A DNA stretch of 64,000 nt from positions 2,190,001 to 2,254,000 of the forward strand of contig NZ_CP050022.2 in assembly GCF_011602485.2 (NCBI RefSeq), written 5' to 3'. This DNA comes from Bradyrhizobium sp. 1(2017) (GTDB lineage: Bacteria; Pseudomonadota; Alphaproteobacteria; Rhizobiales; Xanthobacteraceae). Below are positions 1 to 64,000 of the stretch, one piece after another. A program made the translations under genes and the position numbers. Each line of letters opens with the position of its first letter. Within the stretch, counting starts at the first letter, position 1. Below the pieces are notes generated by a model, which did not search any database, was not told where the DNA came from, and saw nothing but the letters and a program-made list of their open reading frames with translations.

Positions 1-2
1 TG

Positions 3-818
3 GTGCCGGTGGTGCGGCTGTCGGGCGTGATCGGCGCGGTGACGCCTTTGCGACCGGGTATGACGCTCGCGGGTGTCGCGCGCGTGCTGGAGCGGGCGTT
101 TTCCTATCGCAACGCCAAGGCGGTGGCGCTGGTGATCAACTCGCCCGGTGGCTCGCCGGTGCAGTCGCGCCAGATCTATCTGCGCATCAAGCAGCTCGCG
201 GCGGAGAAAAAGCTGCCGGTGTTGATCTTCGTCGAGGACGTCGCGGCCTCCGGCGGCTACATGATCGCCTGCGCCGGCGACGAGATCATCTGCGATCCCT
301 CCTCGATCCTCGGCTCGATCGGCGTCGTCGGCGGCAGCTTTGGATTCCAGGAGGCCATCAGGCGGCTCGGCATCGAGCGGCGCCTCTACACCGCCGGTGC
401 ACACAAGGCGATGCTCGACCCGTTCCTCCCGGAACGCGCCGATGACGTCGCCAAGTTGAAGGCGATCCAGCGCGAGATCCACCAGATCTTCATCTCGCTG
501 GTCAAGGACAGCCGCGGCGCGCGGCTGAAGAGCGACGATGACACGCTGTTCACGGGAGAGTACTGGGCCGGTGAGAGCGCGGTCGCGCTGGGGCTGGCCG
601 ACAGCATCGGCGATCTCCGCTCAACTCTTCGTGCCCGCTATGGCGAGAAGGTTCTCACCCCTGTGATCGCGCAGCCGACCGGCCTGTTGTCCGGCCTGTT
701 GGGGCGGAAATCGCCCGGCGCGGGGCAGCTTTCGGCCCTGGAATCAGCGGCTGGCCTGCCGGACGAGCTGATCTCGGCCGTCGAGACGCGAGCGATCTGG
801 GCGAAATTCGGGTTCTAG
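3..818 (+). CDS. S49 family signal-peptide-peptidase-like serine protease (5' truncated)
   Basis: Membrane-associated serine protease of the SppA/SohB (S49) family, expected to cut peptides or membrane proteins on the periplasmic side. 271 residues are visible. Ser83 in VAASGGYM and Lys135 in GAHKAMLDPF sit 52 residues apart, the spacing known for the Ser/Lys dyad of SohB-type enzymes. The segment VINSPGGSP near residue 45 is the family's substrate-strand motif. The first visible codon is GTG at the window edge and reads straight into conserved sequence, so the true start and N-terminus are probably outside the window. The exact substrate is unknown. Confidence 0.88.
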   Translation: MPVVRLSGVIGAVTPLRPGMTLAGVARVLERAFSYRNAKAVALVINSPGGSPVQSRQIYLRIKQLAAEKKLPVLIFVEDVAASGGYMIACAGDEIICDPSSILGSIGVVGGSFGFQEAIRRLGIERRLYTAGAHKAMLDPFLPERADDVAKLKAIQREIHQIFISLVKDSRGARLKSDDDTLFTGEYWAGESAVALGLADSIGDLRSTLRARYGEKVLTPVIAQPTGLLSGLLGRKSPGAGQLSALESAAGLPDELISAVETRAIWAKFGF

Positions 819-908
819 TGCTCGCGCCTCCGCGCCATTTCGCCCGGGCGGCGCCAATTGCGGCGCAGCTCAGTCTGCGCAACAATGCGCGTGGGGGCTG
901 AGCACTAG
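815..908. repeat. Inverted repeat with 9-bp arms
   Basis: The arms CTAGTGCTC (815-823) and GAGCACTAG (900-908) are perfect inverted copies. They enclose a GC-rich stretch between the peptidase stop codon and the next small gene. It may be a palindromic repeat or a transcript end; there is no T-tract. Confidence 0.5.
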
Positions 909-922
909 ACAAGGATCGACCG

Positions 923-1114
923 ATGCCGCCGTTCGTCGCTTTCGCGGGCGTCCTGGGTGGGCTTGCCGTGGTCCGCTGGGCCTACAAGACCGCCATCCGG
1001 ATCAACCAGGAGCTGGAGGAGATGCGCCTGTCGCGCGTCGCCGAGGCCGCCTCCATGGGGGACATCCAGACCCTGAAGCGTGACCCCGTGACGGGAGCTT
1101 ATCGGCCGGGTTAG
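923..1114 (+). CDS. Small conserved membrane-anchored protein of unknown function
   Basis: A 63-residue protein with one hydrophobic N-terminal segment (about residues 3-20, FVAFAGVLGGLAVVRW) followed by a charged, probably cytoplasmic helix (INQELEEMRLSRVAE) and a C-terminal tail ending in PVTGAYRPG. The start is ATG with only a weak ribosome site (AAGGA about 10 nt upstream). It follows the S49 peptidase on the same strand, but the inverted repeat between them may separate the transcripts. I do not recognise a named family. Confidence 0.65.
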   Translation: MPPFVAFAGVLGGLAVVRWAYKTAIRINQELEEMRLSRVAEAASMGDIQTLKRDPVTGAYRPG

Positions 1115-1134
1115 GGGCCCGCCCTCCGCTCAAT

Positions 1135-1238
1135 CGTCATTCCGGGGCTCGCGAAGCGAGAACCCGGAATCCATCGAACCACGGAGCGAGCGGCGCAAAT
1201 GGATTCCGGGCTCGCCCTGCGGGCGCCCCGGAATGACG
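1135..1238. repeat. Intergenic palindromic repeat (CGTCATTCCGG family)
   Basis: The element opens with CGTCATTCCGGGG and closes with the inverted CCCCGGAATGACG. Inside are smaller inverted pairs such as CCCGGAATCCAT / ATGGATTCCGGG. It fills most of the space between the small membrane protein and glyQ. A short version of the same element is at 33673-33712. Palindromes of this type are dispersed in many copies in Bradyrhizobium-like genomes (recalled, not searched). Confidence 0.8.
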
Positions 1239-1326
1239 GCCAATCCGCCCCCTTCGCCTTGATTCCCACCCCCGCCGTCGATACGGTCCCGCGCGATTCA
1301 ACCCCCCGCGAGAGCCCGATCTGACG

Positions 1327-2262
1327 ATGGACGCCTCATTGCCCGCCCATATGCGCCCGGAACGCTCGTTCCAGGGCTTCATCCTCGCGCTACAGCGGTT
1401 CTGGGCCGAGCAGGGCTGCGTGATTTTGCAGCCCTACGACATGGAGATGGGCGCGGGCACCTTCCATCCGGCCACCACCTTGCGCGCGCTCGGGCCGAAG
1501 CCCTGGAACGCCGCCTATGTGCAGCCCTCGCGTCGGCCCAAGGACGGCCGCTACGGCGAGAATCCGAACCGGATGCAGCACTATTACCAGTTCCAGGTGA
1601 TCATGAAGCCGTCGCCGCCGAACCTTCAGGAGCTGTACCTGAAGTCGCTTGCCGCGATCGGCATCGATTCCGCCCTGCACGACATCCGCTTCGTCGAGGA
1701 CGATTGGGAAAGTCCGACGCTGGGCGCCTGGGGCCTCGGCTGGGAGTGCTGGTGCGACGGCATGGAAGTCAGCCAGTTCACCTATTTTCAGCAGGTCGCG
1801 GGTTTCGAATGCGCGCCGGTCGCGGGCGAGCTCACCTACGGGCTCGAGCGCCTTGCGATGTATGTGCAGGGCGTCGACCGCGTCTACGACCTCAATTTCA
1901 ATGGCCGCGATGGCGATGCCAAGGTCACCTATGGCGACGTCTTCCTTCAGGCCGAGCGGGAATATTCGAAGCACAATTTCGAAGTGGCCGACACCGCGAT
2001 GCTGTTCGAGCAGTTCAAGATGGCTGAGACGGCCTGCCGGAAGTATCTCGAAGCAGGCTGGAAGGACGGCAAGCGCGAGGCGCATCTGATGGCGCTGCCG
2101 GCCTATGACCAGTGCATCAAGGCGAGCCACGTCTTCAACCTGCTCGATGCGCGCGGCGTGATCTCCGTGACCGAGCGGCAAAGCTACATCTTCCGCGTTC
2201 GCGAATTGGCAAAGGCCTGCGGCGAAGCCTGGATGCGTACCGAAGCGGGCGGAGCGGCCTGA
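1327..2262 (+). CDS. glyQ: Glycine--tRNA ligase alpha subunit
   Basis: Catalytic alpha subunit of the alpha2-beta2 bacterial glycyl-tRNA synthetase, which attaches glycine to tRNA-Gly in the cytoplasm. It has 311 residues, close to the usual 290-310. The class II aminoacyl-tRNA synthetase core is clear: residues 15-45 ([14 protein letters not shown]), [19 protein letters not shown] near residue 70, and the C-terminal class II motif 3 region. The glyQ stop overlaps the glyS start by one base, so the two subunits are translationally coupled. Confidence 0.97.
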
Positions 2263-4361
2263 TGCCTGAATTGTTGCTTGAACTGTTCTCGGAAGAGATC
2301 CCCGCGCGCATGCAGGCCAAGGCGGCCGACGATCTGCGCCGCATGGTCACCGACAAGCTCGTTGCCGAAGGGCTCGTCTACGAAGGCGCAAAAGCCTTCG
2401 CGACGCCGCGCCGCCTTGCGCTGACCGTGCACGGCATCCCCGCACGCCAGCCCGATCTGAAGACCGAACGGCGCGGGCCCAAGGTCGGCGCGCCCGATGC
2501 GGCCGTGCAGGGTTTTCTGAAGGCAACGGGATTGAAGTCGCTGGATGAGGCCAAGATCCAGCGCGACCCCAAGGGCGACTTCTACATCGGATTAATCGAG
2601 AAGCCCGGCCGTGACGCTATCGACGTGCTCGCGGAAATCCTGCCCGTCATCATCCGCACCTTTCCCTGGCCCAAATCCATGCGCTGGGGCGCGCGCTCCG
2701 GCAAGCCGGGCTCGCTCAGCTGGGTGCGTCCGCTGCACGCGATCACCGCAACGTTCGGGCCCGAGACCGAAGAGCCCGATGTCGTGAAGTTCGAGGTCGA
2801 CGGCATCGAGGCGGGCCAGACCACTTACGGTCATCGCTTCATGGCGCCGGCCGCAATCAGCGTGCGCCGGTTCGAGGACTACGAGGCGAAGCTGAAGGCC
2901 GCCAAGGTCATTCTCGATCCGCAGGCGCGCAAAGACATCATCTTCGCCGATGCCAAGGAACTGACCTTCGCACAAGGGTTCGACCTGGTTGAGGATCAGG
3001 TGCTGCTGGACGAAGTGTCCGGCCTCGTCGAATGGCCTGTCGTCTTGATGGGATCGTTCGAACAGGAATATCTCGCGATCCCCGAAGAGGTGATCCGCGC
3101 CACCATTCGCAACAACCAGAAGTGTTTCGTCGTCAGGGATTCCAAGACAGGGAAGCTGACCAACAAGTTCGTCCTCACCGCCAATATCGAGGCGGCCGAC
3201 GGCGGCAAGGTCATTGTATCAGGCAACGAGCGCGTGATCCGTCCGCGCCTGTCGGATGCGAAGTTCTTCTACGAGACGGATCTGAAGACGAAGCTCGAGG
3301 ATCGGCTGCCGAAGTTCGAGCAGATCGTGTTCCACGAGAAGCTCGGCACGCAGGCTGCGCGTATCAAGCGCATCGAGCGGCTCGCAGCCGAGATCGCGCC
3401 GCTCGTCGGCGCCGATGTCGCCAAGGCAACGCGCGCCGCGCATCTGGCGAAGGCGGATCTGCTGACGGAAGTCGTCGGCGAGTTTCCGGAAGTGCAGGGC
3501 CTGATGGGCAGGTACTACGCGCTGGCCCAGGGCGAGGACGCTTCCGTCGCTGCGGCTTGCGAGGAGCACTACAAGCCGCAGGGACCTGCCGATCGCGTCC
3601 CGACCGATCCGGTCAGCGTAGCGGTGGCGCTGGCGGACAAGATCGACACGCTGGTCGGTTTCTGGGCCATCGACGAAAAGCCGACCGGAAGCAAGGACCC
3701 GTATGCACTGCGCCGTGCGGCGCTGGGCGTGATCAGGCTGATTACCGAGAATGCGTTGCGCTTGTCGCTCATGAAGGTGGCGGAGTCCGCACTCGCCGGC
3801 TTACCGGTCAAGCCGGCCGATGCGCAAAAGCTTCCGAGCGATTTGCTCACCTTCTTCGCCGACCGATTGAAGGTCCAGCTGCGCGAGCAGGGTGCGCGCC
3901 ACGACCTCGTCGATGCCGTGTTCGCACTAGGCGGCCAGGACGACCTTCTGATGATCGTCCGCCGCGTCGAGGCACTCGGAAAGTTCCTCGATAGCGACGA
4001 CGGCAAGAACCTCCTCGCCGGCACCAAGCGCGCGAGCAACATCCTCTCGATCGAGGAGAAGAAGGACAAACGCACCTTCGACGGCGCGCCCGATGCCGCG
4101 CTTTACAGCCTCGGTGAGGAGAAGGCGCTTGCGAAGGCGATCGGCGAGGTGAAGGCGGAAGCCAGTGCCGCCGTCGCCAAGGAAGATTTTGCCGCGGCGA
4201 TGAGCGCGATGGCAAAGCTGCGTCCGCCGGTCGATGCGTTCTTCGACAAGGTTCGCGTCAATGATGACGATGCGAAGGTGCGCGAGAACCGACTGAAGTT
4301 GCTGAACGAAATCCGCAGCGCCACGCGTGCGGTGGCGGATTTCTCGAAGATCCAGGATTGA
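2262..4361 (+). CDS. glyS: Glycine--tRNA ligase beta subunit
   Basis: Beta subunit (699 residues) of the tetrameric glycyl-tRNA synthetase; it supplies tRNA-recognition functions and an HD-like domain. The protein begins [18 protein letters not shown], the family's standard N-terminus. The start is the ATG whose A is the last base of the glyQ TGA; an upstream in-frame GTG at 2112 lies inside glyQ and is rejected. The C-terminus contains a DALR-like anticodon-binding region ending near DFSKIQD. It forms an operon with glyQ. Confidence 0.97.
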
Positions 4362-4369
4362 TCGCGTGC

Positions 4370-4490
4370 CCCGGACGCTGCGCAGTGCGCCGCGTCTTCG
4401 CGGCGTGATGCGCCGCAGAGCCGGGGCCCATGCCGGCCGCGTGCTCGGAGCTTCTGGGTCCCGGGTCTGCGCTTCGCTTGCCCGGGACAC
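4370..4490. repeat. Composite palindromic repeat
   Basis: It contains two perfect hairpins: GCCGCG-tctt-CGCGGC (4389-4404) and GTCCCGGG...CCCGGGAC (4458-4488) around TCTGCGCTTCGCTTG. The second hairpin has the same core as the element at 13009-13152. It lies between convergent glyS and the DUF1236 gene. Confidence 0.65.
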
Positions 4491-4507
4491 GAGAGCCGCA
4501 CAAAAAT

Positions 4508-4540
4508 GCCCCGCCCGGCGGGGGGAGAACCGGGCGGGGC
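4508..4540 (-). terminator. Rho-independent terminator for the DUF1236 gene
   Basis: A perfect 11-bp stem GCCCCGCCCGG / CCGGGCGGGGC encloses an 11-nt loop. Read on the minus strand it is followed by ATTTTTG, so it should terminate transcription from the minus-strand gene at 4617-4970. It lacks a T-tract on the plus strand. Confidence 0.75.
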
Positions 4541-4616
4541 CTGATGTCCGATTAACACTGCTCGCGCCAGCCTGATGTGACGCGCCGGACATCTAGTCGG
4601 TTTCAATCGGTTGATC

Positions 4617-4970
4617 TCAGTCCAGCACCTCGACGATGCGGCGCGAACGCGGCTCGACCAGCACCGTCTCTCCGTTCACGACGGTGTAGCGATAGGTGGT
4701 CGCGCCGAAACGTTGCGGCACGTCATAATAGGTGACGCCGCTTTCGGGTAAGGTGGCGCCGACCACCACGCGATCCGGGACACGGAAGGCCGGTACACGT
4801 TGTTCGACGACATATTCGCGGAAAGCCGGCCGCTGTTCGACCGCAATCGACGGGGCGCTGTCGACCACGGCGGGCGCGCGGCCGACGGTAACGCCGCTTT
4901 GCGCCTGCGCCGCAAGAGGCGAGCCGATCGCGGCCGCGAGCGCTGCAAGAGCAAGAATCCTGTTCCGCAT
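4617..4970 (-). CDS. Exported DUF1236-family protein
   Basis: 117 residues with a clear signal peptide (MRNRILALAALAAAIGSPLAAQAQ, cleavage after AQA near residue 22). The mature part has the features of DUF1236: VVVGATLPESGVTYYDVP and YRYTVVNGETVLVEP near the C-terminus. DUF1236 proteins are small periplasmic proteins common in Rhizobiales, with no known biochemistry. I chose the ATG at 4970 because AAGGAG lies 7 nt upstream and the signal peptide begins there; the longer open frame to 5042 has neither. A minus-strand terminator lies downstream. Confidence 0.85.
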   Translation of the reverse strand: MRNRILALAALAAAIGSPLAAQAQSGVTVGRAPAVVDSAPSIAVEQRPAFREYVVEQRVPAFRVPDRVVVGATLPESGVTYYDVPQRFGATTYRYTVVNGETVLVEPRSRRIVEVLD

Positions 4971-5193
4971 GGACAACTCCTTCGACGTGATTTTTCGATG
5001 CGCCAATGGCGCGATCGGTTGCCAATGCATGCGACTTCGCAATGTTCCGGCAAAAGCCCTGCCGCATCAGCGGCAATTTCGGGCAGATTTCGTGGGTGGG
5101 GGAACTCGCACCGGCGTTGCGCGTCTCTACTCGCGGAACCGGGATCGCTATGATCCGCCTGCGATTCGTCTCACCTCCACAGAAAGAAAATTC

Positions 5194-5349
5194 ATGCACA
5201 TCACCGTCGCCCACATTTCGCCGATCCTGTCGTTGATTGCGGGCGTGCTCATCCTGATCATGCCGCGACTCCTCAATCTGATTGTCGCGATCTTCCTCAT
5301 CGTGAACGGCGCGATCGGGCTCGGGCTCCTGAAGTGGCTCCGCTTCTAG
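5194..5349 (+). CDS. DUF3096 family small membrane protein
   Basis: A 51-residue protein that is nearly all membrane: two hydrophobic helices (about residues 9-23 and 27-47) with a short MPRLLN turn, ending KWLRF. Length and sequence match the DUF3096 family of tiny inner-membrane proteins, whose function is unknown. AGAAAGAAAA upstream of the ATG can act as a weak ribosome site. The longer in-frame reading from 4732 runs antisense through the DUF1236 gene and is rejected. Confidence 0.8.
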   Translation: MHITVAHISPILSLIAGVLILIMPRLLNLIVAIFLIVNGAIGLGLLKWLRF

Positions 5350-5447
5350 GCGGTTTCACTTTTCGGAACTGTCCGTCTTGCGCGGGCCCGCCCAAAATGG
5401 TGTAAGGCCCGCGATTTCCCATTCCTCTCGCAGGTTGTGTGCAAGCT

Positions 5448-8375
<2,928 letters not shown>

Positions 8376-8397
8376 GCGACGAGTAGATGTGAATGCG

Positions 8398-8430
8398 AAA
8401 GAGGCGGGGGCAAAACCCCGCCTCTTTTTT
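8398..8430 (+). terminator. Rho-independent terminator of ppdK
   Basis: AAAGAGGCGGGG pairs perfectly with CCCCGCCTCTTT across a GCAAAA loop, followed by further T residues. It starts 22 nt after the ppdK stop codon. Confidence 0.92.
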
Positions 8431-8452
8431 GCGTGCCGCTGCATCCCCGTCG

Positions 8453-8534
8453 TCATTGCGAGCGCAGCGAAGCAATCCAGAATTTCTCCGCAGAGAAAGT
8501 CTGGATTGCTTCGTCGCTTCGCTCCTCGCAATGA
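8453..8534. repeat. Palindromic repeat, TCATTGCGAG family (copy 1)
   Basis: The arms TCATTGCGAG...AAGCAATCCAGA and TCTGGATTGCTT...CTCGCAATGA form a long imperfect hairpin. The same element occurs at 30343-30422 and 46163-46249 in this window. It lies in the roughly 600-base ppdK-hydrolase gap. Confidence 0.85.
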
Positions 8535-8570
8535 TTAGTGTGTTGCGTGCGCAACCGCCACACACTCACT

Positions 8571-8693
8571 GTCATCGCCCGGCTCGACCGGGCGATCCAG
8601 GACTCCGCGGCGTCTGTGCTTGATCCGAGAAGCTGCGGCGTAATGGATGCCCCGTTCAAGTCGGAACATGACAGCGATGGACCCGGCGATGCT
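8571..8693. repeat. Palindromic repeat, GTCATCGCCCGGC family
   Basis: It begins with a 9-bp hairpin ATCGCCCGG-ctcga-CCGGGCGAT (8574-8596) followed by CCAG and a variable stretch. The copy starting at 46008 has the same layout (ATCGTCCGG-cttga-CCGGACGAT). From about 8700 to 8974 I see no further gene or site that I can support. Confidence 0.65.
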
Positions 8694-8974
8694 TTCCGCA
8701 ACATCGGGAACGCACCGCGCGTCCCACAATGATACGCACCGTCAAGAGTTCCTTCACCATTCGCGTTGACCGGTTGTTTACCGCTTCACATAAGTGCGCA
8801 TTCAGCAAGCCGCGCGATTTCCCCGTGAAAACACCTGTGTTCGCTTGAGTGTGCCGTGTGCGCAACGCGGATTAACGCCCCGGCAACCTAAATTAGATAC
8901 TTACGATAAAGATCGAATTGCACGGATGTACTGCGGCTCGATTGTTCTGGCGTAAGCGTAGCGTGAGCGTAACG

Positions 8975-10417
8975 ATGTCAGTGTTGCGTAACCATCCGAA
9001 GGGCGCGCGGTTCGCGTCCTTCGGCATCGGTCTCTGCATCTTCGCATTGATGCCGAGAGAGACCGGCTATCAGGACATTGCCTCGCTGCTGGCGCGCCAA
9101 CCCGGCGTCGCCGAGCGCTGGCAGAAGCAGGTTTATTCCGCTGCGTCCTCCATCCAGCTGGCGACCTACAGCTTTTCCCGTCCCATCGGCACCTCGGTTC
9201 CGCAGAGCGCGATGGTTCGCCTCGCGAGCATTGACGGCCGCGACGTCACCGGCGCGATCAGCCGCAATCCGGCGCTGCAGGCGCCGCCGCGCTACCAGGC
9301 CGCGGATTTTCCCAAGGTCGATCGCTCGATGAAGGGTGATCGCCTCGCGATCGCGACGCCAACGACATCTCCCGATGCGGCCGCGCCGGCCGCAGCGCCC
9401 GCGCCGGAAGACCCCGCGACGTCGAACAGCTCCGTGTTCGGTGCCAAGTCCGCCGCGTTGCCGCAGGCGATGTCGCCCGAATCCGCCGCCGTGCTCGATC
9501 CCGAGCTCCAGGAGGCGCTCCGTGCGCCGCCGCTGCCGCAATACAGCAATGCGCCGCAGGCCAGCGAGGCCGCGCGCGCCTTCGCGGTGCAGCCGCTGGA
9601 AGCGCTCAAGCGTGCGCCGGCCGCGCCCGCGCGTGATCCCTTCAGCGTCAAGACCTCGAATCTGTTCTTCGGGAGCTCCTCGCTCGGCGGCAATCTCGAG
9701 AGCATCGAGAGTTGGCAGCCCGGCGCCGAGCCGCTGATCGTGATGCCCGATCCCGACATGAAGGTGACGGCCTCGCTGCCGCCGCCGACGGCGGATATCG
9801 GCAAGGACATCGAGAGCGGCGAGAGCGTTGCGCCGAAGGGCGAGGTCAACGCCGACAACCAGCGCGCCAAGTCGCCGGCGGAGCGGCTCGCGCTCGACGA
9901 CAAGTCGCGTGCCAAGTCCGAGAAGTGCCTTGCCGAGGCCGTCTATTTCGAATCCCGCGGCGAGGCCGTCCGCGGCCAGATCGCGGTGGCACAAGTGGTG
10001 ATGAACCGCGTCTTCTCCGGCAAATATCCCGACACCGTGTGCGGCGCGGTCTATCAGAACAAGCACCGTCATCTCGCCTGCCAGTTCACCTTCGCCTGCG
10101 ACAACAATACCGATGTCATCCGCGAGCCCGAGATGTGGGAGCGCGCGAAGAAGATCTCGAAGGCCATGCTCGACGGCCAGATCTGGCTGCCCGAGGTCGG
10201 CAAGTCGACGCACTATCATGCCTATTGGGTGCGCCCGTCCTGGGTCGCCGAGATGAAGAAGATGTACAAGACCGGCGTGCACACCTTCTATCGCCCGCGT
10301 GCCTGGGGCGACGGCAGCGAGGTGCCGAGCTGGGGCACGCCCGCGCAGACCGCGGCGCTCTCCGCCGAGCTCGCGCAGGAAGCCAAGAGTTCCGCCGAGA
10401 TGGGCGAGCGCCGTTAG
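8975..10417 (+). CDS. SleB-type cell wall hydrolase with N-terminal anchor
   Basis: Predicted envelope peptidoglycan hydrolase. 480 residues. A hydrophobic signal or anchor segment (about residues 12-27, FASFGIGLCIFALMP) leads into a long, low-complexity Ala/Pro-rich linker. The C-terminal Hydrolase_2 (SleB/CwlJ) domain starts near residue 320 with CLAEAVYFESRGE, contains VAQVVMNRVFSGKYP and CQFTFACD, and ends with THYHAYWVRPSW. The Glu in AVYFESRGE is the expected catalytic residue. In non-sporulating alphaproteobacteria such proteins are thought to remodel the wall. The ATG at 8975 is preferred over an upstream in-frame TTG at 8918. Confidence 0.85.
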   Translation: MSVLRNHPKGARFASFGIGLCIFALMPRETGYQDIASLLARQPGVAERWQKQVYSAASSIQLATYSFSRPIGTSVPQSAMVRLASIDGRDVTGAISRNPALQAPPRYQAADFPKVDRSMKGDRLAIATPTTSPDAAAPAAAPAPEDPATSNSSVFGAKSAALPQAMSPESAAVLDPELQEALRAPPLPQYSNAPQASEAARAFAVQPLEALKRAPAAPARDPFSVKTSNLFFGSSSLGGNLESIESWQPGAEPLIVMPDPDMKVTASLPPPTADIGKDIESGESVAPKGEVNADNQRAKSPAERLALDDKSRAKSEKCLAEAVYFESRGEAVRGQIAVAQVVMNRVFSGKYPDTVCGAVYQNKHRHLACQFTFACDNNTDVIREPEMWERAKKISKAMLDGQIWLPEVGKSTHYHAYWVRPSWVAEMKKMYKTGVHTFYRPRAWGDGSEVPSWGTPAQTAALSAELAQEAKSSAEMGERR

Positions 10418-10432
10418 TGCTCTACAAGAGAC

Positions 10433-10467
10433 CGTCACGGCCAGGACAAGCCCGGCCATGACGTTTT
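10433..10467 (+). terminator. Probable terminator between convergent genes
   Basis: CGTCACGGCC (10433-10442) pairs with GGCCATGACG (10454-10463) with one mismatch, followed by TTTT. It sits between the convergent hydrolase and nadC genes and may serve the plus-strand gene. Confidence 0.55.
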
Positions 10468-10486
10468 GAGCGCGCCCGTGCTCCAA

Positions 10487-11365
10487 TCACGCCTCGATAT
10501 CCAGCGCACAGTCGAAATTCGGCGCCGAATGCGTCAGCGCGCCGGCCGAGGCGTAGTCGACCCCGGTCGCCGCAATCGCCGCGATCGAGTCGAGGGTTAC
10601 GCCGCCAGAGGCCTCGAGTTTGAGCCGGCCCTCGTTGAGCCTCACCGCCTCACGCAGTGTGGCGAGGTCCATGTTGTCGAGCAGCACGGCGTCGGCCATT
10701 CCGGTGGCCAGCACTTCGCGCAGTTGCGCAAGCGTATCGACCTCGATCTCGATCTTGACGAGATGGCCGGCATGGGCGCGGGCGCGCTCCAGCACGGGGC
10801 CGATGCCGCCGGCCGCCGCGATGTGGTTGTCCTTGATCAGGATCGCATCGTCGAGGCCAAAGCGGTGATTGAAGCCGCCGCCGCAGCGCACGGCATACTT
10901 CTCCAGCGCCCTTAGTCCCGGCGTGGTCTTCCGGGTGCAGCAGATGCGCATGTTCGTGCCTTCGGTGCGCGCGACGTAGTCGGCGGTGAGCGTCGCGATG
11001 CCCGACAGGCGGCCGACGAAATTCAGTGCGGTCCGCTCGGCCGTGAGAATGGCGCGTGCCGGCCCCGAGATCGTCAGCACGTGCTGGCCGCGGGCAACAC
11101 GTGCGGCGTCGCGGACATGCGCACGCAGCTCAATATCGGGCGAGAGCTTGTGCAGCGTCGCCAGCGCCAGCGGCAATCCGGCGATCACGCCGGACTGGCG
11201 CGCGACCAGGATCGCCTGCGCCGCCGTCGATTCCGGAATCGTAGCCAGCGAGGTGACGTCGCCGGCACGGCCGAGATCCTCGTCGAGCGCGCGCTGCACG
11301 GCCGCATCGATTGCGAGCGGCGAGAGAAAGGCGTCGGGATAGAGCAGTGAGGTTGCCGTGATCAT
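10487..11365 (-). CDS. nadC: Nicotinate-nucleotide pyrophosphorylase (carboxylating)
   Basis: Quinolinate phosphoribosyltransferase, the third step of de novo NAD synthesis: quinolinate plus PRPP gives nicotinate mononucleotide. 292 residues, the normal length. The signature [20 protein letters not shown] and the following [12 protein letters not shown] are present, as are the phosphate-binding EVDTL and LDNM segments near the C-terminus. The start is ATG with GGAG 7 nt upstream. It lies 10 nt after nadB and is the last gene of the nadA-nadB-nadC operon. Confidence 0.96.
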
Positions 11366-11375
11366 GAGAACTCCG

Positions 11376-12986
11376 TCAGGCCATCAGGGGTTGCGCGGTG
11401 CGCGGCATGGGGCGATCGGTGATGCGGTCGGCGACCTCGCGAACTGCGGCGAGCGTGGTCATCGTTCGCCGCGCCAAAGCAGGAACATCCGCCGGATGGT
11501 CGATGCGGAAATGCGCACCGCGGCTCTCGCGCCGCGCCCAGGCCGTGGCGGCTACGAGCAGCGCAGACGTCGCCATGTTGCGCAGCGCGATGCTCATGCT
11601 CTCGCGCTCGAGCGCGGCGAAGCTGTGCACGGCTTCCGCAAGCCCATCGCCCTCGCGGATCACGCCGACGCGCGCGCTCATCATCGCCCGCAACCGCTTC
11701 ATGACCGCAGCATCTGGTGCGGCGCTGGGCGGCGTCACCAATGCGTCGGGGAGCCGTGCCGGCGAGGGGACGGCGCAGCCGGCGATGTCGTCGGCGATGC
11801 GCGCGGCGTAGACCACAGCCTCCAGCAGCGAATTGGAGGCGAGCCGGTTGGCGCCATGTGCGCCGGTGGAGGACACTTCGCCGCCAGCCCAGAGCCCGTC
11901 GATCGAGCTGCGACCGTGCGCATCCACCGCGATGCCGCCCATGTGGTAGTGCGCGGCCGGTGCGATCGGGATGGCCTCGGTCGCGGGATCGATGCCGGCG
12001 GCGATGCAGCTTGCGTGCACGGTCGGAAATTTTTCGGCGAAGCGCGAGCCCAGCGCCTGCCGCGCATCGAGGAAGGCGCCGCGCCCGGCGGCGATCTCGG
12101 CGAACACGCCGCGAGCGACGATGTCGCGCGGCGCGAGCTCGGCGAGCCGATGCCGCGCCGTCATGAAGCGCTCGCCACGGCCGTTGATCAGCGTCGCGCC
12201 TTCGCCGCGCAGCGCCTCCGTCGCGAGCGGCGCGGGATCACGCCCGACCATGATGGCGGTGGGGTGGAACTGAACGAATTCGGGATCGGCGATCACGGCG
12301 CCGGCGCGTGCGGCGATCGCAAGGCCCGAGCCGCCGGCCTCGATCGGATTGGTGGTGACGGCATAGAGATGCCCGAGGCCGCCGGTTGCAAGCACCACCG
12401 CGCGGGCGGCGAGCAGGATGGGCCGTGCGGCCGCGTTGCCCGCCTCACGCAATTGAAGTCCGCTCACGGCGCCATCTTCGGTCAACAGTGTCTCAGCAAC
12501 GAGACCTTCGATGATGCGGATCGACGGTGTCCGGCGCGCCGCCTCGCTCAGCGCCGCGATGATCGCCGCACCCGCCGCATCGCCGCGGACATGCACGATC
12601 CGACGCGCGGAATGGGCAGCTTCGCGTCCGACCGCGAGCCTGCCTTCGAGATCGCGGTCGAACGGCACGCCATAAGCCAGCAGATCGTGAATCCGCGGCC
12701 CGGCCTCGCGCGCGATGCCGAGCGCGACTGCTTCGTCGACGAGGCCGCCGCCCACCGCGACGGTGTCGGCGGCATGCGCTTCCGGCGTGTCGCCTTCGGC
12801 CACCGCCGCCGCGATGCCGCCTTGTGCCCGTGCCGATGATGCGCCCTGTCCGAGCGGCGCGGCCGAGATCAGCGTCACCGGCCGCGGCGAAAGCTTCAGC
12901 GCACAGAACAGTCCGGCAAGGCCGCCGCCGACGATGACGACGTGGTCGGTGTTGCGGGTGAAGTTGTGGATGTTGCTAGTTGTCAT
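11376..12986 (-). CDS. nadB: L-aspartate oxidase
   Basis: FAD enzyme that oxidises L-aspartate to iminoaspartate, the first step of de novo NAD synthesis. 536 residues. The FAD-binding Rossmann motif [18 protein letters not shown] is at residues 15-32, followed by [12 protein letters not shown], and the conserved FVQFHPTA and [20 protein letters not shown] segments of the succinate dehydrogenase flavoprotein superfamily. I chose the ATG at 12986 because AAAGGA precedes it; the longer frame to 13091 runs through a palindromic repeat. Second gene of the nad operon. Confidence 0.96.
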
Positions 12987-13008
12987 GGCTCTTTCCTTTG
13001 ATTCCCCT

Positions 13009-13152
13009 GTCGTCCCCGCGAAGGCGGGGACCCATACGCCGCGGCGGAAGTTGTTGCGCGAAGCTGCGTGTTGCCTTTCTTCGTCAAACATCTTCCTGTG
13101 GTTATGGGTCCCGGATCTGCGCTTCGCTTCGCTGCGCTTGTCCGGGACGACA
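13009..13152. repeat. Palindromic repeat between nadA and nadB
   Basis: It starts with the hairpin GTCCCCGC...GCGGGGAC (13012-13031) and ends with a CCCGGATCTGCGCTTCGC...GTCCGGGACGACAC module like that at 4458-4488. It occupies the intercistronic space of the nad operon, so it is probably transcribed and folded between the nadA and nadB coding regions. Confidence 0.75.
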
Positions 13153-13164
13153 CCGAGTGCATTG

Positions 13165-14274
13165 CTAGTTCTTCAAATTGATCATTCGCTCGACCGATCG
13201 CCGCGCACGCGCCGCGAGCGCGGGGTCGATCGTCACTTCCTCGCGGAGCGTCAGCAGACTCTCGAGGATGTTGGCGAGCGTGATGCGCTTCATGTGCGGG
13301 CAGAGATTGCAGGGGCGCAGCATCTCCACATCGGGCAGCTCGGCCCGGACGTTGTCGGCCATCGAGCATTCCGTGATCATCACCAGCCGCCGCGGCCGCT
13401 TGTTGCGCACCCAGCTGATCATGTGCGCGGTCGAGCCGGTGAAGTCGGCCTCCGCCAGCACGTCCGGCGGGCATTCGGGATGCGCGATGATCTGCACCGT
13501 GGGATCGGCGTCGCGAAGGCCGCGCAGCTCGTCGCCCGTGAAGCGCTCGTGCACCTCGCAGGCGCCCTTCCAGGCGATGATCTTCACGTCGGTCTTGGAC
13601 GCCACGTAGGTCGCGAGATAGCGGTCGGGGAGGAAGATCACGCTCGGCGCATTCAGGCTCTCGACCACCTGCACCGCGTTCGACGACGTGCAGCAGATGT
13701 CGACCTCGGCCTTCACCTCCGCCGAGGTGTTGACGTAGGCGACCACAGGCACGCCGGGAAACTTTTCGCGGAGCAGGCGCACGTCGGCCCCGGTGATGCT
13801 GGCGGCGAGCGAGCAGCCGGCCCGCGAATCCGGGATCAGCACCGTCTTGTCCGGGTTGAGCAGCTTCGAGGTCTCCGCCATGAAGTGCACGCCGCACTGC
13901 ACGATGATGTCGGCCTTCACCTTGGTGGCTTCGACCGCAAGCTGAAGCGAGTCACCGGCGATGTCGGCGACGCAGTGGAAGATCTCCGGCGCCTGGTAAT
14001 TGTGCGCGAGGATCACGGCGTTCCGGGCGCGCTTCAGTTCGTTGATCGCCTTGATCGTCGGTGCCATCAGCGGCCATTCGATCGGTGGGATCACGTGCTT
14101 CACGCGCTCGTAGAGGGATGCGGTGGCGCGCTCGACCGCTGGCGTCCAGTCCAGCGAGGGCGTCGGCAGGGCCAGTTCGGGCCGGCCGAGCGTGGCGCGA
14201 GGGGCGCTGCTGATGGTCCGGCCCTGCGGCCGGCTGGCGAAATCGTCGGGGCCGTAAATTCCAGTGATCGGCAT
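13165..14274 (-). CDS. nadA: Quinolinate synthase
   Basis: 4Fe-4S enzyme that condenses iminoaspartate with dihydroxyacetone phosphate to quinolinate. 369 residues. Cluster-type cysteines are visible in [10 protein letters not shown], in CEVHERFT, in AHPECPPDV and near the C-terminus in [15 protein letters not shown]. The active-site segments [10 protein letters not shown] and DSRAGCSLA are conserved. The start is the ATG at 14274 with GGGAGG upstream; the longer frame to 14382 would translate through the operator region. It leads the nadA-nadB-nadC operon, with two operator-like dyads upstream. Confidence 0.96.
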
Positions 14275-14297
14275 CGAAGCCTCCCTCGCGTGTGAAT

Positions 14298-14316
14298 TAT
14301 ACTCAATCTGAGTATA
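14298..14316. promoter_or_regulatory. NadQ operator-like dyad 1 upstream of nadA
   Basis: The perfect dyad TATACTCA-atc-TGAGTATA lies 24 nt upstream of the nadA start. It has the size and position of a repressor operator. NadQ/NrtR-type NAD regulators act on nad operons in Rhizobiales, and a NadQ-like gene is in this window at 25009-25977. Binding is inferred. Confidence 0.7.
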
Positions 14317-14374
14317 TGTAGAGCCTGAGTAATCCGGCCAAGAGGCCGGAGCGGGACGCCTTCGAAGCCCTGAT

Positions 14375-14391
14375 ATGCTCAATATGAGTAG
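14375..14391. promoter_or_regulatory. NadQ operator-like dyad 2 upstream of nadA
   Basis: ATGCTCA-ata-TGAGTAG repeats the TCA-NNN-TGAGTA core of dyad 1 with two mismatched pairs. Its centre is 76 bp from that of dyad 1, on the far side of the presumed nadA promoter, as expected for cooperative or looped repression. Confidence 0.5.
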
Positions 14392-14614
14392 ATCGAAGAT
14401 AACACGCGCTGACGAGAACGGCTAGGGGGTGTCGCACACGTTCCCGTCAAGTCACGCGACGCGCGTCAGGGAGGCCGAATTGAAACGCAATGCTTCCGCG
14501 GAAGCCCTTCGTGGAACGCAAACGTTTTTGGCTTGGGATTTTCATGCAGATGCATTAAACGGCTCGATAGCGGCCGCCGATTTGCGGATCCGCCGACGAC
14601 AGATGAGGAACTCC

Positions 14615-15868
14615 ATGTCGACACAAGCGGGCGAGCTCGGTCAGACCTCACGTGCCTCCAACTGGCGCACCCCGGCTGTCATCATCCTCTGCGGCTGCGC
14701 GATCGGCATGCTCGGCTTCGGTCCGCGCTCGGCGCTGGGTTTCTTTGTGCAGCCGATGAGCCATGAGTTCGCCTGGGGCCGCGACGTGTTCGGCCTTGCC
14801 ATCGCCGTCCAGAACCTGCTGTGGGGCCTCGGCCAACCCGTCGCGGGAGCGGTCGCCGATCGGTTCGGCCTGTTCCGCGTGATGTGCGTCGGTGCTCTGC
14901 TCTATGCCGGCGGCCTGCTCCTGATGCGCTACTCCTCGACGCCGCTGTCGCTCGACATCGGCGCCGGCGTCATGATCGGCTTCGGTCTCGCCGGCTGCTC
15001 GTTCAACCTGGTGCTGTCGGCGTTCAGCAAGCTCCTGCCGGCCGAGAAGCGCGGCCTTGCGCTCGGCGCCGGCACCGCGGCGGGATCCTTCGGACAGTTC
15101 TTGTTCGCGCCGATCGGCGTCGCGCTGATCGACAATTTTGGCTGGCAGCAGGCGCTCTCCGTATTCGGCTTCCTGATGTTGCTGATCATCCCGCTATCGC
15201 TGGCACTCTCGACGCCGCCGGTCGCGAGCACCGCCAACACGACGCCGGCGGACGAGCAGACGTTTACGAGGGCGCTCGCAGAGGCCTTCGGCCACCGCTC
15301 TTACGTGCTCTTGGTGCTTGGCTTCTTCACCTGTGGCTTCCAGCTCGCCTTCATCACCGTGCATCTGCCCGCCTTCCTGGTCGATAACGGCATCACGGCG
15401 CAAACCGGCGGCTGGGTGATCGCGGCGATCGGCCTGTTCAACATCGTGGGCTCGCTCAGCGTCGGCTATCTCCAGAATTCGCTGCCCAAGCGCTACATCC
15501 TCTCGACGATCTACTTCACCCGCGCGCTGGCGACACTCGCCTTCATCTCGTTCCCGATCACCCCGTTCTCGGCGATCGCGTTCGGCGCGGTCTCGGGCCT
15601 GACCTGGCTGTCGACGGTGCCGCCGACCTCCGCGCTGGTGGCGCTGATGTTCGGTACGCGCTGGCTTGCGACGCTCTACGGCTTCGCCTTCGTCAGCCAT
15701 CAGGTCGGCGGCTTTCTCGGCGTCTGGTTGGGGGGCATCGTGTTCGAGCGTTTCGGTTCCTACACGCCGATCTGGTGGCTCTCGATCCTGTTTGGTGTGC
15801 TCTCCGCGCTGATCAATCTTCCCATCGTGGAGAAACCGGTTCAGCGAGCGGTTGCGCAGCCTGCCTGA
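14615..15868 (+). CDS. MFS transporter, monocarboxylate/oxalate-formate antiporter type
   Basis: Inner-membrane carrier of the major facilitator superfamily, 417 residues with about 12 hydrophobic helices. Features seen: FGPRSALGFFVQPMS in helix 1, GQPVAGAVADRFG in the loop between helices 2 and 3 (the MFS motif A position), and a central loop around residues 200-220. The overall pattern resembles oxalate/formate or monocarboxylate MFS proteins, but the substrate cannot be read from sequence. Start: ATG at 14615 with GAGGA upstream. The next gene, an acuI-like reductase, starts 41 nt downstream on the same strand and may be cotranscribed. Confidence 0.85.
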   Translation: MSTQAGELGQTSRASNWRTPAVIILCGCAIGMLGFGPRSALGFFVQPMSHEFAWGRDVFGLAIAVQNLLWGLGQPVAGAVADRFGLFRVMCVGALLYAGGLLLMRYSSTPLSLDIGAGVMIGFGLAGCSFNLVLSAFSKLLPAEKRGLALGAGTAAGSFGQFLFAPIGVALIDNFGWQQALSVFGFLMLLIIPLSLALSTPPVASTANTTPADEQTFTRALAEAFGHRSYVLLVLGFFTCGFQLAFITVHLPAFLVDNGITAQTGGWVIAAIGLFNIVGSLSVGYLQNSLPKRYILSTIYFTRALATLAFISFPITPFSAIAFGAVSGLTWLSTVPPTSALVALMFGTRWLATLYGFAFVSHQVGGFLGVWLGGIVFERFGSYTPIWWLSILFGVLSALINLPIVEKPVQRAVAQPA

Positions 15869-15909
15869 TCGGCTAAACATCCCCGACAAACAAGTCAGGG
15901 AGTTCAGTC

Positions 15910-16896
15910 GTGGGCACATTCAAGGCGATCCGGATCGACAAGGCGGATAAAGGCACCACCGCGCAGCTGACGCAGTTCGACGAAGCCGAGCTGATGGACG
16001 GCGACGTCACCGTGCGCGTCGAATGGTCGACGCTGAACTACAAGGACGGCCTCGCGCTGTCAGGCAAGGCGCCGGTGGTGCGCCGTTTCCCGATGATCGC
16101 CGGCATCGATTTCGCCGGCACGGTCGAAGCGTCCTCGCACCCGCAATGGAAGGCGGGCGACAAGGTGGTCTGCACCGGCTGGGGCATGGGCGAGACCCAT
16201 CTCGGCGCCTATGCCGAGAAGGCGCGCGTGAAGGGCGACTGGCTGGTCGCGCTGCCACAGGGCTTGTCGACGCGCGACGCCATGGCGATCGGCACCGCCG
16301 GCTTCACCGCGATGCTCTCCGTGCTGGCGCTGGAGAAGCACGGCATCTCGCCAAAGAGCGGCCCGGTCGTGGTGACGGGTGCCGCCGGAGGCGTCGGCTC
16401 GGTTGCCACCGCGGTGCTGTCGAAGCTCGGCTACCACGTCATCGCCTCGACCGGTCGCGCCTCGGAGGCCGACTACCTGAAGCACCTGGGTGCAGCCGAA
16501 GTGATCGACCGCAACGAATTGTCTGCGCCGGCAAAGCCTTTGGCCAAGGAGCGCTGGGCGGGTGGCGTCGACAGCGTCGGTTCGACCACGCTCGCCAACC
16601 TGCTCTCGATGACGAAGTACGGTGGGGCGATCGCGGCCTGCGGCCTGGCGGCCGGCATGGACCTGCCTTCGTCCGTCGCACCGTTCATTTTACGCGGGGT
16701 GTGCCTTCTCGGCATCGATTCCGTGATGTGCCCGATCGAGCCGCGGAAAGCTGCCTGGCTGCGCCTGGCCTCCGATCTGGACCGGACAAAACTAGCTGAA
16801 ATTACTAAGGAAATTCCGCTTGCGGAGGCGCCGGATTGGGGCGCGAAAATCCTGGCCGGCGAAGTCCGCGGCCGCATCGTGGTAAAAATTGTCTAA
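15910..16896 (+). CDS. acuI: AcuI-like acrylyl-CoA reductase / quinone oxidoreductase
   Basis: NADPH-dependent medium-chain reductase of the YhdH/AcuI type, which reduces acrylyl-CoA to propionyl-CoA. 328 residues, the usual length. The GroES-like N-terminus contains [17 protein letters not shown], and the Rossmann motif [19 protein letters not shown] lies at about residues 156-174. The absence of zinc ligands is typical for this subfamily. The start is GTG at 15910 with AGGGAG upstream. Its downstream position relative to an organic-anion-like MFS carrier fits a small-acid metabolism pair, which is inference. Confidence 0.85.
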
Positions 16897-17012
16897 CGGC
16901 GTTCAGACTTTACCAACCAACGTGCTCCAATGTTGCCATGGTTAGTATGGTAAGCAGCGGGTAAAGAGAGATAAGGCATCGCCCGCTGCGGGGGTTGGGT
17001 TCGGAGTAGAGC

Positions 17013-17612
17013 ATGCTTGCGCGTATTGTGTTGGGGGCTGTCACGGCGGCAGTGACGTTTGCGCCGGCCATTGCCGGAAGCATGAATGCTGACGAGGCGC
17101 GCCGCTTCGTCGCCGGCAAGGTGTTCGCCTTCACCTGTTTCGACGGCACCCGCGGTGCGGGCCGCATCCTCGACGATCTCGGTGCCGCCGGCGCCGTGCA
17201 GTTCTCGGGCGCGGGCCCGGTCAAACATCTCCGCCTCCCCGGCAACACGCTCCAGATCCGCGGCCAGAACGTCTGCGCTTCGATCAAGGGGATTCCGTTC
17301 GAGCCCTGTTTCAACCTGGAAAAGACCGATGATCGCAGCTTCCGCGGCTCGGTTTCCGGCATGGGCTTCGCCTATTGCGACTTCCACCATCAGGGCGGCA
17401 ATCAGATGCTGATGGCGCGCGCCGCCGCGCGTCCGCGTTCGCTGCGCTCTTCGGAGCGTACCGGTTCGGTTCCTGCACCCCACACCGAAGTCGCCGCGCG
17501 TGTCGAGACGCCGCGTGTCGAGAGCGGTCGCCTCGAGCCGGTGAAGGCGGAAGCCAAATCGGAAGCCCCGAAGATCGAGGCTCCGCTGGAGCTGCGCCGC
17601 TCTACGCAGTGA
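17013..17612 (+). CDS. Exported hypothetical protein with a Cys-containing domain
   Basis: 199 residues. A signal peptide (MLARIVLGAVTAAVTFAPAIAG) is followed by a compact domain at residues 25-125 with four cysteines (FTCFDG, VCASI, FEPCFNL, AYCDFHH) that could form two disulfides in the periplasm. From residue 130 the sequence becomes a charged, low-complexity Arg/Glu/Pro tail. I do not recognise a named family, though similar proteins appear to be common in Bradyrhizobium. No operon partner is evident. Confidence 0.75.
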   Translation: MLARIVLGAVTAAVTFAPAIAGSMNADEARRFVAGKVFAFTCFDGTRGAGRILDDLGAAGAVQFSGAGPVKHLRLPGNTLQIRGQNVCASIKGIPFEPCFNLEKTDDRSFRGSVSGMGFAYCDFHHQGGNQMLMARAAARPRSLRSSERTGSVPAPHTEVAARVETPRVESGRLEPVKAEAKSEAPKIEAPLELRRSTQ

Positions 17613-17776
17613 GCCGGCTGCGGACCGTCCCCGCACACTTCTTCCGTTGAAGACATCGATCGAGCACGAAGCCGCCGCGCCGTAGTCGTACGGAGGGCGG
17701 TTTTCATGTGTTGGTAGCTGTTCGCGTCCCAGTTTGTGTACGGCCGGGGGACGCGGCCCTACGCAAGGGTTCAACG

Positions 17777-18013
17777 ATGTCGCTGTATTTCTTCCGCATC
17801 AGCACCGGGCGCTATTCCGGCGCCGCCGATCAACCGTACGAGTTCGAGGATCGCGCCGCCGCATGGACCGAGATGACCGAAGTCTGCGCCAATCTGCTCG
17901 GCAGCATCGCGCGCGGCCTGAAGCCGAACGGCGAGTGGCGCATGGAGCTGCTCGACGAAAACAAGAAGCCGGTCTTTTGTATCAGCCTCGTGGGAGAAGC
18001 CGTGATGCGGTAG
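17777..18013 (+). CDS. DUF6894-type small protein
   Basis: A 78-residue soluble protein beginning MSLYFFRISTGRYSG, with an acidic middle (YEFEDRAAAWTEMTEVC) and the C-terminus PVFCISLVGEAVMR. The N-terminal YFFRI/YFH pattern followed by a conserved aromatic/acidic stretch and a C-terminal beta strand is typical of DUF6894 proteins, which are numerous in rhizobia and uncharacterised. Start at the ATG at 17777 with AAGGGT upstream; the extra 23 codons to 17708 lack support. Confidence 0.75.
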   Translation: MSLYFFRISTGRYSGAADQPYEFEDRAAAWTEMTEVCANLLGSIARGLKPNGEWRMELLDENKKPVFCISLVGEAVMR

Positions 18014-18292
18014 GGCGAGGCCTCCATCGCTGCTTGTGATTGACTTGTGCAGCGCACGACGAGGGGTTGGCCGGTTTCTCGGCATCGTGCCCGCGGCCTG
18101 ACGGTGGCGTCTCTCAGATGGTCTGCAACCGCCGCGCGTGATGGCGCTGCGGTTGCGCGCATCCGTGCTTCGGCGCCGCGACAGATGCGCGCAGGGTTAA
18201 CCTTCCGGAAAAACGATGCAGGCATGATCGGCGCAATTTTCGGGCGCTGAGTCGCCCCTCGCGTATTGCGTCTGGATCGTTGGAGCACATTC

Positions 18293-20263
18293 ATGAGCGG
18301 CATTTCCATTCGCCTCACCCACAAGGTCATGGCGATCGGACTCTTCGGACTTATCGGTCTTGCCGCTTTCGGCGCGATCTACGAGATCGGCAGCCTCTCC
18401 CAGGATGCGTCCCGCGACACTGCGAACCGCGCCCGTGCGATCGCGGATCTGAACAAGCAACTCTCCATCGAGATGCTGGAGGCGCGCCGCAACGAGAAGA
18501 ACTTCCAGCAGCGGCGGAACGAGCGTTATGCCAAGGAACATGCCGAACTGATCGAGCCGATCAACCGCGATTTCGAGGCAATGGAGCGGTTGATGGTGGC
18601 CGGCGGCATGACTGCGCTAGCCGACAAGACGAAGCAGGCTCAAGCCGGCTTCAAGCGCTACGCTGCGGATTTCGGTACGCTGGTGACGGCCGAGACAAGG
18701 CTCGGGCTGAACGAGACGCTCGGCCTGTCCGGCTCGCTTCGGGCCGCGGTGCACGCCATCGAGACCAAGCTGAAGGAGATCGACGATCCGAGGTCGACGT
18801 CCTGGATGCTGATGATGCGCCGGCACGAGAAGGACTTCATGCTGCGGCGCGATCCCAAATACATTGCCGAGGTGAAGAAGGCCGCGGTTGAATTCTCCAA
18901 GGCGATCGAGGTCGTGGCCGTTCCGACGGCGGTGATGAACGACATCACGGCGAAGCTCCAGAAGTACCAGGCCGAGTTCGCGGCCTGGGCCGAGACCGCG
19001 CAGCAAAGTACCGCTCTCGATGCCAGCATGATGAAGACGTTTCGCGAACTCGAGCCGTTGATGGTCGAGGTGCGGACCGCCGTTGACGCGATGTACAGGC
19101 AGGCCGATGCCGCTGAAGCAGCGACCCGCGACGCCGTGCGCTTGTGGATGATGGTCGCGTTCGGCGTCACGGTCGTGGTGCTCGCCGTGGTCGGCTTCCT
19201 GCTCGGGCGTTCGATCTCGAAGGCACTCGGCGCCATGGTGGATGCGATGACGCGGCTGGCGCGCGGCGAGCTCTCGATCTCCGTTCCCGGCGTCGGGCGC
19301 AGGGACGAGATCGGCGAGATGGCCGGCGCGGTCGAAGTGTTCAGGACCAACATGGCCGAAGCCGAGCGACTGCGCGCCGAGCAGGCGGAGGCTGCTGCAC
19401 GCGGGCGCGAGCAGCGCAAGGCGGACATGCAACGGCTCGCGGATGCGTTCGAGGGCGCGGTCGGCGAGATCGTCGAGACCGTGTCGTCGGCGGCAATCGA
19501 GCTCGAGGCGTCCTCCAACACGCTGACGCAGGCCGCCGAGCGCGGCAACGGGCTCGCCACGGCCGTGGCGGCGGCCTCGGAGGAGGCCTCCGCGAACGTG
19601 CAGTCGGTGTCGTCAGCGAGCGAGGAGATGACTTCCTCGATCTCCGAGATCAGCCGTCAGGTGCAGGAATCGGCGCGGGTCGCCGACGTTGCCGTGGACC
19701 AGGCGAAGCGCACCAATGCGCGCGTCGCCGAGCTGACGAAAGCGGCCGGCCGCATCGGCGACGTGGTCGATCTAATCAACACCATCGCCGCCCAGACCAA
19801 TCTGCTGGCGCTGAATGCCACGATCGAGGCGGCGCGGGCAGGCGAGGCCGGCAAAGGCTTTGCCGTCGTGGCGACGGAAGTGAAGGCGCTTGCCGAGCAG
19901 ACTGCGAAGGCGACCGGCGAGATCGGCCAGCACATCGGCGCAATCCAGGCTGCGACCGAGGACTCCGTCGGTGCGATCAGGGAGATCGGTAACACCATCG
20001 CGCGCATGTCCGAAATCTCCTCGACCATTGCCGCTGCGGTGGAGGAGCAGGGCGCGGCGACCCAGGAGATCTCCCGCAACATCCAAAATGCCGCGCATGG
20101 CACCGCGGAGGTCTCCGCGAACATTGGCCAAGTCCAGCGCGGCGCCGGCGAGACCGGGGCTGCATCGGCACAGGTGCATTCGGCTGCGCAATCGCTGTCG
20201 CAGGAGAGCAACCGGCTGAAGAGCGAGGTGACGCGTTTCCTGGAGTCCGTGCGGGCGGCGTGA
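18293..20263 (+). CDS. Methyl-accepting chemotaxis protein with HBM-type sensor
   Basis: Transmembrane chemoreceptor that signals to the CheA kinase. 656 residues: TM1 about 12-32, a large periplasmic helical region to about 280, TM2 near 285-305, HAMP to about 360, and a cytoplasmic coiled coil with the hairpin tip near residue 500 ([20 protein letters not shown]). Paired motifs [15 protein letters not shown] and [15 protein letters not shown] in the sensor region are the hallmark of the helical bimodular (HBM) ligand domain. No C-terminal pentapeptide for CheR/CheB tethering is present. The next gene is a second chemoreceptor with a near-identical signalling domain. Confidence 0.92.
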
Positions 20264-20517
20264 CGCTGGCCTTGTCGATGCTGCAAGCCATCACACGGGG
20301 CGGAGATCTGTGCAGCCGGTTGCAGAAATGGTGACTGCCCGGCGGCGTCCCGTATTTTTACGTAGGATCATGTTAACGACTGCTTGCGACAATGCGGCGC
20401 AATCTTACGCGATAAGAACCAGCCAGCATTGTTGAACTGACCTCCGCCCCGACGTCCTTCGTGACGCCTGAGGCGCAGATGACGTGCGCGTTGCCGGGTA
20501 CCAACGGGATTTGTGTG

Positions 20518-22206
20518 ATGTCGAAATTGTCGATCGTATTCAAGCTGCTGACCGTGTTGTCGGTCCTCGTATTGTCGCTCGCCGGCGTTGGCGTCATGGC
20601 GATCGGCACGATGCAGAACATCAACGCCCACACCGTCGAGATCGCGGAAAGCTGGCTGCCGAGCGTGCGTGCGCTCGGCTCGATGCGTGCCGACATCAAC
20701 GAGCTGCGCGTCGCGCTGCGCCTTCACTTGATGCAGGATACCGCTGAAGGCAAGGATGCCGCCGAGAAACGTCTCGCTTCGCTGCGTGAGCGCATCGAGA
20801 AGACCCGCAAGGTCTACGAACCGCTGATCAGCGCGGCCGAGGAGCGCTCGCTCTACCAGCAATGGGCCAAGGCGTGGGCCGAGTACCTGAATGGGGTGCA
20901 AGAGGTCATGGCGCTTTCGCGCAAGGGCGTCGGGCGTTTCCCTGCCGACGCCAATGAAATGTTGCAGACCAAGGTGGCGAAGATGGCCCAGGCGGCCGAT
21001 CCGCTGCTGCAGAAGGGCATCGAACTCAACAACAGCGGCGCCGAGCTGGAGACCAAGCAGGCCGCCGACAGCTACGCAACGATCTTCCGCGTTCTGGTCG
21101 GCGTCATCGTGTTCTCGGTCGTGATCGCGATCGGCGCCGCCTATTATCTCGTGCGCGACGTTTCTCGCGGCATTGCCTCGATCATCCGTCCGATGCAGTC
21201 GCTCGGCGAAGGCGACCTCTCGGCCGAGGTGCCGCATCGCGGCGAGAAGACCGAGATCGGCTCGATGGCCGATGCGCTCCAGATCTTCAAGGAGGCGTTG
21301 ATCGCCAAGAAGGCCGCAGACGAGGCGGCCGCCGCCGACGCCGAGGCCAAGATCGAGCGCGGCCGCCGCGTCGATGCCATCACCCGCAAGTTCGAAGCCA
21401 TGATCGGGGAGGTGGTCGGCACCGTATCGTCGGCCTCGACCGAGCTGGAGGCATCGGCGACGACGCTGACCAACACGGCGCAGCGCGGCCAGGAGCTCGC
21501 GACCGTCGTCGCAGCTGCCTCCGAGGAGGCGTCCACCAACGTCCAGGCCGTGGCTTCCGCCTCGGAGGAGCTGTCCTCCTCCATCACCGAGATCAGCCGC
21601 CGCGTTCAGGATTCGGCGCGGATGGCCGCCGAAGCCGTCGAACAGGCGGCGCGGACCAACGAGCGCGTCAACGCGCTGTCGCAGGCGGCGTCCCGTATCG
21701 GCGACGTCGTCGAGCTCATCAACACCATCGCGGGCCAGACCAATCTGCTGGCGCTGAACGCGACCATCGAGGCGGCACGCGCCGGCGAGGCCGGCCGCGG
21801 CTTCGCGGTCGTCGCGTCCGAGGTCAAGGCGCTCGCCGAGCAGACCGCGAAAGCGACCGGCGAGATCGGCGCGCAGGTGTCGGGCATCCAGTCCGCCACG
21901 CAGGAATCGGTCAGCGCCATCCAGGAGATCGGCGGCACCATCGAGCGGCTGTCCGAGGTCTCCGCGGCCATCGCCGCCGCCGTCGAGGAACAGGGCGCGG
22001 CGACGCAGGAGATCTCGCGCAACGTGCAGCAGGCTTCGGTCGGCACGCAGGAGGTCTCGATGAACATCACCGACGTGCAGCGCGGCGCGATCGAGACCGG
22101 CTCGGCCTCGACCGAAGTGCTGTCGGCGGCGAAATCGCTGGCGACCGACAGCACCCGTCTGAAGGTCGAGGTCGCGCAATTCCTGGAGTCGGTGCGCGCG
22201 GCCTGA
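20518..22206 (+). CDS. Methyl-accepting chemotaxis protein with four-helix-bundle sensor
   Basis: Chemoreceptor of 562 residues: TM1 about 8-30, a short periplasmic four-helix bundle (4HB_MCP type, with SWLPSVRALGSMRADINELR) to about 185, TM2 near 190-212, HAMP 214-267, and the methyl-accepting signalling domain with the same hairpin tip as its neighbour. Start: ATG at 20518; the upstream extension to 20461 has no ribosome site. Both receptors end FLESVRAA, indicating duplication with exchange of the sensor domain. No che genes are nearby, so these are orphan receptors. Confidence 0.92.
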   Translation: MSKLSIVFKLLTVLSVLVLSLAGVGVMAIGTMQNINAHTVEIAESWLPSVRALGSMRADINELRVALRLHLMQDTAEGKDAAEKRLASLRERIEKTRKVYEPLISAAEERSLYQQWAKAWAEYLNGVQEVMALSRKGVGRFPADANEMLQTKVAKMAQAADPLLQKGIELNNSGAELETKQAADSYATIFRVLVGVIVFSVVIAIGAAYYLVRDVSRGIASIIRPMQSLGEGDLSAEVPHRGEKTEIGSMADALQIFKEALIAKKAADEAAAADAEAKIERGRRVDAITRKFEAMIGEVVGTVSSASTELEASATTLTNTAQRGQELATVVAAASEEASTNVQAVASASEELSSSITEISRRVQDSARMAAEAVEQAARTNERVNALSQAASRIGDVVELINTIAGQTNLLALNATIEAARAGEAGRGFAVVASEVKALAEQTAKATGEIGAQVSGIQSATQESVSAIQEIGGTIERLSEVSAAIAAAVEEQGAATQEISRNVQQASVGTQEVSMNITDVQRGAIETGSASTEVLSAAKSLATDSTRLKVEVAQFLESVRAA

Positions 22207-22213
22207 TCCTCAG

Positions 22214-22255
22214 GAGCATGATCCGGAAAAGCGGCTTTCCGAAAAGATCATGCTC
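22214..22255. repeat. Rhizobial hairpin repeat GAGCATGATC...GATCATGCTC
   Basis: Perfect 10-bp arms (22214-22223 and 22246-22255) flank CGGAAAAGCGGCTTTCCGAA, which itself forms a GGAAA/TTTCC stem. This hairpin type is widespread between genes in Bradyrhizobium and related genera. It lies between convergent genes and may end both transcripts. Confidence 0.8.
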
Positions 22256-22262
22256 ACATCAT

Positions 22263-24962
22263 TCAGCTACTCGGCTGTGGAGCCGGCGGCGGTGCGACCT
22301 GCCGCCGGAACAGGATGCGCTGGTAGAGCCAGCCGATCGCCACCAGCACGACGCCGAGGCACATGAACGACAGCGCGCGATAGACGCCCGTCAGCATCGA
22401 CATGTCGATGACGAAGGCCTTCAGGATCGTCAGCGCGATGACGACGGCAGATGCCAGCCGCGCACGCTCCGAATTGACGAGGATGCCGACGCCGAGCAGC
22501 ACCACGCCGAAGGCGAGCCAGCCGATCGAATAGGTGTACTGCTCCGCGCCGGTCGTCTCGCCGGTGGAGAGGATCGGACCGTGATAAAAGCGGCGGATCT
22601 CCAGCGTGACATAGGCGAGCGCGAACAACAGCGCGCCGCCGGCGATGGTGTTGGCGTAGACCTTGCCGCGCATCCCAACCGCCGCATAGGACAGCAGCAG
22701 CATCAGCACCGCCGGCAGCGCATAGCCGAGCAGCAGCAGGTTGAACACCGGGCCGCCGACGTCGATGTGCCAGAGCAACGGGTTCTCCAGGATGAAGAGG
22801 CCGAACACGCTGATCAACCCGGCGATGGCGGTGAGCACGATTGCACCGACATTGTGCACGATGCTGCGGCTGCGCAGCCGCAGACGTTCCAGCCCGATCG
22901 CCATGGCAAGTGACACGCAGACCTGGAGCGCGCATTCGAGCAGAGACGGCGGGGCCGTCATATAGCCACCCGTTGCAAGGTGCCGGATCTCCATGAAGGC
23001 GAGCAGCGCGGTGAACAGGATGGCGGCGGCCTCGACCACGCGCAGCGGCGCGTCGTCGGCGCGGCGGCGCAGGAAGATGCTCGCGCCCCAGAACGCGGCG
23101 GCCGGCAGGCCGTAGCCCCACAGCAGCCAGTTGAAGATCGGCGTGGTGCCGACGGCGTCACCGACGATGAGCGGATCATAAGCGATGCGCGCAGTGACGA
23201 TCGCGGCGAAGATCGCCGCGAGCCGGCGCAGCACCGGGATCGGCCGCTGCAACGAAATCCAGGCCGTGCCGAGCGACATCAGCGCGAGCGCGATCGTGAG
23301 CCAGCCTTTTTCCAGCGCGAAGGTCAGCGCCAGCGCCAGTGCGCCGAGCGTGCCCGTGGCGAACAATGCGACGGAGGTGGCGAGCCCTGGTCGATTTTCG
23401 CGGCGCGCCAGGGATTCGGTCGCGGCACCAAAGGCGGCGGCGAGCAGCACGGCGAGGATCGCAAACGGGATCGAGCGATCGAGATGGGCAACGCGCGCAT
23501 AGAGCGCAACCAGGATCGCGATCGGGGTCGCGACCGCTGCCGCCGACCACACCACCGGGATGACCACAGAGTTCGACCGGCCTTGCGCAAGGAAGCCGGC
23601 AATGCCGAAGCCGGCAGCGAAGATCGCGGCGGTCACCAGATGCAGCGTCACGGAGCCGTCGATCGCCGTTGGACCGACACCGGATATCGGGCCGCCCGGC
23701 AGCACCAGCATGTCGGGATTGGCGCGCACCGCCCATTCGGCGAACACGATGAATACGGCGGCACCGGCAGCGCCCAGCGCGCCGGTCGCGGCCGGCGCGC
23801 GCCAGGCCACGAACAGTGTTCCGGCGACCAGCAGTGTGAAAGCGATCAGTGCCAGATCGGCATGCGCGCTCGACAGCACGATCAACATCGCGCCGAACAG
23901 ATAGGCACCAAGCGAGCTCGACGACACCGGCTCGATCTCGCCGTCGTCGATCGTCGGGCCGAACATGAGGCCGCAGACCACGAGCAGCGCGGCGAGGACG
24001 AAGCCTGCGATCACATGGAAGGCGTGCGGGGCAACCTGCAGCTGTTCGGTATCGAGGCCGGGGAAGGTCCAGAGCACGGCGAATACGATCGTGGTCACCG
24101 CGAGCCAGCGCCATAGCCGGATGCGGGCGAGGCCGAAGCTCGCGGCGGTGACGATGGCGAGATAAATATAGAGCGCCCAATAGTCCGGCTTGCCGCTGGA
24201 GACGAGGATCGGCGTCACGAACGCGCCGACGACGCCGAGGCCCGCGAGCGCCGGCCCGTGCAGCAGCGCTGCGGCAAGGGTCCCCATGGCGACGATGCCG
24301 AGCAGCACGAAGGCCGTTGCGGGCACGAGGAAGCCGTAGAGCGCATAGGCCGCATAGATGGTGGCGAACGCCACCGCCGTGCCGGCCGCGGTGAGGATCG
24401 CGGGGATGTTGGCGATCGGCAACGCCTGGATCGCCGAGATGCTCTCCTTGCGCCGCGTCCATTCGCCGGCGCAAAGCAGCGCCAGGGCGAACAGGCCGCC
24501 GAGGAATACGCGCACGCCGGGGCCGAGCAGGCCGGCCTCGATCGAATAGCGCACCATGAAGAAGCCGCCGAGCGCGAGCGCAAGCCCGCCGATCCACACC
24601 ACCCAGCGCGTGCCGAGCCGCTCCTCGAAGCCGGGCGCAGGCGGCGGCAGCGGAGGCGGCGCATCGGCCTGCGGGCTCGTTTCGAGCGGCGGCGGCGAGA
24701 CTTCTTCGGTAACGGGCGGCGGCGTCGGTTCGGATTCCGGCGCAAGCGGCGGGGGCTCCGTGGCAGCCGTTGCAGTGGCGGTCGCCTGCTCCCAAGCTGG
24801 CGCGAGCGGCGGCGGCTGCACCTGCCGCTGCGCGTAAAACATCTCTTCCAGCGAGCTCAGCCGGCGGCGCAGCTCGGCCGCCTGGCTCGAGGCCTTGATC
24901 GCGATGAAGAAGGCGGCGATCGCAATGATCAGTGCGAAGACGTCAAACGGGCCGTCGAACAT
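22263..24962 (-). CDS. DUF2339 domain multi-spanning membrane protein
   Basis: 899-residue integral membrane protein. Residues 1-25 form a first helix, followed by a short coiled coil (ELRRRLSSLEEMFYAQ) and a Pro-rich linker to about residue 105. The rest is a chain of some 20-25 hydrophobic helices, the layout of DUF2339 proteins, whose function is unknown. The start ATG at 24962 has GGAGG upstream. nadQ ends 46 nt upstream on the same strand, so the two may be cotranscribed. Confidence 0.88.
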   Translation of the reverse strand: MFDGPFDVFALIIAIAAFFIAIKASSQAAELRRRLSSLEEMFYAQRQVQPPPLAPAWEQATATATAATEPPPLAPESEPTPPPVTEEVSPPPLETSPQADAPPPLPPPAPGFEERLGTRWVVWIGGLALALGGFFMVRYSIEAGLLGPGVRVFLGGLFALALLCAGEWTRRKESISAIQALPIANIPAILTAAGTAVAFATIYAAYALYGFLVPATAFVLLGIVAMGTLAAALLHGPALAGLGVVGAFVTPILVSSGKPDYWALYIYLAIVTAASFGLARIRLWRWLAVTTIVFAVLWTFPGLDTEQLQVAPHAFHVIAGFVLAALLVVCGLMFGPTIDDGEIEPVSSSSLGAYLFGAMLIVLSSAHADLALIAFTLLVAGTLFVAWRAPAATGALGAAGAAVFIVFAEWAVRANPDMLVLPGGPISGVGPTAIDGSVTLHLVTAAIFAAGFGIAGFLAQGRSNSVVIPVVWSAAAVATPIAILVALYARVAHLDRSIPFAILAVLLAAAFGAATESLARRENRPGLATSVALFATGTLGALALALTFALEKGWLTIALALMSLGTAWISLQRPIPVLRRLAAIFAAIVTARIAYDPLIVGDAVGTTPIFNWLLWGYGLPAAAFWGASIFLRRRADDAPLRVVEAAAILFTALLAFMEIRHLATGGYMTAPPSLLECALQVCVSLAMAIGLERLRLRSRSIVHNVGAIVLTAIAGLISVFGLFILENPLLWHIDVGGPVFNLLLLGYALPAVLMLLLSYAAVGMRGKVYANTIAGGALLFALAYVTLEIRRFYHGPILSTGETTGAEQYTYSIGWLAFGVVLLGVGILVNSERARLASAVVIALTILKAFVIDMSMLTGVYRALSFMCLGVVLVAIGWLYQRILFRRQVAPPPAPQPSS

Positions 24963-25008
24963 GAAGCCTCCAGCCGACCGGCCGGGAGGGCGGTCGCGAA
25001 ATCCTTGT

Positions 25009-25977
25009 CTAGCGCCGGGAGCGCACGCGCAAGCCCGGCGCGGGCCGCTCCTGGAGCACCTCGCGACGGAAGCGATAGAGCGCTGCCGGGCGTCCGCCGG
25101 TCTGTGTCGACATCACCCCGGTCGGTTCGACCAGGGCCTCGGCTTCGACGAGGCGGCGGAAATTCTGTTTGTGCAGGTGCCGGCCGGAGATGGCCTCCAC
25201 CGTATGCTGCAGTTCCGTAAGTGTGAACTCGGCGGGCAAAAGTTCAAACACCACAGGACGATACTTCAGTTTTGCCCGCAGCCGCGCGATCGCCGTGGCG
25301 AGAATCCGGCGGTGGTCGAACCGCATCGAGGTCCCGAGCGCGGGAAGCACCTTGCGCGCTAATGCCGCAGGACGGCCGTCGCGCCGCGCTTCCTCGATCA
25401 GCCCGGCCTCGTACAGGAGCTCGTAGCGGTCGAGAACGCGCTCCTCGTCCCAGGGCACACCGTCGAGACCGAAATAGAACCGCACGCGATCCTTTCGCGG
25501 CAGCGCTCGCGTCGTCTCCGGCGTCTCCTCTTCGGCCCATGTCGTCAGCGCCGGGATGATCTCGCGGGCGATGATTCCCGGCGGCTGCTCGCGCCAATCC
25601 TCCCAGGGGAGGAAGCGATACCATTGCTCGAAGCTCGCGCCATCAGCTGCGAGCTCGCCGCTGGCGGCGCGCGTCAGTGCGAGGTAGCCGATCGACACCA
25701 TATGCGCACCAGTGTCGCCGGCCTCGGCATGACGGCCGCGGTCGCCGAACGTGTAGAGCTGCTCGACATAGCCGAGCCGCAGGCCGGTCTGCGCCTCGAC
25801 CCAGGCGCGCAGGCCGATCTCGAAGGTGCGGTGGGCGAGCGCATCGAACGGCCCGAACGGCAGGCCCGCGAGCCCGTCACTGCCGCGCGCGGTGAGGATC
25901 AGCGGCTCGTGGTCCTCGATCGCGACGATGGCCGCGGTCAGACCGATCTCGATCGGCGTCAGGAGCGTTTCGCTCAT
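25009..25977 (-). CDS. nadQ: NadQ/NrtR-family regulator of NAD metabolism
   Basis: Predicted transcriptional repressor that senses an NAD-related metabolite. 322 residues. The N-terminal NUDIX-like fold (about 10-200) includes YTFGDRGRHAEAG and VSIGYLALT, typical of NrtR-type ADP-ribose-binding domains. The catalytic NUDIX signature is degraded: the REUxEE core appears as RAWVEA (residues 57-62), so hydrolase activity is unlikely. The C-terminal winged helix contains FELLPAEFTLTELQ, KQNFRRLVE and GRPAALYRF. In alphaproteobacteria this family controls nadABC; matching dyads precede nadA 11 kb away. A NUDIX enzyme is the alternative, but less likely. Confidence 0.85.
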   Translation of the reverse strand: MSETLLTPIEIGLTAAIVAIEDHEPLILTARGSDGLAGLPFGPFDALAHRTFEIGLRAWVEAQTGLRLGYVEQLYTFGDRGRHAEAGDTGAHMVSIGYLALTRAASGELAADGASFEQWYRFLPWEDWREQPPGIIAREIIPALTTWAEEETPETTRALPRKDRVRFYFGLDGVPWDEERVLDRYELLYEAGLIEEARRDGRPAALARKVLPALGTSMRFDHRRILATAIARLRAKLKYRPVVFELLPAEFTLTELQHTVEAISGRHLHKQNFRRLVEAEALVEPTGVMSTQTGGRPAALYRFRREVLQERPAPGLRVRSRR

Positions 25978-26045
25978 GCGGCAGTCGTATCGTGCAATTG
26001 AATGGATTGTAGCCTGGTTGAGACGACCTGTCCGCGGACTCGCTG

Positions 26046-26071
26046 CCCCTCTCCCGCTTGCGGGAGAGGGG
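26046..26071. repeat. Hairpin repeat CCCCTCTCCCG...CGGGAGAGGGG
   Basis: A perfect 11-bp stem with a four-base CTTG-type loop, between the phosphatase and nadQ genes. This short hairpin is common between genes in Bradyrhizobium-like genomes and may act as a transcript end for the upstream minus-strand gene. Confidence 0.7.
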
Positions 26072-26098
26072 GCGCACCTGCGATGTGGCGCGCAGCCG

Positions 26099-26605
26099 TC
26101 ATTCGAGCTCGATCACGAAGGGGCGGCCCTCGACCATCATCGCGCCCGGGCCCATCTCGTCGAGTGCCCGCAGCATGCGGCCGTTGCGTCCCAGAGCGCG
26201 ATCGGCGAGGCCGACGATGCGCCGGTTGGGCGATGCGATCGGCGAAGCCGCGCGGATCCTCCTGGCGATCTCGATCTCGTCGCGGTTCGGATTGAGCGCG
26301 CATACTGCCGCAAACGCGCTCGCGGTGGAGCGGCTGATGCCGGCGTAGCAATGCACCACCAGCGGCGCAGAGCGGTCCCAGCCGCGCACGAAGTTCAGGA
26401 CCTGCTCGATATGTGTCTCCGACGGCGCGACGAAGCCGTCCATCTCCTCGGTGATGTCGTCCATCGACACCTTGAGATGATTGGCGGGCAGCACCGACAC
26501 CGGCCGCGCCACCTGCTCGACATTGGCCATCACCGTCAGCACGTGGCTGGCGCCGGTGAGGCGGACGGTTTCGGGGAGCGCGGCGAGAGAACAGACATGG
26601 ATCAT
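26099..26605 (-). CDS. Protein tyrosine/dual-specificity phosphatase-like protein
   Basis: 168-residue cysteine phosphatase. The P-loop HCYAGISRS (residues 85-93) provides the nucleophile Cys86 and the phosphate-binding Arg92 of the HCx5R(S/T) motif. Asp49 or Asp50 in KVSMDDITEEMDG is a plausible general acid. The size and the lack of other domains match small bacterial proteins related to tyrosine or dual-specificity phosphatases. The substrate is unknown. It stands alone between two hairpin repeats. Confidence 0.85.
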   Translation of the reverse strand: MIHVCSLAALPETVRLTGASHVLTVMANVEQVARPVSVLPANHLKVSMDDITEEMDGFVAPSETHIEQVLNFVRGWDRSAPLVVHCYAGISRSTASAFAAVCALNPNRDEIEIARRIRAASPIASPNRRIVGLADRALGRNGRMLRALDEMGPGAMMVEGRPFVIELE

Positions 26606-26641
26606 GGCGGACCTTTTTGCCGCTGATTATAGCGGGCGTCG

Positions 26642-26733
26642 GTAGGGTGGGCAAAGCGAAGCGTGCCCACCACTTTCGTCGCAATTGGGAAAAGTTGGTG
26701 GGCACGGCGCAAGAGCGCCTTTGCCCACCCTAC
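26642..26733. repeat. Palindromic repeat GTAGGGTGGGCAAAG family
   Basis: 15-bp perfect inverted arms GTAGGGTGGGCAAAG (26642-26656) and CTTTGCCCACCCTAC (26719-26733), with inner GCGTGCCCACCA / TGGTGGGCACGG arms. It fills the space between the HD-domain gene and the phosphatase gene. Confidence 0.85.
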
Positions 26734-26754
26734 AGGGCGACGAAGAAATGAATG

Positions 26755-27372
26755 CTACGCGAACACTGCGCCGAACCGCTCCAGAAATTGCTTCTCGGCC
26801 CGCGCCGCGGTCCAGGGCGTGAGGTAGTCGCGCCGGACGCTGTCGGAGAGGCCGGGATCCTTGCCGAACAGGTGCCGCGCCTCGCTTTCGCTGAAGCCGG
26901 CAAGCTCGGTCGCTTCTAGATAGGCCGCGCCGCGATCGGCGGCCTTGATGGCTTGCGTGATCTCGTCCGGCAGTTCCGGCGGCAGGCCGAAGCGGATGTG
27001 GATGGCCCCGAGCAGGCGCTTCTCGACCGCCTTGTAGTGGCCATCGAGCACGGCCTTGAACGGCGAGATCATGTCGCCGATCACATATTCGGGCGCATCG
27101 TGCAGCAGTGCGGCAAGCCGCACACGTTGATCCACGCGCGGCATCTCGTGCCGCATCACGGTCTCCACGAGGAGCGTGTGCTGCGCAACCGAGAAGATGT
27201 GCGCGCCTGTCGTCTGCCCGTTCCAGCGCGCGACCCGTGCGAGGCCGTGTGCGATGTCGGCGATCTCGACGTCGAGCGGGGAAGGATCGAGCAGGTCGAG
27301 CCGCCGGCCGGACAGCATGCGCTGCCAGGCGCGGGACCGCGCATCGCGCGCCGTCTTCTTTCCGGATGTCAT
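26755..27372 (-). CDS. HD-domain phosphohydrolase (YfbR-like)
   Basis: 205-residue metal-dependent phosphohydrolase. The HD motif LLHDAPEYVIGD (HD at 91-92) and the upstream SVAQHTLLVE (His65) give the usual H...HD...D metal ligands. Related proteins such as YfbR are 5'-deoxynucleotidases, though the exact substrate here is unknown. The start overlaps the tag stop as ATGA, so translation is coupled to tag. The N-terminus (MTSGKKTARDARSRAWQRML) is basic. Confidence 0.82.
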   Translation of the reverse strand: MTSGKKTARDARSRAWQRMLSGRRLDLLDPSPLDVEIADIAHGLARVARWNGQTTGAHIFSVAQHTLLVETVMRHEMPRVDQRVRLAALLHDAPEYVIGDMISPFKAVLDGHYKAVEKRLLGAIHIRFGLPPELPDEITQAIKAADRGAAYLEATELAGFSESEARHLFGKDPGLSDSVRRDYLTPWTAARAEKQFLERFGAVFA

Positions 27373-27995
27373 TTGGCCTTGAAGCGCGGCTTGCGCTGCG
27401 TCTTGCCGCAGGTCGCGTGGCAATGGCAGTCGACGAGATGGTCGTTGACCATGCCGGTCGCCTGCATGAAGGCATAGACGATGGTCGGGCCGACGAACTT
27501 GAAGCCGCGCGAGGACAGCTCCTTGGAGACCTGCACCGACAGCGGCGTCGAGGCCGGCACGCTCGCAGTGGTCTTGAAATGGTTGACCTTGGGCTTCCCG
27601 TCCATGAAGTCCCACAGCAGCTTCGAGAAGCCTGGTCCCTTCTCCATGATCTCGAGATACGACTTCGCGCTCAGGATCGCACCATCGATCTTGGCCTTGT
27701 TGCGCACGATGCCGGCGTCGTTCATCAGCGCATGAACCTTCTTGTCGCTGTAGCGCGCGATCTTCTCCGGCTGGAAATCGTCGAAGGCTTTGCGGAAATT
27801 GTCGCGCTTGCGCAGGATCGTGATCCAGGACAGGCCGGCCTGGAAGCCGTCCAGGATCAGCTTCTCGTAAAGCGCGCGGTCGTCATATTCAGGCACGCCC
27901 CATTCGGTGTCGTGATAGGCGACATAGAGCGGATCTTCGCCGGGCCAGGGGCAGCGCGTCTTTCCGTCGGGATGCAAGCGAGGGGCGCGGCTCAT
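27369..27995 (-). CDS. tag: DNA-3-methyladenine glycosylase I
   Basis: Base-excision repair enzyme that removes 3-methyladenine from alkylated DNA. 208 residues. The N-terminus RCPWPG and YVAYHDTEWG, the LDGFQAGLSWITIL core, and the C-terminal HLVDCHCHATC supply the expected zinc-binding Cys and His residues of the Tag family. It overlaps ygfZ by 4 nt upstream and the HD gene by 4 nt downstream, forming a tightly coupled three-gene operon. Confidence 0.95.
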   Translation of the reverse strand: MSRAPRLHPDGKTRCPWPGEDPLYVAYHDTEWGVPEYDDRALYEKLILDGFQAGLSWITILRKRDNFRKAFDDFQPEKIARYSDKKVHALMNDAGIVRNKAKIDGAILSAKSYLEIMEKGPGFSKLLWDFMDGKPKVNHFKTTASVPASTPLSVQVSKELSSRGFKFVGPTIVYAFMQATGMVNDHLVDCHCHATCGKTQRKPRFKAK

Positions 27996-28873
27996 GCGGT
28001 GGGTTGCTTGGTTGGAATGCGCACGACTTCGGGTTCTGCCAGCGTCAGCTCAAGGCCGCCGGCGGTGAGCGGCTGGCCGGCATCGAGCGCATCGGCGACG
28101 CGATCGATGCGCACCAGCGCGATGCCCTTACCGCCAGCCGTCGAGCCGATGGTGCCAACCGGCTTGTCGCCGGCGAGAATGGTGGCGCCGGCCTCGGGCG
28201 ACGGGCCGTCGAGCAACACCTTGACGCTGCGGGTACGCGCGGTGCCGCGATGCTGCATACGCGAGACGACCTCCTGGCCGACATAGCAGCCCTTGTCGAA
28301 ATCGACGCCGGCAAGCCGGTCCATGTTGGTCTCGTGCGGGAACGCATCGCCGTACATGAAATCCAGCCCGCCGCGCGGCGCGCCGAGCGCGATGCGGTGG
28401 GATTCGTATTCGGCGGCATCGACGAGCTCGGCGCCGATGAGGTCGGACAGTTTCTGCTTGAGATCTTCCGGAATCAGGATGCGATAGCCGAGCTCGCCAT
28501 TGCGCGGATCGGCAAAGGCGAGGTCCGGCTGCGCCGCGAGTGGGCCGCCCCAGGCCGCAAGTACGCCGAGACTGTCGGACAGGTTCTCCACCGTGACCTT
28601 GGCGCGCAGCTTGTAGAATTTCAGCTTGGTGGCGAGGCTCTCGGCCAGCGCTTTCGGGCAGTCGATCAGGAACCCGCCGCCATGGCCGGCGGGCGCCTCG
28701 GTGATCAGGAAATCGACGATGATCTTGCCCTGCGGCGTCAGCAGCGCACCGAATCGGCCCAGCCCCGGCTTGAGCCTGTCGACGTCGGTGGTGATGAGGC
28801 CGTTGAGGAAGTTGCGTGCATCCTCGCCGGCGACCTTGATCACGCCCCGGTCGGGAAGAAACGCTGATTTCAT
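27992..28873 (-). CDS. ygfZ: YgfZ-type tetrahydrofolate-binding Fe-S assembly protein
   Basis: GcvT-like protein that supports maturation or repair of certain iron-sulfur enzymes. 293 residues. The diagnostic motif KGCYVGQEV lies at residues 194-202, followed by SRMQHRG. The N-terminal half has the usual DFLNGLITTDV-like segment (ARNFLNGLITTDVDRL). I chose ATG 28873 with AAGAGA upstream; the 15 extra codons to 28918 are not needed. First gene of the ygfZ-tag-HD operon, divergent from the dihydroorotase-like gene 101 nt away. Confidence 0.92.
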   Translation of the reverse strand: MKSAFLPDRGVIKVAGEDARNFLNGLITTDVDRLKPGLGRFGALLTPQGKIIVDFLITEAPAGHGGGFLIDCPKALAESLATKLKFYKLRAKVTVENLSDSLGVLAAWGGPLAAQPDLAFADPRNGELGYRILIPEDLKQKLSDLIGAELVDAAEYESHRIALGAPRGGLDFMYGDAFPHETNMDRLAGVDFDKGCYVGQEVVSRMQHRGTARTRSVKVLLDGPSPEAGATILAGDKPVGTIGSTAGGKGIALVRIDRVADALDAGQPLTAGGLELTLAEPEVVRIPTKQPTA

Positions 28874-28974
28874 GCGAAAATCTCTTGCGACATGTTGCTC
28901 CGGAACGTAAGCCCGCAAGGCAAAAACGACAAGACCTCGAGCCCTGCGCTTGGGGATGACGGAGGCCTTTTGCC

Positions 28975-30309
28975 ATGACCCAGCGTTTCGACGTGATCCT
29001 CAAAGGCGGCACCGTGGTCAACCAGGACGGCGAGGGCCTGCGCGATATCGGCGTCACGGGCGGCCGAATCGCCGAGATCGGTGCATTGTCGCAAGCCAGC
29101 GCCGCGGAGGTGATCGACTGCAAGGGCCTTCACATCCTGCCCGGCGTGATGGACACGCAGGTGCATTTCCGCGAGCCCGGGCTGGAGCAGAAGGAAGACC
29201 TCGAGACCGGCTCGCGCAGCGCCGTGATGGGCGGCGTCACCGCCGTGTTCGAGATGCCGAACACGTCTCCATTGACCGTGACCGAGGCCACCTTCACCGA
29301 CAAGGTGAAGCGCGCCCACCACCGCATGCATTGCGATTTCGCCTTCTTCATCGGCGGCACCCGCGAGAACGTGCAGGATTTGCCGGTGCTCGAACGGGCG
29401 CCGGGCTGCGCCGGCGTCAAGGTGTTCATCGGCTCCTCGACCGGCGCGCTCCTGGTCGAGGACGACGAAAGCCTGCGCCGCATCTTCAAGGTGATCCGCC
29501 GCCGCGCCGCGTTCCATGCCGAGGACGAATACCGCCTCAACGAGCGCAAATCGCTGCGCATCGAGGGCGATGCGCGCTCGCATCCGGTCTGGCGCGATGA
29601 GACCGCCGCGCTGATGGCGACGCAGCGCCTCGTCAAGCTGGCGCACGAGACCGGCAAGCGGATCCACGTGCTGCACATCTCGACCAAGGAGGAGATCGAG
29701 TTCCTGCGCGATCACAAGGAAGTCGCCTCCTGCGAGGCGACGCCGCATCATCTCACGCTGGTCGCGCCCGAATGCTACGAGCGGCTCGGCACGCTGGTGC
29801 AGATGAACCCGCCGGTGCGCGGCGCCGATCACCGCGCCGGCATCTGGCGCGGCATCGAGCAGGGCATCGTCGACGTGCTCGGGTCCGACCACGCGCCGCA
29901 TACGCTGGAAGAGAAGTCGAAGACCTATCCAGCCTCGCCCTCGGGCATGACCGGCGTGCAGACGCTGGTGCCTGTTATGCTCGATCACGTCAACGCGGGC
30001 CGCCTGTCACTGGCGCGGTTTGTCGATCTCACCAGCGCCGGTCCCGCGCGGCTCTACAACATGGCCTGCAAGGGCCGCATTGCCGCCGGCTACGACGCCG
30101 ACTTCACCGTTGTCGATCTCAAGCGCAGCGAGACCATCACCAACAAATGGGTGGCGTCCAAGGCCGGCTGGACGCCCTATGACGGCGTCCGCGTACAGGG
30201 CTGGCCCGTCGGCACCTTCATCCGTGGCCGCCGCGTGATGTGGCAGGGCGAGCTGGTGACGGCGTCGCAAGGCGAGCCGGTGCGGTTTCTGGAGACGCTG
30301 AAGCAGTAG
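28975..30309 (+). CDS. Dihydroorotase-like cyclic amidohydrolase (QxH variant)
   Basis: Amidohydrolase-superfamily enzyme, 444 residues, most similar to type I dihydroorotase, which closes carbamoyl-aspartate to dihydroorotate in pyrimidine synthesis. The metal site is recognisable: VMDTQVHFREPG (Gln62, His64), the carboxylatable Lys149 in GVKVFIGS, His181 in FHAEDEY, His231/His234 in HVLHIST, and Asp305 in GSDHAPH. The first His of the usual HxH pair is Gln62. I recall the same QVH variant in other type I dihydroorotases, so activity remains possible. It is not next to pyrB here. Confidence 0.85.
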   Translation: MTQRFDVILKGGTVVNQDGEGLRDIGVTGGRIAEIGALSQASAAEVIDCKGLHILPGVMDTQVHFREPGLEQKEDLETGSRSAVMGGVTAVFEMPNTSPLTVTEATFTDKVKRAHHRMHCDFAFFIGGTRENVQDLPVLERAPGCAGVKVFIGSSTGALLVEDDESLRRIFKVIRRRAAFHAEDEYRLNERKSLRIEGDARSHPVWRDETAALMATQRLVKLAHETGKRIHVLHISTKEEIEFLRDHKEVASCEATPHHLTLVAPECYERLGTLVQMNPPVRGADHRAGIWRGIEQGIVDVLGSDHAPHTLEEKSKTYPASPSGMTGVQTLVPVMLDHVNAGRLSLARFVDLTSAGPARLYNMACKGRIAAGYDADFTVVDLKRSETITNKWVASKAGWTPYDGVRVQGWPVGTFIRGRRVMWQGELVTASQGEPVRFLETLKQ

Positions 30310-30342
30310 GGGATGTACGGGGACGCATAGTGCTTCCCCAGG

Positions 30343-30422
30343 CGTCATTGCGAGCGCAGCGAAGCAATCCAGAATCCCTCCGCGGTGGCAGTCTGGATTG
30401 CTTCGCTGCGCTCGCAATGACG
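30343..30422. repeat. Palindromic repeat, TCATTGCGAG family (copy 2)
   Basis: The most regular copy: 31-bp perfect inverted arms, beginning CGTCATTGCGAGCGCAGCGA at 30343 and ending at 30422, around an 18-nt loop. It lies between the dihydroorotase-like and rhodanese genes. Confidence 0.9.
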
Positions 30423-30464
30423 AGGGGAGAGGTCTAACTTCCTCTCGAACGGGAGAGCAGTCCG

Positions 30465-31334
30465 ATGACCCAGCCAAATCCCCTCATCACGACCGAGCAG
30501 CTCGCCGCGATCCTCGGCGATCCCAATCTGCGCCTCTACGATTGCACGACCTACAACGAGCCGGTGCCGCCGGGCAGCGACGTGCCCTATCGCGCCGTGC
30601 CGGGCGACAAGACGTTCATGGCCGGCCACATCCCGGGCGCCGATTTCCTCGATCTGCAGGGCGAGTTCTCCGACGTCGCGGCAGAGCAGTTCTTCATGAT
30701 GCCCGATGTGGCCCAGCTGGAGGCTGCGTTCGGCCGGCACGGCCTCGATGCGTCCAGGACCGTCGTGCTCTACAGCATCGGCACGATGATGTGGTCGACG
30801 CGGTTCTGGTGGATGCTGCGCTCGCTTGGCGTCGATGCGCGGGTGCTCGACGGCGGCTTCGACAAATGGAAGGAGGAGGGGCGGCCGGTCGAGACCGGCG
30901 CGCCCAAGGGCTATCCGGCGACGACACTCAAGGCCACGCCGCGCGCGGGCTTCTTCGTCGACAAGAACACGGTGATGTCGCGGATCGGCGATCCCGGGAC
31001 GGTCATGGTCAACGCGCTGGGGCCGCAGTTTCACCGCGGCCTCGAGCCGAGCCGTTACGGCCGGCCCGGCCGCGTTCCCGGCAGCGTCAACGTATCGGCC
31101 GCGAGCCTTACCAATCCCAACAAGACGCTGACGACGCTGGCGGACGCCGAGGCGAAATTCGCGGCCCAGGGCGTCACGCGCGACAAGAGCGTGATTCTCT
31201 ATTGCGGCGGCGGGATCTCGGCGACGATCGATCTGCTGCTGCTGACGCAACTCGGCTACGACAAGCTGACGCTGTACGATGCTTCGATGGGGGAGTGGGC
31301 GAGGGATCCGGCACTGCCGATCGAGACGGACTAG
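30465..31334 (+). CDS. Thiosulfate/mercaptopyruvate sulfurtransferase (tandem rhodanese)
   Basis: Moves a sulfur atom from thiosulfate or 3-mercaptopyruvate to a thiophilic acceptor. 289 residues with two rhodanese domains. The second holds the persulfide-carrying Cys247 in the loop CGGGIS. The first has Ser104 in place of Cys (YSIGTMMW) and is structural, as in most tandem sulfurtransferases. Motifs GHIPGADFLD and GRVPGSVNV mark the two domains. The loop CGGGIS does not match the CRxGx(R/T) consensus exactly, so the donor is uncertain. Confidence 0.88.
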   Translation: MTQPNPLITTEQLAAILGDPNLRLYDCTTYNEPVPPGSDVPYRAVPGDKTFMAGHIPGADFLDLQGEFSDVAAEQFFMMPDVAQLEAAFGRHGLDASRTVVLYSIGTMMWSTRFWWMLRSLGVDARVLDGGFDKWKEEGRPVETGAPKGYPATTLKATPRAGFFVDKNTVMSRIGDPGTVMVNALGPQFHRGLEPSRYGRPGRVPGSVNVSAASLTNPNKTLTTLADAEAKFAAQGVTRDKSVILYCGGGISATIDLLLLTQLGYDKLTLYDASMGEWARDPALPIETD

Positions 31335-31368
31335 GGGCACCAAACCTCCAGGAAAGGTCAGGAAGGCC

Positions 31369-31397
31369 GGGAACCTTTCCCGTGGCGGCGCATCCAA
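31369..31397 (+). promoter_or_regulatory. Putative ECF promoter of the sigma-factor gene
   Basis: GGGAAC (31369-31374), 16 nt, then CATCCAA (31391-31397), ending 31 nt before the sigma ATG. The same pair with identical 16-nt spacing precedes the DUF4142 gene. GGAAC is the usual -35 of ECF-type promoters. Confidence 0.65.
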
Positions 31398-31428
31398 TGT
31401 CTGGACGAGCGGAAACAGGTGATCGCCC

Positions 31429-32118
31429 ATGCAACGGACCACAGCCGGCCTCGCCGCCGATGTCAGAACACTGGAAGCCGCGCTGATCGACCGCGCGCGG
31501 GGCCGGGACGAGGCCGCGCTGCGCGAGATCATGCAAGCCAACAACCGCAGGCTCTACCGCCTCGCGCGCGGAATCCTGCGCAGCGACAGCGAAGCCGAGG
31601 ATGTGGTGCAGGAAACCTATGTCCGCGCCTTTACCCATCTCGACGGCTTCCGCGGTGAATCCGGATTGTCGACCTGGCTGTCACGCATTGCCATCAACGA
31701 GGCGCTTGGCCGGGCGCGCAGCGCCAGGCCGCAGGTCGAGCTCGGCTCGGTGCCGGAAGCCGCGCTCGAGGCGCAGATCATCAAGTTTCCCGTTTCTCCC
31801 GCAGGCGATCCGGAAAGGACCATGGCCCAACGTGAAATCCAGCGCGTCGTCGAGCGCGCCATCGACGAGCTGCCGGACGTCTTCCGTATGGTGTTCGTCG
31901 CGCGCGTCATGGAGGGCATGAACATCGAGGAGACTGCCGAACTGCTCGGCGTGAAGCCCGAGACCGTGAAGACGCGGCTGCATCGTGCCCGCACCATGCT
32001 GCGCGAGAACGTCGAGAAGGAAATCGGCCCGGTGATGATGGATGCGTTCCCGTTCGCCGGCTGGCGCTGCGAGCGCTTGACCGCGTCAGTGCTGAAGCGG
32101 CTCGGCATCGGCGGCTGA
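31429..32118 (+). CDS. ECF-type RNA polymerase sigma factor
   Basis: 229-residue group 4 sigma factor. Sigma region 2 spans about 36-100 (LARGILRSDSEAEDVVQETYVRAF, GESGLSTWLSRIAINEALGR), and region 4 about 147-195 with the helix-turn-helix IEETAELLGVKPETVKTRLHRAR. A C-terminal extension with one Cys (FPFAGWRCERLTASVLKRLG) goes beyond the minimal ECF length. No anti-sigma gene lies beside it. The upstream and downstream GGGAAC-N16-CATCCAA sites suggest autoregulation and control of the DUF4142-cupredoxin pair. Confidence 0.92.
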   Translation: MQRTTAGLAADVRTLEAALIDRARGRDEAALREIMQANNRRLYRLARGILRSDSEAEDVVQETYVRAFTHLDGFRGESGLSTWLSRIAINEALGRARSARPQVELGSVPEAALEAQIIKFPVSPAGDPERTMAQREIQRVVERAIDELPDVFRMVFVARVMEGMNIEETAELLGVKPETVKTRLHRARTMLRENVEKEIGPVMMDAFPFAGWRCERLTASVLKRLGIGG

Positions 32119-32125
32119 AATTGTC

Positions 32126-32154
32126 GGGAACGTTTGCGCGGCGATTCCATCCAA
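32126..32154 (+). promoter_or_regulatory. Putative ECF promoter of the DUF4142-cupredoxin operon
   Basis: GGGAAC (32126-32131), 16 nt, CATCCAA (32148-32154), 49 nt before the DUF4142 start. It matches the element upstream of the sigma gene in both hexamer sequence and spacing. Confidence 0.65.
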
Positions 32155-32203
32155 CGCCTGTGGAGCCACGCCGGAACGGTCCGGCAGCACAGGAGTGTCA
32201 AAC

Positions 32204-32737
32204 ATGTTTACCCGATGGAATGCGGCGATCGCCGCGGCAATTCTATTGTCCAGCCCCGTGCTGCTGCAAGGCGCCGAGGCTGCTGACAAGCCCACCGATC
32301 CGCAGATCGCGCACATCGCCTACACCGCGGGCGTCATCGACATCAATGCGGCCAGGCAGGCGCAGAAGAAGGCCCGGAACAAGGACGTCAAGGCGTTCGC
32401 GAAGGATATGCTGCGCGACCACGAGGCCGTGAACAAGCAAGCACTCGCGCTGGTCAAGAAGCTGAACGTCACGCCTGAAGACAACGACACCAGCAAGGCG
32501 CTGTCGAAACAGGCGAGCGACAAGCTGGCCGAGCTGGACAAGCTGAGCGGGGCGGCGTTCGACAAGGCCTATGTTGCCAATGAAGTCGCGTACCACAAGG
32601 CGGTCAACGCCGCGCTGGAGACCCAGCTCATTCCGTCGGCGACCAATGCGGAGCTGAAGAGTCTGCTGCAGACCGGCCTGAAGATATTCCAAGGCCACCA
32701 GCAGCACGCCGAGCACGTCGCGGCCGAGCTGAAATAG
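32204..32737 (+). CDS. Exported DUF4142 (ferritin-like helical) protein
   Basis: 177 residues with a signal peptide (MFTRWNAAIAAAILLSSPVLLQGAEA) and a mostly helical mature domain of the DUF4142 family, including VKAFAKDMLRDHEAVNKQA and AYVANEVAYHKAVN and a C-terminal QHAEHVAAEL. Conserved His residues in DH, YH and EH positions suggest a ferritin-like four-helix fold, possibly metal-binding, in the periplasm. The start is ATG 32204, 8 nt after AGGAG. It is followed 9 nt later by the cupredoxin, so the two are an operon. Confidence 0.88.
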   Translation: MFTRWNAAIAAAILLSSPVLLQGAEAADKPTDPQIAHIAYTAGVIDINAARQAQKKARNKDVKAFAKDMLRDHEAVNKQALALVKKLNVTPEDNDTSKALSKQASDKLAELDKLSGAAFDKAYVANEVAYHKAVNAALETQLIPSATNAELKSLLQTGLKIFQGHQQHAEHVAAELK

Positions 32738-32746
32738 GAGCGCAAG

Positions 32747-33067
32747 ATGAGACCAGGACGCATCGCGGCGACCGCGCTTGCGGCCGTCTTCCTGCCGATG
32801 GCCGTCCCGGCGCACGCCGCGACCATCGAGATCACGATGGAGAACCTCGTGATCTCGCCGGCGGAGGTAACGGCGAAGGTCGGCGACACCATCTCATGGA
32901 TCAACAAGGACGTCTTTGCGCACACCGCCACGGCGAAGAACGGCGATTTCGACGTGACGCTGCCGGAGAAGAAGTCGGCGACATCAATCCTGAAGAAGGC
33001 CGGAACGGTCGAGTATTACTGCCGCTATCATCCCAACATGAAAGCGATGCTCAAGGTCGAGCCGTGA
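32747..33067 (+). CDS. Periplasmic cupredoxin (amicyanin/plastocyanin-like)
   Basis: 106-residue exported type 1 copper protein. A signal peptide (residues 1-24, ending PAHA) precedes a single cupredoxin domain. The copper ligands are His59 in FAHT and the C-terminal loop Cys92, His95 and Met98 (YCRYHPNM). The short CxxHxxM loop matches amicyanin-like or pseudoazurin-like small blue copper proteins that carry electrons or bind copper. It is coupled to DUF4142 and probably under the ECF promoter. Confidence 0.92.
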   Translation: MRPGRIAATALAAVFLPMAVPAHAATIEITMENLVISPAEVTAKVGDTISWINKDVFAHTATAKNGDFDVTLPEKKSATSILKKAGTVEYYCRYHPNMKAMLKVEP

Positions 33068-33076
33068 GGAGGGCGC

Positions 33077-33097
33077 GTTCCCGGCACCGTCGGGAAC
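33077..33097 (+). terminator. Stem-loop after the cupredoxin gene
   Basis: GTTCCCG-gcaccgt-CGGGAAC, a perfect 7-bp stem just after the cupredoxin stop. No T-tract follows, so termination is uncertain. Confidence 0.4.
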
Positions 33098-33204
33098 ATG
33101 TCCCGGTCATCGCGAGATTAATGCTCGTCTGCGTTCGAACGCTTCCGTGCGATAAAGGCGGCAGACTTCGCGACGCCTTTCGCAAAGTCATTCATCCGTA
33201 GACT

Positions 33205-33232
33205 GGCCCCGCCCGTGTGGCGGGGTCATTTT
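33205..33232. terminator. Terminator-like hairpin
   Basis: CCCCGCC-cgtgt-GGCGGGG, a 7-bp stem (33207-33225) followed on the plus strand by TCATTTTC. It lies 16 nt beyond the stop of the minus-strand gene at 33243 and could end transcripts from both directions. Confidence 0.65.
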
Positions 33233-33242
33233 CGAGGCGGGC

Positions 33243-33509
33243 TTATTGCCTTGCGATGCTGACCGAGAATTCGCCGTTGCGGATGCGGCCGGGAAAGCCC
33301 TCGACGAATTTCGCCACCGCGTCCTCGCCATAGGTGCCGACGAGCTCGGCAAAGGCCGCGAACAGGCTCGCCTGTGCCAGGCAGTCGCCGTCGACGCCGT
33401 CATGGCGCGCTTCGGCCCAAGCCTCGTTGAGATAGGTCAGTGCGGCCTGTTTCTGCTCATGATCGGGCAGCGGCGCGCGGGCGGGGGCGTAGGAAATCGG
33501 CTGGCTCAT
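33243..33509 (-). CDS. Conserved hypothetical protein, 88 residues
   Basis: Soluble 88-residue protein with an N-terminal Pro/Ala stretch and two helical segments (QKQAALTYLNEAWAEAR and ASLFAAFAELVGTYGEDAVAKF) and one Cys (GDCLAQ). The C-terminus GRIRNGEFSVSIARQ is short and polar. No signal peptide or membrane helix. I do not recognise a named family; similar proteins are likely restricted to Bradyrhizobiaceae. It stands alone. Confidence 0.7.
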   Translation of the reverse strand: MSQPISYAPARAPLPDHEQKQAALTYLNEAWAEARHDGVDGDCLAQASLFAAFAELVGTYGEDAVAKFVEGFPGRIRNGEFSVSIARQ

Positions 33510-33672
33510 GAAACTCGGTCAGGGCTGGGGCGCGATCCACGGCGATGCGCTGTGCGAGAGGTGTAGCACGGGTGTTAACGACCGCTAGGCCACATCTTTA
33601 GGAACGGTTAACGGCTGTGAACAAATTCGATGACAGGGTTCCAGCCGGGCGGGCCCGCGTCGACCCGCACCT

Positions 33673-33712
33673 GTCATTCCGGGGCGCGGCGAAGTCGCGA
33701 GCCCGGAATGAC
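33673..33712. repeat. Short palindromic repeat, CGTCATTCCGG family
   Basis: GTCATTCCGG (33673-33682) and CCGGAATGAC (33703-33712) with CGCGGCGAAGTCGCG between. It is a short version of the element at 1135-1238. Confidence 0.75.
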
Positions 33713-33719
33713 GGCGAGC

Positions 33720-34097
33720 TCAGTTCGCGTAACGCGCCGTCAGGTCGCGCGAGATCTTCGAGCCTTCCTCGATATAGCGGCGGATCGCCACCGTCGCCGC
33801 CGGCGTGCAGCTCCGGTAGGTCTGCTGAAAGCCGTTATAACCGCGGTTGAAGGCGGCGGTCATGCGGGTGCGGCGCTCGCCGGAGGGCGTTTCGGCGTCG
33901 ATCAGCGCCTGCATCTCGCTGCGCCATTTGTTGCCCTCGTTGGACCCGCAGATGCCGCGCAGATAGTGCAGCCCGCCGAGGATCTCCGCCAGCCGCTGCA
34001 AATCGCCGTCAAACGGCGCCGCCACGTCCTGGGCCCTCGTAGGCACAGAGGCGCAGGCGAGAATTACGGCAAAAATGGCCAGAAATCGCGTGGACAT
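33720..34097 (-). CDS. TIGR02301 family exported protein
   Basis: 125 residues: a signal peptide (MSTRFLAIFAVILACASVPTRAQ) followed by a helical domain with two cysteines (GICGSNEGNKWR and YRSCTPAATVAI) likely joined by a disulfide. The arrangement LAEILGGLHYLRGICG matches the TIGR02301 family of exported rhizobial proteins of unknown function. No operon partner is certain; the NUDIX gene is 46 nt upstream on the same strand. Confidence 0.82.
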   Translation of the reverse strand: MSTRFLAIFAVILACASVPTRAQDVAAPFDGDLQRLAEILGGLHYLRGICGSNEGNKWRSEMQALIDAETPSGERRTRMTAAFNRGYNGFQQTYRSCTPAATVAIRRYIEEGSKISRDLTARYAN

Positions 34098-34143
34098 CGG
34101 CGGGGTGTATGCCTCCTCGGGGCGATGGACGCAAGGCGGGGCG

Positions 34144-34578
34144 TCAGTGTCCGGCCAAGCGCGCGGCCGACTGGATGATCTCCTCCAGCCCCCCGGTCAG
34201 CTTGAGGTCGCCGAGGCCGGCGATGGCATCCGGGGCAATCCAGCGGTAGTCGTCGAGCTCGTCGTTGAGAGCCGGCTCCCTGGCCACCCAGCGGGCGGCA
34301 AAGGACATGATCAGGTAATGGCCGGCTCCGGCCGCAGCCGGCAGCACCTCGCGCCACCCGGCAAGGCCGACGATGTCGATGGCGAGCCCGGTTTCCTCGT
34401 CGACCTCGCGCAGCAGGGCCTGGTGCAGCGATTCGCCGAACTCGACCCGGCCTCCGGGCAGCGAATAGAACCCTTTTGCCGGCGAGCGGGCGCGGCGGGT
34501 CAGAAGCACCTTGCCATCGCGGAAAATCGCGGCACTGACCGCGATCTGGGGATGGGTGGGCTGGGCTGCCGACACCAC
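34144..34578 (-). CDS. NUDIX hydrolase
   Basis: 144-residue NUDIX hydrolase that cleaves a nucleoside diphosphate linked to X. The full NUDIX box is present at residues 43-65: Gly43, Glu49, Arg57-Glu58, Glu61-Glu62 and Gly64. YSLPGGRVEFGES precedes it. The substrate could be an ADP-sugar or an oxidised nucleotide and cannot be fixed from sequence. The gene starts 3 nt after the stop of the hypothetical at 34582-35082, suggesting one transcript. Confidence 0.9.
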   Translation of the reverse strand: MVSAAQPTHPQIAVSAAIFRDGKVLLTRRARSPAKGFYSLPGGRVEFGESLHQALLREVDEETGLAIDIVGLAGWREVLPAAAGAGHYLIMSFAARWVAREPALNDELDDYRWIAPDAIAGLGDLKLTGGLEEIIQSAARLAGH

Positions 34579-34581
34579 GGC

Positions 34582-35082
34582 TCAGTTCGCCATGATGGAG
34601 TCGATGTCGGCTTCCGCGCCGCCATTGATGATGCCGCCGCAGGCCGCGATCAGCGGCTTGACCCAGGCCGTGGCCTGCTCGGCGAGCCGGATGCGGGTGG
34701 TGTCCTTCTCGACCTCGCGCATGGCCGAGCCGACCGCGGTCAGGATCGAGGTCATGGTGTCGGTGATGTGGTCGAACTGGGCGCGCACGCCGGGATCGGC
34801 CTTCTCATAGGCCTCGATCGCCAGATCCCGCGCCTTGAAATTCGACGCCGTGAAATGCTCGGCATAAGACAGCGGCGACCAGGTCAAGAAGTCTTCCGCG
34901 CATTCGGGCATGTCGGGGACCATTTCCAGCAGCATCACGGCTTCATTGAAATGGTTGAGATAGTCGGTGGCAAGCCCGGTCCGCGGGTTGATGTTGGCCA
35001 CGCGCAGCCGTTCGGCCCAGGCAGCCGCCTCGGGGCCCGTCTGTACATGCGTCCGCGCGGGTTGGGAGGCCATTGAGCTCAT
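34582..35082 (-). CDS. Conserved hypothetical protein, 166 residues
   Basis: Soluble, mostly helical protein without signal peptide. Conserved-looking features are YLNHFNEAVMLLEMVPDMPE, DFLTWSPLSYAEHFTASNFKARDLAIEAYE, and the C-terminal CGGIINGGAEADIDSIMAN. The tandem of an internal EAYEKADP and a C-terminal Gly-rich region fits a Rhizobiales-specific protein of unknown function. It is immediately upstream of the NUDIX gene (3-nt gap), so the pair may act together. Confidence 0.8.
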   Translation of the reverse strand: MSSMASQPARTHVQTGPEAAAWAERLRVANINPRTGLATDYLNHFNEAVMLLEMVPDMPECAEDFLTWSPLSYAEHFTASNFKARDLAIEAYEKADPGVRAQFDHITDTMTSILTAVGSAMREVEKDTTRIRLAEQATAWVKPLIAACGGIINGGAEADIDSIMAN

Positions 35083-35145
35083 CTGCCGCAGTGTTAACGT
35101 TCGGGGTTAAAAGGACCTGAACGGACCCTATATAGACGCTCTGGG

Positions 35146-35910
35146 ATGTGTGGACGCTTCGTCATAACTTCGGCCCCCGCGGCTTTGCGGCAACTGTTCG
35201 GCTATGTCGAGCAGCCGAATTTCCCGCCTCGGTACAATGTCGCTCCGACACAACCGATTCCGGTCGTATGGGTCGAGAACGGCGCGCGTCATTTCCGCCT
35301 GATGCGCTGGGGCCTGTTGCCCACCTGGGTCAAGGACCCGCGCGGGTTCACGCTCCTGATCAACGCCCGTTCCGAAACGATCCTCGAGAAGCCCGCTTTC
35401 AAAAAGGCGATTCGCCGTCGCCGTGGACTGATTCCGGCGGACGGTTATTTCGAATGGAAGGCGGAGGGCGGCCGCAAGCAGCCATTCTTCATCCACCGTG
35501 CCGACGGCGCGCCGCTCGGTTTCGCTGCGGTGTTCGAGACCTGGATCGGACCGAACGGCGAGGAGCTCGACACGGTTGCGATCGTCACGGCGGCCGCCGG
35601 CGAGGATCTCGCCGCGCTGCATGACCGCGTGCCGGTCACCATCGGCCCGCGCGATTTCGAGCGCTGGCTCGACATTCGCGGCGACGAGGTCGATGCGATT
35701 CTTCCGCTGATGACAGCCCCGCGCATTGGCGAGTTCGCCTGGCATCCGGTCTCCACCCGCGTCAACCGCGTCGCCAATGACGACGAGCAGCTGTTGTTGC
35801 CGATCAGCGCGGAGGAGATCGAGGCGGAGGCAGCGGCGGCAAAGCCGAAGAAGGCGGCGCGGAAGGTTGCGGCGAACCCGGCGGATGACGGGCAGGGGTC
35901 ATTGTTTTAG
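35146..35910 (+). CDS. SOS response-associated peptidase (YedK/HMCES family)
   Basis: SRAP-domain protein that crosslinks to abasic sites in single-stranded DNA. 254 residues. The invariant Cys2 follows the initiator Met (MCGRFVIT), PRYNVAPTQ supports DNA binding, GLIPADGYFEWK carries the catalytic Glu, and HDRVPV supplies the conserved His. A basic Lys/Ala-rich tail (KPKKAARKVAANPAD) ends the protein. No LexA box is visible in the 200 nt upstream, so SOS control is not evident from sequence. Confidence 0.93.
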   Translation: MCGRFVITSAPAALRQLFGYVEQPNFPPRYNVAPTQPIPVVWVENGARHFRLMRWGLLPTWVKDPRGFTLLINARSETILEKPAFKKAIRRRRGLIPADGYFEWKAEGGRKQPFFIHRADGAPLGFAAVFETWIGPNGEELDTVAIVTAAAGEDLAALHDRVPVTIGPRDFERWLDIRGDEVDAILPLMTAPRIGEFAWHPVSTRVNRVANDDEQLLLPISAEEIEAEAAAAKPKKAARKVAANPADDGQGSLF

Positions 35911-35946
35911 CTGCTGTCGAAATTCGACTGCGCCATTTGCTCCGCC

Positions 35947-35991
35947 GTCGTCCCGGCCCCCGTGCGCAATTGCGCACTACGCCGGGACGAC
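35947..35991. repeat. Palindromic repeat with GTGCGCAATTGCGCAC core
   Basis: GTCGTCCCGGC (35947-35957) and GCCGGGACGAC (35981-35991) enclose the perfect 16-bp palindrome GTGCGCAATTGCGCAC (35962-35977). The core CAGTGCGCAATTGCGCAC also occurs at 46095-46112. Confidence 0.8.
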
Positions 35992-36013
35992 ACTGAGTGT
36001 GTGGCGCCGCCTT

Positions 36014-37207
36014 TCACACAATCTCCCTTGCCCTCAACGCCGCGATCTCGGCCGCATCGAATCCCAGCTCCCCCAGCACCGCATCCGTATCTGCGCCCAG
36101 CGCCGGCGCCATCCGGTCCAGCTTGCCGCCGCCATGCGCGAGCTTGAACCCGCTGCCGGCAAATCGGAGCCGGCCATAGGGTGTGTCCAGCTCCTGAATG
36201 GCTCCTCGCGCGGCAATCTGCGGATGGTCGATGATCTCCTCGACCTTCCAGATGCTGGCGCAGGGTGCGCCGGCGTCTTCCAAAATCGTCTCCCATTCGC
36301 GCGCCGGCTTTGCCGCCAGCGCGTCCTCGATGATGGCCCGCAGCGCCGGCTCGTTCTCGTTGCGGGAGAACCAGTCGGCGAAGCGCGGATCGGTCAGCGT
36401 GTCCTCGCGGCCGAGCGTCGACATCAGCGCGCGGTACTGCTTCTCGTTGTTGACGGCGAGCAGGATGTGGCCGTCGCCGCATTTGAACAAATTCGCCGTG
36501 GTCCTGCGGCTCACCGCCTGATTGCCCGACAATTGCTGGCGATGGCCGGCGACCGACCAGTCCGCGATCTGGCCGGAGAGGAATGCCATCGTCGCCTCCA
36601 GCATGGAGACGTCGATGAGCTGGCCCTTGCCGGTGCGGTCGCGCTGGTAGAGCGCGCTGGAGACGCCGAAGGCAGCCGTTGCGCCCGACAGCACGTCGCA
36701 GACCGCAAAGCCCGCGCGCGTCGGTCCGGTCTCGGGGTGGCCGGTGATCGCCATGATGCCCGACAGCGCCTGCATCTTGCCGTCATAGCCGGGCCGCAGG
36801 CGGTCCGGGCCGGTCTGGCCGAAGCCGGAGACCGCGCAATAGATCAGCTTCGGATTGATCGCCGACAGCGCCTCGTAGCCGATGCCGAGCTTGTCCATCA
36901 CGCCGGGCCGGAAGTTTTCCATGACGACGTCGACCTGGGCCGCGAGCTTCTTCACGATCGCGATGGCGTCGGGTTTTTGCAGGTCCAGCGTCAGGCTTCG
37001 CTTGTTGCCGTTGATGGCCTGGAACGCAGGCGCGAGCCCGCGCTCGGCCCATTCGCGTGACAGCGGCGTGCGGCGCATGTCCTCGCCCTCGCGCCGCTCG
37101 ACCTTGATGACATCGGCACCGAGGAGCGCGAGCTGGTAGCTCGCATAGGGGCCGGCCAGCACTTGCGTGAAGTCCAGGATCTTCACGCCCTCGAACGGTC
37201 GCGTCAC
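36014..37207 (-). CDS. CaiB/BaiF-family CoA transferase (class III)
   Basis: Class III CoA transferase that moves CoA between carboxylic acids without a ping-pong enzyme-CoA thioester as a free intermediate. 397 residues. The N-terminal motif KILDFTQVLAGPYASYQLALLGADVIKVE, the GFRPGVMDKLGIG loop variant (ENFRPGVMDKLG) and the catalytic Asp in the AFAVCDVLSGATAAFG region are present. The substrate is unknown. The GrdB-like gene ends 36 nt upstream on the same strand, so the two probably form one operon. Confidence 0.9.
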   Translation of the reverse strand: MTRPFEGVKILDFTQVLAGPYASYQLALLGADVIKVERREGEDMRRTPLSREWAERGLAPAFQAINGNKRSLTLDLQKPDAIAIVKKLAAQVDVVMENFRPGVMDKLGIGYEALSAINPKLIYCAVSGFGQTGPDRLRPGYDGKMQALSGIMAITGHPETGPTRAGFAVCDVLSGATAAFGVSSALYQRDRTGKGQLIDVSMLEATMAFLSGQIADWSVAGHRQQLSGNQAVSRRTTANLFKCGDGHILLAVNNEKQYRALMSTLGREDTLTDPRFADWFSRNENEPALRAIIEDALAAKPAREWETILEDAGAPCASIWKVEEIIDHPQIAARGAIQELDTPYGRLRFAGSGFKLAHGGGKLDRMAPALGADTDAVLGELGFDAAEIAALRAREIV

Positions 37208-37243
37208 GTCGCTCTCCCCTCTTGTTTTGGTTGTTGGAGGACG

Positions 37244-38173
37244 TCAGGCGGCGCGGTTGCCGCGCGCGATCTCCTTCTGCTTGTCGAATTCGGCGCGGCG
37301 GCGCGCCAGCTCTTCAGGGCTGAGCTGCGCGACGTTGTTGTAGTCGAGCTTCCAGGAGGCGTCCTCGCTCCAGCGCAGCGGCGATTGCATCGTGGTCTGC
37401 GGGCCGCTCGCGGTCTCCAGCAGCGTGAGCGCCAGCTCGAGCGTCTGAGCCTGCGAGGCGATGTCGTGCGGCTTGCCGGCGGCATTGCCCAGCGGGAAGT
37501 CCGAGAACAGGAAGCGCGGCACGGCCGCATGCTCGATGATGTCCTTGGCGCAGCCCATGATCACGGTCGGAATGCCGTTCCGCTCCAGATGCCGCGCCAC
37601 CAGCGCGGTGGTCTGGTGGCAGACCGGGCAGTTCGGCACCAGCAGCGCGACATCGACGTTGTCGGCAAGGCAGCGCGCCAGGATCTCCGGCGCGTCGGTG
37701 TCGAGCGTGACGCGATGGCTGCGGTTGGTCGGCGCGCCGAAGAAGCGCGGGGCGACCTCGCCGATCCGCCCCGCAGCGCTCGCCTTCAAGAGCTGCGGCA
37801 GCGGAAACCAGGTGCCGTTGTCGGTCGCGCTCGTATGCTTGCGGTCGTAGCCGATGTGGGAGATGCGAAGGTCGTGCTGCTTCGACGTGTCGCCGTCATA
37901 GACCTGGTAGAATTTCGCGCCGCCATTATACGCCGCGCCGGGCCCCTGGTCGCCCTTGGCCGGATCGAACGGCGCAGCGGTGGTGATGATCGTCACGCGC
38001 GACTGCGAAAGCGGCTTCTTCAGCGGCTGAAACGGCGCCTCGCTGTAGTGCGCCCAGCGATACGGCGTGGTGTAGCCGATCGCCGCGTAATAGTCGCGCG
38101 TGCGCTGCATGTAGGGGACGGGGGAGTCATGGTCGGGCGCAAAGCCGAATTCGTCGTCGCGCGGAGCGGACAT
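37244..38173 (-). CDS. GrdB-like protein (glycine/betaine reductase B family, CxxC form)
   Basis: 309-residue protein resembling the B-component of glycine/sarcosine/betaine reductases, which in anaerobes carries selenocysteine. Here the redox motif is CPVC (Cys182, Cys185) in VPNCPVCHQTTA. Segments RVTIITTAAPFDP, GDTSKQHDLRISHIGYDRKH and NGIPTVIMGCAKDI follow the family pattern. There is no in-frame TGA, so Sec is replaced by Cys. In aerobic rhizobia these are annotated as reductases without a proven reaction. It is upstream of a CaiB-type transferase. Confidence 0.75.
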   Translation of the reverse strand: MSAPRDDEFGFAPDHDSPVPYMQRTRDYYAAIGYTTPYRWAHYSEAPFQPLKKPLSQSRVTIITTAAPFDPAKGDQGPGAAYNGGAKFYQVYDGDTSKQHDLRISHIGYDRKHTSATDNGTWFPLPQLLKASAAGRIGEVAPRFFGAPTNRSHRVTLDTDAPEILARCLADNVDVALLVPNCPVCHQTTALVARHLERNGIPTVIMGCAKDIIEHAAVPRFLFSDFPLGNAAGKPHDIASQAQTLELALTLLETASGPQTTMQSPLRWSEDASWKLDYNNVAQLSPEELARRRAEFDKQKEIARGNRAA

Positions 38174-38351
38174 GGGCGCGTCTCCTGGTTCTTGGTTGAG
38201 GCCAGACTAGAGATAGTTGTCGGGTTGCTCAACGGGGGGCAGGAGGACGCAGGACAGAATTGCAGATGCGAATGGTGCGGCGTCGGCGCTGCGCTGCTTC
38301 GCGAACTGATGGTAGGGAGTCCTCACCGACGACAAGCCTGATGCAGGATCG

Positions 38352-38741
38352 CTAGTTACGAGTATCGATCAGTTGCGTTCGTTGGCCGGATATCCTGGCA
38401 CGCCATCGCTGTTCAAAGGTGTCAGCTTCTTCCAGTGCCAACGCTTGCGCATCCAAGGGATTGCCGGGTTTGCCTGCCATGACAACGCCATCAGCTTTTC
38501 CGCGAGAACTGGGTTCGGGGGAGGCCTCTGTAGACCACGCCAGCAATGATTTCGAGAGCATGGGCTTGCCCGCGTACCAGCACTTTCGCCCGTCGATGAG
38601 ACGATAAGACCACCATTGCCCTTGCGGATTTGCCGGCATTGCGGCGGCGCATGGTTGCTTGGCATGCACGCTTGTCATTTCGAATGATGCGAGCGCAGCA
38701 GTGCAAACGACCAGAGCAAACGATTGAAGCGGCCTGCTCAT
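38352..38741 (-). CDS. Exported hypothetical protein
   Basis: 128 residues. A signal peptide (MSRPLQSFALVVCTAALASFEMTSVHA) precedes a small mature domain with two Cys (KQPCAAA, GRKCWYAG) and the conserved-looking GQWWSYRLIDGRKCWY. The remainder is polar. I recall similar small exported proteins with a WWSYR/KCWY motif in Bradyrhizobium, with no known function. The start is coupled to the upstream 59-codon gene as ATGA. The longer frame to 38795 overlaps that gene and is not used. Confidence 0.72.
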   Translation of the reverse strand: MSRPLQSFALVVCTAALASFEMTSVHAKQPCAAAMPANPQGQWWSYRLIDGRKCWYAGKPMLSKSLLAWSTEASPEPSSRGKADGVVMAGKPGNPLDAQALALEEADTFEQRWRARISGQRTQLIDTRN

Positions 38742-38917
38742 GGGCAACTGCCTTGTTGCCGCAATCGACCTACAGCAACAATCAAGGCGGGGCATTCGAG
38801 AACTTCCACCAATTTTTCGAGAATGCGCGCATCATCCTTGTGGCGGGGCTGAAGGTATTCTTCCAGTATGAGTTGCGCTTCGCTAATCGCTTGCAGTGCT
38901 AATTGCTGATCAGTCAT
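38738..38917 (-). CDS. Small helical protein, 59 residues (short uncalled ORF)
   Basis: Codon-by-codon reading of the minus strand gives an open 59-codon frame starting ATG-ACT-GAT at 38917 and ending TGA at 38738. It begins MTDQQLALQAISEAQLILEE and includes DDARILEKLVEVLE, an amphipathic helical pattern; it has one Cys in ECPALI. The TGA overlaps the ATG of the next gene in the form ATGA, a strong sign of a real, coupled gene. No function is recognised. Its base composition is lower in GC than its neighbours. Confidence 0.65.
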   Translation of the reverse strand: MTDQQLALQAISEAQLILEEYLQPRHKDDARILEKLVEVLECPALIVAVGRLRQQGSCP

Positions 38918-38923
38918 CGCTGC

Positions 38924-39106
38924 TTACTCATCAATTAGTTGCGCTACGTGCATAGCGAAGGCAGAGATCAAGTCAGCTTTGCGGATTATCCCCGCTATTT
39001 TCTTCACTTTTTGTTTCAATTTCCGGCGTGCTGCGGTGGTAATGTACCGCGCGGCCTCGATCAAAACGCCGCCGCGGTAGGGGACACCGGCCTCCACCTT
39101 CTCCAA
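38924..39106 (-). CDS. Possible small basic protein (TTG or GTG start)
   Basis: 60 codons, minus strand, ending TAA 6 nt before the 59-codon gene. It includes the Lys/Arg-rich RRKLKQKVKKIAGIIRK and AFAMHVAQLIDE. The first in-frame initiator is TTG at 39106; GTG at 39097 is another option. Codon content and the neighbouring coupled gene suggest that it is real, but the weak start keeps this uncertain. Confidence 0.4.
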   Translation of the reverse strand: MEKVEAGVPYRGGVLIEAARYITTAARRKLKQKVKKIAGIIRKADLISAFAMHVAQLIDE

Positions 39107-39133
39107 GGAAAGAAGGGAAGTGGCAGCCCGCGG

Positions 39134-39715
39134 CTACTTGAAAATATGCAGCGCCGCGTACTGCAGCAGCATGATCGCCTTGGCGTCGATGATGCGGCCG
39201 TCCGCGATCATCGCCAGCGCCTCGTCGATCGGGAGCTCCAGCACCTCGATGTCCTCGCCCTCATGCTCGAGGCCGCCGCCGTCGCTGACGCGCATCTCCG
39301 GCTCGTATTCGGCGACGAAGAAATGCAGCTTCTCGGTGATGGCGCCGGGGCTCATGAAGGCCTCGAACACCTTGTGGACGTGGTGCAGGCGATAGCCGGT
39401 TTCCTCCTCGGCCTCGGCGCGGATGCGCACCTCGGGCGCGGCATCGTCGAGCACGCCGGCGGCCGCCTCGATCAGGAGATCGTCGTAGCCGCGAATAAAG
39501 GCCGGCAGGCGGAACTGGCGCACCAGGATCACCGTGCGCCGTGCGCGGTTGTAGGGCAGCACCGCGGCGGCGTTGTCGCGCTCATAGGTCTCGCGGTGCT
39601 GCGTCTGCCACTCGCCATTGGTGCGCCGGTACTCGAGCGTGGTGTTCTTCAGGGTCGTCCAATTGTCGGAGAGCACGCGAACGTCCTTGATGCGGACGCG
39701 GTCGGAAATGGTCAT
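39134..39715 (-). CDS. nudK: NudK-like NUDIX pyrophosphatase (GDP-mannose/ADP-ribose type)
   Basis: 193-residue nucleotide-sugar pyrophosphatase. Strong likeness to E. coli NudK: N-terminal KDVRVLSDNWTTLKNTTLEYRR, RTVILVRQFRLPAFI, the NUDIX segment AGVLDDAAPEVRIRAEAEEETGYRL (residues 86-110), FEAFMSPGAITEKLHFFVAEY, and the C-terminal EDIEVLELPIDEALAMI. NudK hydrolyses GDP-mannose; ADP-ribose activity is also possible. It is the last gene of a minus-strand cluster, with a 10-nt gap after the GNAT gene. Confidence 0.9.
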   Translation of the reverse strand: MTISDRVRIKDVRVLSDNWTTLKNTTLEYRRTNGEWQTQHRETYERDNAAAVLPYNRARRTVILVRQFRLPAFIRGYDDLLIEAAAGVLDDAAPEVRIRAEAEEETGYRLHHVHKVFEAFMSPGAITEKLHFFVAEYEPEMRVSDGGGLEHEGEDIEVLELPIDEALAMIADGRIIDAKAIMLLQYAALHIFK

Positions 39716-39725
39716 GAGCGGGATC

Positions 39726-40187
39726 TCAATTGCTTGGCGTGGTCGCGCGGCCGTCGAGCCACTTCTGGAACATCACGGAGGCCGACAGCTCGAAGCCCAG
39801 CGATCCGTAGAACGCGTTGGCCTGCGCGTTCTCGCGCCGGACCAGGAGCTGAAGCTTGAGAATTCCTTGCTCGCGCAGCCAGTCCTCTGCGGCCGCCATG
39901 ATGACGCGGCCATAGCCGCGCTTCTGGCAGCCAGGGTCGACGGCGACGTAATAGACCCAGCCGCGATGGCCGTCATGGCCGACCATGACGCTCGCGACGA
40001 TCGCGCCATGGTCGCGGCCGAGCAGGATCGTGGAGTTGTCGCGCCGCCGCGCCAGCGCGATGTCGGCGTGAGGATCGTTCCAGGGACGCGTCAGGCCGCA
40101 GCGCTGCCACAGCGCTACGACGCCCTCGACGTCGGCATCGGCGATGGCGCCGATCGCGAGCGGAGCAGGCGGGGCCGACGCGCTCAC
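39726..40187 (-). CDS. GNAT acetyltransferase (YpeA-like)
   Basis: 153-residue N-acetyltransferase of the GNAT fold. The acetyl-CoA-binding motif A is YYVAVDPGCQKRGYGRVIM (residues 79-97; CoA site QKRGYG). The N-terminus ALWQRCGLTRPWNDPHADI matches E. coli YpeA. The substrate is unknown, possibly a protein or small amine. Its start codon overlaps the stop of the FAD oxidase gene by 4 nt (ATGA), so it is translated from the same transcript. Confidence 0.88.
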   Translation of the reverse strand: MSASAPPAPLAIGAIADADVEGVVALWQRCGLTRPWNDPHADIALARRRDNSTILLGRDHGAIVASVMVGHDGHRGWVYYVAVDPGCQKRGYGRVIMAAAEDWLREQGILKLQLLVRRENAQANAFYGSLGFELSASVMFQKWLDGRATTPSN

Positions 40188-41611
40188 AGCACCTTCCCCG
40201 GATTCATGATGCCGTGCGGATCCAGCACCGCCTTGATCGCGCGCATCAGCTCGATGGCGGTCTTGTCCTTTACTTCCGGCAGCTCGTCGCGCTTGAGCAC
40301 GCCGATGCCGTGCTCGGCCGAGATCGAGCCGCCCATGCGCAGCACGATCGCGAACACCACCGCGTTCACATCGTGCCAGCGCGCCAGATAATCGGCCGTG
40401 TCGGCGCCGACCGGCTGGCTGACATTGTAGTGCAGATTGCCGTCGCCGAGATGGCCGAACGGCACCGGCCGCGCGCCGGGGATCAGCTTGACCACGGCAG
40501 CGTCGGCCTCGGCAATGAATTCAGGCACGGCGGCGATCGGCACCGAGATGTCGTGCTTGATTGAGCCGCCCTCGGGCTTCTGCGCCGCCGACATCTCCTC
40601 GCGCAGCTTCCAGAAGTCGTTGCGCTGGGTGAGGTTGGCCGCGATCACGGCGTCGTCGACGATGTCCTCCTCCATGGCGCGGGTCAGGATCGTCTCCAGC
40701 GGCGTGCGGGCGTCCTCGCCGGGGGAGGACAGTTCCATCAGCACGTACCAGGGATGCTTCTCGGCGAGCGGATCGCGCACGTCGATGCCGTGGCGGACCG
40801 AGAAATCCACCGCCATTTCCGACAGCAGCTCGAAGCTCGTCAGGGCATTGGCGGCTTCGCCTTGCGAGATCGTCAGCAGCTTCAAGGCCGCGGCCGGCGA
40901 TTTCAACCCGACGAAGGCGGTCTCGATCGATCGCGGCTTCGGAAACAGTTTCAGCGTCGCCGCCGTGATGATGCCGAGCGTGCCTTCGGCGCCGATGAAG
41001 AGGTTGTGCAGGTTGTAGCCGGTGTTGTCCTTCTTCAGCTTCGACAGCACGTTGAGCACGCGCCCGTCGGCGAGCACGACTTCCAGCCCCAGCGCCATCT
41101 CGCGCGCCACGCCATAGGCGAGCGCGGCGGTGCCGCCGGCATTGGTCGAGAGATTGCCGCCGATGGTGCAGCTGCCTTCGGCGCCCAGCGACAGCGGAAA
41201 CAGCCGGTCGACCTCGGAGGCCTTTGCTTGCGCGATCTGCAGCACCACGCCGGCCTCGCAGGTCATGGTGTTGGACGCGGTGTCGACCTCGCGGATCTTG
41301 TCGAGCCGGCGCAGCGACACCACGACCTCGCCATTGTGCGGCGTCTGGCCGCCGACGAGGCCGGTATTGCCGCCCTGCGGCACCAGCGCGATGTTGTGCG
41401 CGGAGGCGAGCTTGCAGATCTCCGAGACCTCCGCGGTCGAGCCCGGGCGCAGCACCAGCGGCGAGCGGCCGTGGAAGAGGTTGCGCTCCTCGGTGACATA
41501 GGCCTCGATGTCGGCGGCGTCGGTGATCGCGTGGCGCTGGCCGACGATTTTGCGGAATTGTTCGATCAGCTCGGGCGCGAGCGGCGGGATCGCGGATTTA
41601 TTGATGTTCAT
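40184..41611 (-). CDS. FAD-binding oxidase, GlcD/D-2-hydroxyglutarate dehydrogenase-like
   Basis: 475-residue flavoprotein that oxidises a D-2-hydroxy acid, perhaps D-lactate, D-2-hydroxyglutarate or glycolate. The FAD_binding_4 domain has LRPGSTAEVSEICKLA, VPQGGNTGLVGG and SLGAEGSCTIGGNLSTNAGG; the C-terminal FAD-oxidase domain has PFGHLGDGNLHYNV and ISAEHGIGVLKRD. I chose the ATG at 41611 because GGAAG lies just upstream; the ATG at 41626 is an alternative. It overlaps the GNAT gene and lies 23 nt after sua5. Confidence 0.9.
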   Translation of the reverse strand: MNINKSAIPPLAPELIEQFRKIVGQRHAITDAADIEAYVTEERNLFHGRSPLVLRPGSTAEVSEICKLASAHNIALVPQGGNTGLVGGQTPHNGEVVVSLRRLDKIREVDTASNTMTCEAGVVLQIAQAKASEVDRLFPLSLGAEGSCTIGGNLSTNAGGTAALAYGVAREMALGLEVVLADGRVLNVLSKLKKDNTGYNLHNLFIGAEGTLGIITAATLKLFPKPRSIETAFVGLKSPAAALKLLTISQGEAANALTSFELLSEMAVDFSVRHGIDVRDPLAEKHPWYVLMELSSPGEDARTPLETILTRAMEEDIVDDAVIAANLTQRNDFWKLREEMSAAQKPEGGSIKHDISVPIAAVPEFIAEADAAVVKLIPGARPVPFGHLGDGNLHYNVSQPVGADTADYLARWHDVNAVVFAIVLRMGGSISAEHGIGVLKRDELPEVKDKTAIELMRAIKAVLDPHGIMNPGKVL

Positions 41612-41634
41612 GTCGTCTTCCTTCATTCCGCTTT

Positions 41635-42624
41635 CTAGCGCGCCACGGCCGCCCGGCGCAGCCGGTCGTTGATGGCTTCGCCAAGCCCTTCGTCGGGAAT
41701 CGTCATGACGGCAATCGCCCGCGGTGCTCTCGCGTCAAGGGCGCGAAGATAGCCGAACAGATTGGCGGCGGCTTCATCGAGATCACCGGCGGGCGACAGG
41801 TTCATGACGGTCGTGATGGCTTCAATGCCGGGCAGGCGCGCCGGGCCGAACGCCAGCAGCGCTTCGCCCGGTGCCACCTCGTGCGCATCGAGCCGCACGC
41901 TCGCGCGTGGCGCATAATGCGAGGCCAGCATGCCCGGTGCCAGCGGCTGGCTGTCGTCGCTCCCGGCCTCCGCGGGGGGCCGCTCGAGGGGGGCGCCGAG
42001 CACCGTCTCGATTCGATCGCGCGAGAGACCACCGGGGCGGAGCAGCATGGAGGTCTCGAAGCAGCCGACAATCGTCGATTCGACGCCGACCTCGACCGGC
42101 CCGCCGTCGATGATCAGGTTGATGCGCCCGGCAAGGTCGCTTTCGACATGGGCCGCCAGCGTCGGCGAGACATGGCCGGAGATGTTGGCCGACGGTGCCA
42201 CCACCGCCCCGCCAAAGACGCGCAGGATCGCCTGCGCGACCGGGTGGGCGGGAATGCGGATCGCGACCGTGTCGAGGCCGGCGGTGGCAAGATCCGCCAC
42301 CGGGCAATCGTCCGTCTTCGGCAGCACCAGCGTGAGCGGCCCCGGCCAGAACGCCTTCGCAAGCGCCTGGGCGCGCGCATCGAACCGCGCGATTCGCCGC
42401 GCGGCGGAGAGGTCCGCGACATGGGCGATCAGCGGATTGAACGCCGGCCGCCCCTTGGCGGCGTAGAGATGGGCGATCGCGGTGGCATTGGCGGCGTCCG
42501 CCCCGAGCCCATAGACCGTCTCGGTCGGAAACGCGACCAGCCCGCCGGCCGCGAGCGCCCGGGCCGCGGCGGTGGCGGCAGCCTCGCCGGCCGGTAAAAT
42601 CAGCGTTTCAAGACCTGTTTTCAC
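41635..42624 (-). CDS. L-threonylcarbamoyladenylate synthase (Sua5 type)
   Basis: Makes threonylcarbamoyl-AMP for t6A37 modification of ANN-reading tRNAs. 329 residues. The YrdC domain covers about residues 10-195 (AFPTETVYGLGADA, KGRPAFNPLIAH, GGAVVAPSANISGH), and a C-terminal Sua5 domain follows, so this is Sua5-type rather than short TsaC. The GTG at 42624 with GAGGA upstream is the likely start. The longer frame to 42993 would translate antisense through tRNA-Pro and gives a typical artefact peptide. First gene of a four-gene minus-strand cluster. Confidence 0.92.
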   Translation of the reverse strand: MKTGLETLILPAGEAAATAAARALAAGGLVAFPTETVYGLGADAANATAIAHLYAAKGRPAFNPLIAHVADLSAARRIARFDARAQALAKAFWPGPLTLVLPKTDDCPVADLATAGLDTVAIRIPAHPVAQAILRVFGGAVVAPSANISGHVSPTLAAHVESDLAGRINLIIDGGPVEVGVESTIVGCFETSMLLRPGGLSRDRIETVLGAPLERPPAEAGSDDSQPLAPGMLASHYAPRASVRLDAHEVAPGEALLAFGPARLPGIEAITTVMNLSPAGDLDEAAANLFGYLRALDARAPRAIAVMTIPDEGLGEAINDRLRRAAVAR

Positions 42625-42692
42625 AGGGATAAAATTCCTCAACTCGGCCGCTTGCGGTGCGCCAAACCCGACGCTATAAGCCGCCTTCTTGT

Positions 42693-42769
42693 CGGAGTGT
42701 GGCTCAGCCCGGTAGAGCACTGCGTTCGGGACGCAGGGGTCGCAGGTTCGAATCCTGCCACTCCGACCA
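42693..42769 (+). tRNA. tRNA-Pro (anticodon CGG)
   Basis: 77 nt with encoded CCA. The acceptor stem CGGAGTG pairs with CACTCCG, the anticodon loop TTCGGGA holds anticodon CGG (reads CCG), and the T-arm has GGTTCGAATCC. It lies between the divergent sua5 start and the 43-kb hypotheticals. From 42770 to 43083 I see no convincing gene; only a GGCGCC hairpin near 42825. Confidence 0.97.
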
Positions 42770-43083
42770 TTCTTCCAAAATCGACGTCTTCCTAAAGGCT
42801 TGGCGGGCCGGCCGCCGGCGCCTTGGCGCCGCCTTTCTGCAACGATTTTCGGGGCGGGTCCACGGTGGATTTGGTCCGGGCAGGGACGTCTGTGCGCGTG
42901 GCATGGCTCGCGCCAACCGATCCGTTCTTGCCAGCCTTGCCGGTTGTGATCGACGCCTGTGCAGGCCGCGCGCGATTGCGCAGGTTGGCGCATCTGCCTC
43001 GCCCGCCCTCTGGCACTCCGTTTGCTCAGTCAGGACCAAAGGCAGCCCCTAGCGGAGGGACTGTTTCAGGTTGAGGCAGACAA

Positions 43084-43329
43084 ATGAAAGAAGTGTCCCG
43101 TTTCGGCTCCGATGGAGAGCTCCGGCTCAGCGCCCTGATTGCGGATCTGTGGTGGCGCGTTCAGCTGATGAATTCCGACATCCTCGAGGAAGAGGCCAAG
43201 GCCGGGGTGTTCGACAGGCGGGACCCGTCCTACCCTTTGCTCGCGACAAACCTTCGGGTGCGACGTGAGAACCTGGTCTCGACGATCAACGCGCTGGAGC
43301 AACGCGCGAAGCTGGCCCGCGCCGCTTGA
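43084..43329 (+). CDS. Conserved hypothetical protein, 81 residues
   Basis: Soluble 81-residue helical protein: MKEVSRFGSDGELRLSALIA followed by DLWWRVQLMNSDILEEEAKAG and a C-terminal coiled segment (VRRENLVSTINALEQRAKLAR). No signal peptide, membrane helix or known motif. The start ATG has a weak upstream purine stretch (GAGGCAGACAA). Unknown function; similar small proteins likely occur in Bradyrhizobium. Confidence 0.7.
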   Translation: MKEVSRFGSDGELRLSALIADLWWRVQLMNSDILEEEAKAGVFDRRDPSYPLLATNLRVRRENLVSTINALEQRAKLARAA

Positions 43330-43338
43330 AACGCGGCT

Positions 43339-43665
43339 TTACCGCCGCGCCACCAGCACGCCGACCAGGAACGCCACCATCAGCGATGGCAGCGGCGCCT
43401 CGCGCACCATGCCGCGGACGATGTCCGGCCAGTGCTGGTCCGGGACGAGTCCTGGTGACCTGACGTCGGCGAGCGGCGCCATGCCCCATTCCGAGGCAAG
43501 GCCGGTGATCTCGCGCGCGGCAAGGCGCGAGCCGTCGCGGACGCGGAAGATGGTGGCGTCGGATCGCTCGTGCGGCGCGAGCGCCATCAGCGTGGCGATC
43601 GCGGTGCGCAACGTCATCTCGCCATAGCCTTGCAGCCTCACCGATTCCTCGGGGTCGGACGTCAT
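43339..43665 (-). CDS. Hypothetical protein with C-terminal membrane helix
   Basis: 108 residues. A soluble N-terminal part with MTLRTAIATLMALAPHERSD and ATIFRVRDGSRLAAREITG is followed by a single C-terminal hydrophobic helix (LPSLMVAFLVGVLVARR) ending in two arginines, the topology of a tail-anchored inner-membrane protein. No recognised domain. It converges with the 81-residue gene, with 9 nt between the stop codons. Confidence 0.7.
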   Translation of the reverse strand: MTSDPEESVRLQGYGEMTLRTAIATLMALAPHERSDATIFRVRDGSRLAAREITGLASEWGMAPLADVRSPGLVPDQHWPDIVRGMVREAPLPSLMVAFLVGVLVARR

Positions 43666-43790
43666 GCGCGATCCTCACAGCACGATGGCGCGCGATGGCG
43701 AATGCCGCCGCCGTCGCTCCATGTTCAGCATGGAAATGGTGGTGTGCGACGTTGGTTCCCTGCGGGATCAGCGAATCGCGAAAGTCCCGG

Positions 43791-44015
43791 TTACTTCCGC
43801 AACAGCTCGCTCAGGGCTGCCGTCGCCTCGGCGCAGCGAATATCGTCGATCTCGCGCGACAGGCTGAGCGCGCTCGATTTAAGTTCTTCGACCTTCCAGC
43901 TCTCCGGATGCTGGGTTTCGAGCTGGCCGAGCCGCTTGTTCAAATCATCCAGTCTCGACTGGAGCTGCCCGATGCTGGCGGCCCCATTCACTTTCCAAAC
44001 GCGCTGTGCACGCAT
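43791..44015 (-). CDS. Small coiled-coil hypothetical protein
   Basis: 74 residues, starting at ATG 44015 with AGGGGA upstream. The sequence is dominated by a heptad-like region (IGQLQSRLDDLNKRLGQLETQHPESWKVEELKSSALSLSREIDDIRC) that predicts a coiled coil, with one Cys. The 191-residue longer frame starts antisense inside the neighbouring hydrolase and is rejected. Unknown function. Confidence 0.65.
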   Translation of the reverse strand: MRAQRVWKVNGAASIGQLQSRLDDLNKRLGQLETQHPESWKVEELKSSALSLSREIDDIRCAEATAALSELLRK

Positions 44016-44274
44016 CGTAGTTCCCCTGCTAGTCTCACGGCGTTGTGAGAGCGGTTCGTGGCCGGATTGGGAGTTTCTTTTGTCCGGCTTCAGATCGCGG
44101 GGAACCGTTGCAGATTGGCAACTAGTTCGAGCTATTCGGCCTGCAGCGGGCCGACGCGACATGATGATACCCCGCAGGTACGGAATTTGAATGAGCGCCA
44201 GCGCGGTGCGCTGTCCGGGCAGTGCTGCGCCAGATAGGCTCTGCTGGACAGTTCGGCGAACGAAGGAAAAGCGC

Positions 44275-45231
44275 GTGGCAAGATTTGTGAATGTTGCGGC
44301 CGGCCAGCTTGGTTCGATCGCGAGAAGCGAGACGAGGACCGAGGTCGTGGCGCGGCTGATGGCCATGATGCGCCGCGCGCATGCCAGCGGCTGTGACCTG
44401 ATCGTCTATCCCGAGCTTGCGCTGACCACGTTCTTTCCACGCTGGTATTTCGAGGATCAGGCCGAGATCGACGCATTCTTCGAGCGCGAGATGCCGGGGG
44501 CGGAGACGCGCGCCCTGTTCGACCTCGCGCGCGAGCTCGGCATCGGGTTCTATCTCGGTTATGCCGAGCTGACGGTCGAGGCCGGGATCGTCAGACGCTA
44601 CAACACCTCCATCCTGGTCGACCGCAGCGGCGCGATCGTCCTGAAATATCGCAAGGTCCATTTGCCCGGCCATGCCGAGCACGAGCCGTGGCGCAAATTT
44701 CAGCATCTGGAGAAGCGCTATTTCGAGCCCGGCGCGGGCTTCGGTGTGACCAGCGCCTTCGGTGGCGTGATGGGCATGGCGATCTGCAACGATCGCCGCT
44801 GGAGCGAGACCTACCGGGTGATGGGCCTGCAGGGCGTCGAGATGGTGATGATCGGCTACAACACGCCGGTGCACAATCCGCCCGCACCGGAGCACGACGA
44901 TCTCTCGCTGTTTCACAATCATCTGGTGATGCAGGCCGGCGCCTATCAGAACGGCACTTTCGTGGTCGGCGTCGCCAAGGCCGGCATCGAGGAGGGGGTG
45001 GACCACATCGGCGGAAGCTGCATCATTGCGCCCTCGGGCGAGATCGTTGCGAGATGCACGACGAAGGGGGACGAGATCGCGCTGGCCCGCTGTGACCTCG
45101 ATCTCTGCAATTCCTACAAGCGCACGACGTTCAATTTCGACGTTCACCGCCAGCCGCAGACCTATGGGATGATCGTCGAGCGGAAGGGCGTGGCCACCAG
45201 GGCGGACGGAACGCCGGTGCCGCCGAGCTGA
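44275..45231 (+). CDS. N-carbamoyl-D-amino-acid hydrolase (nitrilase superfamily)
   Basis: Hydrolyses N-carbamoyl-D-amino acids to D-amino acids, CO2 and ammonia. 318 residues from the GTG at 44275 with GAAGGA upstream. The catalytic triad is Glu47 (FPELAL-type, here YPELALTTFF), Lys127 (YRKVHLPGH) and Cys171 (AICNDRRW), matching the positions in Agrobacterium DCase. HNPP and FNFDVHRQPQTYG are also shared. No hydantoinase gene is adjacent, so it may act alone in carbamoyl-compound salvage. Confidence 0.9.
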   Translation: MARFVNVAAGQLGSIARSETRTEVVARLMAMMRRAHASGCDLIVYPELALTTFFPRWYFEDQAEIDAFFEREMPGAETRALFDLARELGIGFYLGYAELTVEAGIVRRYNTSILVDRSGAIVLKYRKVHLPGHAEHEPWRKFQHLEKRYFEPGAGFGVTSAFGGVMGMAICNDRRWSETYRVMGLQGVEMVMIGYNTPVHNPPAPEHDDLSLFHNHLVMQAGAYQNGTFVVGVAKAGIEEGVDHIGGSCIIAPSGEIVARCTTKGDEIALARCDLDLCNSYKRTTFNFDVHRQPQTYGMIVERKGVATRADGTPVPPS

Positions 45232-45240
45232 CGCTCTTGC

Positions 45241-45315
45241 AGCCCGGGTGAGCGCAGCGACACCCGGGGCAATCATCCGCGTAACATCCCGGATGTCGCT
45301 GCGCTCATCCGGGCT
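45241..45315. repeat. Palindromic repeat AGCCCGGGTGAGCGCAGCGA family
   Basis: Arms AGCCCGGGTGAGCGCAGCGA (45241-45260) and TCGCTGCGCTCATCCGGGCT (45296-45315), with an inner CACCCGGGG / CCCGGATG pair. It follows the carbamoylase gene and starts a 1.1-kb stretch without a supported coding gene. Confidence 0.8.
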
Positions 45316-45782
45316 ACGGGGACCGATCATTGCCCGACGGGCAAAACACCCTGGTAGGTGTCAAGTCGCCGCTTGAAAATATTCCACTTTACCGAAATTC
45401 GGAAACGGCGTATGTGTCGTCCATCCCGGCTCGCCCTTGAGGGGCGGTCATGTGTCGTGTGATCGCAGAGCCGGGCTTGCGGTGGACGCAGCAGCGTCGT
45501 GCGCGAGAGGCGTGGGCAGGGCGGATTGCTCTCCGTGAGCCCAGGGCTTCGCGTGGACGAGCGGCGCTGTCAGGTTCGTCGCGTCACATTCCGATGGCAA
45601 CGTGCACAACGCCGTCGGACCCTGTGGCGCCAACGGGCCGTGCGTACGGCAAAACCGTGTGGTCCTGGCCGTCGTTGCTACGGTCAAGCCCTGGCGGATG
45701 CGGCGCTCGCGTCAACCGGCGCGGTGCCGGCGACTTTCGCCGGGGTGAGGGAGGCCAGAAGGAATTCGGCTCCCGGGAGAGC

Positions 45783-45919
45783 ACGGCATAAGCCGTCCGA
45801 CCATCGCGCGGGGAAGGCCGTGTGTTGGGCTTCACCTGTATGCTGCTGTGCGGTTCTTCCTGCGTGTGCCTTTCGCGCAGTGGACCGCGGGTGCCGCCGG
45901 CACCCGGCCTTCCCTGCGC
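45783..45919 (+). ncRNA. Candidate multibranched structured RNA / multicopy element core
   Basis: A perfect small hairpin ACGGC-ataa-GCCGT (45783-45796) precedes a long closing stem: 45806-45820 pairs with 45905-45919 over 15 bp, including one G-U. It encloses a 7-bp stem 45846-45852/45874-45880 with one U-G pair and a hairpin 45890-45895/45899-45904. Both wobble pairs become A-C mismatches if read from the minus strand, favouring a plus-strand RNA. I recall very similar sequence in many copies in Bradyrhizobium genomes, often mis-called as small ORFs; this was not searched. Sequence from about 45420 may belong to the same element. Confidence 0.45.
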
Positions 45920-46007
45920 CCTCTTGGTTAGGGCGAAGTGACGAAGCAAAGCTCGGGCGAAATCAGTCGCGAGAACGGGAAGCCGTGTCTGTAGCCACGC
46001 ACGCGCT

Positions 46008-46140
46008 GTCATCGTCCGGCTTGACCGGACGATCCAGTATTCCGAGGCGGCAGTGATTGCATCGAGACGCCGCGGCGTACCGGATTCCCCGCTCCAGTGC
46101 GCAATTGCGCACAAGGCGGGGAATCCAGTGGAGATTGGGC
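46008..46140. repeat. Composite palindromic repeat
   Basis: Begins with the 9-bp hairpin ATCGTCCGG-cttga-CCGGACGAT (46011-46033), the same module as at 8574, and ends with GATTCCCCGC...GCGGGGAATC around a GTGCGCAATTGCGCAC palindrome like that at 35962. Two repeat modules seem joined here. Confidence 0.65.
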
Positions 46141-46162
46141 AGCCAACGATCGCCTCATACTC

Positions 46163-46249
46163 CGTCATTGCGAGCGCAGCGAAGCAATCCAGAGTCTTGC
46201 AACGGTGGGATTCTGGATTGCTTCGTCGCAAGGGCCCCTCGCAATGACG
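46163..46249. repeat. Palindromic repeat, TCATTGCGAG family (copy 3)
   Basis: CGTCATTGCGAGCGCAGCGA...AGCAATCCAGA and the inverted TCTGGATTGCTTC...CTCGCAATGACG, an imperfect copy of the repeat at 30343-30422. Confidence 0.85.
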
Positions 46250-46373
46250 ACTGCGGAGGCAGTGATGCGCGCCACGCCGCTCTCGCGCCCCGGACGCAGC
46301 GCGGCGCGTGCGGGACCCGAGAGCTGCCGGACCTCATTTCCCCATTCACAACCACGTGTCTTTATTCGGAAAC

Positions 46374-46386
46374 GGTCATTCCCTAT
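46374..46386. promoter_or_regulatory. TetR operator half-site upstream of tetR
   Basis: GGTCATTCCCTAT is identical to 13 bases of the full operator at 47030-47051, 9 nt before the tetR start. The other half (46365-46374) matches at 6 of 10 positions, suggesting a weaker autoregulatory site. Confidence 0.55.
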
Positions 46387-46395
46387 CATGCCGCG

Positions 46396-47016
46396 ATGCA
46401 CAAAACCGCTCTCAGATCTCAGTCCGCCGCCCGTCCGCCCGGCCGTCCCCGGGAGTTCGACATGGACACCGCGCTCGACAGGGCGGTGCGGGTGTTTCGC
46501 GAGCGCGGTTATCATGCCACCTCGATCGGCGACCTCACCGCGGCGATGCGGCTGGCGACGGGGAGCGTTTACAAGGCCTTTCGCGACAAGCATGCCGTGT
46601 TCCTCGCCGCCTTCGAGCGCTACACCAGTCTGCGTCAGGAGCAGACGCGCAGCGCAGCGGCGCGTGGCACGAACGGCCGCGAGCAAATCCGCAATGTGCT
46701 CTTGTCCTATGTCGCGCATTCCCAGGGCAGCGAGGGGCGGCGCGGCTGCCTCGTCGTCGGCAGCGCGGTCGAGATGTCCGCGCTCGATCCGGTCGTCGGC
46801 GCCCGCGTCAATGCGCAGCTCAAGGCCAACGAAAGCTTCATCGCGGGGCTCATCCGCGATGGGCAGGCCGACGGCTCGATTCCCAGCCATGTGGCGGCCG
46901 ACGACACCGCGCGGCTGATGATCTGCATCACGCAAGGCCTGCGCGTCGTCGGCAAGGCACGCCTGCCGCTCGACGGCGACCGTCTCGTCGCCGTCGCCAT
47001 GAAGCTGCTCGCCTGA
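46396..47016 (+). CDS. TetR-family transcriptional repressor
   Basis: 206-residue TetR/AcrR regulator. The N-terminal helix-turn-helix ATSIGDLTAAMRLATGSVYKAF covers residues 41-62, preceded by FDMDTALDRAVRVFRERGYH. A C-terminal ligand-binding domain follows, with GCLVVGSAVEMS as a conserved segment. No ribosome site precedes the ATG at 46396; the longer frame to 46057 lies in repeats and is rejected. The following MFS gene and two matching operator sites make it the likely local repressor of the efflux gene. Confidence 0.9.
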   Translation: MHKTALRSQSAARPPGRPREFDMDTALDRAVRVFRERGYHATSIGDLTAAMRLATGSVYKAFRDKHAVFLAAFERYTSLRQEQTRSAAARGTNGREQIRNVLLSYVAHSQGSEGRRGCLVVGSAVEMSALDPVVGARVNAQLKANESFIAGLIRDGQADGSIPSHVAADDTARLMICITQGLRVVGKARLPLDGDRLVAVAMKLLA

Positions 47017-47029
47017 ATTTTTTGTCATA

Positions 47030-47051
47030 ATAGGGAATGGTCATTCCCTAT
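47030..47051. promoter_or_regulatory. TetR operator between tetR and MFS gene
   Basis: ATAGGGAATG-gt-CATTCCCTAT, a perfect 22-nt dyad 18 nt upstream of the MFS start. It shares 13 bases with the site before tetR. Confidence 0.75.
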
Positions 47052-47068
47052 ATCTGGAGTTTCTGTGA

Positions 47069-48262
47069 ATGACGATGAATGCCACGATCGAGGCCGCGCC
47101 CGAACCGGATGCGATCTCGCAGCGCCTGACCCTCGTGCTTGCCGCGGCCTGTGGCATGGTCGCCGCCAACATCTACTATGCTCAGCCGCTGATCGCCCCG
47201 ATCAGCGCCGTGCTCGGCCTCTCGCATGCGGCCAGCGGGCTGATCGTCACCATGACGCAGATCGGCTACGGCACCGGGCTCCTGCTGATCGTGCCGCTCG
47301 GCGATCTCGTCGAGAACCGCACGCTGATCTGCTCGGTGATCGCGCTCGGCGCCGCGTCGCTGCTTGCCGCTGCGTTCGCAACTCATGCGCTGCCGTTCCT
47401 GATCGCCTCGCTGTTCATCGGGCTCGGCTCGGTCGCGGTGCAGATCATCATCCCCTATGCCGCGCATCTGGCGCCGGAAGCCATTCGCGGCCGCGTCGTC
47501 GGCAACGTCTCCACGGGTCTGATGCTTGGCATCATGCTGGCGCGCCCGGTGTCGAGCTTCGTCACGGCGGCGCTGTCGTGGCATGCGGTGTTCTTCTGCT
47601 CGGCCGCGCTGATGATCGTGCTCGCAGCCGTGCTCTGGATGACGCTGCCGAAGCGCAGGCCGGTCGCGCGCATGCATTACGGCGAGTTGCTGCTGTCGAT
47701 GCCGCAACTGGTGCGCACGACGCCGCTGCTGCGCCGCCGCGCGCTCTACCAGGCGAGCCTGTTCGGCTGCTTCACGCTGTTCTGGACGGTGGCGCCGCTG
47801 CAGCTCGCGAGCGAGTTCGGCTTCACCCAGCGCGGCATCGCGCTGTTCGCGCTTGCCGGCGTCGCGGGCGTGTTCGCCGCCCCGATCGCAGGACGGCTCG
47901 CCGATCGCGGCCATAGCCGCATGGCGACCCTGGTCGCGATGCTGCTCGCGGTCGCGGGATTCCTCATCACGCATATCGGCGCGGCCGGATCGGTGCTGAA
48001 CCTCGCCTGTCTGGTCGCGGCCGCGATCGCCATCGACATCGGCGTTCAGGGCAACGTCGTGCTGGGCTTTCGCGCCATCTTCGTGCTCGGACACGAGCAC
48101 CGCAGCCGTCTCAACGGACTCTACATGGCGACGTTCTTCACCGCCGGCGCCGCCGGATCCGCGCTCGGCGCCTACGCCTTCGCGCAAGGCGGCTGGACGC
48201 TGGCATCGGCCATTGGCCTTGCCCTGCCGGTGGCTGGCCTCGCTTATGCGGCGACCGAGTAG
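47069..48262 (+). CDS. MFS efflux transporter (YgaY/YnfM-like)
   Basis: 397-residue drug/proton antiporter type MFS protein with about 12 transmembrane helices. VAANIYYAQPLIAPISAVLGLS at the N-terminus and the motif A region GLLLIVPLGDLVENR are typical of the YnfM/YgaY subgroup. The start ATG at 47069 has TGGAG upstream, with a second in-frame ATG 6 nt later. The operator just upstream and the tetR gene before it suggest repression released by the transported compound. The substrate is unknown. Confidence 0.9.
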   Translation: MTMNATIEAAPEPDAISQRLTLVLAAACGMVAANIYYAQPLIAPISAVLGLSHAASGLIVTMTQIGYGTGLLLIVPLGDLVENRTLICSVIALGAASLLAAAFATHALPFLIASLFIGLGSVAVQIIIPYAAHLAPEAIRGRVVGNVSTGLMLGIMLARPVSSFVTAALSWHAVFFCSAALMIVLAAVLWMTLPKRRPVARMHYGELLLSMPQLVRTTPLLRRRALYQASLFGCFTLFWTVAPLQLASEFGFTQRGIALFALAGVAGVFAAPIAGRLADRGHSRMATLVAMLLAVAGFLITHIGAAGSVLNLACLVAAAIAIDIGVQGNVVLGFRAIFVLGHEHRSRLNGLYMATFFTAGAAGSALGAYAFAQGGWTLASAIGLALPVAGLAYAATE

Positions 48263-48401
48263 CCGCCGGCAGGGTCGAAAATTGTGCGATGCGAGCCGTT
48301 TACCACCCCCGCGAGGATGCAATTTCCGGCTCGCGGTCCGTTCGCCGCTGTAGTATTTTGGTCGCAAGCGACCTGGTTAACGGGGCGGCAAGGGGAGGCA
48401 G

Positions 48402-48821
48402 ATGAGGCGTGCGGGGCTGTTTGGCGTACCGTGGGTACGGCCATGGTCATGGCGGGCGTTTCTGCTTGGGCCGGTCGTCGTTACGATGTCGGCCGTGCTC
48501 CAGGGGATATGCGTCGCGTTCGGCGCAAAACTCTATTTCGCGGCGTTCCTGCCCGGCCTGTTCGTGCTCGCGCTGGTCGCGGGCGTGCCGACAGCGGCGC
48601 TCGCTGCGCTCTTGACCATTCCACTGGTGTGGTGGGCGTTCATGCCGCCCTTCTTCGCGTTCAGTGCGCTGACCAGCGAAAATGCCGATTCCATCAACCT
48701 GTTCTGCCTGCTCGCGGTGCTGGTGATCGGCCTTGCCGATCTTTGCCGAGAGACGATGGCGATCGTCAGCCGCGGCGGGCTGAAGCACTCGGGCGAGAGC
48801 GCCGCAACGAATCCGCGATAA
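48402..48821 (+). CDS. DUF4118-type small membrane protein
   Basis: 139 residues with about four transmembrane helices (SWRAFLLGPVVVTMSAVLQG, FLPGLFVLALVAGVPTAALAALL, IPLVWWAFMPPFFAFSAL, INLFCLLAVLVIGLADL). The pattern matches the DUF4118 membrane domain seen in KdpD and hybrid histidine kinases, here alone without a kinase. Possibly a remnant or an accessory subunit; function unknown. The start ATG lies 6 nt after GGGGAGG. Confidence 0.75.
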   Translation: MRRAGLFGVPWVRPWSWRAFLLGPVVVTMSAVLQGICVAFGAKLYFAAFLPGLFVLALVAGVPTAALAALLTIPLVWWAFMPPFFAFSALTSENADSINLFCLLAVLVIGLADLCRETMAIVSRGGLKHSGESAATNPR

Positions 48822-48959
48822 ATCGGCTGTGCGCGGCGACGCGCGTTGCGCGCGCGCAACAGTTCGGCAACCATCCGCGAGCTTGCCGCGCGCCGCTAAC
48901 TTTTCGAAAAAGATTTGGCCGCAGTTTCTCCCCCGGGAATGACGAGGGAGTTTTCGGAC

Positions 48960-49169
48960 ATGAACGGCCACATCACCGGTCACGCCATCTTGGAGAACGT
49001 GCGCCGTTACCGCGGCATCGCATCGCTCTATCGCCAGACCGCTGCATTCCGCCCGGGCCAGAGCTGGTCGCTGCTGGAGCAGGCGAAGGATTGGGAAGCG
49101 CGGGCCCTGTCGGAGCTGGAAGCCTATTTCGCGGCGCGCGCGGATTGCGCCGGCCCGCTCGCGGCCTGA
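48960..49169 (+). CDS. Small conserved protein (paralogue of the 62484 gene)
   Basis: 69 residues from the ATG at 48960 with GGGAG upstream. The sequence HAILENVRRYRGIASLYRQTAAFRPGQSW continues into a helical LLEQAKDWEARALSELEAYFAA. The protein at 62484-62696 shares ENVRRYR, ALASL/GIASL, YRQ/CRQ-AA and RP near the start, so the two are clear paralogues of one small family. No signal peptide or catalytic motif. The 15 upstream codons to 48915 are unlikely to be used. From 49170 to 49379 I see no supported gene. Confidence 0.72.
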   Translation: MNGHITGHAILENVRRYRGIASLYRQTAAFRPGQSWSLLEQAKDWEARALSELEAYFAARADCAGPLAA

Positions 49170-49379
49170 TCGTTAACCATCGCTCACGCGTTGATCATCA
49201 GATCCGCGCGGACAGCCCGCCCAGCCGAACCTCCGCCAGCTGGTCGATGACTTCGTCCTTCGGATTCCGGGCCGCCGATGTCCGCCGTCTCCAGAACGTG
49301 ACTGCGGACGTGCCGGCCATCGGGTTCGAGGCCGGCACGGACCGCAATCTCGCCTGGTGGATCGATCGCCTCGCCCCCG

Positions 49380-51770
49380 TCAGAACCGGTAGCTCGCCTG
49401 AACCCTCATGGTGCGGCCCTGGCCGGGCGAGATGTTGTTGTTGCCGTCGGCGGATGCCCAATAGCCGCGGTTGAAAATGTTTTCGATCGTGAGCTGCGCG
49501 CGCCAGTTGGCGTCTATGGTGGCGTAAACGCCAGCATCGAAGCGCACGAAGCCCGGTAGCCTCACGGTGTCGTCCGACGATGCAAAGGAATCGCCGAAGT
49601 AGATGATGCCGAGCGCGGCCGCCCACATCGGCGTGAACTGATACTTGTTCCACCAGGCGAATTGATTGTACGGCACGAGCTGCACGCGATTGCCGGGCAC
49701 GACGGTCGCCGAGGTCGCGCTGGTGATCTTCGCGTCGGTATAGGCGTAACCGAGCGAGGACTGCCATTGATCGGTGACGTAGCCGACGAGGCTCGCCTCG
49801 AAGCCGCGCGTCAGCGTCGCCCCGGACGGCAGGAAGAAGCCGGGATTGTTGCCGTCGGCGATCGGCTGGTTGGTGCGGTTGAGGTTGTAGATCGCGGTCG
49901 AGAACAGCAGCCTCGGGTTGATGTTCCACTTCATCCCGACCTCGGTGTTCTCGAACTTCTGCGGCTGGAGGATCAGGGTGCCGTCGTTGAGCGAGGAGAA
50001 CTGGTCGCCGGAGGCGGGCAGGTACGAGATGCTGTAAGCCGTGTAGACCGACATCGCCTCCATCGGCTTGACGACCACCGCCGCCTGCGGCGACACAAGG
50101 TTATCGGTCCGGTTGCGGTTGATGTTGGTGTTCATGTCCAGCGCCGACATTTCGAAGCGGTCGAACCGCGTGCCCACGATGAGCTGGAGCGCGCGGGAAA
50201 ACTCGATCGTGTCGCGCAGATAGCCGGACTCGACGTTCAGGCGGTATCTGCTGTTGGAGTCCGGCGTCGTGACGCCATCGCCATTCACGCCGGTGAAGTG
50301 GTGGATGAAGGTCACGGGCCCAAAATAGGTCGGCGCGAACGGGTTCTGGACGATGGTGTTGGTGCCGTTGGGGAAGATGCCGGTGTTGCGGATGTCGACG
50401 CCGGTCTGACGGCCGAACTCGGTGCCGAAGCCCACGGTGTGCGCGACCGGTCCGGTCCAGCCCTTGTAGGTGAAGTCGGTCTGGTTGAAGACGTTGTCGC
50501 GGTTGGTTGTGTGCTGGTAGGCACCGAGATTGACCGCCGTGTCGGCCGCGTTGACAGCGCCGGCGAGCGGCCCGCCGGTCGGATAGACGTTCTGGTAGAA
50601 CTTCTGGTAGTCGGCCGCGATCGTGCCGTTGCGCACCGACAGCCCGTTCTGGAAATCGTGCTCGATGATCGCCATGCCGGTCTGCACCGTCGCCTGCGCG
50701 GTATTGAGGCTCGGGCTGCCAAAGAAGGTCTGCAGATTTCCGTTCGGCGCAAACGGCGTCGTCGGGTTGAAGCGGGTGACGCCGCCGGGAAGGCTCTGGG
50801 AAGGGTTGCCGCGATCTGCGGTGCGGCCGTCGTGATAATATTCGTAAGAGAGCTTGATCCTGGTGAAGTCGTTAGGCTTCAGCGTGACGGTCGGGTTGAT
50901 GCCGTAGCGTTCGAGACGGTTGAAGTCGCGGAACGCATCGCTGCCCTCGTAGAACACGTTCAATCGCGCCGCCACGTTCTCGTTGACGGCTTGCCCTGCG
51001 TCGAGCGAGACGCGGCGATCGCCCCATGATCCCGTCTGCGCGGTCGCTTCGTAGATGCGGGTGCCGTCGGCCTCCTTGAGGGTGCGGTTGAGGACGCCGC
51101 CACCGGCGCCGCGGCCGAACGTCAGCGCGCTCGGGCCCTTCAGCACCTCGATGCTCTGCGCGTTGTACATATCGCGGAAATATTGCACGTCGTCGCGAAA
51201 ACCGTTGACGAAGAAGTTCGCGCTGGAATCGACCCCGCGGATGACGAGCTCGTCGCGATTGCCTTCGCCCTGGTGGACGGCAACGCTCGGCACGTAGCGG
51301 GTGACGTCGGTCAGGCCCTGGTAGTTCTGGTCGCGGATCTGCTCATGGGTGATGACGGCCAGCGACTGCGGGATGTTGACGATCGGCGTGTTGGACTTGG
51401 TGGCGACGGAGGTGCTGTTGGCGAAATATCCTTTTGTGCCGGTGCGGGCGTCCTGCGACTGCGCGAAGGGTTTTGGCTCCGCCGCAGTTTCGGGCCGCCG
51501 CGCGGTCTGGCTCCGACGCGTCCGTGTGCCGCTCGACCGGCGCGCCGGCGAGATCGGATTGGAGTGGCGCTGCGTCTTCGGCGCGGTGACGGTGACCGAC
51601 GGAACCGTCACGCTTGGTGCAGACGGTGACTGTGCCAAGGCCTGCGGGTTGCCGAAGAACGCGGCCGACGCCATCAGCGCGGTCATCACGCCTCCGATCC
51701 CCGGAATCTTGCGCATGGAATTGTAGTTCGCGGCAGACAAAAGCTTCCCCGCGGCGGCGATGTGGTTCAT
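49380..51770 (-). CDS. TonB-dependent siderophore receptor
   Basis: Outer-membrane gated channel for ferric siderophores or similar complexes. 796 residues with a long signal peptide (to about residue 47, QALAQ), a Pro/Arg-rich N-terminal stretch, a plug domain at about 115-250 (PQSLAVITHEQIRDQ, DELVIRGVDSSANFFVNGFRDD), and a 22-strand barrel ending RVQASYRF with the C-terminal Phe. I chose the ATG at 51770 with GGGAGGG upstream. An Irr-box-like site lies 137 nt upstream. No siderophore biosynthesis genes are nearby, so it probably takes up xenosiderophores. Confidence 0.93.
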   Translation of the reverse strand: MNHIAAAGKLLSAANYNSMRKIPGIGGVMTALMASAAFFGNPQALAQSPSAPSVTVPSVTVTAPKTQRHSNPISPARRSSGTRTRRSQTARRPETAAEPKPFAQSQDARTGTKGYFANSTSVATKSNTPIVNIPQSLAVITHEQIRDQNYQGLTDVTRYVPSVAVHQGEGNRDELVIRGVDSSANFFVNGFRDDVQYFRDMYNAQSIEVLKGPSALTFGRGAGGGVLNRTLKEADGTRIYEATAQTGSWGDRRVSLDAGQAVNENVAARLNVFYEGSDAFRDFNRLERYGINPTVTLKPNDFTRIKLSYEYYHDGRTADRGNPSQSLPGGVTRFNPTTPFAPNGNLQTFFGSPSLNTAQATVQTGMAIIEHDFQNGLSVRNGTIAADYQKFYQNVYPTGGPLAGAVNAADTAVNLGAYQHTTNRDNVFNQTDFTYKGWTGPVAHTVGFGTEFGRQTGVDIRNTGIFPNGTNTIVQNPFAPTYFGPVTFIHHFTGVNGDGVTTPDSNSRYRLNVESGYLRDTIEFSRALQLIVGTRFDRFEMSALDMNTNINRNRTDNLVSPQAAVVVKPMEAMSVYTAYSISYLPASGDQFSSLNDGTLILQPQKFENTEVGMKWNINPRLLFSTAIYNLNRTNQPIADGNNPGFFLPSGATLTRGFEASLVGYVTDQWQSSLGYAYTDAKITSATSATVVPGNRVQLVPYNQFAWWNKYQFTPMWAAALGIIYFGDSFASSDDTVRLPGFVRFDAGVYATIDANWRAQLTIENIFNRGYWASADGNNNISPGQGRTMRVQASYRF

Positions 51771-51906
51771 CGCGCCCTCCCTCGACTCTTTCAAAACTCG
51801 CCCGAATTCCCCATTGCGCGGCCAGATGCGGGGCAAGGCGCATCCGTGCACGCGAAGTCACTGTGTGGATGAACACAGCGAGCGTGCGACCATTCCGCGC
51901 AGGAAG

Positions 51907-51923
51907 CTTTGAATCGTTCGAAA
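51907..51923. promoter_or_regulatory. Irr-box-like (ICE) site upstream of the TonB receptor
   Basis: CTTTGAA-tcg-TTCGAAA matches the ICE consensus TTTAGAA-NNN-TTCTAAA at 11 of 14 positions. Its position upstream of an iron-uptake receptor fits control by Irr or a Fur-family regulator. Binding is inferred. Confidence 0.5.
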
Positions 51924-52044
51924 CTTGTTGGGTTCCAGCAGCGGCTGCGCGCCGGTGCTTTCGTGGCGACTACGGAGTTACCCTGACATTTGCTTGTGAT
52001 AGCAACGTGCCCGTCCAGACATCTGATTCCGGCCGGGGCAAACG

Positions 52045-52137
52045 ATGACCGCTTTCAACCGCATCTTCACGACTGAGCGTCTGCTCCAGATCATCGTCAT
52101 TCTGGCGGCGACGGTCGCGATGAAGCTGATGGCCTGA
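52045..52137 (+). CDS. Possible 30-residue membrane microprotein
   Basis: ATG at 52045 to TGA at 52137 encodes 30 residues beginning MTAFNRIFTTERLLQIIVIL and ending KLMA, one predicted membrane helix. GGGGC precedes the ATG as a weak ribosome site. It is the only plus-strand frame in the gap between the TonB receptor and cbbR that looks gene-like. Low certainty. Confidence 0.35.
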   Translation: MTAFNRIFTTERLLQIIVILAATVAMKLMA

Positions 52138-52148
52138 AGGCCGGCCGG

Positions 52149-53126
52149 CTATCGCTCACCGAAGTCGGGCACGTCGGGCAGATAATTCGACCCTTCCGAC
52201 CCCAGGAAATCGAACATCGCCTGCGCCGGCGGCAGCAGCACCTTGTCGCTGCGGCGGATCACGTACCATTGCCGGACGATCGGCAGACCGGCGACGTCGA
52301 GCACGACGAGCCGACCCTCGGCAAGCTCGTGCGCCACGGTGTGGGCGGAGATGAAGGCGATGCCGAGGCCGGCAATCACCGCCTGCTTGATGGTCTCGTT
52401 GCTGCTCATCTCCATGCCGATGATCGGCTCGAGATCCGTCTTCTGGAACATGCCCTCCATCAGTGTTCGCGTGCCCGAGCCGGGCTCGCGGGTGAGGAAG
52501 GTCTCGTGCACGAGGTCGGTCAGGTTGAGACCGGAATCCTTCTCCAACCAGTGTCCCTTGCGGGCGACGATGATGTGCGGATTGCGCCCGAGCTGGCGGA
52601 CGTCGACCGTGACGTCGGCCGGTGGCCGACCCATCACCGCGAAATCGAGGTCGTAGCCGTGCATGGCCTCGCGAATCTCCTCGCGATTGCCGATGGTGAG
52701 CTTGATCTCGATTTTTGGATGCCGCTTCGAGAACGCCGCGATCGCATGCGGCACGAAATATTTGGCGGTCGAGACCGCGCCGAGATGCACCGTGCCGCCG
52801 GTCCGCCCCGCGAGCAGGTCGAGTGCGCCCTGACAGTCCATGATGGCGGCCTCGACGCGCTCGGCCAGCGCCAGCACCTCTCGGCCCGCCTCCGTCAGCA
52901 GCATGCCGTCTCCGGTCCGCTGCACCAGCGGCAGGCCGGCGAGGTCCTGAAGCTGCCGCAGCTGCTGGGTCACGGCGGGCTGCGTCAACCCGAGCTGGCT
53001 CGAGGCCGCCGTGACGCTGCCCTTGGCCGAGAGCGCCGCAAGCGAGCGGAGCTGCCGGATCGTCAGATGCCGGAGCTGGGCCGCCCCATGGCCGGGGGCA
53101 TTATAAGAAAATTCTTTGGCGCTCAT
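52149..53126 (-). CDS. cbbR: LysR-type regulator of the Calvin cycle operon
   Basis: 325-residue LysR-family activator that controls the divergent cbb operon in response to metabolites such as phosphoenolpyruvate or NADPH in related bacteria. The winged helix-turn-helix is at about residues 36-59 (GSVTAASSQLGLTQPAVTQQ), followed by the linker helix and a periplasmic-binding-like effector domain (GTVHLGAVSTAKYFVPHAIA, GIAFISAHTVAHELAEGRL). Its start is 119 nt from the cbbF start in the opposite direction, the standard cbbR arrangement. Confidence 0.95.
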   Translation of the reverse strand: MSAKEFSYNAPGHGAAQLRHLTIRQLRSLAALSAKGSVTAASSQLGLTQPAVTQQLRQLQDLAGLPLVQRTGDGMLLTEAGREVLALAERVEAAIMDCQGALDLLAGRTGGTVHLGAVSTAKYFVPHAIAAFSKRHPKIEIKLTIGNREEIREAMHGYDLDFAVMGRPPADVTVDVRQLGRNPHIIVARKGHWLEKDSGLNLTDLVHETFLTREPGSGTRTLMEGMFQKTDLEPIIGMEMSSNETIKQAVIAGLGIAFISAHTVAHELAEGRLVVLDVAGLPIVRQWYVIRRSDKVLLPPAQAMFDFLGSEGSNYLPDVPDFGER

Positions 53127-53152
53127 TATGAATAGAAATTTTCCTTATTAGA
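53127..53152. promoter_or_regulatory. AT-rich CbbR operator/promoter region
   Basis: TATGAATAGAAATTTTCCTT and the adjacent ATTAGA are unusually AT-rich for this genome and carry the T-N11-A half-site pattern of LysR binding sites. They lie next to the cbbR start and upstream of cbbF, where CbbR is expected to bind. Confidence 0.6.
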
Positions 53153-53245
53153 CCGGGCCTGTCAATCTCAATCGTGCCGGGACTGACCGCATCGACCTCC
53201 ATGGGGAGGGAAACGAATGCGGCGCCCGCAAGGGGATGGACGCAG

Positions 53246-54283
53246 ATGACCGGGCAACTCAGGCTGGACGACCACCTTCAGCGGTATTCCGAGACCGCAC
53301 CCCATGCGCTCGCCGTGGCGGCCGCCGTCGATGCCATCGCGGTAGCGGCGGTCGAGATCGCCGATCTCATCGCCTCGGGTGATTTCGCCGACGCCTCGGG
53401 CCTGACCACTGGCCGCAACAGCGATGGCGATCTCCAGCGCGATCTCGATGTCCAGGCCGACGCGATCCTGCGCCGCTGCCTCGGCAGGCTGCCGATCGCG
53501 GCGCTGGCGTCGGAGGAGATGCGCGAGGCGCAGATCGTCAACCGCGACGGCCGCATCTGCATCGCGATCGATCCGCTCGACGGCTCCTCGAACATCGACA
53601 TCAACATGACCGTCGGCACGATCTTTTCGATCCTGCCCGCGCCCGACGATCTCTCGCTCGCCTTCCATCAGCGCGGCTCGGCGCAGCTTGCGGCGGGCTT
53701 CGTCACCTACGGCCCGCAGACTTCGCTGGTGCTGACCCTGGGCGAGGGCGTCGACGTCTTCACGCTCGACCGCAAGGCAGGTTGCTTCCGCCTCGCGCGC
53801 AGCGACGTGCAGATCTCCGAGGCGTGCGAGGAGTTCGCGATCAACGCCTCGAACCGCCGGCACTGGGATTCGCCGGTGCGTGCCTTCATCGACGAATGCC
53901 TCGCCGGTGTCGAAGGGCCCGCCAACCACGACTTCAACATGCGCTGGATCGGCTCGCTGGTCGCGGAGGCCTATCGCATCCTCACCCGCGGTGGCGTGTT
54001 CCTCTATCCCTCGGACGCGCGCCCCGGCTATGGCGACGGCCGCCTCCGCCTCACCTACGAGGCGCATCCGATGGCGATGATCATCGAGCAGGCGGGCGGG
54101 TCGGCCTCGACCGGGCGGGAGCGCATCCTCGAACTGTCCGCGCAAAGCCTGCACCAGCGTGTTCCGCTGATCATGGGCTCGAGCAATGAGGTGCGCCGCG
54201 TCGAGGAGCTGCACTGCGATCCGCTGCTGGTCGCCAGCGTCTCCGCACCGCTGTTCGCGCGGCGCGGATTCTTCCGGGTCTGA
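53246..54283 (+). CDS. cbbF: Fructose-1,6-bisphosphatase class I (Calvin cycle)
   Basis: Hydrolyses fructose 1,6-bisphosphate (and probably sedoheptulose 1,7-bisphosphate). 345 residues. Metal- and substrate-binding segments are present: ALASEEM (Glu pair), [15 protein letters not shown], and the C-terminal [25 protein letters not shown] and [15 protein letters not shown] chose the ATG at 53246, 9 nt after AAGGGGA; an earlier ATG at 53201 lacks a site. First gene of the cbb operon, 12 nt before cbbP. Confidence 0.96.
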
Positions 54284-54295
54284 GCGAGGCGACGC

Positions 54296-55171
54296 ATGTC
54301 CAGGAAACACCCGATCATCTCCATCACCGGCTCCTCCGGCGCCGGCACCACCTCGGTCAAGAAGACCTTCGAGCAGATATTCTTCCGCGAGAAGGTCAAT
54401 GCTGCCTACATCGAGGGCGACGCCTTCCATCGCTACGACCGCGCCGAGATGCGCGCGCAGATGGCGAAGGAGGCCGAGCGCGGCAACAAGCATTTCAGCC
54501 ATTTCAGCCCCGAGACCAACCTGTTCGAGGAGCTGGAGCGCGCCTTCCGCGACTATGGCGAGACCGGTACCGCGACGACGCGTCACTACGTGCACGATGC
54601 CGAGGAATCGGCGTTGCATGGCGCGCCTCCCGGCACCTTCACCGACTGGGAACGGCTCCCGGAGAGCTCCGACCTGCTGTTCTACGAGGGCCTGCACGGC
54701 GCCGTCGTCACCGACAAGGTCAATGTCGCGCGCTATGCCGATCTCAAGATCGGCGTCGTGCCCGTGATCAACCTCGAATGGATCCAGAAGCTGCACCGCG
54801 ACCGCAGCGCACGCGGCTATTCGACCGAGGCTGTCACCGACACCATTTTGCGGCGGATGCCGGATTACATCCACTACATCTGCCCGCAATTCACCGAGAC
54901 CGACATCAACTTCCAGCGCGTGCCGACGGTGGACACCTCCAATCCGTTCATCGCGCGGTGGATCCCGACGCCGGACGAATCGATGGTCGTGATCCGCTTC
55001 AAGAATCCGCGCGGTATCGACTTTCCCTATCTGCTCTCGATGCTGCCGCAAAGCTGGATGTCGCGCGCGAATTCCATCGTCTGCCCCGGCGCCAAGCTCG
55101 ACCTCGCGATGCAGCTGATCCTGACGCCACTGATCATGCAGCTCATCGAGCGCAAGCGGAGCCTGAAGTGA
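54296..55171 (+). CDS. cbbP: Phosphoribulokinase
   Basis: Phosphorylates ribulose 5-phosphate to the RubisCO substrate ribulose 1,5-bisphosphate, with ATP. 291 residues, typical of the class I (proteobacterial) enzyme. The P-loop [12 protein letters not shown] is at residues 12-23; [26 protein letters not shown], and [13 protein letters not shown] follow the family. The absence of the plant regulatory Cys pair is expected for class I. Second gene in the operon, 28 nt before cbbT. Confidence 0.97.
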
Positions 55172-55199
55172 TCCGCAAGACCAACGATTGGAGGATCTG

Positions 55200-57218
55200 A
55201 TGAACATCTCGGTCCATGCCGAAGCCGACCTCTATGCCGTCGCGCATAACGACCTCGCCAATGCCGTGCGATTCCTCGCGGTCGACGCCATCGAGACCTC
55301 ACAGTCCGGCCATCCCGGCCTGCCGATGGGCATGGCCGACGTCGCAACCGTGCTGTTCTCGCGTTTCCTCAAATTCGACTCGGCGCATCCGAACTGGCCG
55401 GACCGTGACCGCTTCGTGCTGTCGGCGGGCCACGGCTCGATGCTGCTCTATGCGTTGCTGCATCTGACCGGCGGCGATCTCAGCCTGGACGACATCAGGG
55501 CGTTCCGGCAGTGGGGTTCGAAAACGCCGGGTCATCCGGAATATGGCCATACGCCAGGTGTCGAGACCACGACCGGTCCGTTGGGGCAGGGGATTGCCAC
55601 GGCTGTCGGCATGGCACTCGCAGAGCGCATGGCCAATGCGCGGCACGGCGACGGCCTCGTCGATCACTTCACCTATGTGATCGCCGGCGACGGCTGCCTG
55701 ATGGAAGGCATCAGCCAGGAAGCAATCTCGCTTGCCGGTCATCTCCAGCTCGGCCGGTTGATGGTGCTGTTCGACGACAACGGCATCTCCATCGACGGGC
55801 CGACCTCGCTGGCGACGTCGGATGACCAGCTCGCGCGCTTCGCCGCGTCCGGCTGGTCGGTGCGCCGCGTCGACGGGCACGATCCCGAAGCCGTCGCGCA
55901 GGCGATTGCCGAAGAGCGCGAAACCGCAAAACCATCGCTGATCGCCTGTCGCACCATCATCGGCTATGGCGCGCCGGACCGCCAGGGCACCGAGAAAGCG
56001 CATGGCGCGCCGCTCGGCACCGAACAGACCGCGGCCGCGCGCCGGACGCTGGGTTGGGATTATCAGCCGTTCGTGGTGCCGATCCCGATCCTGAAGGCGT
56101 GGCGGATGATCGGACAGCGCGGACAGGTCGATCGACTCGCATGGCTCGATTGCTATGAAAACGCGACACCTGAGCAGCGCGACCTGTTCGTCGAGGGCAA
56201 GGCCGTCGCCCTGCCGGGCGCCTATGCGCTGGCTGCGGCGAAACTGCGTGAGCGCTTCGCCGGCGAGCGTCCGAAGATCGCGACACGCCAGGCCTCGCAG
56301 CAGGTGCTCGACGGCATCGCCGGGACGATCCCCGGACTGGTCGGCGGCTCGGCCGACCTGACGCACTCGAACCTCACGCACGCCAAGGCGCAGGTCCCCG
56401 TCACACGCGGGTCGTTCGCCGGCGACTACATCCATTACGGCATTCGCGAGCATGGCATGGCCGCCGCGATGAATGGCCTCGCGCTGCATGGCGGCTTCAT
56501 CCCCTATGGCGGCACCTTCCTGGCCTTCTCCGACTATAGCCGGCCCGCAATCCGCCTCGCGGCCCTGATGCGGCTGCGCGTCATCCACGTGATGACGCAC
56601 GACTCCATCGGGCTCGGGGAGGACGGTCCGACACATCAGCCCGTCGAGCATGTGGCGGCCCTGCGTGTCATTCCGAATCTTTTGGTGTTCCGCCCCGCCG
56701 ATGCGGTGGAGACGCTCGAGGCCTGGGACTGCGCACTCAGCTCCGAGAGCCGCCCGTCCGTGCTGTGCCTGTCGCGCCAAGCCTTGCCCACTTTCCGCAG
56801 CGACGCCCGCGGCAGAAACCGCGTTTCGCGCGGCGCCTATCTCGTGGTTTCCCCTGACGGCGGCCGCGACGTGACGTTGATCGCAACGGGCTCGGAAGTG
56901 TCGATCGCCTTGGAAGCCGCCCGCCTGCTTGCAACCGAGCACATCCGCGCGGCCGTGGTCTCCGCGCCCTGCTTCACCCTGTTCGACGAACAGCCGGACG
57001 ATTACCGCGCCACGGTGCTCGGTGCTGCGCCGCGTGTCGGGATCGAGGCGGCCGTGCAGGGCGACTGGGCGCGCTGGATAGGTGCTGACGGCGAGTTCGT
57101 CGGCATGCGCGGCTTCGGCGCCTCGGCGCCGGCGCCCGTGCTGTACCGCGAATTCGGCATCACGCCGCAAAGCGTTGCGGAAGCCGCCCGCCGGACCATT
57201 GCCGGCAAGAGACAATAA
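55200..57218 (+). CDS. cbbT: Transketolase (Calvin cycle)
   Basis: Thiamine-diphosphate enzyme that moves two-carbon units between sugar phosphates to regenerate ribulose 5-phosphate. 672 residues. ThDP-binding [20 protein letters not shown] and [11 protein letters not shown] are in the N-terminal domain, and [18 protein letters not shown] is in the pyrimidine-binding domain. The start is the ATG at 55200 with GGAGG 8 nt before it; the extra four codons to 55188 are not needed. Third gene of the operon. Confidence 0.97.
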
Positions 57219-57230
57219 GGAGGATTTCTC

Positions 57231-59812
<2,582 letters not shown>

Positions 59813-59823
59813 GGAGATTTGAC

Positions 59824-60231
59824 ATGAAACTGACCCAGGGCTGCTTCTCGTTCCTGCCTGATCTCACCGACGACCAGATCTATAAGCAGGTGCAATACTG
59901 CCTCGCCAATGGCTGGGCGGTGAACATCGAGTTCACCGACGATCCGCATCCCCGCAGCACCTATTGGGAGATGTGGGGCCTGCCGATGTTCGATCTCCAG
60001 GATGCCGCCGGCGTGATGATGGAGCTCGCCGAGTGCCGCAGGGTGTACGGCGACCGCTACATCCGTATCAGCGGCTTCGATTCCAACCATGGCTGGGAAT
60101 CCGTGCGCATCTCCTTCCTCGTCAACCGGCCGCCGCAGGAGGCCGAGTTCGAACTGGTGCGGCAGGAGGTCGGCGGCCGCGCGATCCGCTACACCACCGT
60201 GCGCAAGCCGGCCGCGCACGCCTCTCACTAA
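59824..60231 (+). CDS. cbbS: RubisCO small subunit, form I red type
   Basis: Small subunit of hexadecameric RubisCO. 135 residues, with the C-terminal extension (RAIRYTTVRKPAAHAS) typical of red-type subunits, which forms a beta hairpin in the central pore. The core begins MKLTQGCFSFLPDLTDDQIYKQVQYC and includes RSTYWEMWGLPMFD. It lies 11 nt after cbbL, so cotranslation is likely. Two strong hairpins follow before cbbX. Confidence 0.98.
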   Translation: MKLTQGCFSFLPDLTDDQIYKQVQYCLANGWAVNIEFTDDPHPRSTYWEMWGLPMFDLQDAAGVMMELAECRRVYGDRYIRISGFDSNHGWESVRISFLVNRPPQEAEFELVRQEVGGRAIRYTTVRKPAAHASH

Positions 60232-60245
60232 CCGTTCTCCTCCGC

Positions 60246-60318
60246 GCGGAGCACTCCCTGCTCCGCTTCCTTGGCGGACCACTGCTTCGCCGCTCCCCGC
60301 GGCGAAGCTCTTTTCTTC
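60246..60318 (+). terminator. Double hairpin terminator/attenuator between cbbS and cbbX
   Basis: First stem GCGGAGC-actccct-GCTCCGC (60246-60266); second a perfect 10-bp GCTTCGCCGC-tcccc-GCGGCGAAGC (60284-60308) followed by TCTTTTCTT. The second has the form of a rho-independent terminator. It would partly stop transcription after cbbLS and lower cbbX-cbbE relative to RubisCO. Confidence 0.75.
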
Positions 60319-60328
60319 GAGGGTAGCC

Positions 60329-61261
60329 ATGCTGGATGTCCCCCATGCAACCACGACCGAACCCGGCGAGACCCAATTCGATCTTCGCAAGGAGGCCGAA
60401 GCGGCAGGGATTACCGGGACGCTTCAACAGCTGGAGCAGGAGCTGATCGGACTGAAGCCGGTCAAGAGCCGGGTACGCCAGATCGCCTCGCTGTTGCTGA
60501 TCGAGCGCATCCGCCAGCGAGCAGGCCTCGCCGCTGCGCCGCCGACGCTGCACATGTCGTTCACCGGCAATCCCGGCACCGGCAAGACGACTGTCGCGCT
60601 GCGCATGGCAAAAATCCTGCACGGCCTCGGCTTCGTGCGTCGCGGGCAGGTGATCTCGGTGACGCGCGACGATCTGGTCGGTCAGTATATCGGCCACACC
60701 GCCCCGAAGACCAAGGAGATATTGAAGAAGGCGATGGGCGGCGTGCTGTTCATCGACGAGGCTTATTATCTCCATCGCCCCGACAACGAGCGCGACTACG
60801 GCCAGGAGGCGATCGAGATCCTGCTCCAGGTGATGGAGAACCAGCGCGAGGATCTGGTCGTGATCCTCGCCGGCTATGGCGAGCGCATGACGAGCTTCTT
60901 CGCCTCCAATCCCGGCTTCCGCTCGCGTATCGCGCACCACATCGAATTCCCGGACTATGCCGAAGCCGAGCTGCTCGTCATCGCCGAGCTGATGCTGAAG
61001 GAGCGCGGATATCGCTTCTCGGCGGCGGCGCGCGAGGCGTTCGAGAAGTACATCGAACTGCGCCGGACCCAGCCGTTCTTCTCCAACGCGCGCTCGATCC
61101 GCAACGCCGTCGACCGCATCCGCTTGCGGCAGGCCGATCGCCTGGTGTCCGATCTCGACCGCATGCTCGAGATCCCCGACCTCGAGACCATCGATCCCAT
61201 GGACGTCCTGGCGAGCCGGGTCTTCAGCGGCGGTGCCGACGCGCGGAGTGCAAAGCCATGA
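60329..61261 (+). CDS. cbbX: Red-type RubisCO activase CbbX
   Basis: AAA+ ATPase that removes inhibitory sugar phosphates from red-type RubisCO by pulling on the large-subunit C-terminus. 310 residues. Walker [10 protein letters not shown] is at 80-88, the pore loop YIGHT at 120-124, and Walker B VLFIDEAY at 139-146, with the sensor region ILAGYGERM and the arginine-bearing GFRSRI. Start: the ATG at 60329 after GAGGG; the longer frame from 60089 overlaps cbbS. Its TGA overlaps the cbbE start. Confidence 0.97.
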
Positions 61262-61995
61262 CCGGCGAGATCATCATCGCTCCCTCGATCCTGGCCGCGG
61301 ATTTCGCGCGCCTCGGGGAGGAGGTCGCGGCCATCGACGCCGCCGGTGCCGACTGGATCCATTGCGACGTCATGGACGGGCATTTCGTGCCGAACATCAG
61401 TTTTGGTGCCGATGTCATCAAGGCGATCCGGCCGACGACGAAGAAGATCTTCGACGTGCATCTGATGATCGCTCCTGTCGATCCCTATCTCGAGGCGTTT
61501 GCGAAGGCCGGGGCCGACGTCATCACGGTGCATGCGGAAGCCGGCCCGCATCTGGACCGCTCGCTCCAGGCGATCCGCGTGCTCGGCAAGAAGGCGGGCG
61601 TCAGCCTGTGCCCCGCGACGCCGGAGAGCGCGATCGAATATGTGCTCGATCGTCTCGATCTCGTGCTGGTGATGACGGTCAACCCCGGCTTCGGCGGCCA
61701 GTCTTTTCTCGAATCCCAGTTGGAGAAGATCGCACGGATCAAAAACATGATCGGCGGCCGACCGATCCGGCTCGAGGTCGATGGCGGTATCACACGTGAC
61801 AACGCCGCTGCCGTGGCCGCAGCGGGTGCCGATACGCTCGTGGCGGGTTCCGCGGTGTTTCGCGGCAAGAGCGCCGCGGAATACGCGGCCAATATTGCAG
61901 CCATTCGCACTGCCGCAGAGGCCGGCAGGGTTCCCAAACTGCAGGACAGTTCTGCGCAGCGGATGCGCGTCAGCGACGGAGGCCGTGCCCGGTAG
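61258..61995 (+). CDS. cbbE: Ribulose-phosphate 3-epimerase (Calvin cycle)
   Basis: Interconverts ribulose 5-phosphate and xylulose 5-phosphate. 245 residues, slightly longer than the usual 220-230. The metal and active-site segments are [51 protein letters not shown] and EVDGGI. The extra C-terminus ([21 protein letters not shown]) is polar and probably disordered. Its ATG overlaps the cbbX stop (ATGA), so it is translationally coupled. Last gene of the cbb operon. Confidence 0.96.
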
Positions 61996-62107
61996 ACTAC
62001 GGGAGGCGCGAGCATCCGAAGATCGACGCGCAGGCTGTCCCAAGGCGCGGCAATTTCCCCGGGGATCTACGGAATTAGCGCGATAAGAGTTATCAGGTTT
62101 TTCAGGC

Positions 62108-62302
62108 CCCGCGGTCCTGAGCCTTGCACATGCCCTGAAGATTCCAGTCATCGCCGAGGATGTTGAGACGGAGGCGCAGCGTGGCTTCCTGGCGCGGGAG
62201 GCCTGCGAGGAGATGCAAGGTGACCTGGTCGGCCGGCCGGATCTGATCGAGCGCTATCTCGACCGCGTCGGCGTGACCGTCGAGCGTCGCCTCTACGCCT
62301 AG
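62108..62302 (+). pseudogene. Remnant of an EAL-domain (c-di-GMP phosphodiesterase) C-terminus
   Basis: An open plus-strand reading gives VLSLAHALKIPVIAEDVETE at 62114-62173, then QRGFLAREACEEMQGDLVGR and PDLIERYLDRVG, ending TAG at 62302. This follows the C-terminal EAL pattern (LGLPVVAEGVET...FL...GC...QGYLxGRP), with AEGVET changed to AEDVET and QGY to QGD. An in-frame TAA at 62084-62086 and the absence of an upstream EAL core show that only the last roughly 60 codons remain. Probably a deletion scar. Confidence 0.68.
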
Positions 62303-62483
62303 CCTCGGCAGCGCACGATAATTCGGAGCGTAATTCCGCCTCGACTGGAACTTTGGCTTCGCTCGGCATTTCCTAGAATTGACAAGGGTGGAAGCGCGGT
62401 GGGCGCAACAAAACTTTTGCATGGCCGCCATCGCCCTGACGCAAATCTGAGCAATAAGCCGAGTGAATGCGAGGGAGGGTCTC

Positions 62484-62696
62484 ATGGAGAACGTACGTCG
62501 CTACCGCGCGCTGGCGTCCCTCTGTCGCCAGCAGGCCGCCTACCGCCCCCTCCAGAACTGGCAGCTCCTCGGCCAGGCCGAACATTTCGAATATCTCGCG
62601 GAAGTCGAGCTCAAGGCGCACTTTGATGCGTGCAACGCAAAAAGCGACGAGCACGGCGATGAAGCCGTGGCATGGAAGAGACCTGCCGCGGCGTAA
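62484..62696 (+). CDS. Small conserved protein (paralogue of the 48960 gene)
   Basis: 70 residues from the ATG at 62484 after GGGAGGG. It begins MENVRRYRALASLCRQQAAY and continues RPLQNWQLLGQAEHFEYLAE. Residues 2-20 match the 48960-49169 protein closely, so both belong to one small family. The C-terminal half diverges into a Lys/Asp-rich tail (NAKSDEHGDEAVAWKRP). An in-frame GTG at 62463 adds seven residues but has a weaker site. Function unknown. Confidence 0.72.
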   Translation: MENVRRYRALASLCRQQAAYRPLQNWQLLGQAEHFEYLAEVELKAHFDACNAKSDEHGDEAVAWKRPAAA

Positions 62697-62717
62697 GGAC
62701 GTGAAGCTCCTGGATGA

Positions 62718-64000
62718 TCAGAGCAGGCCGCGGCTTTCGGCGCTATTGAGTTCGTCCATCAGCACCTTGTTCTCGTAACGTGCGAGCGAGAGAACACTTG
62801 CAAAGGGCGGTGAGGGAGCACCCACCACGGCCCGCGCGCAGAGATCTCCGGCCGCGCCGGCTGACATCGTTCCATAACCGGACAGCGCAGCTGTCAGGAA
62901 CACGCCCGGCGTCCTGGCCGCGCCGATCAACGGCCAGTTTTCCATCGTCATTGGATAAAAGCCGCCGTAATGGATCCGGTCGCGGGGCAGGGCGCCGAGA
63001 TATTGCCCGAGCGCGGGCTGGAGGCGGCTGGCGGCGCGCAACACGATTTCCGGGAAATACGGATTGAGTTCTGGCTCGCGGGTGGGTTCGGACGGTTCGG
63101 AATTGAACGCCCAGCCAAGCTTGATCCACTGACCGTGATCGCCGCCGTCGGGGCGGCAGTGAATGCTGCCGGGCATGGGCGCCAGCAACCGGGCCAACTC
63201 GGGCGCAGCTGCCAGCGCCTCGCGTTCCTCGGGTGTCCAGGCGAGCGTCTGGCCGTCGAGATCAATCGCAAACGGCATCTTGCGATCGACGGCGCGATTG
63301 CGATCGACGAAGGCGATCTTCTGCTGAAGGACATTGTGGATCGGTAGCTTCTCGCCATGCATCGCCGAGATATGCGAGGCGAAGGGCCCCGCCGCATTGA
63401 CGATGACATCCGTCTTGATGGTCTGGCGAACGCCGTCGGCGATGACGTCCACCTGGAACCGATCGGCCTTTGCGATGCCGACCACACCGGCCTGCTGAAA
63501 CTGCACGCCCAGCGGACGCATCGTCTCCAGCATGTACTGGCCGAGCTGCTGACCGCTGATATCGCCGGCCCGGCGGATGTGAAGCGCGGTCGCGATGGTG
63601 TCGTCGAACGCCGGATAATGCCGGTGGATCAGATCGCGACCAAGCAGCACATCGACGCCATCCGGCGCGGTCTGCCAGTCCGCCGACAGAGGTGGCGAAT
63701 AGGTCCGGCTCGTTCCCTCGTGCTGGCGGATCAGTTTTGCGGACGAGGCGCCGTAGCCGGCGTCCAATTGACGGAGAAGCTCGTCCGGCCTTTCATCGCG
63801 CGTCACGAGCAGATAGCCGCGCCGCGTCATGTGGATGCGGTTATCGGTACGGCGCGCGATGTCCTCCATCAGGTCCGTGCTGTGGTCAGTAAACGCCGCC
63901 ATCGTCGGATGCGGCCACCAGTTGCGATAGTTCTCGCCGGACTGCGCCGACGTCAGCGCCATCGGTTGACCTTCGTCCACGATCAGGAGGCGCGAGCGCT
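62718..64000 (-). CDS. FAD-dependent D-amino-acid-oxidase-type oxidoreductase (5' truncated)
   Basis: Flavoprotein of the DAO (glycine/D-amino acid oxidase) family, which oxidises an amine or amino acid. About 427 codons are inside the window; the N-terminal Rossmann GxGxxG lies outside. Visible features: the FAD-proximal SAQSGENYRNWWP (about residue 20 of the visible part), DVIVNAAGPFASHI, GQWIKLGWAF, and the C-terminal GGFYPMTMENWPLIG and TAALSGYGTMSAGAAGDLCA. The reading continues past 63980 to the edge, so the first ATG in the window is probably internal. Substrate unknown. Confidence 0.85.
   Translation of the reverse strand, partial: RSRLLIVDEGQPMALTSAQSGENYRNWWPHPTMAAFTDHSTDLMEDIARRTDNRIHMTRRGYLLVTRDERPDELLRQLDAGYGASSAKLIRQHEGTSRTYSPPLSADWQTAPDGVDVLLGRDLIHRHYPAFDDTIATALHIRRAGDISGQQLGQYMLETMRPLGVQFQQAGVVGIAKADRFQVDVIADGVRQTIKTDVIVNAAGPFASHISAMHGEKLPIHNVLQQKIAFVDRNRAVDRKMPFAIDLDGQTLAWTPEEREALAAAPELARLLAPMPGSIHCRPDGGDHGQWIKLGWAFNSEPSEPTREPELNPYFPEIVLRAASRLQPALGQYLGALPRDRIHYGGFYPMTMENWPLIGAARTPGVFLTAALSGYGTMSAGAAGDLCARAVVGAPSPPFASVLSLARYENKVLMDELNSAESRGLL

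Follow-up and report, generated by a model that had tools for sequence, protein, structure and literature searches.

Organization of the element between the carbamoylase and tetR genes

The stretch of DNA analysed here, referred to as the window, comprises 64,000 nucleotides of the 7.86-Mb genome of Bradyrhizobium sp. 1(2017). A carbamoylase gene, the product of which has a CN_hydrolase domain, is separated from a tetR gene by a gap of approximately 1.16 kb, assuming that tetR starts with the ATG at 46396. The initial annotation placed a group of hairpins at positions 45783–45919 of this gap, and each of them was found on the plus strand: the small hairpin ACGGC-AUAA-GCCGU (45783–45796); closing stem S1 of 15 bp (45806–45820 with 45905–45919), the single G-U pair of which is 45810/45915; internal stem S2 of 7 bp (45846–45852 with 45874–45880), with a single U-G pair at 45849/45877; and hairpin S3 of 6 bp (45890–45895 with 45899–45904). 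Segment 45750–45930, folded as plus-strand RNA, reached −96.6 kcal/mol (z = −4.02), and none of 200 shuffled sequences folded as well; for the minus strand, z was −2.75 and two of 200 shuffles were as good. The hairpins are real, beyond chance. Their reading as a structured plus-strand RNA stands, but the extent of 137 nt does not. Comparison of the copies indicates that they form no more than the 3′ domain of a repeated unit of about 620 bp, which spans approximately 45376–45991 on the plus strand, some 4.5 times the length of the interval first reported.

From 5′ to 3′, the unit consists of a promoter-like block, a structured RNA of about 570 nt, and a terminal boxA that is present in 18 other copies and missing from the window copy. 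The limits of the unit follow those of the similarity between copies. Several copies in the same genome, identified using blastn, share a 5′ limit near 45375/45376. At the 3′ end, similarity to the window copy stops at 45989–45991 in four loci (L004, L006, L008, and L013) and continues into downstream repeats in two others (L002 and L003). In an alignment of 21 loci from the same genome, strongly conserved blocks extend from AAAATATTCC through the last hairpin.

The promoter-like block (45360–45416, plus strand) is conserved in most of the 21 aligned loci. It contains GTCAA (45360–45364), AAAATATTCC (45376–45385), a −35-like TTTACC (45388–45393), a 17-nt spacer, and a −10-like TATGTG (45411–45416). 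One locus of the same genome (L020) has TTGACA at the −35 position. A promoter, predicted to be active, is likely to be located at the 5′ end because many copies from other genera have TTGACA-N17-TATATT or TTGACA-N17-TATAGT at the promoter positions, at an equal distance from the RNA start.

The structured non-coding RNA occupies 45420–45991 of the plus strand; its start was placed about 7 nt past the −10-like sequence, and its end where the copies cease to be similar. The 5′ stem P1 (45425–45432 with 45468–45475) has 8 bp, all of which are canonical in the window copy, and its loop contains the strand GAGGGGCG (45439–45446), of which 45439–45443 can pair with 45919–45923. The 5′ stem is followed by GCGGTGGACGC, a variable stretch, and the conserved core GCGTACGG..CGTGTGGTCCTG (45642–45669, plus strand), most columns of which are at least 90% identical in 35 aligned copies. 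A 12-mer of the core is exact in 25 of the 35 copies, and CGYGTSGTCC is present in 34. The small hairpin at 45783–45796 is well kept within the genus and looser in other genera. The 3′ domain closed by S1 is separated by CCCTC from the 3′ hairpin (45952–45973, plus strand), which is formed by CUCGGGC and GUCGCGAG with one bulged G. The 3′ end (45974–45991) is the site occupied by boxA in other copies and is unrecognisable as such in the window copy.

The gap also contains other repeats. A 28-nt inverted repeat, the arms of which are 93% complementary, is located at 45241–45315, directly 3′ of the carbamoylase gene, and similar sequences stand beside three other copies of the element (L014, L016, and L021). 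Two more dispersed intergenic repeats (TGTCATCGTCCGGCTTGACCGGACG.. and CGTCATTGCGAGCGCAGCGAAGCAATCC..) occupy 46004–46250 and adjoin several copies of the element in either orientation.

Fold of the RNA and compensatory base changes

The fold was analysed using an alignment of 35 copies (A1), an alignment of 60 of 115 hits kept below 88% identity (A3), and an alignment of all 82 non-redundant 5′ sequences (A5). In alignment A1, RNAalifold predicted 41 pairs, seven of which have double changes and many of which have one-sided changes from G-C to G-U that fit the plus strand (e.g., GC in 20 and GU in 15 sequences). The wobble pairs of the hairpins fit a plus-strand RNA, as had been noted. The seven pairs of the 3′ hairpin vary among the 35 sequences, for example with UA in 33, UG in one, and CG in one, or GC in 28, GU in six, and AU in one.

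The stems of the 3′ domain had been proposed for a test of compensatory changes, and such changes were found in all three of them among the 60 sequences of alignment A3. In stem S1, 98.3% of cells are paired; its double changes include AU in 35 and GC in 21 sequences, GC in 39 and CG in 19, and one pair that appears as GC in 25, CG in 19, UA in nine, and AU in three. Stem S2 varies more than any other helix in the domain: 74.5% of its cells are paired, and six of its seven pairs have double changes. Hairpin S3 is paired in 85.6% of cells and has double changes in five of six pairs; its innermost pair is unpaired in 46 of the 60 sequences. The structure score of alignment A3 is 0.296, compared to 0.156 for shuffled alignments (0 of 500 as high), and none of the 500 shuffles reached the alignment on any of the five measures, although the relatedness of the sequences inflates this and all the other shuffle tests reported here, and their figures are not probabilities. 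The score also exceeds those of all slid versions of the structure. The element behaves as a structured non-coding RNA in having compensatory changes beyond those given by column composition.

The 5′ stem P1 is paired in 88.6% of cells in alignment A5, with the window copy excluded. It has double changes of GC in 54 to AU in 19 sequences, CG in 36 to GC in 20, and CG in 52 to UA in 11. The number of cells with a double change is 53, compared to 16.5 after shuffling, and the score is 0.297, compared to 0.185 (0 of 500 in each case). Neither the pairs with a double change (3 versus 4.0) nor the pair types (15 versus 15.2) outnumber those of the shuffles. All 82 sequences were counted because the hand choice of 61 of them in an earlier alignment (A4, superseded by A5) could introduce bias; the picture obtained from the 61 sequences was the same.

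The consensus fold of the whole length, calculated from 50 diverse copies, has 95 pairs that are paired on average in 91.5% of the copies, and 26 of the 95 have double changes in at least three sequences. It contains a long-range helix between GAGGGGCG and CGCCCTC, which are about 480 nt apart. The cells of this helix are paired in 86.2% of cases, compared to 83.2% after row shuffles (0 of 1,000). Edge pair 15/392 is AU in 19 of the 50 sequences, UA in seven, GU in four, CG in three, GC in three, and other combinations in 14, and edge pair 16/391 is GC in 40, AU in five, GU in one, and other combinations in four. In the 44 of 50 sequences in which both anchors were found, the helix is extended by a mean of 3.77 additional contiguous pairs, compared to 2.64 in row shuffles, none of 5,000 of which were as high. 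The window copy can form 5 bp of the long-range helix and has only two of the additional contiguous pairs; the last of the 5 bp and the outermost pair of S1 compete with each other. Together, P1 and the long-range helix would, we infer, form a pseudoknot. RNAalifold retained the long-range helix and discarded P1 in the whole-length fold, and none of the programs used predicted the full pseudoknot. The molecule of about 570 nt probably folds as one, because compensatory changes occur in S1, P1, and the 3′ hairpins, and because of the long-range helix.

A tentative alternative helix, ACCUGU/GCGGGU (45834–45839 with 45887–45892, plus strand), excludes S3. It is paired in 89.9% of cells and its covariation is 0.320, compared to 0.275 for shuffled and at most 0.13 for slid versions; the number of pairs with double changes (3 versus 2.2) and the number of pair types (11 versus 9.8) are not clearly above the shuffles. 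Given this mixed support, a switch between the alternative helix and S3 is possible. The GGGU strand is common to the two helices, of which alignment A3 keeps the alternative helix in about 90% of cells and S3 in about 86%.

The element scores as non-coding

The initial annotation held that the gap has no supported gene and that the sequence is repeatedly mis-called as small proteins, and both statements agree with our data. Long open frames are present, and 180 database proteins match the translation of a 185-aa frame (E ≤ 0.001). Among the 120 of them that were listed, none has a Pfam domain, and those from a named organism are hypothetical proteins of Bradyrhizobium. A family of small protein-coding genes, which these matches might suggest, is nevertheless disfavoured to the point that we give it almost no credence: all six frames of the element score as non-coding, with per-codon log-odds of −0.25 to −0.46, whereas the genes on either side score +0.23 and +0.24; codon-based gene calls cover the element at one of 55 loci; and the compensatory changes are those of an RNA.

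A role as the leader of a downstream gene was also considered and rejected, because the neighbours are mostly antiparallel (the downstream gene in 36 of 52 loci) and 11 loci of distant copies have no apparent downstream gene in common.

Distribution of the element

The many copies noted for Bradyrhizobium were borne out by blastn, which detected the element in all 25 genomes searched from the genus, compared to 0 of 16 other genomes of the order. Homologues are not restricted to the genus: search R1 was positive in 93 of 248 genomes of the family, representing 21 of its 47 sampled genera. The remaining 155 genomes had no match at the stricter filters of R1, and the element is therefore not a housekeeping RNA of the family. 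Among sites matching the 5′-end pattern (at least 120 among the matches listed), Bradyrhizobium, Tardiphaga, Afipia, Rhodopseudomonas, Pseudorhodoplanes, and metagenome-assembled genomes (MAGs), one of them named Reyranella, are represented. The 3′ stem strand, searched for separately, was found at 73 of the 84 such sites with 640 nt of downstream sequence, and a core-like motif at 63 of the 84.

Outside the family, searches of the order and class gave no convincing match. All eight genomes positive for R1 in a draw of 249 from the order belong to the same family as the window. Search R2 of 397 genomes of the order was positive in 17 genomes of the family and in one of another family (G396); the latter was rejected as a chance match, since its locus, assigned by elimination (L331), has none of the other motifs looked for. 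Search R3 of 385 genomes of the class was positive in three: the genome of the window (G000), G021, and G1039, which belongs to another family. The G1039 copies are likely the result of misbinning, because they are Bradyrhizobium-like, the contigs that carry them are small, and there was also a match in a MAG named Reyranella. No relative of the window copy was found among 72,556 plasmid records and 50,697 phage records.

Copy number, orientation, and similarity of copies

Five complete genomes contain, among the matches listed, at least 19 (G000), 17 (G021), 44 (G005), 20 (G008), and 12 (G002) copies; these counts omit weaker antisense mirror hits and one weak forward hit (G008 at 1381966, 50.7 bits). 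Within the genome of the window, blastn aligned L002 and L003 to the window copy over the whole unit at 96–97% identity, and the other copies over shorter or longer parts at about 62–88%, with short pieces of up to 99.7%.

Copies tend to be co-oriented with replication. This applies to 82 of 112 copies among the matches listed in the five genomes, and, once the 15% closest to the terminus are excluded, to 74 of 92 (p = 3e-9 against a fixed null of 0.5 and 4e-5 against 0.6, where orthologous copies are non-independent, parS was used as the origin, and the terminus was taken as opposite).

The site between carbamoylase and tetR was compared in 30 loci, of which 15 have the full element, five run out of contig inside it, three have a partial element, six lack it, and one is not covered. 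Two copies at other places in the same genome share 96.9% identity with the window copy, compared to 77.5–87.1% for the same-site copies of 14 other genomes. The neighbouring carbamoylase genes are 87.6–93.0% identical. At this one site, greater similarity within the genome than to same-site copies may be read as concerted evolution or turnover. Among copies chosen by their likeness to the window, mean identities are 0.893 within G005 and 0.901 within G008, compared to 0.796 between G000 and G005; the means between G000 and G021 (0.854) and between G005 and G008 (0.858) are near those within G000 (0.864) and G021 (0.873).

The element might instead be a mobile repeat that is selfish and non-autonomous, similar to a SINE or a MITE, and keeps an RNA structure and a promoter only to aid its own spread. 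The high copy number in each of the five genomes, the presence or absence of the element at the carbamoylase–tetR site in related species, copies that are cut short, the similarity of the window copy to those of its own genome, and the orientation bias all speak for a selfish repeat. On the other hand, an inverted-repeat search of 45200–46400 found no pair joining the two ends of the unit, no coding frame lies inside it, the plasmid and phage records contain no relative of the window copy, compensatory changes extend across several genera, and the element is common to many species at the one site tested. A comparison of element-bearing with element-free sites showed a gap full of other repeats, with no clean junction at which to look for a target-site duplication. 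We regard the selfish repeat as possible, though on the unlikely side.

Alternatively, the element might be a cis-acting DNA or RNA punctuation: a terminator, an insulator, a 3′-end stabiliser, or an orientation-bearing mark of the chromosome. Its position between convergent genes at 20 of 52 loci and the biased orientation along the replichores speak for such a role. It appears quite unlikely in view of the promoter-like sequence of the element itself, and the covariation of the long-range helix and the 5′ stem would be superfluous in a terminator. Moreover, S1 is followed by CCTCTTGGTTAGGG and not by a U-tract. Of the three readings offered by the initial annotation, regulatory RNA, mobile repeat, and transcription terminator, the last fits least. 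An FtsK-type orienting motif (KOPS) was considered as well: the window copy contains GGGCAGGG, but the motif was rejected, as the flanking bases differ in other copies.

Islands inserted into the conserved core

Two genomes contain a copy of the element that is split by an island. In G000, the 5′ half (4430900–4431235) and the 3′ half (4390206–4390543) are on the same strand, 40.4 kb apart, and in G002 the halves of a likewise split copy are 41.9 kb apart. The islands span 4390543–4430900 of G000:C1 (L114–L116) and 8217388–8259255 of G002:C1 (L117–L119). The breaks, attL and attR, share CGTGTGGTCCTG over 12 bp in G000 and 11 bp in G002; the counterpart of this attachment core in the window copy is 45656–45667 (plus strand). 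Beside attR in G000 is a gene for a 478-aa protein with Phage_integrase and Arm-DNA-bind_3 domains, and the integrase in G002 is 83.5% identical to it. Another 5′ half ends at the same core (L121), and one more ends in GTGTGGTCC (L120). The G000 island also encodes a Toprim/DUF7146 protein, and a ROSE thermosensor is located in the G002 island (L117:9459–9554).

These islands, with their repeats and integrases, could indicate that the element is a phage- or island-borne sequence, the copies of which mark integration sites. Two predicted viral contigs from IMG/VR (L296 and L298), which carry the element 1–2 kb from the contig end, point the same way. In all, four viral contigs matched the 5′ pattern, the other two (L297 and L299) by chance, and 14 matched the core pattern. 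This origin is disfavoured and very improbable, as many copies are uninterrupted across the core, and the phage records contain no relative of the window copy. Because of the unbroken copies, and because blastn found no further element within the G000 island, the element looks like the target of the islands, as tRNA genes are, and not like their cargo.

A boxA motif at the 3′ end of some copies

The pattern GCTNTTTGANANNTGAA, which we take to be boxA, occurs exactly three times in the 7.86-Mb genome: 241 nt before the 16S rRNA and at the ends of two copies of the element. Counting these two, the unit has GCTGTTTGA or GCTCTTTGA at its end in 18 distinct copies, 13 of which belong to other genera. 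ACA(A/G)TTGAAT or a variant of it usually follows, and beyond this no shared sequence is apparent. The two copies from G000 have the exact boxA pattern; in the 16 others, GCT[CG]TTTGA is followed by a looser tail. No match was found in the window with up to two mismatches. Of 138 unique sites, which include two chance viral ones, 102 are followed by at least 500 nt of sequence, and 23 of these have the motif more than 350 nt downstream. Its absence from the window copy and its presence at only 23 of the 102 sites count against the explanation that we prefer, set out below. As a lead, boxA points to the antitermination machinery, and suggests that the ancestral RNA may have met NusB-S10.

The leader of the rRNA operon in this genome shares GCTNTTTGANANNTGAA with the copies of the element, whereas in the element boxA is located at the 3′ end and is followed by unshared sequence, with no rRNA downstream.

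Comparison with known RNAs and repeats

At gathering scores, Rfam models had no match over the element, and their only match in the window is a tRNA at 42693–42766. Among six further loci (L079, L081, L083, L089, L114, and L117), the only match was the ROSE element in L117. A lax search of 45000–46700 gave seven matches, all below gathering scores, one of which lies inside the element (45530–45581, E = 4.4). Models of OLE, ROOL, and GOLLD are presumably present in Rfam 15. Group II intron, tmRNA, and RNase P were considered by eye and dismissed for lack of Rfam support. The element resembles tRNA and tmRNA genes in that tyrosine-integrase islands enter its conserved core, but it is neither a tRNA nor a tmRNA according to Rfam.

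OLE, ROOL, and GOLLD are described as large ornate bacterial RNAs (PMC12286853), and the element is likewise large, non-coding, and elaborately folded; it differs from them by having no Rfam match, many dispersed chromosomal copies, and, in part of the copies, a boxA end. Br-REP1 and Br-REP2 of Bradyrhizobium are, like the element, repeated, intergenic, and RNA-folding, and are short palindromes of about 20–40 nt (PMC5082802). The Br-REP1 consensus printed there has no match in the window with up to three mismatches. Searches of openly accessible papers by sequence string and by topic found no description of the element.

Possible function of the RNA

We lean, by a little, towards the following explanation: a structured non-coding RNA of about 570 nt is encoded by genes dispersed through genomes of the family of Bradyrhizobium, and the hairpins are the 3′ domain of the copy in the window. 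A stable RNA acting in trans seems to us more probable than the main rival, a selfish repeat that spreads by means of its RNA. Selection would act on a transcript, given the promoter-like start of the element, its standalone position, and a fold in which the compensatory changes are those of the RNA strand. The RNA would be transcribed as a stable molecule from its own sigma-70 promoter and fold into one compact structure. Because of the many similar copies and the lack of a shared neighbour to regulate, it may be a protein-binding or multimeric RNA that acts in trans, at a dosage set by copy number. The copies would have been multiplied and kept alike by recombination.

A more far-reaching, and rather unlikely, version is that the element represents an undescribed large RNA family: a dosage-tuned multi-gene stable RNA expressed from strong promoters along both replichores, with a 480-nt pseudoknot, switch-like alternative helices, and a terminal rrn boxA binding NusB-S10, which would couple its own dosage to rRNA synthesis. 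The link of boxA to rRNA antitermination is directly testable. To our knowledge, a large RNA in dozens of similar chromosomal copies is unusual in bacteria. If the preferred explanation is correct, Bradyrhizobium and relatives such as Tardiphaga, Afipia, and Rhodopseudomonas, well-studied bacteria of soil and nodules, would gain a large and widespread RNA family. The Bradyrhizobium copies have been deposited as assorted hypothetical proteins. The family would also account for an island integration site and for contig breaks in Bradyrhizobium genomes. Contigs of Bradyrhizobium draft assemblies (L130, L134, L141, L149, and L153) and of G065 end inside or beside the element, and therefore it probably breaks short-read assemblies.
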